Of a stretch of 30,672 bases of DNA, positions 1-30,672 are shown piece by piece. Within the stretch, counting starts at the first letter, position 1, and each line of letters starts with the position of its first letter. The notes below the pieces were generated by a model. The model worked only from the letters and a program-made list of their open reading frames with translations. It was not told the origin of the DNA and searched no databases. The position numbers and the translations under genes were made by a program. The DNA lies in IMG/VR virus record IMGVR_UViG_3300032288_001794, positions 1-30,672 of that record. One strand, written 5' to 3'. This stretch comes from a virus.

Positions 1-97
1 CTTTTGCGCACACCTACGCAGTTGGGTTGTTTCTGGGTTAGTCTTGTAAGGCGATGTGTGGCGTTCTAACGGACTTTGAGCAAAGGGATGGTGTGTT

Positions 98-544
98 TTG
101 GCTAATCAACCTAAGCCTGCCGAATTGAGGCTGTTGCAGGGCAATCCTGGCAAGCGGCCTATTCGCACTAACGATGGCATTGCGCCACTTGAATACGGTT
201 ACCGTGAACCGTTGAGGCCGTTGGGTGAACACGGGAAAGTGTTTTGGGATTCGGTGTTTGGTGTTGGCGAGTTGTGGATCAGCATTAAGACTGACACTCA
301 GCTGGTGCAGTTGATTGCTGAACAGATTGACCGGCGCGAAACTTTGCGCGACTATGTGGCGGCTCATCCTGACGAGTGGCACATGACTAAGCAGCTGAAT
401 GATGTTGAGATGTTGATTGTGAAGAACCTGAGCCTGCTTGGGTTCACACCGGCTGACCGAACCAGGCTTGGTCTTATCAGCACGAAGACTAAATCGAAGT
501 TGGAAGAGCTGATGGCGTTGAAGGCTAAGAAGCAAGATGGGTAG
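98..544 (+). CDS. Terminase small subunit (P27-like)
   Basis: Predicted DNA-recognition subunit of the packaging motor, which would bind the cos or pac region and bring in the large subunit. The 148-residue product opens with a stretch containing KPAELRLLQGNPGKRP, typical of P27-family small terminases, followed by helical sequence ending in a Lys-rich tail. I chose the TTG at 98 because AAAGGGA lies just upstream (82-88) and the family motif starts six residues in; no ATG or GTG fits this frame. The 3' end overlaps the ATG of the large terminase by eight bases, so the two are probably translationally coupled. Position and family agree well; the exact DNA site bound is not visible. Confidence 0.85.
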   Translation: MANQPKPAELRLLQGNPGKRPIRTNDGIAPLEYGYREPLRPLGEHGKVFWDSVFGVGELWISIKTDTQLVQLIAEQIDRRETLRDYVAAHPDEWHMTKQLNDVEMLIVKNLSLLGFTPADRTRLGLISTKTKSKLEELMALKAKKQDG

Positions 545-2051
545 TTGGCCACCAGCCTGGGTCACACCGGTTGACCAGGTGTCGATGGATCGTGGCGATG
601 GCGAGTTCGCTGGTTTGTTTGCTGAGGCGTTTGGGTCTGTTGGTAAGGATGGCATTGCTGGCCGTGCTGGTGATGCGTTGCGCCTTCGCGACTGGCAGAA
701 GGAACTGCTGAAACGCCTTTATGCGCGAGATGCCGATGGTGGTTTAGAAGCGCAGATTGCTTTGATTGGGATGCCGCGAAAGAACGGCAAGTCGGCGTTG
801 TCTTCGGCTGCCATTGGGTTGTATTCGCTTCTAGGCGAGGGCATCAACGGTGGCGAGGTGATTGCTGTCGCGGCTGAAAAGGAACAGGCCAGAATCGTGT
901 TCGGTGAAGCAAAGCGCATGGTTGAGCGCAGTGAACTCAAAGACATGGTGCAGATTTACAAGGACTCAATCTTTGTGCCTGAAACTAACAGCGTGTTTCG
1001 CGTGGTCAGTGCGGAGGCGTATTCAAAAGAAGGTCTGAACCCTAGCCGTGTGATTATGGATGAGTTACACGCGCACCAGAGTCGTGAACTGTTTGATGTG
1101 TTTTCGTTGGCTATGGGTAACCGTGGCAAGATTGGCCAGCTCGTTGCGATCACGACTGCTGGTGTGAAGTCGGATGCCACCGGTCAGGACTCAATCGCCT
1201 ATTCGCTATATCAATACGGCAAGAGAGTTGCCACAGGCGAAATCGTTGACCCTAACTTCTTCATGGCCTGGTGGGAAGCACAACCCGAAGCCGACCACCG
1301 ATTGCCTGCAACTTGGGAATCAGCGAACCCTGGCTTCGATGACATTGTGAGCCGCGCCGACTTCGAATCGGCTGTGAAGCGCACACCAGAAGCCGAGTTC
1401 CGCACTAAGCGTTTGAATCAGTGGGTTAGTTCGCAGCTGTCGTGGTTGCCGTCAGGTGTTTGGGAAGGGTTGGCTGACCCTCGCGAACTTGACCCAGATG
1501 ATGAGTATGTGTTGGGTTTCGATGGTTCGTTCTCAGGTGACACCACGGCCATCATCGGTTGCACTATCCCAACGGCTGAGAAACCTGCTTATGTGTTCAT
1601 GGTGAAGGCTTGGGAAAAGCCTGTGGGTGCTGACGATAGTTGGCGTGTTGAGATTCAGGAAGCCGAGAACGAGATTCTCGCGTTCTGTGCCGCGTATAAA
1701 GTGCGCGAAGTTGTCTGCGACCCGTTCAGGTGGCAGCGTTCAATGGAAGTTTTACAAGATCAAGGAGTGCCGATTGTTGAATATCCTACGACTTCTGCTA
1801 GGCGCATGGTTACAGCTTGCGCGAAGTTTTATGATGCGGTCACGGAAGCGCGACTGACTAATGATGGTGACCCGATGGTGTCGCGCCATTTCACTAACGC
1901 TGTGACTAAGGCCGACAACCTGGGTGTGCGAATCGTCAAAGAGAATCGCAACAGTAATCGCAGGATTGACTGTGCTGTTGCTGCCATTGCCGCGTATGAC
2001 CGTGCCTCGGCTAAACTAGAAGCACAGGTTATACCTGAGTTCTTTATGTGA
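537..2051 (+). CDS. Terminase large subunit
   Basis: ATP-driven DNA translocase and headful or cos nuclease of the packaging motor. The 504-residue protein has the normal two-domain layout. The N-terminal ATPase shows a Walker A-like MPRKNGKS (79-86), a Walker B VIMDE (172-176) and an ITTAG coupling motif (205-209). The C-terminal RNase H-like nuclease shows the acidic positions GFDGS (Asp329), VVCDP (Asp395) and RRIDCA (Asp478). Length is usual for Terminase_1-type actinophage proteins. The ATG at 537 overlaps the stop of the small subunit. Nothing appears truncated. Identification is firm; the end type (cos or pac) cannot be read from the protein. Confidence 0.96.
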   Translation: MGSWPPAWVTPVDQVSMDRGDGEFAGLFAEAFGSVGKDGIAGRAGDALRLRDWQKELLKRLYARDADGGLEAQIALIGMPRKNGKSALSSAAIGLYSLLGEGINGGEVIAVAAEKEQARIVFGEAKRMVERSELKDMVQIYKDSIFVPETNSVFRVVSAEAYSKEGLNPSRVIMDELHAHQSRELFDVFSLAMGNRGKIGQLVAITTAGVKSDATGQDSIAYSLYQYGKRVATGEIVDPNFFMAWWEAQPEADHRLPATWESANPGFDDIVSRADFESAVKRTPEAEFRTKRLNQWVSSQLSWLPSGVWEGLADPRELDPDDEYVLGFDGSFSGDTTAIIGCTIPTAEKPAYVFMVKAWEKPVGADDSWRVEIQEAENEILAFCAAYKVREVVCDPFRWQRSMEVLQDQGVPIVEYPTTSARRMVTACAKFYDAVTEARLTNDGDPMVSRHFTNAVTKADNLGVRIVKENRNSNRRIDCAVAAIAAYDRASAKLEAQVIPEFFM

Positions 2052-2061
2052 AGGCGTGTAG

Positions 2062-2202
2062 ATGATTGCCACAATTTTTCAGGCTGCTGGTGCAGCACTA
2101 ATCGCTATCGGTGTTGGCGTTGTGTTTCCGCCGTTGGGTGTTGTTGTTGCCGGTGTCGGCGTGTTGTTGTTTGGTTTGGCGATTGAGCGAGGTCAGAAGT
2201 AA
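2062..2202 (+). CDS. Small membrane protein, unknown role
   Basis: A 46-residue product, MIATIFQAAGAALIAIGVGV..., almost entirely hydrophobic until a short charged tail (IERGQK). It can form one long or two short membrane segments with a PP turn in the middle. Its stop overlaps the portal ATG (TAATG at 2200-2204), which supports it as a real translated gene coupled to the portal. Small membrane proteins between TerL and portal occur in other actinophages, but I know of no assigned function. Something acting at the host membrane is only a guess. Confidence 0.65.
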   Translation: MIATIFQAAGAALIAIGVGVVFPPLGVVVAGVGVLLFGLAIERGQK

Positions 2203-3530
2203 TGCTGAATAAGTTGTTTGAGCAGAGGGCTATCAGTTTTCAGACTGTTTGGGGTTCGGGCATTGAGCCTGGCATTGAGTCGAACGCTGGTGTTGCTATC
2301 AATGGGCAGAACGCTTTTGAGATTGTCGCGTTCTTTTCAGCTGTGTCACTTATCAGCGACACGATCAGCACCTTGCCTTGTGATGCGTTTATTCGCATTG
2401 ATGGTGACCGTCAACCGTATCGGCCGAAGCCTAGTTGGGTTGAGCAGCCTGATGTGGACACGACCAGACAGGCGCACTATGGCGCGTTAGTGACTTCGTT
2501 GCTGGTTTATGGCAACAGTTACACGCGCGTATTCCGTGACCGTAACGGTGAGGTTGTGAACCTTGTGGTTCTTGACCCGACCACCGTTGAGGTGAAGCGC
2601 AACAGCATTGGTCGCAAGACTTTTGTGGTGACTGGTGAGAACAAGACTTTGACCAGCGATGAGGTTATTCACATCATTGATTTGGCTGAACCTGGTTCTC
2701 TAACTGGCATTGCTCGTGTGACCAAGTTGAAGGATGCGCTTGGTGTGGCTTCGGCTTTGCAGTTGTATGCGGCTAGGTTCTTTGGTCAGGGTGCGACTAC
2801 TCAGGGTGTTATTGAGTTCCCTGGTGCGTTGACTGCTGAACAGGCTAAGAACCTTGTTGACGGTTTTGATTCGCGTCACCGTGGTTGGCGTAAAGCTCAC
2901 AAGACTGGTGTGTTGTCGGGTGGCGCACAATACAAGCCGACTAGCGTTCCTAACGATCAGGCTCAGTTCTTGGATTCTCGCAGGTTCGCTGTTGAGGAGA
3001 TGGCTCGTGCGTTCAACATTCCTTTGCACATGATGGGTATTCCTGGCACGGCCAGTTATGCCAGCGTTGAGCAGAACAACTTGCAGTTCATTTCGCACAC
3101 GCTCAGACCGATTCTCGAAAAGATTGAATGGAGTTACAGCAGACTGTTGCCGACACCGGCAGCGTTCATCAAGTTCAACTTCAACGCTTTGTTGCGTGGC
3201 GATTTGCAGTCGCGCATGACCTCTTATTCGATTGGCACTCAGGCTGGTGTCATGTCGGTCAACGATGTGCGCCGACTAGAAGACTTGTCACCTGTTGAAG
3301 AAGGCAACCAGCACCGTGTTCCGTTGGCCAACATTGCGTTGACTCAGACGGCCATCGTGGAAGAAGAAAAGTTGGTCAAGATGGCGCAGATGCTTATTCA
3401 GGTTGGTTTCGACCCTGCTGAAACTTTGGCTGCGCTTGATTTGCCTACGATTGCTCACACAGGCGTTCCTTCGACTCAGCTGCAACCTGTTGCACAGATT
3501 GACCCGACAGCACCAGGCACGGTCTACTAA
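2202..3530 (+). CDS. Portal protein (HK97 family)
   Basis: Forms the dodecameric ring at the capsid vertex through which DNA enters and leaves. The 442-residue protein resembles HK97-type portals (Phage_portal): an N-terminal wing region with DTISTLPCDAFIR, a central region with YGNSYTRVFRDRNG, and the conserved crown and stem region around AFNIPLHMMGIPG, then ASVEQNNLQFISHTLRPI. It follows the terminase genes and precedes the protease, the expected head order. The start overlaps the stop of the upstream small gene, and the stop overlaps the next ATG. The C-terminal tail is Pro/Thr-rich and probably flexible. Confidence 0.94.
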   Translation: MLNKLFEQRAISFQTVWGSGIEPGIESNAGVAINGQNAFEIVAFFSAVSLISDTISTLPCDAFIRIDGDRQPYRPKPSWVEQPDVDTTRQAHYGALVTSLLVYGNSYTRVFRDRNGEVVNLVVLDPTTVEVKRNSIGRKTFVVTGENKTLTSDEVIHIIDLAEPGSLTGIARVTKLKDALGVASALQLYAARFFGQGATTQGVIEFPGALTAEQAKNLVDGFDSRHRGWRKAHKTGVLSGGAQYKPTSVPNDQAQFLDSRRFAVEEMARAFNIPLHMMGIPGTASYASVEQNNLQFISHTLRPILEKIEWSYSRLLPTPAAFIKFNFNALLRGDLQSRMTSYSIGTQAGVMSVNDVRRLEDLSPVEEGNQHRVPLANIALTQTAIVEEEKLVKMAQMLIQVGFDPAETLAALDLPTIAHTGVPSTQLQPVAQIDPTAPGTVY

Positions 3531-3799
3531 TGGCAGTAAAGACCTACGGTTTTGACTTGGTGCAGAATGTTCGCACTTTGGTTGTTGGGGCTAGTTCTTC
3601 GGTTCAGCATGTTAGCATCCACAATCACGAACACAGCCTGAATAAAGAGATTTTCATTGGTGGTGCTGATGTGACTGTTGATAACGGTATGCATGCTGTT
3701 GCCACTGCTACTAGCACGGTTCAACTGTTGCCTGGTGATGAGTTATTTGCGATTACTTCGGACACTGGTTGCAATCTGAGAATTTTGGTGGTGCGCTGA
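3530..3799 (+). CDS. Small protein between portal and protease
   Basis: The 89-residue product is rich in beta-forming Val, Thr and Ser and lacks membrane segments or cysteine motifs. A pattern such as NKEIFIGGADVTVDNGMHA followed by a segment on binding or presentation strands (QLLPGDELFAI) looks like a small beta-sandwich, as in head-decoration or virion accessory proteins. It begins at ATG overlapping the portal stop and ends overlapping the protease ATG (TGATG), so it sits inside the tightly coupled head operon. I do not recognise a named family. A virion structural or decoration role is inferred from place and composition only. Confidence 0.75.
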   Translation: MAVKTYGFDLVQNVRTLVVGASSSVQHVSIHNHEHSLNKEIFIGGADVTVDNGMHAVATATSTVQLLPGDELFAITSDTGCNLRILVVR

Positions 3800-5313
3800 T
3801 GCCGTATTTCATTGCTAAGGATCGTGTTGGCTGCGAGTCGGGTTGGGCTGTTGTTGATGAAGCCGGTGACTTGGTTGCCTGCCATGACAGCAAACAGGGC
3901 GCAATTGATAACGCTGTTGCTTTGAGCATCGCCACGGATGAACCTTTTGAGGGTGAACGCGCAGCTCTTGGCAGTTTGCTTGTGGGCGATTATGTGACTT
4001 GGGAAGTTGATGGCGAAACTTTGACCGGTGAGATTTATTCGGTTGAGGGTGACACGGCTCAGGTGAAGATTTATGAGGACATGGGTGGCTTCTTTGTTGA
4101 GTCTGTTCTAATCAGCACCGTGCCTGTGGCTGACTTGACTCGTATTGCTGAACCCGAAATGTTTGGCGATGAAGATGAAGATGAAGACCGTGCAATAAAC
4201 CAGGAAGCACCTGCATACATGAGAGCAGCCGCGCGGCGTGGCCTTGAATACTATGAGCAGGGTTTGGCTGGTGACGGTCTTGTGGATCGCACTGTGCGTG
4301 AAGCGCGTGACATGGCTGAGGGTCGTGTGAGCGATGACAAGTGGGTTCGCATTGCGGCGTGGATTGCTAGACACATGGGCGATTTAGATTCGCCTGATGC
4401 TGACCCTTCTTCTGACAACTATCCTTCGGCTGGTGTGGTTGCGCATTTGTTGTGGGGCAGTGGGCCAGGTAAGAGAGCTGCTGAACGCACTATGGCTTAT
4501 GCAGAATCGGTGGTTGCTAGAATTGAAGCAGAGCAAGAAAGAGATGCTATGACTGTTGATGTTCGTTCTAAGTGGGTTGATGTTGCTCACAGAATCAAGG
4601 CGCAGATTGAGGGCGGCACGGTTGAGCCTCGCACTAAGCCTGAGCCTGAGCAGCGTGTCAATGTCACAGATTTTGAGATTCGTGAAACACCTGCTGGCAT
4701 GACCTTTACTGGTTACGCTGCCGTGTTCAACAGCGACAGTGTGCCGTTGCCGTTCATTGAGCGCATCGCGCCTGGCGCGTTCAAGCGTTCGTTGCAGTCG
4801 CGCAACGAGGTCAAACTGTTGTGGAATCACGATGCTGGTGAGCCTTTGGCTTCGGTTCGTGGTGGCACTTTGAAACTGACTGAGGATGAGCGTGGTTTGA
4901 AGGTCGAAGCGACCCTGGCAAACACAACTCGTGGCCGTGATGTCAGCGAACTAATCAGGTCTAAGACCGTGGACAGCATGAGTTTTGGCTTCTCGGTTAT
5001 CAAGGATTCTTGGTCGGGCGATGTGCGAACCCTACAAGCCGTGCGTTTGTTTGAGGTCAGCATTGTCAGCTCACCAGCCTACGAAGGCACGGCTGGCACA
5101 GTGGCAGTCAGATCAACAACCGGCATCGATGCCGACCAGTTGGCTGATGCGCTAATGCGTTTGGAATCGGGCGAAGACCTAGACCCGACACAGGCAACAC
5201 TCATCACCGATGTTGTGTCGAAACTGACCAAGACCGAAGAAGTGCAAGAAGTTCAGGGTGACATTCTCGCCTTGAAGAAGAAGAAACTAGACCTGCTAAT
5301 GAAGGACATCTAA
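3799..5313 (+). CDS. Multidomain prohead protease (S78)
   Basis: Matures the procapsid by cleaving the scaffold region of the capsid protein. I start at ATG 3799 (TGATG with the previous stop), not the upstream TTG at 3769. In the 504 residues I see: an N-terminal domain (1-50, GCESGWAVVDEAG); an SH3/Tudor-like beta domain (57-115); an acidic linker (DEDEDED 124-130); a helical domain (139-245, AAARRGLEYYEQG and VVAHLLWGSGPGKR), known to me from actinophage head proteins; then the Peptidase_S78 fold (288-440) with likely triad His344 (LWNHD), Ser395 (SMSFGF) and Glu419 (LFEVS). The C-terminal tail is charged and ends in a Lys-rich helix. The extra domains make it far longer than the roughly 200-residue stand-alone proteases. 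Confidence 0.9.
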   Translation: MPYFIAKDRVGCESGWAVVDEAGDLVACHDSKQGAIDNAVALSIATDEPFEGERAALGSLLVGDYVTWEVDGETLTGEIYSVEGDTAQVKIYEDMGGFFVESVLISTVPVADLTRIAEPEMFGDEDEDEDRAINQEAPAYMRAAARRGLEYYEQGLAGDGLVDRTVREARDMAEGRVSDDKWVRIAAWIARHMGDLDSPDADPSSDNYPSAGVVAHLLWGSGPGKRAAERTMAYAESVVARIEAEQERDAMTVDVRSKWVDVAHRIKAQIEGGTVEPRTKPEPEQRVNVTDFEIRETPAGMTFTGYAAVFNSDSVPLPFIERIAPGAFKRSLQSRNEVKLLWNHDAGEPLASVRGGTLKLTEDERGLKVEATLANTTRGRDVSELIRSKTVDSMSFGFSVIKDSWSGDVRTLQAVRLFEVSIVSSPAYEGTAGTVAVRSTTGIDADQLADALMRLESGEDLDPTQATLITDVVSKLTKTEEVQEVQGDILALKKKKLDLLMKDI

Positions 5314-5471
5314 TGCCAACCAAAGAAGAATACGAAATTGCAATAAAGGTAATCAACGAGATTGCTGGTTCACCTGACAGCGGCATTATTGCCGAATTGG
5401 TGAAGGACATTGCATCGGCATCAGCACCGGCCAAAGAAGTTCGTGTGACTGAGGCAAAAGAAACTCGTTAA
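5313..5471 (+). CDS. Small hypothetical head-operon protein
   Basis: A 52-residue product (MPTKEEYEIAIKVINEIAG...) that starts by overlapping the protease stop (TAATG at 5311-5315) and ends just before a strong terminator. It is charged, mostly helical, and has an Ala-rich middle and a Lys/Arg/Glu tail. No motif is recognised. The coupling overlap and position at the end of the first head transcript support translation. It could be a small scaffold or chaperone partner for the protease or capsid, but that is speculation. Confidence 0.6.
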   Translation: MPTKEEYEIAIKVINEIAGSPDSGIIAELVKDIASASAPAKEVRVTEAKETR

Positions 5472-5486
5472 ATCGTAGTTCTTTTA

Positions 5487-5528
5487 CCCTGCTGGTTTTC
5501 TTACCCTTTACCGGCAGGGGTTTTCTTT
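5487..5528 (+). terminator. Rho-independent terminator before capsid gene
   Basis: CCCTGCTGG (5487-5495) pairs over nine positions, one of them T-G, with CCGGCAGGG (5511-5519). The loop is 15 nt and a T-rich tract follows (5521-5529). It ends the terminase-portal-protease transcript. The remaining 5529-5643 holds no gene, only the capsid leader; I find no convincing -35/-10 pair there, although a separate capsid promoter would be expected. Confidence 0.8.
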
Positions 5529-5643
5529 TACGCCGTTATATTGCGTTTACTAAACTTATTCACAGGTTCAGCGTTAGCGCGGCCATTCTGTTCTGTGTCA
5601 TTCACGGCAGGTTTCCCTAATCCCTAAATTGAAAGGACATTTC

Positions 5644-6795
5644 ATGTCTGAATTTATCAAGGGTCAGGCTGAAGTTCGCAACAACCTAGTTGCTCAGATG
5701 CGCGAAGTCATTGATCTCGCAGAGTCAGAGAAGCGCGGGCTAACTTCAGAAGACCTACAAAAGATTGACCGTATCGAAGCTGACATTGCACAGCGCGATG
5801 CTGCTATTGCTACTGCTCAGAAGGTTGCACAGCGTTCGGCTGAGGCCGCTGAGTCTGCTGGTTCGTTTGCACCAGAAGTTGCGCCTGCTTCTTCTGAGGC
5901 TGATGTTCTTCGCGCGATTGCTCGTGGTGAGGTTCGTTCACACGAGTTCATGCGCGAAACTCGTGCGCCGCTAGTTCCTTCTAGCAACACCGTTCCAACC
6001 TCGTTCTATGACCAGGTTTTCCAGATTGCAACTCTTGTTGGCCCAATGCTTCAGACTTCTGAGGTGTTCAACACTGCATCAGGTGAGAACCTAGTTATCC
6101 CAACCGTTACTGCAATCAGCACTTCTGGTTCAGTTGCAGCTGCTGGAACTATCTCGGAGTCAAACCCAACCTTCTCATCAATCACTCTTGGCGCAGTCAA
6201 GTATGGTGCGCTGGTGAACTTGGCTAACGAATTGGTCACCGATGCCGGATTTAACATCACCGGATATGTGGCACAACAGCTCGGCCAGAGCCTCGGTGTT
6301 CAGGCTAACACTGCACTAACTGACAAGTTGGTTGCTGCTGCTGGTTCAGTTGTCACTGGTGGCACTGGTGTTTCTGGTGCGTTCACCTACGAGAACCTGA
6401 TTGACCTCGTTTACGGCATCGCAGATGGCGCACGAGTTCTTCCAGGCCTCGGCTTCATGATGGCTAAGAGCGGTATCGCTGCTGCTCGTAAGCTAAAGGA
6501 TGGCGCAGGAAACTACATCTGGCTAGACAACGCTGTTAACGGTCAGCCTGCACAGCTCCTTGGCTATCCAGTGTTTGAGAACCCTGCAATTCCGGCCGTT
6601 GGCACTGGAAACAAGTCGGTTCTTATGGGACATTTGCCGTCATTTAAGGCGAGGGTCGCCGGTGGCGTGCAGGTGGCCTCGTCTACCGATTTCAATTTCA
6701 ACACCGATGTGACCAGCTACAGGGGCCTCATTCGCGTTGATGGTGGACTCACAATTCCTAGCCACATCGGCTTCTTCAAGGGTGGCGCAAGCTAA
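5644..6795 (+). CDS. Major capsid protein (HK97 fold)
   Basis: Main shell protein of the icosahedral head. The 383-residue product starts at ATG 5644, seven bases after the strong ribosome site GAAAGGA (5631-5637). Residues 1-75 form a charged coiled coil (VRNNLVAQMREVIDLAESEKRG...) like the HK97 delta domain that acts as internal scaffold. The shell domain follows from about residue 110, with LVPSSNTVPTSFYDQVF, ENLVIPTVT and a C-terminal RGLIRVDGGLTI strand typical of HK97-fold capsids. The upstream protease probably cuts near residues 100-115. The gene is bracketed by terminators (5487-5528 and 6819-6852), giving a single-gene unit suited to high expression. Confidence 0.93.
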   Translation: MSEFIKGQAEVRNNLVAQMREVIDLAESEKRGLTSEDLQKIDRIEADIAQRDAAIATAQKVAQRSAEAAESAGSFAPEVAPASSEADVLRAIARGEVRSHEFMRETRAPLVPSSNTVPTSFYDQVFQIATLVGPMLQTSEVFNTASGENLVIPTVTAISTSGSVAAAGTISESNPTFSSITLGAVKYGALVNLANELVTDAGFNITGYVAQQLGQSLGVQANTALTDKLVAAAGSVVTGGTGVSGAFTYENLIDLVYGIADGARVLPGLGFMMAKSGIAAARKLKDGAGNYIWLDNAVNGQPAQLLGYPVFENPAIPAVGTGNKSVLMGHLPSFKARVAGGVQVASSTDFNFNTDVTSYRGLIRVDGGLTIPSHIGFFKGGAS

Positions 6796-6818
6796 TCTCG
6801 AAGTTCTAAACTGGAAGA

Positions 6819-6852
6819 CCCTCAGAGCGCGTAGACTCTGGGGGTTTTCCTT
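6819..6852 (+). terminator. Terminator after major capsid gene
   Basis: CCCTCAGAG (6819-6827) pairs with CTCTGGGGG (6836-6844), nine pairs with one T-G, around an 8-nt loop, followed by TTTTCCTTT. It lies 24 bases after the capsid stop and separates the capsid gene from the glycosyltransferase module. Confidence 0.8.
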
Positions 6853-6895
6853 TGCCTGTTGTATTCTGTTAGCACCTTCTACGACAGGAATAAAA

Positions 6896-8107
6896 ATGGG
6901 TAAATCTGGCAATCCGGCTAAGGGTAGTTTGCGCGGCATTGTTTCGTGGTTCAGTAATTCGCCAACGGCTACGACTGGTTACGGTATGCAGTCGAACCAG
7001 GTGTTGAATCGGATGATCCGTGACGGTTTAGATGTTGCTGTGTTGAGCAACTATGGCCGCGAAGGTGTGAACGGCACTTGGGCTAGTGACCACGGTGTTG
7101 TGCCTGAGTATGCGCGCGGTGCTGAACCCTATTCGCAGGATGTTACGCCGCTGAATCATTTGCATCATGTGGCCGCCGTAGAGAAGAAGAAGGGCAAGTT
7201 GCCAAATGTTTTGGTGACTCTTTACGATGTCTGGATTTTGCGTGGCGATAAGTATGCCGATCTAAACATTGCTTCGTGGACACCGATTGACCACAACCCG
7301 ATTCCGCCTTTGGTGTTGGAGTGGTGCAAGCGGCCTAATGTGACACCGATTGCGATGAGTCGTTGGGGTCAGGCGCAGTTGGCTAAGTATGGTGTTGAGG
7401 CTGAGTTTGTGCCTCACGCTGTTGAGCCGGTGTTCAAGCCGACCTTCTATGTTGACAACCAGCCTGTGCGCGATTACATGGGGTTGACGGATGACAACTT
7501 TATTGTGGGCATGAACTTTGCGAATAAGGCTTCGGGTGCGATTCATAGGAAGGCTGTGGCTGAGGCGTTCTTGGCGTTCTCAATCTTTGCGAAGGATAAG
7601 CCTGATGCTGTGTTGTATTTGCATACGGACATGTTCGGGTCGTTTGGTGGTTGGAAGTTAGACCAGTTGTTGACCAGCTGTGGTTTGCAACGCAGTCAGG
7701 TTGTGTTCTGCGATCAGGTGTCTTATCGTTATGGCTATTCGCAGGAACATTTGGCGGCGTTTTATACGGCGATGGATGTTTACCTGGGCATTAGTTATGG
7801 TGAGGGTTTTGGTGTTGGCACGGTTGAGGCGCAGGCTTGTGGCACACCGGTTGTCGTGTCGGACATTTGTGCCAGCACGGAGTTGTGTGGCGATGGTTGG
7901 CTGATTGAGTGTCAGCCGTTGTGGGATGAGGCGCAGAAGTCTTGGTTTAGTGTGCCGAACATTCCGCAGACTGTAGCGGCGTTGCAAGCTGCTTATGACA
8001 GGCCGCGTGGCAAGTCGCAGAAGGCGATTGATTTTGCTGAAGGTTTTGGTGCTGAGAAGGTTTGGCGCGAACACTGGTTGCCGGTGTTGAAGAAGATTTT
8101 GCGATGA
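6896..8107 (+). CDS. Glycosyltransferase, GT4-like (GT-B fold)
   Basis: Probably transfers a sugar from an activated donor to an acceptor that cannot be named. I take ATG 6896, five bases after AGGAA, giving 403 residues; the longer frame reading back to 6737 would cross a terminator and the capsid gene. The N-terminal Rossmann half has SWFSNSPTATTGYGMQSN (17-34), like GT-B acceptor domains. The C-terminal donor domain carries YGEGFGVGTVEAQACGTP with the EX7E pair Glu303 and Glu311, typical of GT4. The stop overlaps the ATG of the next glycosyltransferase (ATGA). It is first in a three-gene sugar module placed between capsid and connector genes. Targets could be virion proteins or cell-wall sugars. 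Confidence 0.85.
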   Translation: MGKSGNPAKGSLRGIVSWFSNSPTATTGYGMQSNQVLNRMIRDGLDVAVLSNYGREGVNGTWASDHGVVPEYARGAEPYSQDVTPLNHLHHVAAVEKKKGKLPNVLVTLYDVWILRGDKYADLNIASWTPIDHNPIPPLVLEWCKRPNVTPIAMSRWGQAQLAKYGVEAEFVPHAVEPVFKPTFYVDNQPVRDYMGLTDDNFIVGMNFANKASGAIHRKAVAEAFLAFSIFAKDKPDAVLYLHTDMFGSFGGWKLDQLLTSCGLQRSQVVFCDQVSYRYGYSQEHLAAFYTAMDVYLGISYGEGFGVGTVEAQACGTPVVVSDICASTELCGDGWLIECQPLWDEAQKSWFSVPNIPQTVAALQAAYDRPRGKSQKAIDFAEGFGAEKVWREHWLPVLKKILR

Positions 8108-8751
8108 TTCCTGTTTTGGGGTTTTGCACTCTGAAACGATTTGATTTGGCTGAACGGCTTCTTGCCAGCATCGACTATCCTGTTGAGCATTTGGTGGTGG
8201 TCAACAATTCGGGAACACGAACCTGGCAACCTACAAAGCCTGAGCTGGTGCAGAACTTGTGGCACATCGAAGTTCCGTTCGGGCTTGGGTTGGTGGGTGC
8301 TTGGAATCTGATTGTGAAGGCCACACCGTATGCGCCATATTGGGTGCTGGTGAATGATGATGCTTGGTTTGAGCCTGGGCAGATGGCGAACATTCCCGAT
8401 CAGGTTGACACGCAGGCGTTGAACTTTTTGGACATTGTGCCGCAGTGGTCGGGTGTGGTGTTTGGTGAGGGCATGGTTGAGAAGGTTGGGCTTTATGATG
8501 AGAACTTTTATCCGTTGTATTTTGACGATAATGATTTGGAACGCCGCGTTGATTTGGCTGCCGTGAGCAAGAAAACTATTGCCTGCAAAATGGGTCACGA
8601 TAACAGTTCTACGCTTCATAGCGGCTTCCAAAATGTGAACTCGGTGTCATACAGCAGGAATCAAAGTTTGTGGGCTGAGAACGCCGCACAAGGCCGTATA
8701 ACGGCAAATGCGTGGACACTACAAACACGAAGGGCAAATCGATGGGATTGA
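8104..8751 (+). CDS. Glycosyltransferase, GT2-like (GT-A fold)
   Basis: A 215-residue GT-A-type enzyme, overlapping its upstream partner by four bases. The fold begins MIPVLGFCTLKRFDLAERLL, has the nucleotide-binding-like VVVNNSG (31-37), the metal-site NDD within YWVLVNDDAWFEPG (79-92), and a later GLYDENFYPLYFDDNDLERR (129-148), where an Asp-rich stretch is usual for the acceptor or base region of GT2 enzymes. It is shorter than many GT2 proteins, lacking a large C-terminal acceptor domain. The downstream nucleotidyltransferase overlaps its last ten bases. It probably adds a sugar in the same pathway as the GT4-like enzyme; donor and acceptor are not visible. Confidence 0.8.
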   Translation: MIPVLGFCTLKRFDLAERLLASIDYPVEHLVVVNNSGTRTWQPTKPELVQNLWHIEVPFGLGLVGAWNLIVKATPYAPYWVLVNDDAWFEPGQMANIPDQVDTQALNFLDIVPQWSGVVFGEGMVEKVGLYDENFYPLYFDDNDLERRVDLAAVSKKTIACKMGHDNSSTLHSGFQNVNSVSYSRNQSLWAENAAQGRITANAWTLQTRRANRWD

Positions 8752-9173
8752 AACGACCAACCGTTTACACTGGCGGCACATTCGACCTGCTACATCCAGG
8801 GCATATTGCGTTCTTGGAACGCTGCCATGAGATTGGGGATGTGGTGGTGTCTTTGAACACCGATGAGTTCATTGTCGAATACAAGGGCAAAGCACCGGTG
8901 ATGACTTACCGTGAACGCGAAGCAACCTTGTTGGGTTGCAAGTGGGTGGCAGCTGTTGTGCCGAACATGGGTGGTGCGGATTCGAAGCCGACCATTGAGC
9001 AGGTGCGACCTGACTATGTTGTGATCGGCAGCGATTGGGCGCGGCGTGACTATTACTATCAGATGGGTTTTGACCAAGATTGGTTGGATGAACGCGGCAT
9101 CGGTTTGGTGTATCTGCCTTACACGGATGGCATAAGCACGACTGCTATAAAGGCACGGCTGACTAACGGCTAA
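8742..9173 (+). CDS. TagD-like cytidylyltransferase
   Basis: Predicted to couple CTP (or another NTP) to a phosphorylated small molecule such as glycerol-3-phosphate or a sugar phosphate, making an activated donor. I choose ATG 8742, seven bases after GAAGGG, rather than GTG 8712; this gives 143 residues, close to TagD (about 130). The nucleotidyltransferase signature GGTFDLLHPGH is at 11-21 with catalytic-type HPGH (18-21), and the C-terminal ISTTAIKAR matches the family's ISTT site. It overlaps the GT2-like gene. Heptose-phosphate or ethanolamine-phosphate substrates are possible alternatives. With the two glycosyltransferases it forms a self-contained decoration pathway. Confidence 0.86.
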   Translation: MGLKRPTVYTGGTFDLLHPGHIAFLERCHEIGDVVVSLNTDEFIVEYKGKAPVMTYREREATLLGCKWVAAVVPNMGGADSKPTIEQVRPDYVVIGSDWARRDYYYQMGFDQDWLDERGIGLVYLPYTDGISTTAIKARLTNG

Positions 9174-9201
9174 ACTAGAAGCATAGATTTTAGGAGTTTG
9201 T

Positions 9202-9807
9202 GTGGCGATTACTAACGGTTATGCGACTTTGGCTGATGTCAAAGCGGCGTTGCGAATAACAGACAACATTGATGACAGTTTGCTGGAAACGGCTATTGAG
9301 TCGGCTTCGCGCCTGGTTGATGGTTTCGCTGGTCGCAACTTTTACTCGAACGGCACAGCAACGCGCTACTTCACACCAGAAGACACGATTGTTTGCGAGA
9401 TTGATGACTTGATTTCGTTGAGCAGCCTTGTGGTGTCTGCCGACTTGGATGGCGTGTTTGACCAGACTTGGAACAGCACCGATTACCAGCTTGAACCTTT
9501 GAACGGCAGGGCTGATGGTTTGACTGGTTGGCCTGCTACACGGATCAGGGCTGTTGGCGATTATGTGTTTGGCACAAACATTGGTGAGGCCAGTGTGCGT
9601 GTGACTGGCACTTGGGGTTGGTCTGCTGCACCTGTGGCTGTGAAACAGGCCACGATTATTCAGGCCAGCCGAATCTTCAAACGCCTTGACTCGCCGTTGG
9701 GTGTGTTGTCTGCACCAGACCTCGGCTACATCCGCGTTGGCACAAGACTTGACCCTGATGTTCAGCAGCTCGTTGAGCCGTATCGCCTGGCAAGGTTCAT
9801 GGCGTAA
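9202..9807 (+). CDS. Head-tail connector (adaptor-like)
   Basis: Likely the adaptor that docks under the portal (gp6/gp15-like connector). The 201-residue product starts at GTG 9202, five bases after TAGGAG. Its opening ATLADVKAALRITDNIDDSLLETAIESAS is the usual connector pattern: a short helix, the D(D)xLL turn and a helix leading into VDGFAGRNF, followed by beta-rich DLISLSSLVV and C-terminal helices. It is the first conserved head-completion gene after the sugar insert, where connectors normally follow the capsid. The stop overlaps the next ATG (TAATG). Confidence 0.85.
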   Translation: MAITNGYATLADVKAALRITDNIDDSLLETAIESASRLVDGFAGRNFYSNGTATRYFTPEDTIVCEIDDLISLSSLVVSADLDGVFDQTWNSTDYQLEPLNGRADGLTGWPATRIRAVGDYVFGTNIGEASVRVTGTWGWSAAPVAVKQATIIQASRIFKRLDSPLGVLSAPDLGYIRVGTRLDPDVQQLVEPYRLARFMA

Positions 9808-10214
9808 TGGCACAGATTAGTGATCTGCGACAAGGTATCGCAAACAACCTGGCAACCATCACTGGTTTGCGCACAGGTTCGACTATTCCTGCGAATGTGA
9901 ATCCACCGTTTGCGATCATTGCACCGGCATCGGTTGACTATCACAAAGCGTTCAAGAACGGCCTGTCAACTTACAACTTCACGGTGACTTTGGTTGTTGG
10001 TTTGGCTAGTGAGCGCACAGCACAGAACTCGTTGGATGCTTACTGTTCGCCAACGGGTTCTTCTAGTATTCTCAGGGCAGTAGAATTAGACAAGACACTC
10101 GGCAATAAAGCATTTGATTGCATAGTGTCTGGGATGAGAAACTACGGCTCAATTTCACTCGGAGATAACACATATCTGGCAGCTGAGTTTGACTTAGTTG
10201 TGCAGGCAGACTAA
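9807..10214 (+). CDS. Tail terminator / head-tail joining protein
   Basis: A 135-residue protein directly between connector and major tail protein. The N-terminal helix (MAQISDLRQGIANNLATI) followed by PPFAIIAPASVDYHKAF and the alternating strands YNFTVTLVVGLASERTAQ are what is seen in small tail-terminator or completion proteins that cap the tail tube at the neck. The start overlaps the connector stop. Identification is by position, size and fold pattern, not a diagnostic motif; a minor head-tail joining protein is the main alternative. Confidence 0.65.
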   Translation: MAQISDLRQGIANNLATITGLRTGSTIPANVNPPFAIIAPASVDYHKAFKNGLSTYNFTVTLVVGLASERTAQNSLDAYCSPTGSSSILRAVELDKTLGNKAFDCIVSGMRNYGSISLGDNTYLAAEFDLVVQAD

Positions 10215-10226
10215 CAAGGAGATTCA

Positions 10227-10634
10227 ATGCCAAAATTCGTGGCAACAGACCACAAGATTACGGTCAACGGAACTAATTTCAGCGACTCGCTGCAATCAGT
10301 TGATTTAACCATCCAGGCTGACGAAGTTGACACAACCACTTTTGGTGGTCAGTGGAAGACTGTTACCGGCGGCCTTCGCTCAGGTTCACTAACTCTAAAC
10401 TTTTACCAGGACTTCGGTGCTGGTTCGGTTGATGCTGTGTTGTGGCCTTTGCTGAACACCAACGCGACTGTGACCATCACACCAACCAGCTCTGCAACTT
10501 CGGCAACTAACCCGATTTACACTGCTGTTTGCTTGGTGTCGCAATACCAGCCGTTTGCTTCAACCGTTGGCGATCTAGCGACCCTTTCGGTCACCTGGCC
10601 AACAAGCGGCACTGTTACTCGCGCAACAGCCTAA
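10227..10634 (+). CDS. Major tail (tube) protein
   Basis: Probably forms the tail tube as stacked hexamers. The 135-residue protein is Thr/Ser/Val-rich and beta-dominated, with the pattern NGTNFSDSLQSVDLTIQADEV and TVTGGLRSGSLTLNFYQD. The strand-turn and central GSLTLNF segment are common in small siphovirus tube proteins. A strong AAGGAG precedes the ATG, in keeping with high expression. It is followed by the tail-assembly chaperones, as expected. It lacks the extra Ig-like C-terminal domain that larger tube proteins often carry. Confidence 0.82.
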   Translation: MPKFVATDHKITVNGTNFSDSLQSVDLTIQADEVDTTTFGGQWKTVTGGLRSGSLTLNFYQDFGAGSVDAVLWPLLNTNATVTITPTSSATSATNPIYTAVCLVSQYQPFASTVGDLATLSVTWPTSGTVTRATA

Positions 10635-10662
10635 TTTTTACCACAACTAAAAAGGAAACCAA

Positions 10663-10917
10663 ATGAAACTCAATCTACGCGCAGAATTTTTGGATGGCAG
10701 AACCATTGATCCGATTCCGGTGATTATGCCTGACATGCTGAAATTTGAAGAGAAGTTCAATTTGTCTGTGGCCACTTTGGCTAAGTCTGAGAAACTGACA
10801 CACATCGTGTTTTTGGCTTGGGCTGCGTTGAGTCGAACTAAGCAGACTGATAAGAGCTTTGAGGATTTTATTGAAACGGTTTCTGCGGTTTCTGCGAGTG
10901 AATCCGACCCAAAATAG
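10663..10917 (+). CDS. Tail assembly chaperone, short form (G-like)
   Basis: Non-structural chaperone that helps load tube protein on the tape measure. The 84-residue zero-frame product has FLDGRTIDPIPVIMPDMLKFEEKF followed by a helical ATLAKSEKLTHIVFLAWAAL, then an acidic Ser-rich tail ending at TAG. AAAAGGAAA lies just upstream of the ATG. At its last codons lies the slippery heptamer CCCAAAA, so some ribosomes are expected to continue in the -1 frame. Size and position between major tail and tape-measure genes fit the lambda G/GT pattern. Confidence 0.85.
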   Translation: MKLNLRAEFLDGRTIDPIPVIMPDMLKFEEKFNLSVATLAKSEKLTHIVFLAWAALSRTKQTDKSFEDFIETVSAVSASESDPK

Positions 10918-11063
10918 TTGGGCTTGGCGATGAGTCTGCTCATTGGCTCATCGCCGGCCTTGCTGTTGAAACAGGTATTGCACCAAGTTTGTTGATGCAA
11001 GAGTCGCCTCGGATGTTGTTTACTTTGCAACGGTATTTGATTCATCGGGCGCAACAGAGATGA
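10663..11063 (+). CDS. Tail assembly chaperone, frameshifted form (GT-like)
   Basis: Made by a -1 ribosomal shift at 10908-10914. After 84 codons in frame 0 the ribosome rereads A10914 and continues with ATA GTT GGG ..., adding 49 residues (IVGLGDESAHWLIAGLAVET, then GIAPSLLMQE...) to a TGA at 11061-11063, for 133 residues in all. The added stretch has the W..AGLA, pS.LL, RM..TL pattern seen in T extensions of actinophage chaperones and has no usable start codon and ribosome site of its own. The T part binds tail-tube subunits in lambda. Protein evidence for the fusion is not available here. Confidence 0.8.
10908..10914 (+). promoter_or_regulatory. -1 frameshift slippery site CCCAAAA
   Basis: C CCA AAA in frame 0, immediately followed by the TAG stop of the short chaperone. 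It is of the X XXY YYZ type. On shifting, tRNAs re-pair with CCC and AAA. The adjacent stop may help by slowing the ribosome. A GC-rich segment follows (around 10917-10960: GATGAGtctgctcattggCTCATC can form a six-pair stem) and might act as stimulator. Confidence 0.8.
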
Positions 11064-11069
11064 AGATGA

Positions 11070-11098
11070 CCCTGGACTTCGGTTCGGGGTTTTCTTTT
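11070..11098 (+). terminator. Terminator after tail chaperones
   Basis: CCCTGGA (11070-11076) pairs with TTCGGGG (11083-11089), with two G-T pairs, around CTTCGG, followed by TTTTCTTTT. It lies only seven bases after the frameshifted stop. It may attenuate rather than fully stop transcription into the tape-measure genes. Confidence 0.65.
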
Positions 11099-11129
11099 GC
11101 CTTGTTTGGTTGGCGGTAGAATTGATGGC

Positions 11130-11714
11130 ATGGCTGATGTTGTTGTGAAGTTTGTGGGCGTGAACGCCATGATTCAGTCGTTGCAGCAACTTGAACCTGA
11201 CACTTACAAGCAGCTGCGAAAAGACATCAGGTTTATTACTGCGCCTGCGGTGTCTGCGGTCAAGAAAAATGTGCCAACCATTTCACCGTTTGCTGGTGGT
11301 AAGGATGGCTTTACTCACACTGGTCGCACGGCTTGGTCGGGTGCTTCGGTGACAACTAACATCACACCGGCGCAACGGTCTAGGGCTTATGGATCAACAA
11401 CTTCTAACCTGGTGGCTATTTCTGCTACTGGTCAGAATAAGCAGTTCGGTTTCAACATTTTGGACATGGCTGGTCGTGGCACTGGGCGTGGGCGTAACCC
11501 GAAAACACAGACAAAGGTTTATGCATACAAGGGTGGTAGTAGGTCGCACCGTTTGAACGGTCAGGGTCAGGGCATGATTGATGCGTTAAACAAGAGGCCA
11601 TCTAGGTATTTTTATCCGGCGATTGAGGATAAGTTGCCTGAGATTCGTAGGCGTGTTGAAGCAGTAATTGACAAGGTTGCTGCTGACATGAATCGCAAGA
11701 TTGGAAAGATGTAA
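11130..11714 (+). CDS. HK97 gp10-like / minor tail protein
   Basis: The 194-residue product starts at ATG 11130 after the terminator; the frame reading back to 11097 would lie within the terminator's T tract. MADVVVKFVGVNAMIQSLQQLEPDTYKQ, then a helix and a basic mid-region (GRGTGRGRNPKTQTK), and a C-terminal helix (YFYPAIEDKLPEIRRRVEAV) are like HK97 gp10-type neck/tail-completion proteins, which often have an N-terminal helix about a KxL...L pattern and end in a ...P.........R.......I helix. It sits unusually late, between chaperones and tape measure, not before the tail tube. The stop overlaps the tape-measure ATG. Function is inferred from family shape. Confidence 0.6.
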   Translation: MADVVVKFVGVNAMIQSLQQLEPDTYKQLRKDIRFITAPAVSAVKKNVPTISPFAGGKDGFTHTGRTAWSGASVTTNITPAQRSRAYGSTTSNLVAISATGQNKQFGFNILDMAGRGTGRGRNPKTQTKVYAYKGGSRSHRLNGQGQGMIDALNKRPSRYFYPAIEDKLPEIRRRVEAVIDKVAADMNRKIGKM

Positions 11715-13945
11715 TGGCTGGCAAAATCAAAGCGATTATCGCTGCACAGTTTGAGGACTCTGGGCTAAAAAAGGCTCAGAAGGGTTTTCAAAGTCTAGGC
11801 AAGACTATGAAGACTGCGCTTGGTGCTGTGGGTCTTGGTATTGGTGTTACAGCACTTACAGGTCAGTTGAAGGCTGCTGGTAAGGCCGCTGCCGAAGATG
11901 CTAAGTCGCAGGGCTTATTGGCTCAGGCGTTGCGCAACACTGTTGGCGCGACTAACGCTCAGATTGCTTCGGTTGAGCAGTCGATTATTGGCATGGAGTC
12001 AATGTCGGCTGTTGCTGATGACAAGATTCGACCAGCGTTTGCTCAGTTGGCTCGTGCCACTGGTGATGTTGGCAAAGCAACCGAACTAACTAATTTGGCT
12101 TTGAATGTGGCTGCTGGCACAGGCCGTGATGTTGGTGCTGTGGCGATTGCGTTGGGTCGCGCCTATAACGGCAACACGACTGCACTTGCCAGGTTGGGTT
12201 TGAATGTCAAGGGTGTTAGTGATCCGCTTGGTGCGTTGGCGAAACAGTTTGCTGGTTCAGCTGAGGCTGCTGCAAACCTTGACCCTTATCAGCGTTTGCA
12301 GATTGTGTTTGGCAACCTGCAAGAAGACATTGGTGTTGCGCTTCTTCCTTATCTCAACGAGTTGGCTGATTACTTCAATTCAGAGGCTGGTCAGCAGGCG
12401 TTAAAAGAATTTGCGGAAGATGTTGGCGAGATTAGCGAGGCGATGCTTGATTTGGCCGGTTCGATTGTCGAAACCGGTGTCATTGATTTACTGACGGAAT
12501 TTCTTGGTATTGCTGCTAAGGTTGCGAAACTTGATTTTGGTGGCATAGGTGACCAACTCAACACCAGCGCGCTGGAAGGTTGGGTTGATAAATATGTGAA
12601 CAATCGTAAAGCGTTCTTGAACGACATGGAAGTTATTTCGAAAGAAGTGCCTGATCTTGCTAGAAAAATAAACGATGCAATTTCGGCCTATCTTGCAGGC
12701 AATCTAAAACCTGGTCGGCCTAGAACGGGTGGCTACATTCCACCTATAAAATTTGTTCCCGACCCTGACCCAGATCCTAAGAATAAGGGTATGAGTGAGG
12801 CTCAGAAAAAGATTGCTGCGGCTGCTAAGGCGGCTGCTGAGGCTATCAAGTCTGCGACTAAGGCCGCTAATGAGCAGGCTGAGGCCTACATTGAGGCGGC
12901 TCAGGCTGCCGAAGAATTTATGGTTGCCACTCGTTCAATGGTTGACGGTTTCCGTGCCATGTTCAAGCTCACACCAGAACTCGGTCAGTTTGAGCAGGCT
13001 GCTGTTGATGCGTTCAGCAACATTTTTGACACGATTGATTCGGCGTTGGCTGATGGCGTGATTTTGTCTAGCGCAGCATCTCAGTTGCGTGAGTATGCGG
13101 CTAGTGAGCAGAAGACTTTGCAGAGCATTGCTAGGCAGCGTGATGTGTTGGCCGGCAAGATTGATGTTGCTAGAACCATAACGGCTGGCGTTACTGGTCT
13201 GTTGAGCATTACTAACCTGTTGGAAACTAGCAGTCGTAGTGTGACTGAAACTGTGCGTTCGATTGTTGGCGGTATCGATGTTGCGGTGACTAAGACTTTT
13301 GATGTGGTTGAGTCTGGTGGCCTTGTGGACAACTTCCAAAAGTTGGTGGATAAGACTAAGGCGTTTGCTAAGAACCTGGTTGCTTTGAAGAAGTTGGGTT
13401 TGAACAAGCAGTTGTTTGCGCAGCTGGTTCAGGCTGGTGCTGATGCTGGTGGTGCTACTGCTGAGGCGATTGTGGCTGGTGGTTCGGACACGATTAGTGC
13501 GTTGAATGGTCTTTACAACGAGTTGGCTTTGTCGGCTTCGGACATTGCGGCTAATGCGACTGACACGCTTTATGAGGTTGGTCAGCAGGTTGTGAGCAAC
13601 GGCTTCATTGAGGGTCTGTTGTCGCAGGATTCAGAGCTGCAGAGGGCTGCACAGACCCTTGCTGATGCGTTTGCCAGCACCTTCACAACACAGTTGCAGT
13701 TGGCTGTGGATGCGGTGTTGCCGCAGGGTAGTTCGATGATTGACCAGGTGGCTGCTGTGAACTTGGGTGGCACTGGTGGTGGCCGTGGTTTGATGACTAA
13801 CACGGCTTCATCAGGTCGCGCAACTATCTTCAATGTGAATGTGTCTGCCGGTGTTGTCACCGATCCAAACGGCCTAGCTCGCACGGTCATTGATTCGGTG
13901 AAGAAGTATGAACGCGCCAACGGTTCGGTCTGGGTCGCTGCCTAA
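11714..13945 (+). CDS. Tape measure protein
   Basis: Sets tail length and is ejected with the DNA. The 743-residue protein is the largest in the window, Ala/Leu-rich and mostly helical. It has a hydrophobic stretch near 35-55 (ALGAVGLGIGVTALTG), a domain at 80-185 with RPAFAQLARATGD and LALNVAAGTGRDV common in actinophage tape measures, a Pro/Asp-rich linker (about 330-360), an Ala-rich coiled coil (about 363-400) and a Gly-rich C-terminal part. At about 1.5 angstrom per residue it would predict a tail near 110 nm, short for an actinophage. The stop overlaps the next ATG. Confidence 0.93.
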   Translation: MAGKIKAIIAAQFEDSGLKKAQKGFQSLGKTMKTALGAVGLGIGVTALTGQLKAAGKAAAEDAKSQGLLAQALRNTVGATNAQIASVEQSIIGMESMSAVADDKIRPAFAQLARATGDVGKATELTNLALNVAAGTGRDVGAVAIALGRAYNGNTTALARLGLNVKGVSDPLGALAKQFAGSAEAAANLDPYQRLQIVFGNLQEDIGVALLPYLNELADYFNSEAGQQALKEFAEDVGEISEAMLDLAGSIVETGVIDLLTEFLGIAAKVAKLDFGGIGDQLNTSALEGWVDKYVNNRKAFLNDMEVISKEVPDLARKINDAISAYLAGNLKPGRPRTGGYIPPIKFVPDPDPDPKNKGMSEAQKKIAAAAKAAAEAIKSATKAANEQAEAYIEAAQAAEEFMVATRSMVDGFRAMFKLTPELGQFEQAAVDAFSNIFDTIDSALADGVILSSAASQLREYAASEQKTLQSIARQRDVLAGKIDVARTITAGVTGLLSITNLLETSSRSVTETVRSIVGGIDVAVTKTFDVVESGGLVDNFQKLVDKTKAFAKNLVALKKLGLNKQLFAQLVQAGADAGGATAEAIVAGGSDTISALNGLYNELALSASDIAANATDTLYEVGQQVVSNGFIEGLLSQDSELQRAAQTLADAFASTFTTQLQLAVDAVLPQGSSMIDQVAAVNLGGTGGGRGLMTNTASSGRATIFNVNVSAGVVTDPNGLARTVIDSVKKYERANGSVWVAA

Positions 13946-15174
13946 TGCCTGCGGTTACTGAGAAGGTCGAACTTGGTTTCGATGAGAATGGGCCAGGTAA
14001 CTTTTTTATCCTTGATGACCCTGTTCAGGGTGTGTTAGACAACCCTGGCTATGTGTTGGGTGGTGGGTCGTTCTTCTACGATGTGTCGGCGTATGTGACA
14101 CAGATCAGTGTGAACCGTGGCAAGAGCCGTGCGCTTGACCGTTATCAGTCGGGTGTTGTGAATGTTCAGTTCAATAACCGAAACAGGTTCTTTGACCCGA
14201 CTTATGTGGCTTCGCCGTTTTATGGTCAGATTGTGCCTCGCCGCGATGTGCGCATAACAGCTAATAATGAGTTGGTGTTCTTGGGAACGACTGAGGACTG
14301 GAATTTGGATTATGCGCCGAATGGTGATTCGACTGCGACTGTTTCGGCTGCTGACGGTTTCGCGTTCTTGGCTGGTCAGACTTTGACGACTGGCACTAAC
14401 CCTGTTGAGTTGTCGGGTGCGCGTGTGAATCGTGTGTTGGATTCTGCTGGTGTGGCGTGGCCTGCTGGTGCTAGAAGCATTGACACTGGCACTGCGACTT
14501 TGCAGGGTGATGCGGTGACACCGGCTGATAACGCTTTGCAGTATTTGCAGCTGATTGAGTCTTCTGAACCTGGTGAACTGTTCATTGGTAAAGATGGCCG
14601 TTTGGTGTTTCAGGATCGCAATAAGGCGTTCCCTTCGACTGCTGTGCCGTTGTTGACTGATAACGCTTCGGGGATTACTTATTCGCAGGTGCGTGTTGTT
14701 TATGGTTCGGAGTTGTTGTTTACGCAGTCTGAGGTGAGCCGCAAGGGGTCTTCGACTATTGTGCAGGCGAACGACTTGTCGGCTCAGTCTGATTACGGTG
14801 TGCGAACCTTGACCTTGGACGGGTTGTTGCAGAACACTGATGATGCTTTGGTTGAGTTGGCCACTTACTATGTGACTTTGTATGCGCAGCCTGAGTATCG
14901 TTTTGACCAGGTTGAAATCATTTTGTCGCAGCTGTCTTTGGTTGACCAGAATAAGATTTTGGCTTTGGATTTGGGTTCGGTTGTGCAGGTGCAGTTCACA
15001 CCTAATGGCATTGCACCGGCTATCACCAAGTTTGCGAGGGTTATTTCTATCGGCCACACGGCTTCGTTGGTTGATCACAAGGTGGTTCTTGGTTTGGGAA
15101 CGCTGAACGCTACACTATTCCAGTTGGATGATGTGGCGTTTGGTATCCTAGACACAGGAACATTAGCGTTCTAA
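13945..15174 (+). CDS. Minor tail protein (distal tail / hub)
   Basis: The 409-residue protein follows the tape measure. Features such as FFYDVSAYVTQISVNRGKSR, DRYQSGVVNVQFNNRNRFFDP, VPRRDVRI and a GELFIGKDGRLVFQDRN block are common in actinophage minor tail proteins that form the baseplate-like tip. It is beta-rich throughout. It probably joins distal-tail and hub functions in one chain, since no separate Dit and Tal genes are seen. The start overlaps the tape-measure stop (TAATG). Confidence 0.8.
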   Translation: MPAVTEKVELGFDENGPGNFFILDDPVQGVLDNPGYVLGGGSFFYDVSAYVTQISVNRGKSRALDRYQSGVVNVQFNNRNRFFDPTYVASPFYGQIVPRRDVRITANNELVFLGTTEDWNLDYAPNGDSTATVSAADGFAFLAGQTLTTGTNPVELSGARVNRVLDSAGVAWPAGARSIDTGTATLQGDAVTPADNALQYLQLIESSEPGELFIGKDGRLVFQDRNKAFPSTAVPLLTDNASGITYSQVRVVYGSELLFTQSEVSRKGSSTIVQANDLSAQSDYGVRTLTLDGLLQNTDDALVELATYYVTLYAQPEYRFDQVEIILSQLSLVDQNKILALDLGSVVQVQFTPNGIAPAITKFARVISIGHTASLVDHKVVLGLGTLNATLFQLDDVAFGILDTGTLAF

Positions 15175-15183
15175 GGAGTTATT

Positions 15184-15714
15184 TTGTCTGGTTCAGGTTG
15201 GCGCACTTTCACATCGGGTGCGGTGTTGACTGCTGCTCAGGTGCAGGATTATTTGCAAGACCAGGTTGTGCAGGTTTATGCGACCACGGCTGCTAGGTCT
15301 AGTGCGCTTGGCACGGCTGTCAGTAATGGCATGATGTCGTTTATCACGACTGGTTCTCAGTTGGATGTTTATGCGAACGGTGCTTGGACTGGGTTGAACT
15401 ACACAACCATTACGGCTAACACTGTTTCGGCTTATACGGTGACTGCTGCGGATCACAACAAGACTTTTGTGTCTTCTTCGACAGCTGCGCAGACGATTGT
15501 TGTGCCGGACTTGTTTGAGATTGGTGAGCGTTTCGATGTTGTGCGTGATGGTGCTGGCACTGTGAGCATTTCGGCTGGAACTGGTGTGACTACTTGGGCT
15601 GGTGCTGGGACTGCTGGCACGGCTAAGTCGTTTGCGATGGGAACACAGTATTCGGCGGCTTCGGTTATCAAGGTTGCGGCTAACTCATACCGTGTTATTG
15701 GTGCGGTGGCCTAA
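15184..15714 (+). CDS. Tail tip / fibre protein
   Basis: The 176-residue product starts at TTG 15184 after a good AAGGAG (15174-15179). The N-terminal GWRTFTSGAVLTAAQVQDYLQDQ is a recurring start of actinophage tail-fibre or tip proteins, followed by WTGLNYTTITANTVSAYTVT and a beta-rich C-terminal region (FVSSSTAAQTIVVPD, then SVIKVAANSYRVIGAVA) like phage fibre shafts. It is the last gene of the tail block before the three related fibre genes, and its stop overlaps the next ATG. It probably anchors or forms part of the receptor-binding assembly. Confidence 0.7.
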   Translation: MSGSGWRTFTSGAVLTAAQVQDYLQDQVVQVYATTAARSSALGTAVSNGMMSFITTGSQLDVYANGAWTGLNYTTITANTVSAYTVTAADHNKTFVSSSTAAQTIVVPDLFEIGERFDVVRDGAGTVSISAGTGVTTWAGAGTAGTAKSFAMGTQYSAASVIKVAANSYRVIGAVA

Positions 15715-16286
15715 TGTCGCTTCTTCCGCTTGGCCTTCTTAGCCAGGGTGGCGGTGCTGGCGGCTCTGGTGACTTTGAGTTGATTTCATCAACGATTTTG
15801 TCTAGCGCGCAAAATACAGTCACATTTTCATCTATACCAGCAACTTACCGTCATTTAGAATTTCGTATCGTTGCTAGGTCTGCCAGCACTTTTTCAAATG
15901 ATCAGATGACTATTGTTTTGAATGGTGACGGGGCGACTTCAAATTATTCGTGGGCGCAATCAACAGCACAAAATAGCAGCACATCAAGTTATAGCCAGAC
16001 ATATGCAAGTGCTAGTTCACGGCTAGGTTCTTTGGCAGGTAATGGCGCAACGAGTGGCGTATTTGGTGCATCAAAGGTTCTATTGACGGATGTGACAGCT
16101 ACTTCAAAGCAGCTGACTGGTTCGGCAATGAGTGGTTATGCAAACAACACTGGGAATGCCATGCTGATGTGGGCTGGTTTTACAAGAACAGGAAATGCTG
16201 CACTAACACAGGTCACATTCCGTTTTTTGTCTGCAACTGATTTTCTTGCAGATTCTAGGCTGAGTCTTTACGGATATAAGGGGTAA
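15714..16286 (+). CDS. Receptor-binding / fibre protein, paralogue 1
   Basis: The 190-residue protein has a Gly-rich N-terminal linker (GGGAGGSGDF) then a beta-sandwich-like module: TVTFSSIPATYRHLEFRIVA, QMTIVLNGDGATSNYSW, and the closing FLADSRLSLYGYKG. The same order, [SI].F.[GS]...[TS][FY]R.L.I....-..NGD.....YS...-...LYG.., recurs in the next two genes, so all three are diverged copies. The DNA from about 15780 is richer in A and T (AAA, TCA, ACA codons) than the surrounding genes. Exposed host-contact proteins often show such shifts. The start overlaps the previous stop. Confidence 0.65.
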   Translation: MSLLPLGLLSQGGGAGGSGDFELISSTILSSAQNTVTFSSIPATYRHLEFRIVARSASTFSNDQMTIVLNGDGATSNYSWAQSTAQNSSTSSYSQTYASASSRLGSLAGNGATSGVFGASKVLLTDVTATSKQLTGSAMSGYANNTGNAMLMWAGFTRTGNAALTQVTFRFLSATDFLADSRLSLYGYKG

Positions 16287-16288
16287 TT

Positions 16289-16786
16289 ATGCCAGCAATG
16301 ACAGCACTTGCGAACTTAACTTTGACAGGTAGTCAGGCCTCGATTTCCTTTACAGGTTTTGCATCTTCATTTCGCGATTTATACATAGTTGCAACTGGGA
16401 ATACGCCAGGCAACAATGCCTATTATCAAGTGCGATTCAACGGTGACACCGGTGCAAATTACAGTATCCAACAGCAATACGGTGCAGGATCAGCAGCAGC
16501 TGGTGGTTATCAGGCGTTTGGCCTGACTAGCATCACACCAACTGGCGGTGCTTCAAACAATGAGTTGGGATCAACAAGATTGGCACTTTTCGCATTAGAC
16601 ATTTTTGATTATTCTCAAACAAATAAACGAAAAGTTGCAATTAGCCGAAGTGCTAGCTCAGGTAATTCAATCAATAGTTGGGTTGGCACTTGGCATAACA
16701 CTGCTGCAATAACTTCTATTGTTGTCTTTCCTAGTGCCGGCAGTTTTGCTGCTGGTAATACTTTCACACTTTATGGAGTGGTTTGA
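16289..16786 (+). CDS. Receptor-binding / fibre protein, paralogue 2
   Basis: The 165-residue protein consists of a single module with the same landmarks as its neighbours: ASISFTGFASSFRDLYIVAT, then VRFNGDTGANYSIQQQYG, a middle variable part, and SIVVFPSAGSFAAGNTFTLYGVV at the end. It starts two bases after the previous stop with AAGGGG as ribosome site. It lacks the Gly-rich N-terminal linker of paralogue 1. Role in binding the host surface is inferred from its place after tail genes and from the Ser/Thr/Asn-rich beta composition. Confidence 0.65.
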   Translation: MPAMTALANLTLTGSQASISFTGFASSFRDLYIVATGNTPGNNAYYQVRFNGDTGANYSIQQQYGAGSAAAGGYQAFGLTSITPTGGASNNELGSTRLALFALDIFDYSQTNKRKVAISRSASSGNSINSWVGTWHNTAAITSIVVFPSAGSFAAGNTFTLYGVV

Positions 16787-16788
16787 TT

Positions 16789-17316
16789 ATGGCCTACACA
16801 AAAATTGCAACTGTGAATGTGGGAACTGCAACTGCAAGCATTTCATTTACTTCAATTCCTGGCACTTTTACTGATTTGTTTATTATTACTAATGAGAAAT
16901 CAACGACCAATACAGACACTTTAAATACTTTGGCAATTAACACTGCCAGTGATTATCATTCTGTTTACGCTGGAAACCGACTTGGTGTCGGCGGTGGCGG
17001 TGCTGCAACGAACCCTACAAATGGCACTTATGGTTATCAAGGCGCATTAAGCACTAACACTTTTGCAAACAATCAAATCTACATAACCAACTACGCCAAT
17101 TCACTAAACAAAGTGATGTGGAATATGTCTACTGGTGTCACGAATGATATGTCTGTGGCGACAAATGTTTGGGTATCTTTGCATGAAATCACTGCTACCA
17201 CAACGGCAGCCATAACTTCAATCACTTTAACGATGGGTAGCGGTAACTTTGCTGTTGGTTCTAATTTCAACCTTTATGGTGTTCTTAAAGGTTCTGGCGG
17301 CGGAACTATCTCATAA
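16789..17316 (+). CDS. Receptor-binding / fibre protein, paralogue 3
   Basis: The 175-residue protein starts at ATG 16789, with GGAGTGG upstream. It has TASISFTSIPGTFTDLFIIT near the start and AITSITLTMGSGNFAVGSNF then LYGV at the end, matching paralogues 1 and 2. The middle (GNRLGVGGGGAATNPTNG) is unrelated between copies, as expected for host-contact loops. The tail is Gly-rich (KGSGGGTIS). DNA here is A/T-rich for this genome. It could be made in three forms with the others in one virion or be alternative binding proteins. Confidence 0.65.
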   Translation: MAYTKIATVNVGTATASISFTSIPGTFTDLFIITNEKSTTNTDTLNTLAINTASDYHSVYAGNRLGVGGGGAATNPTNGTYGYQGALSTNTFANNQIYITNYANSLNKVMWNMSTGVTNDMSVATNVWVSLHEITATTTAAITSITLTMGSGNFAVGSNFNLYGVLKGSGGGTIS

Positions 17317-17337
17317 CAATCAATCAAAGGAATAAAA

Positions 17338-17568
17338 ATGGCACTTACTAAAATTGTGGTTAACTGTGAAACTGGTGTGACCGAGGAAATCGAACTTACA
17401 CCTGCTGAGATTGCACAGTTGGAAGCAGACCAGGCACAAGCAGAAACAGATCGTGCAGCTGCCGAAGCGGAAGCATCACGCCTGGCTGCGTTGAAGACAT
17501 CAGCAAAAGCGAAACTTGTTGCTGGTGAACCTTTGACCACCGAAGAAGCATCACTGCTCATCGGGTAA
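17338..17568 (+). CDS. Small coiled-coil protein after fibre genes
   Basis: A 76-residue product with a short beta start (MALTKIVVNCETGVTEEIEL), then TPAEIAQLEADQAQAETDRAAAEAEASRL, a strongly predicted coiled coil, and an AKLVAGEPLTTEEASLLIG tail. Proteins of this shape regularly follow fibre genes in actinophages and may be fibre-assembly helpers or tail components; no activity is established. GGAAT precedes the ATG. The codons return to the GC-richer style of the rest of the genome. Confidence 0.75.
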   Translation: MALTKIVVNCETGVTEEIELTPAEIAQLEADQAQAETDRAAAEAEASRLAALKTSAKAKLVAGEPLTTEEASLLIG

Positions 17569-17596
17569 ACTAGACCTGTAAACGCACCGAATCTAC

Positions 17597-17620
17597 GCCT
17601 CGGTTTTACTTTTGAGAGGC
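17597..17620 (+). promoter_or_regulatory. Hairpin over ribosome site of lysis operon
   Basis: GCCTC (17597-17601) and GAGGC (17616-17620) can pair around a 14-nt T-rich loop. The 3' arm contains the GAGAGG ribosome site of the gene starting at 17625, so folding would hide it. This could delay lysis-gene translation. The stem is only five pairs, so the effect is uncertain. Confidence 0.35.
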
Positions 17621-17624
17621 CGTA

Positions 17625-17831
17625 ATGGATAACGGTAACGACAAGATTTTGATTCAACTGGTTCGTGACATCGCTGAGGTGAAGGCGATGGTGCAGAACT
17701 ATGCGGACATTGAGTTGCGTGTTCGCGAGTTGGAAAAGGCGCGTTGGAAGTCTGCCTGGATTACTGGTTTGTTGTCGGCTGCTGTTAGCAGTTCGGCTGT
17801 TGCCATCATTATTCGTTTGGTTGTGATGTGA
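17625..17831 (+). CDS. XhlA-like membrane protein (lysis)
   Basis: The 68-residue product has an N-terminal helix (DKILIQLVRDIAEVKAMVQNY), a charged coiled-coil part (ADIELRVRELEKARWK) and a C-terminal membrane segment (about 44-66, AWITGLLSAAVSSSAVAIII). That arrangement is the haemolysin-XhlA type found beside holins and endolysins, in which the cytoplasmic coiled coil precedes one membrane span. It heads the lysis cassette and overlaps the next gene (GTGATG). It probably works with the two-span protein at 18367 to open the membrane for the endolysin. Confidence 0.75.
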   Translation: MDNGNDKILIQLVRDIAEVKAMVQNYADIELRVRELEKARWKSAWITGLLSAAVSSSAVAIIIRLVVM

Positions 17832-18367
17832 TGTCGTGCGTGTATGAGCCGTTGCGGATGAAGACTCGTGAACGCCGTGATGAGTTGGGCAAGGCCACTA
17901 TTGGTGACACTGGGAAGCCTCGTAAAAGGCCGCACCGTGGCAACGACTGGGGTGACCGTGCTGGTTCGGCTGGCAAAGACTTTTATGCGGTTCACGCAGG
18001 CAAAGTGATCGGGGTCATCAAGACCGGTGAGCTAGGCCACTCAGTGATTGTTGAGCGTATGGGTTGTGTGAACCCTAAATGCAAGGGTCGTTTCGATGAA
18101 TACAACCACAGCAACCAGCCGACCAAGTTAAAGGTGGGTGACATGGTGACTCACAACACGGTTTTGAATCAGATGGGTGACATGGGTTCGCCTGGTGCTA
18201 ATCATTTGCACATGAGTTCGGCGTTTGCGCGTGTGCCTCACGAAGCGCCTGTGGATAAGTTGGTTGACCTGTTCAAAGATATTGATGCGGCAACGGCTGT
18301 TAGACGCGCTGAAAAGGCTGCTGCAACGGCTTCTAAGCCACTAATTCAGAATCCAGAGGGTCAGTAA
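17831..18367 (+). CDS. M23-type endopeptidase (endolysin)
   Basis: Predicted zinc metallopeptidase that cuts peptidoglycan cross-bridges at lysis. I start at ATG 17831 (TGATG); GTG 17828 is possible. In 178 residues: the first metal motif HRGND (His35, Asp39), FYAVHAGKVIGV (strand and turn usual in LytM), the YNHSN His93, KLKVGDMVTHNTVLNQMGDMG and HLH (125-127). Between strands is a GCVNPKCKG pair of cysteines (79-84), not usual for LytM domains, which might form a disulphide or small metal knuckle. No signal peptide or wall-binding domain is seen. The partner membrane proteins lie on each side. Confidence 0.85.
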   Translation: MSCVYEPLRMKTRERRDELGKATIGDTGKPRKRPHRGNDWGDRAGSAGKDFYAVHAGKVIGVIKTGELGHSVIVERMGCVNPKCKGRFDEYNHSNQPTKLKVGDMVTHNTVLNQMGDMGSPGANHLHMSSAFARVPHEAPVDKLVDLFKDIDAATAVRRAEKAAATASKPLIQNPEGQ

Positions 18368-18654
18368 TGCGTGACAAGATAAAAAGCCGTCTAAACGCCG
18401 TAGGTGGCGTTCTAGGGGCTATTGTGTGGCGTGGGTTTGGGCTGTTCTTGTTCATTTTGGGTGGGGCTGCTGGAACTGGTGCTGTTGTGGTGGGTGACTG
18501 GGTTGTTGGTGTGCTGATCGCCTGGGTTACGCTCATGTTGGGTGTGGTTGGGGCTATCGGGTATGCGATTGCGACCACCGGTGCTGCGACTGAGGCTGAT
18601 GTGGCGAAGGCTGCTCAGGATGCTGTGCAGAAGGCCAACGAAACTAAGAAATAG
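18367..18654 (+). CDS. Holin-like two-span membrane protein
   Basis: A 95-residue product with a basic start (MRDKIKSRLN), two hydrophobic segments (about 22-43 and 46-70, WRGFGLFLFILGGAAGTGAV and VVGVLIAWVTLMLGVVGAIG), and a charged helical tail (EADVAKAAQDAVQKANETKK). That fits a class II holin. It overlaps the stop of the M23 gene (TAATG) and its own 3' end overlaps the convergent whiB by 11 bases. It would control lysis timing and release the endolysin. Function is from layout and topology, not from sequence identity. Confidence 0.72.
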   Translation: MRDKIKSRLNAVGGVLGAIVWRGFGLFLFILGGAAGTGAVVVGDWVVGVLIAWVTLMLGVVGAIGYAIATTGAATEADVAKAAQDAVQKANETKK

Positions 18655-18931
18655 TTTCGGGTGTGGCCAGTCGTTCGTGAACGGTCAAACCACCGATGAT
18701 GCCGTATGGCACAGCTGCTAACAATCCCCAATCGCGACAGGGTTTCAGTAGCGGACATTCTGCGCACAGGTTCTTTGCAACCTTTTCGGCCATGTCATAC
18801 ATTTCTGGGTCTTCAAATTCTTCGGGGTAGAACACTTGTGGTAGTTCTTCGCATGGCGATCCGCCGTTGTCGCGTTGCAGTTCCATTAGCCGTTTGTAGG
18901 CGTTGTCTGCTGTTTGTCGGTGGGTGGCCAT
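18644..18931 (-). CDS. WhiB-family Fe-S regulator
   Basis: The only - strand gene. The 95-residue protein carries the four cysteines of WhiB proteins (Cys27, then CAEC at 56-59 and Cys65 in KPCRDW) that bind a 4Fe-4S cluster, followed by the GIIGGL turn (78-83) and a short C-terminal tail; the tail lacks a strong basic AT-hook-like patch, so DNA binding is uncertain. WhiB proteins act with the primary sigma factor. A phage homologue, WhiB of TM4, is reported to block host WhiB2, impair septation and give superinfection exclusion. Here whiB converges on the lysis genes and diverges from the recombination genes with only 32 bases between starts, so promoters must overlap. Confidence 0.92.
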   Translation of the reverse strand: MATHRQTADNAYKRLMELQRDNGGSPCEELPQVFYPEEFEDPEMYDMAEKVAKNLCAECPLLKPCRDWGLLAAVPYGIIGGLTVHERLATPETIS

Positions 18932-18963
18932 AACATAAACCCTAACTGCGAGAAGGGTATTTT

Positions 18964-19836
18964 ATGGCAAAGTTTTTGGGTAAGCACGAGTCGGGTTCGG
19001 CTGAGTGGTTGGCGTTGCGTGAGGGTGAGGCGGTTGTGACCGGCACTCTTGTTGGGCAGATTTTGGGGTTGAATCCGTGGGAGTCTGCTTTTACTGCTTG
19101 GGCTAAGGCCACTGGGAAGATTCCTAATGAGGTGAAGCAGTCGTTGGCGATGCGCTTTGGTCAGGTGTTTGAAGACCCGATTAAGTTGGTTTGGTCTGAG
19201 CTGAATCCTGGTTATGAGATTGTGAGCGATGTTGGCACTTGGGCGCATGACGAGTTTGATTGGGCTAGGGCTAACCCTGATGGTTTGCTGAATTACCCTG
19301 ACGGCACTTCGGGCATTTTGGAAATTAAGACCAGCCGTGTGCCGTTTGATGAAGTGCCACCACACTATCGGGCGCAGGTGCTTTGGTATTGCTTTGTGAT
19401 GGGTGCGACTAAGGCGAAACTGGTGGCGTTGTTTGCTGGTAACGATCTGCGCGAGTTCGACATCGAATTTGACCAGTGGGAATTTAATGCGATGTTTGCA
19501 GCTGTTGAGCGTTGGCGCGAGTGTGTGTTGACCGAATCGAAGCCTGATTGGGATGGGTCTGCCAGCACTTATGAAACTGTGAAGGCGTTGAACACTGGCA
19601 CGGCTGACCTGGCTGTTGACCTGGGTGACCTCGGTTTGCATGTTCAGAACGCACAGTCGGACTTTGACAAGGCCGCTGAACACCTGCAAGAGTTGAAGTC
19701 GCGCACACTGGATGCTTTGGGTGAGGCCAAGACTGGTTTTGTGGAAGTCGGTGGCGAGCAGTATGTTGTTTGCACCAGAAGCGTGAATCGTAATGGTGTT
19801 GTTTCACTAACTATCAAGAAGGGTAAAAATGTCTGA
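18964..19836 (+). CDS. YqaJ-type recombination exonuclease
   Basis: Predicted lambda-exonuclease-like nuclease that chews one strand at DNA ends to load an annealing protein. The 290-residue protein shows the PD-(D/E)XK core: TGTLVGQILGLNPW, Glu70 (GQVFEDP), Asp106 (NPDG), Glu120-Ile-Lys122 (LEIKTS), and the HYRAQVLWY helix (Gln138). The last 80 residues add a helical, coiled-coil-prone extension (FDKAAEHLQELKSRTLDALG). A GAAGGG site precedes the ATG. It stands first in the recombination/replication operon and its stop region overlaps the next gene by eight bases. Confidence 0.9.
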   Translation: MAKFLGKHESGSAEWLALREGEAVVTGTLVGQILGLNPWESAFTAWAKATGKIPNEVKQSLAMRFGQVFEDPIKLVWSELNPGYEIVSDVGTWAHDEFDWARANPDGLLNYPDGTSGILEIKTSRVPFDEVPPHYRAQVLWYCFVMGATKAKLVALFAGNDLREFDIEFDQWEFNAMFAAVERWRECVLTESKPDWDGSASTYETVKALNTGTADLAVDLGDLGLHVQNAQSDFDKAAEHLQELKSRTLDALGEAKTGFVEVGGEQYVVCTRSVNRNGVVSLTIKKGKNV

Positions 19837-20035
19837 GAATCTATGGGAATCGCAGTTGGAAATCAACAAGATTTTTGACAAGCGTTTGGCTTTGGCTGAG
19901 GAACAGTTGACGGCTTTGACACAGCTGGTCATTGAGTTGAGCAAGGTTTCACGGTTGCTTGTGAAGCCGACAGAACCGACAGAACCGACAGGTTGCACCG
20001 GTAAGCACTGCGCTTGCAAAGATGGTGAGATGTAA
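19829..20035 (+). CDS. Small coiled-coil protein with Cys tail
   Basis: A 68-residue product whose first 45 residues form an amphipathic coiled coil (EINKIFDKRLALAEEQLTAL and on). There follows a PTEPTEPTG repeat and a GCTGKHCACKDGEM tail with three cysteines and a histidine, which could bind metal. It overlaps the exonuclease end and meets the annealing-protein ATG at TAATG, so it is locked between exonuclease and annealing protein. That placement suggests a recombination accessory factor, but I do not recognise the family. Confidence 0.7.
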   Translation: MSENLWESQLEINKIFDKRLALAEEQLTALTQLVIELSKVSRLLVKPTEPTEPTGCTGKHCACKDGEM

Positions 20036-20550
20036 TGGCATCGTTCAACCTGGCTGATTACGAAACAGTTGAGGAACGCCTAAAAAGGTTTTGGGCTGAC
20101 AAGGCCAACGCCGATGCGCGACTTGTGACCGTGAACCACACGACACCTGAAGACCGTGAGAAGGGTGTTTGGGTTGTTGAGGCGCGGCTTTACCTGTCTG
20201 CCGCCGATCAGGAAAAGAACCTGCCTAAAACTACTGGTTGGGCTTTTGAGATTGACGGTCAGGCTGGTGCTAATAAAACCAGCGCACTTGAGAACGCCGA
20301 AACAAGCAGTTTGGGTCGTTGCCTGGCTAACTATCTTTACAGCGGCAATAAGCGCGCCTCGCGTGAGGAAATGGCGAAGGTTGCGAGGGCTGAAGCTGCG
20401 AAGCGTGACTGGTTGATTGAGGCCGAGAAACTAGCATTGTCTTATGATGTTGACGGTCTGCGTTTGCTTTACACCGATGCGGTGGCGGCTAAGGTGGCAC
20501 CTGCCGTGCTGGAACAGATAAAAGCGAATGGATCAGCCGCTAAACCGTAA
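20035..20550 (+). CDS. ssDNA-annealing-like protein (ERF/Rad52-type)
   Basis: The 171-residue protein contains KTSALENAETSSLGRCLANY (81-100), the block that in Erf/Sak and related Rad52-superfamily annealing proteins lies on the helix that packs the ssDNA-binding ring. Before it are strands with WVVEARLYL and a short TTGWAFEIDG. After it comes a basic segment (KRASREEMAKVARAEAAKR) and a helical tail. Its place two genes after a YqaJ exonuclease matches the exonuclease/annealase pairs of phage recombination. I am fairly confident of a ssDNA-related role; the exact annealase family needs profile comparison. Confidence 0.68.
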   Translation: MASFNLADYETVEERLKRFWADKANADARLVTVNHTTPEDREKGVWVVEARLYLSAADQEKNLPKTTGWAFEIDGQAGANKTSALENAETSSLGRCLANYLYSGNKRASREEMAKVARAEAAKRDWLIEAEKLALSYDVDGLRLLYTDAVAAKVAPAVLEQIKANGSAAKP

Positions 20551-20725
20551 GATTTTGCTTGCCTCAATTATTGAGTTGCAGGAAACGATTGCGTGGGAAT
20601 TTTGGCACGGCTCACCTGACACTTGCCAGGTGTTGATTGCTTTACAAAAAGAGAGGTTGGTCAGGGTTGATAACACCGGACATGGTGATTCAGGAACTTC
20701 AGAGGTTGATGGCGGAAGCGGCTAA
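20528..20725 (+). CDS. Small overlapping hypothetical protein
   Basis: A possible 65-residue product starting at ATG 20528 inside the end of the annealing gene. The first 45 residues (ILLASIIELQETIAWEFWHG...) look like a real helical fold, while the last 20 read through the start of the following gene and are Gly/Ser/Asp-rich. It fills a gap of about 115 bases that would otherwise be empty. The ribosome site is weak. Overlaps of 23 and 59 bases with its neighbours are long for this genome, so I hold it as probable, not certain. Confidence 0.5.
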   Translation: MDQPLNRKILLASIIELQETIAWEFWHGSPDTCQVLIALQKERLVRVDNTGHGDSGTSEVDGGSG

Positions 20726-21002
20726 AGCGCCACAGGCTATTTTTGAGGCTGAGAAGAAGTTGGCTGAGGCCGAGTTTGCTGCCGAGCGTGGGTTCAATTT
20801 GGCGTTCATGAACGCTGAGGGAACTGTGGCTGATCGCACTGCGATTGCAAAACTTGAGAATAGTCAGCTGCGTTTGGATGCTGACATTGCTAGGGCTGAG
20901 TTGAACAGGGTGAAGACTAAGGCGAAGCATTTGAGCGATGCTGGTGTTTTGAATGCGACTATTGGTCGGCAGATTGAGTTGATTTTCAAGAACGGTGGCT
21001 AG
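20667..21002 (+). CDS. Helical coiled-coil protein, recombination block
   Basis: I start at TTG 20667, ten bases after GAGAGG, because the product then begins (M)ITPDMVIQELQRL, a start shared by similar actinophage proteins; ATG 20682 is the alternative. The 111 residues are almost all helix: AAKAPQAIFEAEKKLAEAEF, LENSQLRLDADIARAELNRV and a C-terminal helix. No catalytic motif is visible. Such coiled coils lie beside recombination genes in many actinophages and may bridge the annealing or replication proteins. No function is established. Confidence 0.7.
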   Translation: MITPDMVIQELQRLMAEAAKAPQAIFEAEKKLAEAEFAAERGFNLAFMNAEGTVADRTAIAKLENSQLRLDADIARAELNRVKTKAKHLSDAGVLNATIGRQIELIFKNGG

Positions 21003-21011
21003 TCTTGAATC

Positions 21012-21242
21012 ATGTCTATTGCTAACACTTGTGGCTTTTGTGGGTCATCGTTTGAGGTGTCGCACAACCAGGAAGTGAAGTTGTGGCGTGAGTGGCGTGA
21101 TGCTCACCGGTGCGAGGCCACGCCTGATGTGACTGAAACAGCGATAATGACTTCGGCTGACACTGTGACTGACCGGATTGGTTTTCAGATGCGCAGCTTG
21201 AACATTGAGTTGCCTGACAAGCCTGGTTGGGAAGATGAATAG
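21012..21242 (+). CDS. Small zinc-finger-like protein
   Basis: A 76-residue product with an N-terminal CGFCGSSFEVSHNQEVKLW, then WRDAHRC, i.e. Cys-x2-Cys plus His and Cys about 25 residues later, which fits one zinc knuckle. The rest is polar and acidic (ELPDKPGWEDE). It overlaps the following HNH gene by eight bases. Probably DNA- or protein-binding. No specific family is recognised. Confidence 0.68.
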   Translation: MSIANTCGFCGSSFEVSHNQEVKLWREWRDAHRCEATPDVTETAIMTSADTVTDRIGFQMRSLNIELPDKPGWEDE

Positions 21243-21600
21243 GCGCGATTTTGACAAGCTGATTGCTCGCGACAAGCATTGTTTGCATTGTGGGGCTGTT
21301 GATGACACGCTTGTTCCTCAGCACCGTGCTGGTCGTGGGTTCGGTGGGGCAAGTAAGGATTCCAAGTGCAACCGGCCAAGCAACCTGATTGTGTTTTGCT
21401 CGTTGGCTAACTTTTTGATTGAGCATGATGCTGATTGGGCGGCTCGTGCCAGGATGTTTGGTTGGAAGTTGTCGCGGTGGGCTGATCCGAGCATTGAACC
21501 GGTCTATGATTTACCTGCACAAATCTATGTAATTTTGGGTGATGATTATTCGCGTTTTGAGTTGCACAATTACGGCAAAGGCGTATTGTTAGACACCTGA
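21235..21600 (+). CDS. HNH-like endonuclease
   Basis: I choose ATG 21235, overlapping the previous stop. In 121 residues the pattern is HNH: CLHCG (16-20), VPQHRAGRGFGG (27-38), NRPSNLIVFC (46-55) and N59, close to HNH-type proteins from mycobacteriophages with the same QHR.nRG.GG and NRPSNL blocks. The C-terminal part, with a long WSLSRW-like helix, is beta-poor and variable. It might be a homing-type or debranching nuclease or a DNA-binding protein; the structural zinc ligands and catalytic His are present. It stands directly before the initiator leader. Confidence 0.78.
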   Translation: MNRRDFDKLIARDKHCLHCGAVDDTLVPQHRAGRGFGGASKDSKCNRPSNLIVFCSLANFLIEHDADWAARARMFGWKLSRWADPSIEPVYDLPAQIYVILGDDYSRFELHNYGKGVLLDT

Positions 21601-21613
21601 TAGGATATTAGAG

Positions 21614-21709
21614 AACGGCCACAGTGCATGGAAACCCTGTGACCGTTCATACCGATAACCAAACTATCGGCATTGCTAATTTTAGCGGTTGCCGAAGAAA
21701 GTAGGCAAC
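21614..21709 (+). promoter_or_regulatory. Four-hairpin leader before initiator
   Basis: The gap 21601-21712 contains four successive stem-loops. HP1 is AACGG-C-CACAG (21614-21624), a TGCAT bulge, GG-AAA-CC, then CTGTG-A-CCGTT (21637-21647). HP2 is CCGATA (21652-21657) with TATCGG (21665-21670). HP3 is GCTA (21675-21678) with TAGC (21683-21686). HP4 is GTTGCC (21688-21693) with GGCAAC (21704-21709), whose 3' arm covers the GTAGG ribosome site of the ATG at 21713. It may be a regulatory leader or part of the origin region. Confidence 0.6.
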
Positions 21710-21712
21710 AAA

Positions 21713-22402
21713 ATGCCAGTAATTCGCGGCCACCATAACTTTGATGACAAGTATGCGCAAATCCCAAATCACTTCTTGAGAGATTCGCGACTATCGCTCA
21801 AGGCGATAGGTCTTTTGGCGCAGCTCATGAGTCATTCGCCTGGCTGGAATGTGTCAATTAGAACCCTGGCATTGTCTAACAAAGTCAGCCGTGACCAGAT
21901 CACCAGTGCCATGAAAGAGCTTGAGAAATTGGGCTACATCAGCAGAACGCAACAGCGTGATGGCACTAGGTTTGCCGAAGCCGTTTATACAACGCGCGAC
22001 CCGTTTACAGAGGCAGAATTAGCGGCAGTGGAATTGTCGGCGGCGGAATTTCCGTCAACGGAAAAGTCGGCAACGGAAAACCCGACCACTAAGAACACTA
22101 ATTCTAAAGAACAACAACTTAAAGAAAAACAAATAAAGAACGAATACGAAGAATCTTTTGAATTGTTTTGGAAGGCATACCCTCGCAAAGAGAACAAACC
22201 AAAAGCAGCTAAAGAGTTCAGCAAACTTGTATCTGAGCAAGACCTAATAATGCAAAAGTTGACTGTTTGGCTAAACCATCCAGCAAAGGTTGATCGTGGC
22301 TATTGGCCACACGCTGAACGGTGGTTGCGCGATAGGCGATTTGATGATGAGCTGACTGGTTCACAGAATGCACCTAGTCGCAAGATTGTGGGTGACTTCT
22401 GA
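21713..22402 (+). CDS. Replication initiator / replisome organiser
   Basis: Probably binds the origin and loads the helicase encoded next. I start at ATG 21713; the frame runs back to TTG 21689 through the leader. In 229 residues: an N-terminal winged helix (about 15-95, LSLKAIGLLAQLMSHSPGW and KVSRDQITSAMKELEKLGYI), a repetitive linker with the period-five pattern (T/A/S)(V/A/T)E(L/F/K/N)(S/P) (about 105-125), an Asn/Lys/Gln-rich stretch, and a C-terminal domain with FELFWKAYPRKENKPKAAKEF and the WPHAERWLRDRR end typical of phage replisome organisers. The stop overlaps the helicase ATG (TGATG). Confidence 0.85.
   Translation: MPVIRGHHNFDDKYAQIPNHFLRDSRLSLKAIGLLAQLMSHSPGWNVSIRTLALSNKVSRDQITSAMKELEKLGYISRTQQRDGTRFAEAVYTTRDPFTEAELAAVELSAAEFPSTEKSATENPTTKNTNSKEQQLKEKQIKNEYEESFELFWKAYPRKENKPKAAKEFSKLVSEQDLIMQKLTVWLNHPAKVDRGYWPHAERWLRDRRFDDELTGSQNAPSRKIVGDF
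22009..22166 (+). other. Candidate intragenic origin: iterons plus A-rich tract
   Basis: Four adjacent 15-bp units, GGCAGTGGAATTGTC (22024), GGCGGCGGAATTTCC (22039), GTCAACGGAAAAGTC (22054) and GGCAACGGAAAACCC (22069), share a GGAAWW core in register. A weaker fifth unit precedes them (22009-22023). An A-rich run with almost no G or C pairs follows (about 22087-22166). Repeats plus an easily melted tract inside the initiator gene is the layout of the lambda O-gene origin. Confidence 0.6.
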
Positions 22403-23643
22403 TGTGGCAGGGCGATGCTGAGAAGATTCTGATTGGGTCTGTCATTTTGAGCCGTGGCGCTTACCTGGATGATTGTCACCTGATCGTGACCGATTTCCAA
22501 AGTGAGAAGAACCGGCAACTGTTTACGGTGTTGCGCAAAATGCGCGCTGACCGTGAGGGCATTGATGCGTTCACTGTGGGGTCTAAGTTGCCTGAGTTGG
22601 CTGTTTATGTGCATGAGGCCACAGCAGAAACACCGGCTTGGCAAAATGCTGCTTTTTATGAGCAGGTCATTCTTGACCGTAATGCGCGCTGGTCGTTGGT
22701 TGAGGTTGGTCACGGTTTGGTGTCGGCTGGTCAGGCCGAGGATTCTGATGTGGATGCTGCGCTTGACAGGGCTGGTGACAAGATTGAGCAGGTCACAGTT
22801 GGGCGTTTGCGTGAGCAGGTTGAGTTTGTTTCGGACATCCTGCTTGACAGCGTTGAACACCTGAACAGCAAACCTGATTTTGTGCCGTCACAGTGGGGCA
22901 GCTTGAACGACTTTTTGGGTGGCTTTAGACCTGGGGCGCTTTACATTATCGGCGCGCGGCCTGCTGTTGGTAAGTCTGTGGTTGCTGTGAACATGGCTTA
23001 TGAGTTGGCTGGTGATGGTGCAGTTTCGTTCCACAGCCTTGAGATGAGCAAGCGCGAGATTATGAACCGTTTATTTGCCAGCGTTTGCGATGTGAGCATG
23101 GATCACCTTGAGAACCGAACTTTGACCGATTTGGATTGGCGAAGGATTGCTGAGAAGCAGAACGAGTTGTCTAGGCCGATTGCTATTGCTGACAAGTCGG
23201 GGCAGACCCTTGTGGATGTTCGGGCGTTTGCGCGGCAGGTTGGCAAGAAGCAGAAGTTGGCTGCGATTGTGGTGGATTATTTGCAGCTGATGCAGGACAC
23301 TGAGCGTGGGCGTAACCGTTACGAGTCGGTGACGGCGATTAGTAATGGTCTGAAGATTTTGGCTCGTGACTTGGAAGTGCCGGTGATTGCTTTGGCACAG
23401 TTGAACCGTGGCATTGAGGGTCGAAAAGACAGCGCACCAGGCTTACATGATCTGCGTGATTCGGGCGCTATTGAGCAGGATGCCGATGTGGTGATTTTGT
23501 TGAACCGTGAACGGTCTATGACTGATGGTGAGGATGAGCGAACCAAGATGGTGTTGCACATTGCTAAGAACCGTCATGGCAAGACCGGCCATGTGGCGCT
23601 GAGGTTTGATGGTTTGTTTGCTCGTGTCGTAGAAGTTCGCTAA
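22402..23643 (+). CDS. Replicative DNA helicase (DnaB-like)
   Basis: Hexameric 5'-3' helicase for phage replication. The 413-residue protein has a short N-terminal domain (1-130, AEKILIGSVILSRGAYLDD), a linker, and the RecA-like core: Walker A GARPAVGKS (184-192), SLEMS (212-216), Walker B IVVDYLQLM (289-297), LAQLNR (331-336), and the DLRDSGAIEQDAD loop (350-362). Length is slightly less than cellular DnaB (about 470), with the shortened N-terminal part common in phages. The start overlaps the initiator stop, so the two are made together. No phage primase or DNA polymerase gene is seen, so both must come from the host. Confidence 0.95.
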   Translation: MWQGDAEKILIGSVILSRGAYLDDCHLIVTDFQSEKNRQLFTVLRKMRADREGIDAFTVGSKLPELAVYVHEATAETPAWQNAAFYEQVILDRNARWSLVEVGHGLVSAGQAEDSDVDAALDRAGDKIEQVTVGRLREQVEFVSDILLDSVEHLNSKPDFVPSQWGSLNDFLGGFRPGALYIIGARPAVGKSVVAVNMAYELAGDGAVSFHSLEMSKREIMNRLFASVCDVSMDHLENRTLTDLDWRRIAEKQNELSRPIAIADKSGQTLVDVRAFARQVGKKQKLAAIVVDYLQLMQDTERGRNRYESVTAISNGLKILARDLEVPVIALAQLNRGIEGRKDSAPGLHDLRDSGAIEQDADVVILLNRERSMTDGEDERTKMVLHIAKNRHGKTGHVALRFDGLFARVVEVR

Positions 23644-23653
23644 CCTAAACCGT

Positions 23654-23923
23654 GTGGAAGACAACCAGGTGCAGTGCCGCAAGTGCGGTTTCGTGTGGGT
23701 TGTCGCACCTAAAAAGAAACACGCAGCTCAGTATTGTGCGAGCTGTCGGGCTAAACCTGCTAAACAGGTCAAATACAATGGCGAGGCGTGTATTCCGTTT
23801 CATGGCCAGTTTGACCGTTTGGATCGGCCTGTGGTTCATGGCGTTCTTTTTATGCCTGGTGACCGTATTTGTGGCCATTCCGATTGTGTGGCTGTGTCGC
23901 ACATTGTCGGTGGGTCTGTCTAA
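23654..23923 (+). CDS. Zinc-ribbon / HNH-like protein, copy 1
   Basis: A GTG-started 89-residue product with CRKCG (8-12), then CASC (29-32) forming a zinc ribbon, and a C-terminal RICGHSDCVAVSHI that resembles the zinc half of some HNH proteins (C...C....H). The gene at 28979 has the same arrangement, with a PFHGQFD/QPHQGLFD and C(G)xxDCVAV-H match, so the two are paralogues. A different reading frame at 23652-23942 overlaps it entirely; I prefer this frame because of the Cys pattern and the paralogue. Role unknown, probably nucleic-acid-binding. Confidence 0.75.
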   Translation: MEDNQVQCRKCGFVWVVAPKKKHAAQYCASCRAKPAKQVKYNGEACIPFHGQFDRLDRPVVHGVLFMPGDRICGHSDCVAVSHIVGGSV

Positions 23924-23954
23924 AATCAAAGAAACTAACTGAAGGGTAAAAAAC

Positions 23955-24314
23955 ATGGCAAAGAATCTGGTTGTGACTGTTACTGGTTACGCAGGCGAAT
24001 TGAAGCAAGGTAAGACCGGCGCTTATGTGGTGATTCCTGTTCCTGTGAACAAGAAGAACGATGCTGGTGATTGGGAAGTTGTTGAAAAGCACTATTTCAA
24101 CATTGCGCTTGATCCAACTCACCAAGTTGAGAAGGATGGCTTTTATGAGGTCACCGGTGAGCTGCGCATAAGCAAGTGGACTAATGACAAGGGCGAGGTT
24201 GTTGTTTCGTTCTGGGTGTCGAAGGCTGTATTCAAGCCGTTGGCTAAGGCTGGCAACCCTGCTGGTCGAACGAACTTGGAGTCTTTTGGCGCGACTGAGA
24301 TTGCACCGTTCTAA
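23955..24314 (+). CDS. Single-stranded-DNA-binding-like protein
   Basis: A 119-residue protein with an OB-fold-like order of strands: NLVVTVTGYAGELKQGKTGA, YVVIPVPVN, EKHYFNIALDPTHQ, GFYEVTGELRISKWTND, VVVSFWVSKAVFKP. The end, ESFGATEIAPF, is like the acidic-hydrophobic tip (..D-D-I-P-F) of SSB proteins that docks replication partners. It lies between helicase and RusA, a normal place for phage SSB. A GAAGGG site precedes the ATG. The stop overlaps the next small gene. Confidence 0.75.
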   Translation: MAKNLVVTVTGYAGELKQGKTGAYVVIPVPVNKKNDAGDWEVVEKHYFNIALDPTHQVEKDGFYEVTGELRISKWTNDKGEVVVSFWVSKAVFKPLAKAGNPAGRTNLESFGATEIAPF

Positions 24315-24472
24315 TGACTAAGTTGCTGACCACCGTTGTTTTCGGGTCGGGCGCGTTTTTTACTTGGCAGGCTGTTGATGCTGATGCGTTGCCTGTTCCT
24401 GTTCGGTTGTGGGCGTTGCTTGTGTTTGTTGTGCAGGTTGGGGTTGTGGCGGCGTTGTGGCTGAAGAAGTAG
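24314..24472 (+). CDS. Small membrane protein
   Basis: The 52-residue product starts overlapping the SSB stop (TAATG) and carries a hydrophobic start (LLTTVVFGSGAFFTW), a short polar turn (QAVDADALPVPVR) and a second hydrophobic run (LWALLVFVVQVGVVAALWL) ending in KK. Two membrane spans are likely. Its last 16 bases overlap the start of the RusA gene. No motif. It may be one of several tiny membrane proteins in this genome (2062, 25001, 26607). Confidence 0.55.
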   Translation: MTKLLTTVVFGSGAFFTWQAVDADALPVPVRLWALLVFVVQVGVVAALWLKK

Positions 24473-24897
24473 GCCGTCAACACGCGCTGCTGTTTGTGAA
24501 GGGCAGACCAGCACCACAAGGGTCAAAGAACGCTTTTGTAATTGGCAAACGAGCTGTGATGGTTGAGGCCAGCAAACACTTACCGGCTTGGCGCAACGAG
24601 ATTGTTTTGGCGGTCAAGCAGCTGTTTCATGAAACTGAGGATGTCAGCAAGTTTGTTGACCCTATCAAACTGAAGGTCACCTTCTACATTGAGCGACCTA
24701 AACAGCCGAAGCACAAAGTCTGGCCTGGGAGTAAACCTGACCTGGATCACTACATTCGGGCGGTGGGCGATGCCTTGACCATTGGTGGCCTGATCGCTGA
24801 TGATGCGCTGATTGTCAAGATTCTGGCTGAAAAGGTCTGGTGTGGGGCTGAAACTAAGCCTGAGCCTGGGGCAACCATCGAATTGTGGCGTTTGTAA
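24457..24897 (+). CDS. RusA-type Holliday junction resolvase
   Basis: Predicted to cut four-way DNA junctions during phage recombination or before packaging. I place the start at GTG 24457, overlapping the previous gene, giving 146 residues; the open frame extends further upstream. RusA marks are VKGRPAPQGSKN (14-25), the acidic catalytic region KPDLDHYIRAVGDAL (93-107, Asp95, Asp97, Asp105) and the later IADDALIV (113-120). It is dimeric in known cases. It stands at the end of the replication block, and a gap follows that holds a possible promoter. Confidence 0.88.
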   Translation: MAEEVGRQHALLFVKGRPAPQGSKNAFVIGKRAVMVEASKHLPAWRNEIVLAVKQLFHETEDVSKFVDPIKLKVTFYIERPKQPKHKVWPGSKPDLDHYIRAVGDALTIGGLIADDALIVKILAEKVWCGAETKPEPGATIELWRL

Positions 24898-24934
24898 CGG
24901 TTCGGTAACGGCACAAAATTAGGCGTGTCAATGC

Positions 24935-24963
24935 TTGCTTTTGTCTGTGGTCATCCCTAGATT
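24935..24963 (+). promoter_or_regulatory. Possible promoter of small-gene operon
   Basis: TTGCTT (24935-24940) and TAGATT (24958-24963) are separated by 17 bases, a fair sigma-70-type match, in the only gap of size between the replication block and the small-gene train. It would drive the genes from 25001 on. No other data. Confidence 0.35.
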
Positions 24964-24968
24964 TGACC

Positions 24969-24989
24969 TGTCAGGCCAACAAACTGACA
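24969..24989 (+). promoter_or_regulatory. Inverted repeat ahead of small-gene operon
   Basis: TGTCAG (24969-24974) and CTGACA (24984-24989) form a perfect 6-bp inverted repeat with a 9-base spacer, just after the possible -10 and just before the AAAAGGG ribosome site of the gene at 25001. It may be an operator or an RNA hairpin near the ribosome site. Confidence 0.35.
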
Positions 24990-25000
24990 AAAGGGTAAAA

Positions 25001-25171
25001 ATGAAAACATTATTGGTATTGGCTGCTGGTGCAGCTTTGGGCTTCGGTCTGCATCTCGTGTTTGAGTTCGGGTTGCAGAAATGGTTTGGTGTCGGTGCGG
25101 CGCTGATCCTTTCGGTTATTTTGTTCCGCGAGTATGTGACCCGACCTGGCATCAAGCGAGGTCGCAAATGA
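25001..25171 (+). CDS. Small membrane protein
   Basis: Start at ATG 25001 after AAAAGGG; the frame runs back to 24935 across the promoter region. The 56-residue product has two hydrophobic segments (TLLVLAAGAALGFGLHLVF and WFGVGAALILSVILF) and a strongly basic tail (RPGIKRGRK), so a two-span membrane protein with a cytoplasmic basic end is likely. First gene of the small-gene train. Its stop overlaps the next start (ATGA). Unknown role. Confidence 0.65.
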   Translation: MKTLLVLAAGAALGFGLHLVFEFGLQKWFGVGAALILSVILFREYVTRPGIKRGRK

Positions 25172-25362
25172 GCGCCGATGCAAAGTTCACTTATGAGCAG
25201 GTTTCTTTGGCTGTGCGTGAAGCAGCGAACACTGCCTATGAGATGGGCAAGATGGAAACTGTTGTGAAGGTTGCCGACTTTATTCAGTCGTTGGCGCAAC
25301 ATCCGTCTAGGACACCTTCGTTGGAGTATGTCGCTGAGAGGGTTCGTGACTTCGATGCTTGA
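25168..25362 (+). CDS. Small helical protein, train member (divergent)
   Basis: 64 residues from ATG 25168 (ATGA overlap). FTYEQVSLAVREAANTAYEM followed by GKMETVVKVADFIQSLAQHP gives a helical protein whose middle AYEMGKMETVVKVADFI recalls the Y..G...ER.RI..LL pattern of the genes that follow, but weakly. It lacks the LIKGE ending. Overlaps the next gene by eight bases. Function unknown. Confidence 0.65.
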   Translation: MSADAKFTYEQVSLAVREAANTAYEMGKMETVVKVADFIQSLAQHPSRTPSLEYVAERVRDFDA

Positions 25363-25585
25363 TTTGACTAAACCTGAAATCAAACAGGCTTACCTGTTGG
25401 GTGTTGAAGCCGGCAGGGCTGGTGCGAACACTGATGCTGACCGTGCAGCGCAGAACACTGAGAACCGTATCGTTTATGAGCTTGGTTTGTATCACACGAA
25501 ACTTGTGAAGCATGATTGCGTTGTGCAGGCTGGTGTGGTTAAGCACTGCATCGGTCTTATCCAGGGCGAGGTGCTAAATGATTGA
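25355..25585 (+). CDS. Small helical protein, LIxGE train member 1
   Basis: 76 residues from ATG 25355. It begins KPEIKQAYLLGVEAGRAGA, has NRIVYELGLYHTKLVKHDCV and ends HCIGLIQGEVLND. The YLLGVEAG...NRI...L and the LIQGE end tie it to the next genes. Two cysteines and histidines (HDC, KHC) recur in cluster members at similar places. The LIQGE codons (CTT ATC CAG GGC GAG) place GAGG six bases before the next ATG. Role unknown. Confidence 0.68.
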   Translation: MLDLTKPEIKQAYLLGVEAGRAGANTDADRAAQNTENRIVYELGLYHTKLVKHDCVVQAGVVKHCIGLIQGEVLND

Positions 25586-25760
25586 TCCGCATGGTGAACC
25601 GGTGCGCGAGTTCTATCGTAAACAAGGTGAGGCGCGAGAGCGTGAGCGCATTATCAAGTTGCTAAAAGAAACTTTTGGCACTTTGGGTATTCAGATGCAA
25701 GTTGGCTCTTATATCTTTGCAACCGACCTAGAAACACTAATCAAAGGAGAGCAGAAGTGA
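25578..25760 (+). CDS. Small helical protein, LIKGE train member 2
   Basis: 60 residues starting inside the end of the previous gene. YRKQGEARERERIIKLLKET is a charged helix, and the end is DLETLIKGEQK. The AAAGGAGAG codons for KGE form the ribosome site of the next gene, with GGAG seven bases from its GTG. No Cys in this copy. No known family or function. Confidence 0.7.
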   Translation: MIDPHGEPVREFYRKQGEARERERIIKLLKETFGTLGIQMQVGSYIFATDLETLIKGEQK

Positions 25761-25957
25761 GTGAGCAATTCGGCTTCGACAACATGCACTATCGAAGCGG
25801 TTTTCAGTCTGGTATTGAGTTTGAGCGTCAGCGTATTGAAAAACTATTGCCTGAAATAATCAGGATTGGCAACATTGACTATCTTTGGGACATTGACAAG
25901 GAGATGCCTGAGTTAGTTCAGGAGGCCAAGGAACTAATCAAAGGAGAGCAGAAGTGA
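25757..25957 (+). CDS. Small helical protein, LIKGE train member 3
   Basis: 66 residues from GTG 25757 (GTGA overlap). It contains GFQSGIEFERQRIEKLLPEI and ends ELIKGEQK, the same as member 2. The ribosome site is the previous gene's KGE codons. Acidic and helical overall. Last codons again provide AAAGGAGAG for the next GTG. Confidence 0.7.
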   Translation: MSEQFGFDNMHYRSGFQSGIEFERQRIEKLLPEIIRIGNIDYLWDIDKEMPELVQEAKELIKGEQK

Positions 25958-26145
25958 GCAACGACTTTTGGCAGACAATAGGTGACTTTGTAGCCGCCGA
26001 AATGCGTGGTGCAGAGCTAGAGCGTGAGCGTATTATCAAACTGCTAGAAGCAGACATTTGCCCAAATGCGACTTGGGATTGCTGTGATCGTGCTTGTTGG
26101 GCATACAAAGATGCTGTCGCTCTTATCAAGGGAGAGAACAAGTGA
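25954..26145 (+). CDS. Small helical protein, LIKGE train member 4
   Basis: 63 residues from GTG 25954. MRGAELERERIIKLLEADIC is followed by CPNATWDCCDRACWAYKDAV, a four-cysteine cluster, and the end ALIKGENK. The cysteines, lacking in members 2 and 3, may bind metal. The codons ATC AAG GGA GAG set GGAG seven bases before the following GTG. Confidence 0.7.
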   Translation: MSNDFWQTIGDFVAAEMRGAELERERIIKLLEADICPNATWDCCDRACWAYKDAVALIKGENK

Positions 26146-26378
26146 ACCACAAGCCTGAATGTAATGAAAAGTGGGAGTATGACAAAGACCACTGCATTTG
26201 TAACTGGATTGACAAGGCTGAACGACGCATCATCAAACTGCTAGAAGACGACTATTTCCACCTAATCGGTAGTGCTGGCGAAACTTGGAACGGCAAACTG
26301 ATTATGGAAAAAGTCCATTTAGACGGTTGCTTAGGTTGCGAGCAAATCGCTCTCATCAAAGGGGAATCAAATGAGTAA
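26142..26378 (+). CDS. Small helical protein, LIKGE train member 5
   Basis: 78 residues from GTG 26142; the frame back to 26094 has no ribosome site. It adds an N-terminal Cys/His part (HKPECNEKWEYDKDHCICNW) before KAERRIIKLLEDDYFHLIGS, and ends CLGCEQIALIKGESNE. Cysteines at both sides of the helix. GGGG in its KGE codons serves the next ATG. Unknown function. Confidence 0.7.
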   Translation: MNHKPECNEKWEYDKDHCICNWIDKAERRIIKLLEDDYFHLIGSAGETWNGKLIMEKVHLDGCLGCEQIALIKGESNE

Positions 26379-26607
26379 TCCTGAGCTAGAACGCGAGTTC
26401 GACCCTAAATGGTTTGAACCAGCACCTAATCAAACCGAATACACGCAGGGCTTTTACGCCGGTCAAATCAAGGAACGCACACGCATCATTGCTGAGATTG
26501 AACGCAACATTTGTTTCGATGCTTTGGCTGATGACGATGGGCGCTGCTCGCATCATGGCGGCAAGTGTTACGACCTGCGCCAGCTAATCAAGAAACTAGG
26601 CCAGTGA
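26371..26607 (+). CDS. Small helical protein, train member 6
   Basis: 78 residues from ATG 26371. YAGQIKERTRIIAEIERNIC then CFDALADDDGRCSHHGGKCY and the end LRQLIKKLGQ. The helix and Cys pattern match members 4 and 5, but the LIKGE end has become LIKKLG, and no good ribosome site is left for the next gene, which still overlaps (TGATG). Marks the end of the relay. Confidence 0.68.
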   Translation: MSNPELEREFDPKWFEPAPNQTEYTQGFYAGQIKERTRIIAEIERNICFDALADDDGRCSHHGGKCYDLRQLIKKLGQ

Positions 26608-26690
26608 TGGATGTATTGTATGTGGGTTTCGGCATCATTATTGCCTGCACAGCGATCGTTGCTTGGATGAGAGCCGGTGATGAAGAATGA
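26607..26690 (+). CDS. 27-residue membrane peptide
   Basis: MDVLYVGFGIIIACTAIVAW followed by MRAGDEE: one hydrophobic span with a short acidic tail. It overlaps both neighbours (TGATG before, ATGA after), which is the best evidence that it is translated. Too short for family assignment. Confidence 0.5.
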   Translation: MDVLYVGFGIIIACTAIVAWMRAGDEE

Positions 26691-26899
26691 TGCGCAATCA
26701 GGTCAAACTATTTCTAAGCAACGCAGCTGAACTTCGGGCAGCATCGAAACTGATTGATGATGACAAACTGGTGTGGGATGAAGACTTTGAGGGTATCCGC
26801 AAAGACTTGGCCGCCTGGTTGCTTGATGAGTCACGCAAAGGAAACCACGCCAACCGTTACGCTTTGATGGTTGCGCAGAAACTGAACAGGGGCTGGTAA
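26687..26899 (+). CDS. Small hypothetical protein
   Basis: 70 residues from ATG 26687 (26690 also possible). FLSNAAELRAASKLIDDDKL, WDEDFEGIRKDLAAWLLDES and a basic end (RYALMVAQKLNRGW) suggest a compact helical protein. No Cys or catalytic motif. Overlaps both neighbours. Similar small proteins of actinophages are uncharacterised. Confidence 0.65.
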   Translation: MMRNQVKLFLSNAAELRAASKLIDDDKLVWDEDFEGIRKDLAAWLLDESRKGNHANRYALMVAQKLNRGW

Positions 26900-27135
26900 T
26901 GGGTTTGTTAGATGGTTTAGAACCACACAAGAAGGCTAGGCCGTGTCGGGTGAGGTCGTTGTTGGCTGAGCTTGAGAAGAAGGATGCCGACATTCTGGCT
27001 TCCGCGTTGCAGTCACCTGATTTGTGGCCTGCAAAGACTCTAAGTAACGCGTTGAAGCAGCGCGGCGTGTTGTTGTCTGATTCGGCTATTACTCATCACC
27101 GTTCAAAAGCGTGTTCATGTGGGAAGATTGACTGA
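26899..27135 (+). CDS. Small HTH-like DNA-binding protein
   Basis: 78 residues from ATG 26899 (TAATG). The pattern CRVRSLLAELEKKDADILAS, then LWPAKTLSNALKQRGVLLSD and SAITHHRSKACSCGK, i.e. helices with a final H.R...C.C end, is common in actinophages and looks like a winged-helix or terminase-small-like DNA-binding module (ALKQRG as turn, SAITHHR as recognition helix). It is coupled to the phosphoesterase gene that follows (TGATG). DNA binding is an inference from the pattern. Confidence 0.65.
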   Translation: MGLLDGLEPHKKARPCRVRSLLAELEKKDADILASALQSPDLWPAKTLSNALKQRGVLLSDSAITHHRSKACSCGKID

Positions 27136-28304
27136 TGCTAGAAGACCTGACACCAGCACCAAAAATTGACGCTCCGAACAGTTGGCGGCCAGCCGTTGAG
27201 TTTGACGGCACTAACGGTGAAGCGACTACTCGTGGCTTTTTGCCTGATGAGCAACCGAACTTTGACGAGTTCTTGGTTGACGCTGGTTTCGACCCTGCAC
27301 TGATTGAGATTGTGGGCGAACCACGCACTAGCCGTTGGCAGGTTGCCAGACCGTTTCCGTTAGATCCGCAGTGGTTGACGGCTTACCGTTTCAGGTTCAA
27401 GAAACGCACCGGCACGAACCCTGATTTGCCGTTGTTGTTTGCTGAGGCTAAGAAGACCCGACCTCGCACACCAAAGGCCACAGCGAATGAAAAGGTGTTT
27501 GTTGTTTGTCTGGCAGATTTTCAGGTTGGCAAGGTTGATTACCGTGGGGGCAGTAAAGAGCTGATTCAGCGCGTGTTGGCTTCGTATGACCGTATTGAAG
27601 AACAGTTGAAGCGTGGCAAGTATGGGCGCATCTATGCTTTGGATTTGGGTGACATCATTGAGGGCATTGAGAACGCTGCGAACATGAATCAGCTCGTCAC
27701 GAACGACCTCTCGGTTATGCAGTCTGTGGATTTGGCTGCTTCGCTGGTTTGGGATTTTTTGAAGATGGCCACGAAGTATGCGCCGGTGACTTATGCCAGC
27801 ATCGGGTCGAACCATTGCCAGTGGCGTGTCAACCGTCAACAGATTGGCAAACCTGGGCGCGATGACTGGGGCATTGTTATCCTGCAACAGCTGCGCAGAC
27901 TCGCAACAGAGGTCGGGTTGCCTGTGGACTTCCTTGTGCCACATGAGCAAGAAGAATCACTAATCTTTGATGCGTTCGGTGACGGTTTCCACCTTGTCGG
28001 CATTGCTCACGGTCACCAGTTCAGCAGACCTGAGAACGCTGTGACTTGGTGGCGGCAGAACACCTTTGGCAATCAGACGATCAGCGCGGCATCCATCCTG
28101 CTCACAGCTCACTTCCACCATTTGCGCGTTGTTGAGGCTGGTGCTAGTCATAATGGCGGTTCACGGTTCTGGGTGCAGGCCACGACCAGCGACAACGGAT
28201 CGTCATGGTTCAAGCGTGTTTCGGGTGAGGACTCTGTGCCTGGCATCACCTGTTTGGAACTGACTAAGGATTTGCACTATCAGGGCGCGGTGCTTAAACT
28301 CTAA
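27135..28304 (+). CDS. Calcineurin-like metallophosphoesterase
   Basis: A two-part 389-residue protein. Residues 1-115 are a variable N-terminal region (RWQVARPFPLDPQWLTAYRF) also known in front of phage phosphoesterases. Residues 120-340 have the calcineurin motifs: ADFQ (127-130), DLGD (170-173), GSNH (224-227), AHGH (291-294) and TAHFHH (324-329). In motif I the usual D-x-H is D-x-Q (Asp128, Gln130), which may change metal binding or activity. Substrate may be DNA (Mre11/SbcD-like) or a nucleotide; I cannot choose. It is coupled to the HTH-like gene and is followed, six bases on, by the tmRNA-like RNA. Confidence 0.82.
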   Translation: MLEDLTPAPKIDAPNSWRPAVEFDGTNGEATTRGFLPDEQPNFDEFLVDAGFDPALIEIVGEPRTSRWQVARPFPLDPQWLTAYRFRFKKRTGTNPDLPLLFAEAKKTRPRTPKATANEKVFVVCLADFQVGKVDYRGGSKELIQRVLASYDRIEEQLKRGKYGRIYALDLGDIIEGIENAANMNQLVTNDLSVMQSVDLAASLVWDFLKMATKYAPVTYASIGSNHCQWRVNRQQIGKPGRDDWGIVILQQLRRLATEVGLPVDFLVPHEQEESLIFDAFGDGFHLVGIAHGHQFSRPENAVTWWRQNTFGNQTISAASILLTAHFHHLRVVEAGASHNGGSRFWVQATTSDNGSSWFKRVSGEDSVPGITCLELTKDLHYQGAVLKL

Positions 28305-28309
28305 GCCGA

Positions 28310-28388
28310 GGGGTGCAACTGGTTTCGATTGCAGAAAAGACCTTGTTGGGGTATCTGCAAGAGTAGGGTTCGATTCCCTAGCACTCCA
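28310..28388 (+). ncRNA. tmRNA-like mini RNA without message domain
   Basis: A 79-nt tRNA-like fold. Acceptor stem GGGGTGC (28310-28316) pairs fully with GCACTCC (28381-28387), with G3-U70, the alanine identity pair of tRNA-Ala and tmRNA, and an A discriminator (28388). CTGGTTTCGA (28319-28328) matches the tmRNA D region, which lacks a D stem. TTGCAGA (28329-28335) pairs with TCTGCAA (28354-28360) as in tmRNA helix P2. T arm: TAGGG (28364-28368), loop TTCGATT, CCCTA (28376-28380), directly joined to the acceptor. Only 18 nt lie inside P2, so there is no tag ORF or pseudoknot region. CCA is not encoded. Probably processed by RNase P and CCA-adding enzyme and charged with alanine; effect on ribosome rescue is a hypothesis. 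Confidence 0.75.
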
Positions 28389-28457
28389 CTCATAACTGAA
28401 TATCGTTCGACAATAAACGCCGAGAAATTACTCTCAACCAGGAAAGGTAGGCGCTAA

Positions 28458-28979
28458 ATGAAGAAACAACTAATCGCACTCACAACTTTGGGTGTCATTC
28501 TGGCCGGTTGCTCACCATCGGCAACGGCTGCGCAAATACCTGCGCCACAGGCCATCGTAAAAACAAACCCTGATTTCATGACAATCGTGAAGCAGGATGC
28601 CGCCGAGTTCCGCATGGCTAAGGTCGTGAAGGCGTTGAAGAAGCGCATTGGAAAAACTTGGTATGTGTTCAGTGGTTCGACACCTTCGGGTTGGGATTGC
28701 TCAGGTCTAACCAGGTGGGCTTATCAGCAGATCGGGATAGACATTCCGCACTCAGCTAACAAACAAGCCGCGAGTGGTGTGAAGGTGTCTGCACCGGCTA
28801 TTGGTGATTTGGTGCTGTTCGGTTACAAAGGCACTAACACCTTCTTTCATGCCAGCATCTACATTGGCAACGGCAAGGTGATTCATGCAGGGTTCAAGAA
28901 GGGTCAGACCACTTCTGTTCTTGACTTGCAGTCGGCCAGCGTAAAGAATACAAAGATGAGATTTGTTAGGGTCGGCTGA
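28458..28979 (+). CDS. NlpC/P60 lipoprotein peptidase
   Basis: A secreted lipoprotein predicted to cut peptide stems of peptidoglycan (D-Glu-diamino acid bond in NlpC/P60 enzymes). The 173-residue precursor has MKKQ, a hydrophobic stretch and lipobox LAGC (15-18, Cys18 lipidated), then an NlpC/P60 domain: the motif GWDCSGLTRWAY with Cys81, HASIYIGNGKVIH with His131 and a third polar position near His143. It is a second wall enzyme, away from the lysis cassette (17625-18654), and being lipid-anchored it is more likely to act from outside the membrane on the host or on incoming phage. AGGAAAGG upstream serves as ribosome site, with the tmRNA-like RNA further up. Confidence 0.88.
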   Translation: MKKQLIALTTLGVILAGCSPSATAAQIPAPQAIVKTNPDFMTIVKQDAAEFRMAKVVKALKKRIGKTWYVFSGSTPSGWDCSGLTRWAYQQIGIDIPHSANKQAASGVKVSAPAIGDLVLFGYKGTNTFFHASIYIGNGKVIHAGFKKGQTTSVLDLQSASVKNTKMRFVRVG

Positions 28980-29302
28980 TGTATCAGTGTGAGCGTTGCG
29001 GTTGTGAGATGACCGAGGTTGTGGTGTTGGCGCGGAAGAAGCGTGGCAAAGATTTGTGGGGTTGTGCGCAGTGTCGTGGTGGTAAGCAGGCGCGTGTAAG
29101 GACTGCGTTTGGTTTGTGTCAGCCGCATCAGGGTTTGTTTGATGATGAGGACAATCCGTTGGATAAGTTTGGTCGGTTGTATCGGCCTGGGGTTAGGCTT
29201 TGCGGTTATAGGGATTGTGTGGCGGTTGACCATTTGGTGTTGGCGGCTGGTTGTCGGGTGGATTCGGGTATTGGTCGGGCGTTGCGCAAGGCCACGAAAT
29301 AA
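28979..29302 (+). CDS. Zinc-ribbon / HNH-like protein, copy 2
   Basis: A 107-residue protein starting at the overlap TGATG. CERCGCEM (4-11), CAQCRGG, LCQPHQGLFDDEDNPLDKFG and RLCGYRDCVAVDHL give several Cys/His pairs, with a C-terminal HNH-like zinc half. The second half matches the gene at 23654 (CGHSDCVAVSHI), so these are paralogues. It may bind DNA or cut it; no complete HNH catalytic set is evident. Function unknown. Confidence 0.72.
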   Translation: MYQCERCGCEMTEVVVLARKKRGKDLWGCAQCRGGKQARVRTAFGLCQPHQGLFDDEDNPLDKFGRLYRPGVRLCGYRDCVAVDHLVLAAGCRVDSGIGRALRKATK

Positions 29303-29317
29303 AGAAAAGGGATTGTT

Positions 29318-29434
29318 GTGACAGCGAAGGAACTGTTGGCAGCGTTGCAGGCTTATTACATTGAGCTGCACCAGCTCGGTGCTGATCGTGAGGCTGTTGC
29401 CATTGCACAGTTCATCGAGCGGCTAGACAAGTGA
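29318..29434 (+). CDS. Small helical protein before methyltransferase
   Basis: 38 residues from GTG 29318, with AAAAGGGA upstream. TAKELLAALQAYYIELHQLG is followed by ADREAVAIAQFIERLDK, a two-helix hairpin. The stop overlaps the methyltransferase GTG (GTGA), so it may be a small partner or just a leader for translation of that gene. Confidence 0.55.
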   Translation: MTAKELLAALQAYYIELHQLGADREAVAIAQFIERLDK

Positions 29435-30090
29435 GCATCTATTATCAGGATGACCTGGTGACCTTGTATCACGGTGACTGCCTGGAACTGACTGATTGGG
29501 TGAACGCTGATGTGCTGGTAACTGACCCGCCGTATGGCATCGCATGGAAGGGCATAACGACAGGACTAAACAAAGGCTTCGATAAGTTCAAAGACGGCAT
29601 CGTTGGGGATAAGACACCAGAGATTCGTGATGCTGTCTTAGGACTATGGGGTGACAAACCAGCAGTCGTGTTCGGTTCATGGCGTATAGACAGACCAGCA
29701 CAGACAGAACATCGCCTAATCTGGCACAAAGCCGGAATGCTACCTGGGCCACTCAACGCGCCGTTCATGTCACAAGATGAAGAAATATACATCTGGGGTC
29801 AAGGCTTCGTGTCGACATCGCCACCACAACGCTCAGTCATCAAGACGGATGAACACAGACCATCGGAGGTTGCCAAGATAGGCCACCCGACACCTAAGCC
29901 AGTCGGACTCATGGAACTACTTATTGAGCGAACACCAGCAGGCATCATCGCTGATCCGTTTGCTGGTTCGGGGTCAACACTTGTGGCAGCTCGCAACAAG
30001 GGCAGACAAGCAGTAGGTGTTGAGTTTGAAGAACGCTACTGCGAGATAATCGCCAACCGACTGCAACAGCACACGCTGTTCACCACTTAG
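29431..30090 (+). CDS. DNA methyltransferase (N6/N4, beta-class order)
   Basis: Probable modification enzyme using SAM to methylate A or C in DNA. In 219 residues the catalytic DPPY (32-35) comes before the SAM-binding DPFAGSGST (175-183), with HPTPKPVGLM (152-161) between them, so beta-class order. No restriction partner is seen; it likely protects phage DNA from host enzymes. The codon choice is unlike its neighbours (more ACA, CCA, GGA, fewer TTG and GTT), suggesting recent acquisition. Start GTG 29431 overlaps the previous stop. Confidence 0.9.
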   Translation: MSIYYQDDLVTLYHGDCLELTDWVNADVLVTDPPYGIAWKGITTGLNKGFDKFKDGIVGDKTPEIRDAVLGLWGDKPAVVFGSWRIDRPAQTEHRLIWHKAGMLPGPLNAPFMSQDEEIYIWGQGFVSTSPPQRSVIKTDEHRPSEVAKIGHPTPKPVGLMELLIERTPAGIIADPFAGSGSTLVAARNKGRQAVGVEFEERYCEIIANRLQQHTLFTT

Positions 30091-30096
30091 GACATC

Positions 30097-30279
30097 ATGC
30101 CGCTGTATGAATACACCTGCGCATCAGGCCACATAAGAAAAGAAATTAGAAGCATCCACGCCGAAGAACCAACAGACATCAAGTGCGCTGAGTGTGGTGA
30201 ACCTATGTGGCAGGTGGTGGGTGGTGTGGGTGTGTCGTTCAAAGGTTCGGGTTTCTATTCGACAGATAAGGGCAAGTGA
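30097..30279 (+). CDS. FmdB-type zinc-ribbon protein
   Basis: A 60-residue protein MPLYEYTCASGHIRKEIRSI..., with IKCAECGEPMWQV and a GVSFKGSGFYSTD end, which is the FmdB/regulatory zinc-ribbon family pattern in which the first zinc pair here is Cys-x3-His rather than Cys-x2-Cys. These small proteins occur in phages and cells with unknown function, possibly DNA or ribosome binding. The stop overlaps the next GTG (GTGA). Confidence 0.82.
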   Translation: MPLYEYTCASGHIRKEIRSIHAEEPTDIKCAECGEPMWQVVGGVGVSFKGSGFYSTDKGK

Positions 30280-30605
30280 GCCGCTTCCGCCGACCATGCC
30301 TAACTTGTGGGCTGTTGACTGAACCAGGTCAAAGCCGTTGCATAGCGCATCAGGCACAGGTAGACCAGCAGACGGCTAATCGCCGCGCAACCGTGAAACG
30401 AATCACAGGTCAGTATTCGGGTGACTACAAACGCCGCGCCAAAGCCATACGCGAAACAGCCGTCAACTGCCACATCTGCGGCGACCCTGCAAGAACAAAC
30501 GATCCGTGGACAGCCGACCACATCATTGCCGGTGACCGAAACTCACCATTAGCACCAGCGCACCGTAGCTGCAACGAACGCCGCGGCAACAAACCACTCA
30601 CCTAG
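30276..30605 (+). CDS. HNH endonuclease beside terminase
   Basis: 109 residues from GTG 30276. CLTCG and RCIAHQ give an N-terminal zinc pair, and CHICGDPART (65-74), ADHIIAGD (80-87), and HRSCNERRGNKP (96-107) are the HNH core, with Cys65, Cys68, His82, His96, Cys99 and Asn100. Such HNH proteins next to terminase are, in HK97-like and other cos phages, needed for DNA cutting and packaging together with TerL. If the genome is circular or cos-ended it lies just upstream of the small terminase. The codon style is like the methyltransferase block. Confidence 0.9.
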   Translation: MSRFRRPCLTCGLLTEPGQSRCIAHQAQVDQQTANRRATVKRITGQYSGDYKRRAKAIRETAVNCHICGDPARTNDPWTADHIIAGDRNSPLAPAHRSCNERRGNKPLT

Positions 30606-30672
30606 ATCCCTATACCCCTGGTGGCATCCATCGGGGATGGGTCAATTCCTATGGAAACACCACGAAGAACAC
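30606..30672. other. Non-coding end segment, possible cos/pac region
   Basis: With 1-97 at the other end this would make a gap of about 165 bases between HNH and terminase if the map is circular. It contains CATCC (30625-30629) and GGATG (30635-30639) as a small inverted repeat and a CCCCTGGTGG stretch, with no other gene. Packaging sites usually lie here, but no cos sequence can be proven. At the left end, 1-97, I see only the ribosome site of TerS. Confidence 0.35.

Follow-up and report, generated by a model that had tools for sequence, protein, structure and literature searches.

Six small overlapping genes of a phage genome appear, from comparison with their relatives, to be two-module chimeras, and the array that they form is very probably one of swappable half-genes, which recombine at two short joints, one in a coding helix and the other at the Shine-Dalgarno (SD) sequence, and which would be expressible through stop-start coupling. 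At the level of sequence, the comparisons show a fixed geometry of gene tail and SD, tails carried by unrelated proteins, halves that have been exchanged, and breakpoints that fall at the joints.

The train and its genomic setting

The window, meaning the whole stretch of DNA that was analysed, is an entire virus record of 30,672 bases, and encodes a terminase, a portal, DnaB, a RecE-like exonuclease, RusA, NlpC/P60 and a WhiB-like gene. The train of small genes is flanked closely on its 5' side by a RusA-like Holliday junction resolvase (24409..24897, + strand; Pfam RusA) and on its 3' side by a phage exonuclease (phrog_284; 27135..28304, + strand), one relative of which is annotated MRE11. 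A RecE-like/YqaJ recombination exonuclease (18964..19836, + strand) is a candidate recombination function of this phage. The downstream exonuclease is most similar, at 48% identity, to its counterpart in Pontimonas phage phiPsal1; together with the WhiB-like transcription factor gene (18647-18931, - strand; Pfam Whib, 6e-12) this points to an actinobacterial host, as judged from gene content. The position of the train is conserved: homologues of RusA were found in at least 72 and of the exonuclease in at least 66 of 190 loci with family members, both counts being lower bounds because the loci are fragments, and the distances from the train were mostly about 1–1.6 kb upstream for RusA and 0.6–2 kb downstream for the exonuclease. 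Long antisense reading frames lie opposite coding genes at 24928-25383 and 14035-15078 (both - strand) and are probably due to chance.

The original prediction of six overlapping genes with a common helix and tail is confirmed in the window, with corrections at two junctions. All six lie on the + strand between 25355 and 26607, with consecutive stop-to-start overlaps of 8, 4, 4, 4 and 8 bases; R, I, L and I of the shared pattern are invariant in 6/6 copies; copies 4, 5 and 6 are Cys-rich as described; and five of the six end in LIKGE or LIQGE, the exception being the last, which ends in LIKKLGQ. Gene 1 (25355..25585; MLDLTKPEIKQ...LIQGEVLND) is the most diverged (profile E 4.8e-17), has a helix-equivalent, TENRIVYELG, at about 25457-25486, and is also found in the related locus L300. 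Gene 2 (25578..25760) consists of an N-module ending in PVREFYRKQGEAR, the helix joint ERERIIKLLK (25638..25667), a C-module and the end LIKGEQK, encoded in the tail/SD joint CTAATCAAAGGAGAGCAGAAGTGA (25737..25760). Gene 3 (25757..25957) has the helix joint ERQRIEKLLP (25823-25852) and a tail joint (25934..25957) with the same DNA as that of gene 2. Gene 4 (25954..26145) comprises the N-module SNDFWQTIGDFVAAEMRGAE, a helix joint at 26020-26049, the C-module ADICPNATWDCCDRACWAY and the tail joint CTTATCAAGGGAGAGAACAAGTGA (26122..26145). Gene 5 (26142..26378) has the helix joint AERRIIKLLE (26217-26246) and the tail joint LIKGESNE (26352..26373). Gene 6 (26371..26607), with the helix ERTRIIAEIE (26473-26502), lacks KGE; compared with its counterpart in L300 (9404-9685), its N part is nearly identical and its C part shows an internal length change.

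In each junction the LI(K/Q)GE codons, or codons adjoining them, provide the SD of the next train gene. The expectation of GGAG 6–7 bases before each start holds literally at junctions 2-3, 3-4 and 4-5, where GGAG, seven bases and GTG follow one another (GGAG at 25746-25749 and GTG at 25757 for the first of these; GTG at 25954 and 26142 for the others), and fails at the remaining two. Junction 1-2 (LIQGE codons, 25556..25580) has GGC as its Gly codon, and the SD is a GAGG from the following codons (25568-25571), 6 bases before the ATG at 25578; at junction 5-6 the SD sequence is AAAGGGGAA, with GGG as the Gly codon and the next ATG at 26371. The tail pattern has three exact occurrences in the window against 0.03 expected (<=3 mismatches). 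A profile of the six copies recovered all six from the window's own record (E 4.8e-17 to 3.7e-30), which is not independent evidence, as the profile was built from the same sequences.

The family recurs in IMG/VR viral contigs and is without a name in the libraries searched. The six window genes gave only weak matches to Pfam and PHROG (best E 0.043), and Pfam, PHROG and PADLOC profiles gave no family match for 65/65 relatives, only single-member matches at E 0.007-0.01. Scans by helix and tail pattern gathered several hundred viral stretches among the matches listed (one helix-pattern scan returned 95 stretches in all), and the working set comprised, again among the matches listed, 283 members from 190 loci in addition to the window; phiPsal1 is one of these loci. 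As these loci were chosen by helix or tail pattern, frequencies within the set are not population frequencies, and pairs of members are not independent. One record, G011, holds seven members inside 1.8 kb. Two helix patterns returned no member from 84,980 bacterial and archaeal genomes (0 and 2 stretches, neither of the two resembling a member). A tblastn search of copy 4 against phages gave no match, and searches with two other members gave, besides phiPsal1 itself, only weak matches (E 1 or worse).

Exchange of half-genes at the helix

The 263 distinct members were split at the helix, and halves were called related at a blastp E<=1e-5. Among the matches listed, 150 pairs were related in the N-half, 81 in the C-half and 6 in both; exact duplicates had been dropped before counting (276 to 246; 283 to 263), by which some both-related pairs were lost. 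The counts changed little when possible residues of an upstream tail were trimmed (146/81/6) or when 20 residues only were used (131/81/5). As a control, each half was itself divided: the two parts of the C-half were related in 47 and 75 pairs, 38 of them common, and those of the N-half in 91 and 198 pairs with 57 common (E<=1e-2). The parts within a half are thus far more concordant than the N- and C-halves with each other, which supports shuffling between halves. Among the matches listed, at least two C clusters are combined with 40 of the 42 N clusters, and at least two N clusters with 42 of the 44 C clusters. On sequence evidence, the comparison shows that half-genes have been shuffled at the helix, a process absent from the original prediction.

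DNA identity drops at the helix edges, from about 70% to 26–30%. Pairs related in the C-half have 62–71% identity in the C part and 25–32% across most of the N part, the pattern is reversed in pairs related in the N-half, and the switch point is the ERERIIKLLE helix. Gene 4 of the window is such a chimera, its N-module being that seen in L001 and L004 and its C-module that of L005, L027 and L174. The N-module of gene 2 falls in a 13-member N cluster, where the six relatives given carry other C-halves, and L169, L035 and L072 share an N-module with DDEVTTTYGSIQLSL, with two kinds of C-half among the three phages.

Breakpoints between relatives fall at the same places. The window and L300 match at 82% up to position 25673, at the gene 2 helix; the match resumes, at 90%, from position 26355, in the tail joint of gene 5. 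Between these breakpoints the window carries the C-module of gene 2 and genes 3, 4 and 5, and L300 carries one short unrelated C-module; the difference spans exactly from the gene 2 helix joint to the gene 5 tail joint. The C-module of gene 5 is identical in L265: the shared run of 128 bases (26232-26359) begins within the helix and stops within the tail, and the flanks are unlike. For member loci among the matches listed, left alignment ends lie in tails in 62 of 98 cases against 15.3 expected, and right ends lie in helices in 33 of 93 against 16.5 expected, and the N zones receive right ends at about the expected rate (35 against 32.2).

Conservation of the helix joint could also be protein-level. 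The shuffling would then be real, with the helix kept only as the structural core of a hairpin and recombination occurring as a by-product wherever homology exists, with no selected joint; we regard this as a serious possibility, at rather less than an even chance. It accords with the AF2 model of gene 4 (65 sequences; mean pLDDT 84.7, pTM 0.59), a predicted helical hairpin of helices 3-34 and 42-59, in which the exchange point lies inside helix 1, in its second half, and the variable, often Cys-bearing stretch lies at and after the turn. A fold search of the PDB with this model gave no match at E<=0.001, the hairpin being too generic a fold. It is also established that phage recombinases carry out relaxed homologous recombination, as parts of PMC3945230 describe, and the DNA of the helix is partly identical in unrelated pairs (58–80% in most bins). 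Against conservation as a structural core only, Arg 2 and Arg 4 of the helix are dominated by different codons, CGT in 67 of 83 and CGC in 70 of 83, so that conservation reaches the DNA level; homogenisation by exchange itself could, however, cause the same.

The tail as ribosome site of the next gene

At the related loci, the next start lies at Gly+10 to +12 bases in 153 of the 173 unique IxG[EDGKQ] tails among the matches listed, the corresponding figures being 5.3% for random positions and 16.4% for positions after RGGRGA elsewhere in the same loci. The stop, measured from the Gly codon of KGE, floats between +6 and +30 while the next start stays fixed: the spacing holds with the stop at +9, +12, +15 or further, and tails such as LIKGEQNADIPSI or LIKGETNGET continue reading beyond the next start. 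The same in-frame tail closes unrelated proteins, with Pfam matches to HTH_17, DUF7249, DUF2283 and Methyltransf_11 (methyltransferase-like); ten tail-carrying proteins were compared with Pfam, and five had a match at E<=0.01 and five had none. Among the matches listed, 75 of 219 reading frames with tail and start lack the helix by regex, which is an upper figure: the regex missed the helix in some (for example ERERINDIIE and RIIKQLE, and likewise in window gene 3), and a few derive from other viruses, such as the CTGATTAAGGGGGAAGGGAAATGA loci, the Pfam-named carriers being the firm cases. Three small Cys-rich proteins, in L236, L264 and L174, appear zinc-ribbon-like by eye and have a FIKGENK or FIKGEQK tail.

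When the element was searched without regard to frame, the LIKGE frame was open upstream in 108 of 141 occurrences among the matches listed, and 106 of these 108 had an overlapping TGA; 31 'short' elements with too little upstream open frame, which resemble the ordinary leaders of other viruses, were not counted as tails. Members that have lost IxGE retain an SD 4-mer in 49 of 97 cases, against 13.2 in shuffles (largest 23; 500 shuffles). The other 48 of these 97 members, all with a next reading frame, lack the SD 4-mer in the region inspected, which counts against our preferred reading. In other lineages the peptides RIKEGV and IQEGE give the same SD geometry, with AGGAGG before ATGA; one of these lineages has RIKEGV, AAGGAGGGCGTATGA. 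Three loci, L022, L050 and L134, form a second lineage of the same architecture, in which the C-module EMQRQVGDAHNHYG is found on three different N-modules and the tail RIKEGV gives a stronger SD (AAGGAGG) from a different peptide.

A next start that is fixed, a stop that floats and tails on unrelated proteins together support the view that the tail belongs to the following gene's ribosome-binding site and not to the protein that it ends, as far as sequence can tell. The proposal that LIKGE is kept as a DNA or RNA signal is upheld by the start at Gly+10 to +12 whatever the stop position, by the unrelated carriers and by retention of the SD where the peptide is lost. The synonymous-codon check proved to be confounded. 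The tail Gly is GGA in 84 of 95 tails among the matches listed (background 0.174), but codons outside the SD are as fixed (CTT for Leu in 71/95, ATC for Ile in 84/95, and likewise the helix arginines), so the whole joint is homogenised at the DNA level. Codon bias was therefore rejected as stand-alone proof of selection on the SD.

That LIKGE is instead a protein motif with a function of its own, its DNA kept by descent only and its SD match incidental, is improbable. Descent and homogenisation do account for much of the codon bias, given that CTT and ATC are fixed outside the SD, and Ala precedes Leu in 99 of 141 family tails, where it may contribute to the second helix at the protein level. 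Yet the motif is positioned by the next start and not by its own stop, it is present on unrelated proteins, and other lineages arrive at that SD geometry through different peptides.

Origin of the array and comparison with known systems

The original prediction suggested that the train had spread by tandem duplication of a unit that included the ribosome site, and proposed to test whether LIKGE is lost at the end of a train. The window's last copy fits the second idea; the rule is not general. Among the members listed, 8 at locus edges excluded, an IxGE-type tail was present in 32 of 48 that precede another member and in 136 of 227 that precede a non-member (p=0.42). Members with such a tail numbered 164 with and 9 without any next start, compared with 97 and 11 of the remainder (p=0.15), a blunt classification with little power, as nearly every member has a reading-frame start nearby. 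Duplication of one ancestral gene followed by divergence in place also has little chance of being right. Adjacent copies do have helix and tail in common, and genes 2 and 3 have the same tail DNA. However, pairs from the same locus are related in the N-half in only 2 of 105 cases and in the C-half in 1 of 105, the nearest halves of the window copies occur in other phages (among the matches listed), and what distinguishes L300 from the window is a joint-to-joint block rather than a number of complete repeat units.

As almost every member genome is a metagenome contig and the joints are repeated sequences, wrong pieces might have been joined at short repeats during assembly. We consider such an artefact very unlikely as a general account. 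The longest exact run at the joint is shorter than 21 bases in 133 of 144 pairs related only in the N-half and in 58 of 75 related only in the C-half, and runs of this length fall below common assembly k-mers; 10 C-only pairs have runs of at least 27, so that single cases could be artefacts. Moreover, gp050 of the cultured phage phiPsal1 (MG835450) belongs to the family (profile E 2.5e-6), with an N-half related to that of L125 and a different C-half. Rapid point mutation under diversifying selection, without exchange, would suit the extreme diversity of the C-modules but is excluded as the main process and has a negligible chance of explaining the train, as relatedness is lost both ways (some pairs keep a related N-half beside unrelated C-halves, others the converse) and L265 and the window are identical across a C-module and unrelated outside it.

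Our preferred reading is an array of half-genes that recombine at two joints, situated in an early region of a genome of actinophage type. Four parts make up each gene unit. The N-module runs from the start codon until one helix ends; the helix joint (ERERIIKLLE) covers 30 bases; the C-module is hypervariable; and the tail joint, of 20–24 bases, encodes (A)LIKGE[NQT]K and serves simultaneously as gene end, next SD and overlapping start. Both joints would be kept as DNA across otherwise unrelated modules, and recombination at them would move between phages the stretch from helix to tail (a C-module), that from tail to helix (an N-module) or whole runs. Since the tail joint holds SD, stop and start in fixed geometry, inserted pieces would be in frame and translated by coupling through the stop-start overlap. 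Homologous recombination at these boundary joints may proceed where homology is short or relaxed, possibly with help from the RecE-like exonuclease and the resolvase that this phage encodes; YqaJ/RecE-like and RusA genes are present. The products are predicted to be small helical-hairpin proteins whose variable halves would meet varying host or competitor targets, and our best guess is that they are accessory proteins with exchangeable recognition surfaces against hosts or rivals.

It is possible, and we suggest it only tentatively, that the two joints are selected as such and constitute a dedicated combinatorial gene-building system of phages, which would always yield a translated, foldable hairpin. 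Phages would then draw N- and C-half-modules from a shared environmental pool, in a process analogous to the shuffling of cassettes or segments but with no dedicated enzyme, and so be supplied with ever-changing host-directed or anti-defence small proteins. Swapping halves at two short joints would in any case be a simple route to many different small proteins. With both joints visible, one of them within the protein, and recent exchanges to be caught between close relatives, the assembly of new small genes by phages becomes directly testable. The tails also give reason for caution, as a conserved C-terminal peptide can be the ribosome site of the next gene and not a protein motif.

Several elements of this arrangement are already known: repeats that place an SD ahead of phage genes, boundary sequences where mosaic segments meet, and stop-start coupling. 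A search of the open-access literature, which was not exhaustive, found no description of paired joints, one in a coding helix, that reassort half-genes in trains. The stop-start overlap and intragenic SD of the train resemble termination-reinitiation coupling at ATGA/TGATG overlaps, as outlined in parts of PMC6728339; unlike the coupling described there, the train's element is a single mobile sequence, nearly constant, that many unrelated genes carry. Rad52-like phage recombinases, which carry out relaxed homologous recombination of diverged sequences according to sections of PMC3945230, offer a mechanism capable of recombining diverged phage homologies, as proposed here, whereas the candidate genes in the window are RecE-like and RusA-like. 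The SAS of cluster K mycobacteriophages, a repeated short SD-containing sequence just upstream of many starts (in passages of PMC3203893), is similar in that the train element is also an SD-bearing repeat immediately upstream of many starts. It differs, as far as those passages go, in that the train element sits within the upstream gene, in one reading frame and with a stop-start overlap; the 13-bp SAS consensus GGGATAGGAGCCC had no match in the window with up to two mismatches.

The nearest cultured counterpart is phiPsal1, in which gp050/gp051 (MG835450) have an ERERILYLIE helix, a FIEGEKK tail and an ATGA start overlap; unlike the window, its record has a single match to the family profile at E<=0.001. 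The closest concept is that of phage boundary sequences. According to portions of PMC3029335, short conserved boundary sequences have been proposed, in work cited there, to drive mosaicism, with a role for general or phage recombination, and mosaic phage genomes mostly switch without a visible conserved joint. The train likewise has short stretches of conserved DNA at the borders of its modules, and it is there that genomes switch in identity. It departs from the boundary sequences of those portions in that one joint lies inside a coding helix, giving chimeric proteins, and the other comprises stop, SD and start, and in that the same pair of joints recurs across many genes and phages.

Follow-up and report, generated by a model that had tools for sequence, protein, structure and literature searches.

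A message-less tRNA-like domain of tmRNA in a phage genome belongs to a conserved phage RNA family and may act as a decoy in ribosome rescue

The locus analyzed here, within a 30,672-nt stretch of viral DNA (the window), raises the question of whether a phage can encode the tRNA-like domain (TLD) of tmRNA on its own and, if so, what such an RNA might be for. In tmRNA, alanyl-tRNA synthetase (AlaRS) reads the G3-U70 pair, SmpB and EF-Tu bind the TLD, and the message is required to finish trans-translation. The original prediction was of a TLD without any message, and every element named in it is present in the sequence (Table 1). Its parts follow one another in the order GGGGTGC-AACT-GGTTTCGA-TTGCAGA-[18 nt]-TCTGCAA-GAG-TAGGG-TTCGATT-CCCTA-GCACTCC-A, with CTGGTTTCGA found by inspection at 28319-28328. 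The strands of P2 are separated by 18 nt alone, which are able to form a 4-bp P3 cap. The mRNA-like domain of a full tmRNA, with its resume codon, tag, and stop, is absent from these 79 nt, which leave no space for one, and the anticodon arm and D stem of a tRNA are likewise missing, with neither ARAGORN nor a tRNA model accepting the segment. We regard it as almost certainly a TLD-only RNA gene.

Table 1. Features of the TLD and its surroundings in the window.
Feature	Position	Strand	Remarks
Phosphodiesterase/exonuclease gene, PHROG 284	27135..28304	+	Stop 5 nt before TLD; phiPsal1 orthologue is "repair endonuclease"
TLD-only tmRNA-type gene	28310..28388	+	79 nt; 3' end is discriminator A73; CCA not encoded
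Acceptor 5' strand GGGGTGC	28310..28316	+	G3 = 28312; 7/7 paired with 28381-28387; pairs 4-7 covary in homologues
tmRNA-type D segment GGTTTCGA	28321..28328	+	
P2 helix TTGCAGA/TCTGCAA	28329-28335 with 28354-28360	+	Closed by A-rich bulge and P3 cap
P3 cap hairpin, loop TGTTG	28340..28352 (28340-28343 with 28349-28352)	+	4 bp
T arm TAGGG-TTCGATT-CCCTA	28364..28380	+	After 3-nt linker GAG; stacked straight on acceptor; 5/5 pairs
Acceptor 3' strand GCACTCC and discriminator A73 (28388)	28381..28388	+	U70 = 28385
Leader of downstream gene, separate conserved element	28389..28457	+	Similar leader in relatives without TLD
NlpC/P60-type lipoprotein gene (nlpC)	28458..28979	+	PHROG tail/lysin matches; neighbor, not judged part of the system

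Standard tools make no call at this place. No Rfam 15 model matched 28310-28388 at its gathering score, the threshold of the tmRNA model RF00023 included; the best weak match, to tRNA-Sec, reached 16 bits where the cut-off is 47, and ARAGORN reported nothing. The folding energy is modest (z = -1.97), with a minimum free energy structure that breaks the T arm, so that proof of the fold comes from comparison and not from energy. The possibility that the flanking DNA codes for a longer, fragmented tmRNA was tried and failed, and the Rfam scan gave no other tmRNA match anywhere in the window. Across the family described below, many TLDs are scored by Rfam as short tmRNA matches (RF00023 in local mode was over its cut-off in 28 of 32 TLD-bearing records, without a match to the subgroup of G009, G019, and the window itself), and nearly all are overlooked by ARAGORN, which together may be why they escaped notice. 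The sole tmRNA call made by ARAGORN (L082:5905-6228, minus strand, 324 nt) appears to be false and merely spans an 80-nt TLD. When the window TLD was compared with phages by blastn, only partial matches were obtained, covering at most 35% of the query and lying in tRNA genes where annotated; a phiPsa locus found in this way contained no TLD on closer inspection.

Homologues were collected from viral contigs with a first pattern that fixed GGTTTCGA and GGTTCGANTCC alone, 25-55 nt apart, and left the acceptor free. It yielded at least 120 viral loci, and of the 119 matches evaluated, the acceptor is fully paired (7/7) in 90, representing 71 distinct sequences, and pairs at 6/7 or fewer positions in the remainder. 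Among the matches listed, G1-C72, G2-C71, G3-U70, A73, and a 5/5 T stem occur in all 71 distinct sequences with a 7/7 acceptor; of these features, the pattern had fixed the inner T-stem pairs alone, whereas the constancy of the D segment was imposed, as GGTTTCGA belonged to the pattern. The claim that the RNA is phage borne and carries alanylation and SmpB-type features is upheld, with G3-U70 and A73 found in the window as well as in 71/71 distinct viral sequences.

The remaining helices vary and keep their pairing. Across the 71 sequences, acceptor pairs 4-7 are paired in 316/316 cells against an arm-shuffle maximum of 217, and P2 is paired in 507/553 cells, where shuffled arms gave 279 on average and 315 at most. 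For 36 aligned TLD sequences, paired cells amount to 95.9% (72.3% in shuffles), doubly changed cells number 171 (46.9 in shuffles), and the covariation score is 0.595 (0.126 in shuffles). Acceptor pairs 4-7, P2, and the T stem covary strongly across phage TLDs; a lack of covariation in the acceptor, P2, and T stems of homologues had been named as grounds for abandoning the prediction, and the opposite was found. A P3 cap inside P2 is also common to many TLDs, with consensus AAAGCCGCAYGCGGA (alignment A4, columns 26-44).

These changes bear directly on the origin of the element. Many phages integrate at the 3' end of tmRNA, and several blastn matches were of that sort, so it could be supposed that the TLD is an attachment-site remnant, or a decayed host tmRNA, left behind by integration or imprecise excision. 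Such an origin is refuted by the double compensatory changes and is very improbable indeed: an attachment core holds the 3' part alone, whereas the phage TLDs have also retained the 5' acceptor, D segment, and P2, which evolve in concert. No integrase is found among the gene families listed for TLD neighbors. Two bacterial genomes that harbor a resident TLD also carry their own full tmRNA, and in both the acceptor sequences of the two RNAs differ. The one phage with a published TLD of this kind, DS6A, integrates at tRNA-Lys and not at tmRNA (PMC10865867).

A covariance model, R2, was built from 36 phage TLDs of one linker-length class with the window left out, and it recovers the window TLD at 67 bits (E about 3e-16 in 293 kb). 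In a preceding model, R1, misplacement of the variable linker by MAFFT had cost the acceptor, and R2 took its place. Variation in the D segment also came to light in the collection: the TLD of phage BRock, recovered by the covariance model, carries GGTTTTGA at this position, and the E. coli-type D segment GGATTCGA is present in some collected TLDs. The viral scans combined give at least 138 distinct TLDs of 61-92 nt from 205 fetched stretches, which include a few contigs fetched twice. G3-U70 is present in all 138 distinct TLDs, of which only the 71 are unbiased in this respect because UCCA at the 3' end was demanded by the patterns used later. Diversity is considerable, with 93 clusters at 90% identity among 120 TLD sequences. 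In the shortest forms (61-63 nt), a short loop (GCAA, for instance) closes P2, which makes a tag impossible. Cyanobacterial matches (L123, L127, L131, and L132) were excluded for having no matching 5' acceptor, and Stenotrophomonas phage IME-SM1 and Xanthomonas phage Rb1 were set aside, as the finder reports them not to be TLD-only. When 84,980 bacterial and archaeal genomes were scanned in a comparable way, 18 matches came up, 9 of them with a 7/7 acceptor and some neighboring phage head or terminase genes. On these counts, TLD copies are phage biased, a bias and no measured ratio, as the viral and cellular collections are neither equally large nor alike in composition.

The carriers include phages in culture whose hosts are named. 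TLD-only genes lie within or beside tRNA clusters in Streptomyces phages LuckySocke, Shaeky, BRock, and Riptide, and an 80-nt TLD query aligns over 99-100% of its length with GiJojo, Alone3, and pSt2308. Among cultured phages, the window phage is most closely related to Pontimonas phage phiPsal1, which infects a member of the Microbacteriaceae, has a similar gene order, and encodes a terminase that is 55% identical. Its TLD (5569-5647) begins directly behind a stop codon, with the major capsid gene following after 116 nt, and lies away from nlpC. In the GenBank entries of LuckySocke, BRock, Shaeky, Riptide, and phiPsal1 (L169, L170, L171, L172, and L251), these TLDs are annotated as neither tRNA nor tmRNA. 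SmpB was found in none of 31 phage records and in 10 of 10 bacterial controls, and no second, full tmRNA over the family cut-off was found in 30 phage records; virus records may be incomplete in both counts.

Closer to the window, a relative of the downstream NlpC/P60 lipoprotein is encoded at 28 viral loci, 12 of which have a TLD at the same place. Within the window's own small group of relatives, paired cells amount to 98.1% against 79.8% in shuffles, doubly changed cells to 38 against 14.3, and the covariation score to 0.694 against 0.315. Double changes occur in 15 of 23 pairs, all 7 P2 pairs are doubly changed somewhere among these relatives, and the P3 cap keeps 4/4 pairs in all 7 relatives, with double changes in 2 pairs. 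By a hand count in alignment A5, 12 of the 15 differences between the window and L141 sit in six doubly changed pairs. Homologues at the window's own site differ mainly through compensatory pair changes. Comparison of the window with L143 and L145 gives identities of 94-97% over 150 nt upstream, 100% in the downstream leader, and 77-81% in the TLD, which stands out as a divergence hot spot (77-81%) amid 91-100% flanks when L141 is compared as well; the pattern looks as if alleles had been swapped or had coevolved quickly. The same slot can hold other RNAs. At L150:2877-2937, on the same contig as L252, it contains a G3-U70 acceptor, a 9-bp stem, and a T arm without the GGTTTCGA D segment, possibly a D-less derivative of the TLD, a form confined to a single contig among those collected. 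The slot before nlpC is filled in L162 by a true tRNA-Arg(TCT) gene (2821-2894). Outside the slot, downstream of the nlpC relative in L165 (3808-3883), ARAGORN reports a tRNA with the anticodon TTA (stop).

The position of the TLD, 69 nt upstream of nlpC in the window as in 11 further relatives that bear one, could speak for a cis-acting element controlling the downstream gene, and regulation of the lipoprotein gene had indeed been suggested. This is highly unlikely, and the suggestion is unsupported, since the same TLD stands beside unrelated genes in other phages and, in co-linear phiPsal1, before the capsid gene, a location which argues that the RNA acts in trans. Same-strand downstream neighbors share no common family (major head proteins in 7/46, the rest mixed), so linkage to one gene is not constant; upstream neighbors are of mixed families too. 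More distant nlpC relatives without a TLD still keep the leader, and in L162 a real tRNA-Arg gene takes the place of the TLD. The leader has arms, CGCC/GGCG or CGACC/GGTCG, that flank a stretch just before the start codon and are kept in L154, L161, L162, L163, L165, and L166, relatives without a TLD included; it has no Rfam match.

No sigma-70-like promoter was found on the plus strand between 28000 and 28600, and with the TLD following so closely on the preceding stop, processing from a longer transcript is likely. TLDs often lie inside phage tRNA clusters, and some adjoin RNA ligase genes. Encoded CCA agrees within a locus: by a hand tally, mostly CCA-bearing tRNAs accompany 10 of 14 TLDs with CCA and none of 29 TLDs without it (Fisher p 5e-7, overstated because some loci are the same phage). 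The tRNA-Arg gene in the slot of L162, this CCA agreement, the mixed neighbors, and the lack of an own promoter favor a tRNA-like, processed, trans-acting RNA. A trans-acting RNA in such surroundings might also be thought to act independently of SmpB as a sponge, soaking up a host defense or toxin directed at tRNA, charged or not, and a TLD has no anticodon to cleave. We consider this improbable, as a plain tRNA would suffice for the purpose, whereas the retained tmRNA-type D segment, P2, and linker point to a tmRNA partner.

The reading we prefer, and on balance the most likely one, is that the window TLD is an alanylated decoy of SmpB and trans-translation that hampers host ribosome rescue. 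It would probably be cotranscribed with the preceding gene, cut out by tRNA-processing enzymes, and given CCA; host AlaRS would then charge it with alanine by virtue of G3-U70 and A73, and host SmpB and EF-Tu would bind the charged form. As a TLD without resume codon, tag, and stop could not complete trans-translation, it would compete with host tmRNA for SmpB and/or sit unproductively on stalled ribosomes, such that tagging and rescue are damped during infection. For the window TLD, we infer that it is expressed, processed, charged, and bound by SmpB, and that the phage benefits from it.

A TLD-like molecule, chargeable or not, strongly inhibits tmRNA, according to a 2014 account that offers SmpB titration as perhaps the cause (PMC4131195, citing Mao et al. 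2009), and the inhibition of tmRNA in E. coli by a TLD-type RNA is repeated in a 2025 paper (PMC11915505, citing the same work). Competition with host tmRNA would be the simplest outcome and agrees with this cited inhibition; the decoy role first proposed thus stands as the best reading, with its mechanism a deduction. Since the inhibition is reportedly independent of charging in the 2014 account, simple SmpB titration leaves the invariant G3-U70 unexplained, and the unbroken conservation of this pair suggests that the charged form matters.

Active rescue in miniature has also to be considered, in which the charged TLD and SmpB would enter stalled ribosomes and take the nascent chain onto alanine, and the peptidyl-TLD would drop off and be hydrolyzed, leaving ribosomes freed but proteins untagged. 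The invariant alanylation signal would fit, and tag-less mitochondrial tmRNAs, which are retained together with SmpB (PMC11915505), may work likewise, but it is unlikely here, as there is no known way of ending translation without a message and the accounts cited above report inhibition by a TLD-only RNA in E. coli. For the decoy, a more specific proposal can be ventured tentatively, with the odds somewhat against it: message-less TLDs could be a widespread class of phage anti-rescue RNAs acting as charged decoys, and not an oddity of DS6A. G3-U70 is kept without exception while acceptor pairs 4-7 turn over, which argues for selection on alanylation itself. Together with SmpB and EF-Tu, the Ala-TLD would move into stalled ribosomes and either dead-end or free them, a step that the conserved P3 cap would serve.

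If the decoy reading is true, interference with ribosome rescue would be a common and so far unannotated phage strategy, and structural studies of SmpB could make use of a natural RNA of 61-92 nt as a minimal TLD. A message-less tmRNA had been thought unknown; this does not hold, as mycobacteriophage DS6A was listed as "TLD only" by Hudson, Lau and Williams in 2014 (PMC4131195) and noted again in PMC11915505, and at least 138 distinct phage-type sequences were collected here. TLD-only phage RNA is already known in print from this single phage, no paper describing a family of such RNAs was found in the literature, and the surprise is how large and how constrained the family is. A curiosity of a single mycobacteriophage thereby becomes an extensive family, conserved in structure, whose members come from phages of many samples, cultured phages with named hosts included.

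Among known systems, the DS6A RNA is like the window TLD in being phage encoded and in having no tag reading frame (PMC4131195), a likeness drawn by description alone from what was described as a single case; the window phage is a different phage, with a host family that is probably different (Microbacteriaceae). The bacterial one-piece tmRNA (ssrA, RF00023) shares with the window G3-U70, A73, the GG(U/A)UUCGA D segment, P2, a GAC-type linker, and the T arm, and it differs in having a tag ORF, resume codon, pseudoknots, and an mRNA-like domain, with a length of about 350 nt against 61-92 nt for phage TLDs. The permuted two-piece tmRNA, as in phage Melnitz (PMC9004378), is phage borne like the window TLD and consists of two RNA pieces plus a message, its TLD joined by pairing, whereas in the window a loop closes P2 and both TLD halves belong to a single RNA. 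Tag-less organelle tmRNAs, of jakobid mitochondria and of the plastids of Mallomonadaceae (about 65 bp), the plastid forms having been added in 2025 (PMC11915505), are likewise cut down to the tRNA-like part, but they are organellar and are presumed to serve the organelle and not a virus.
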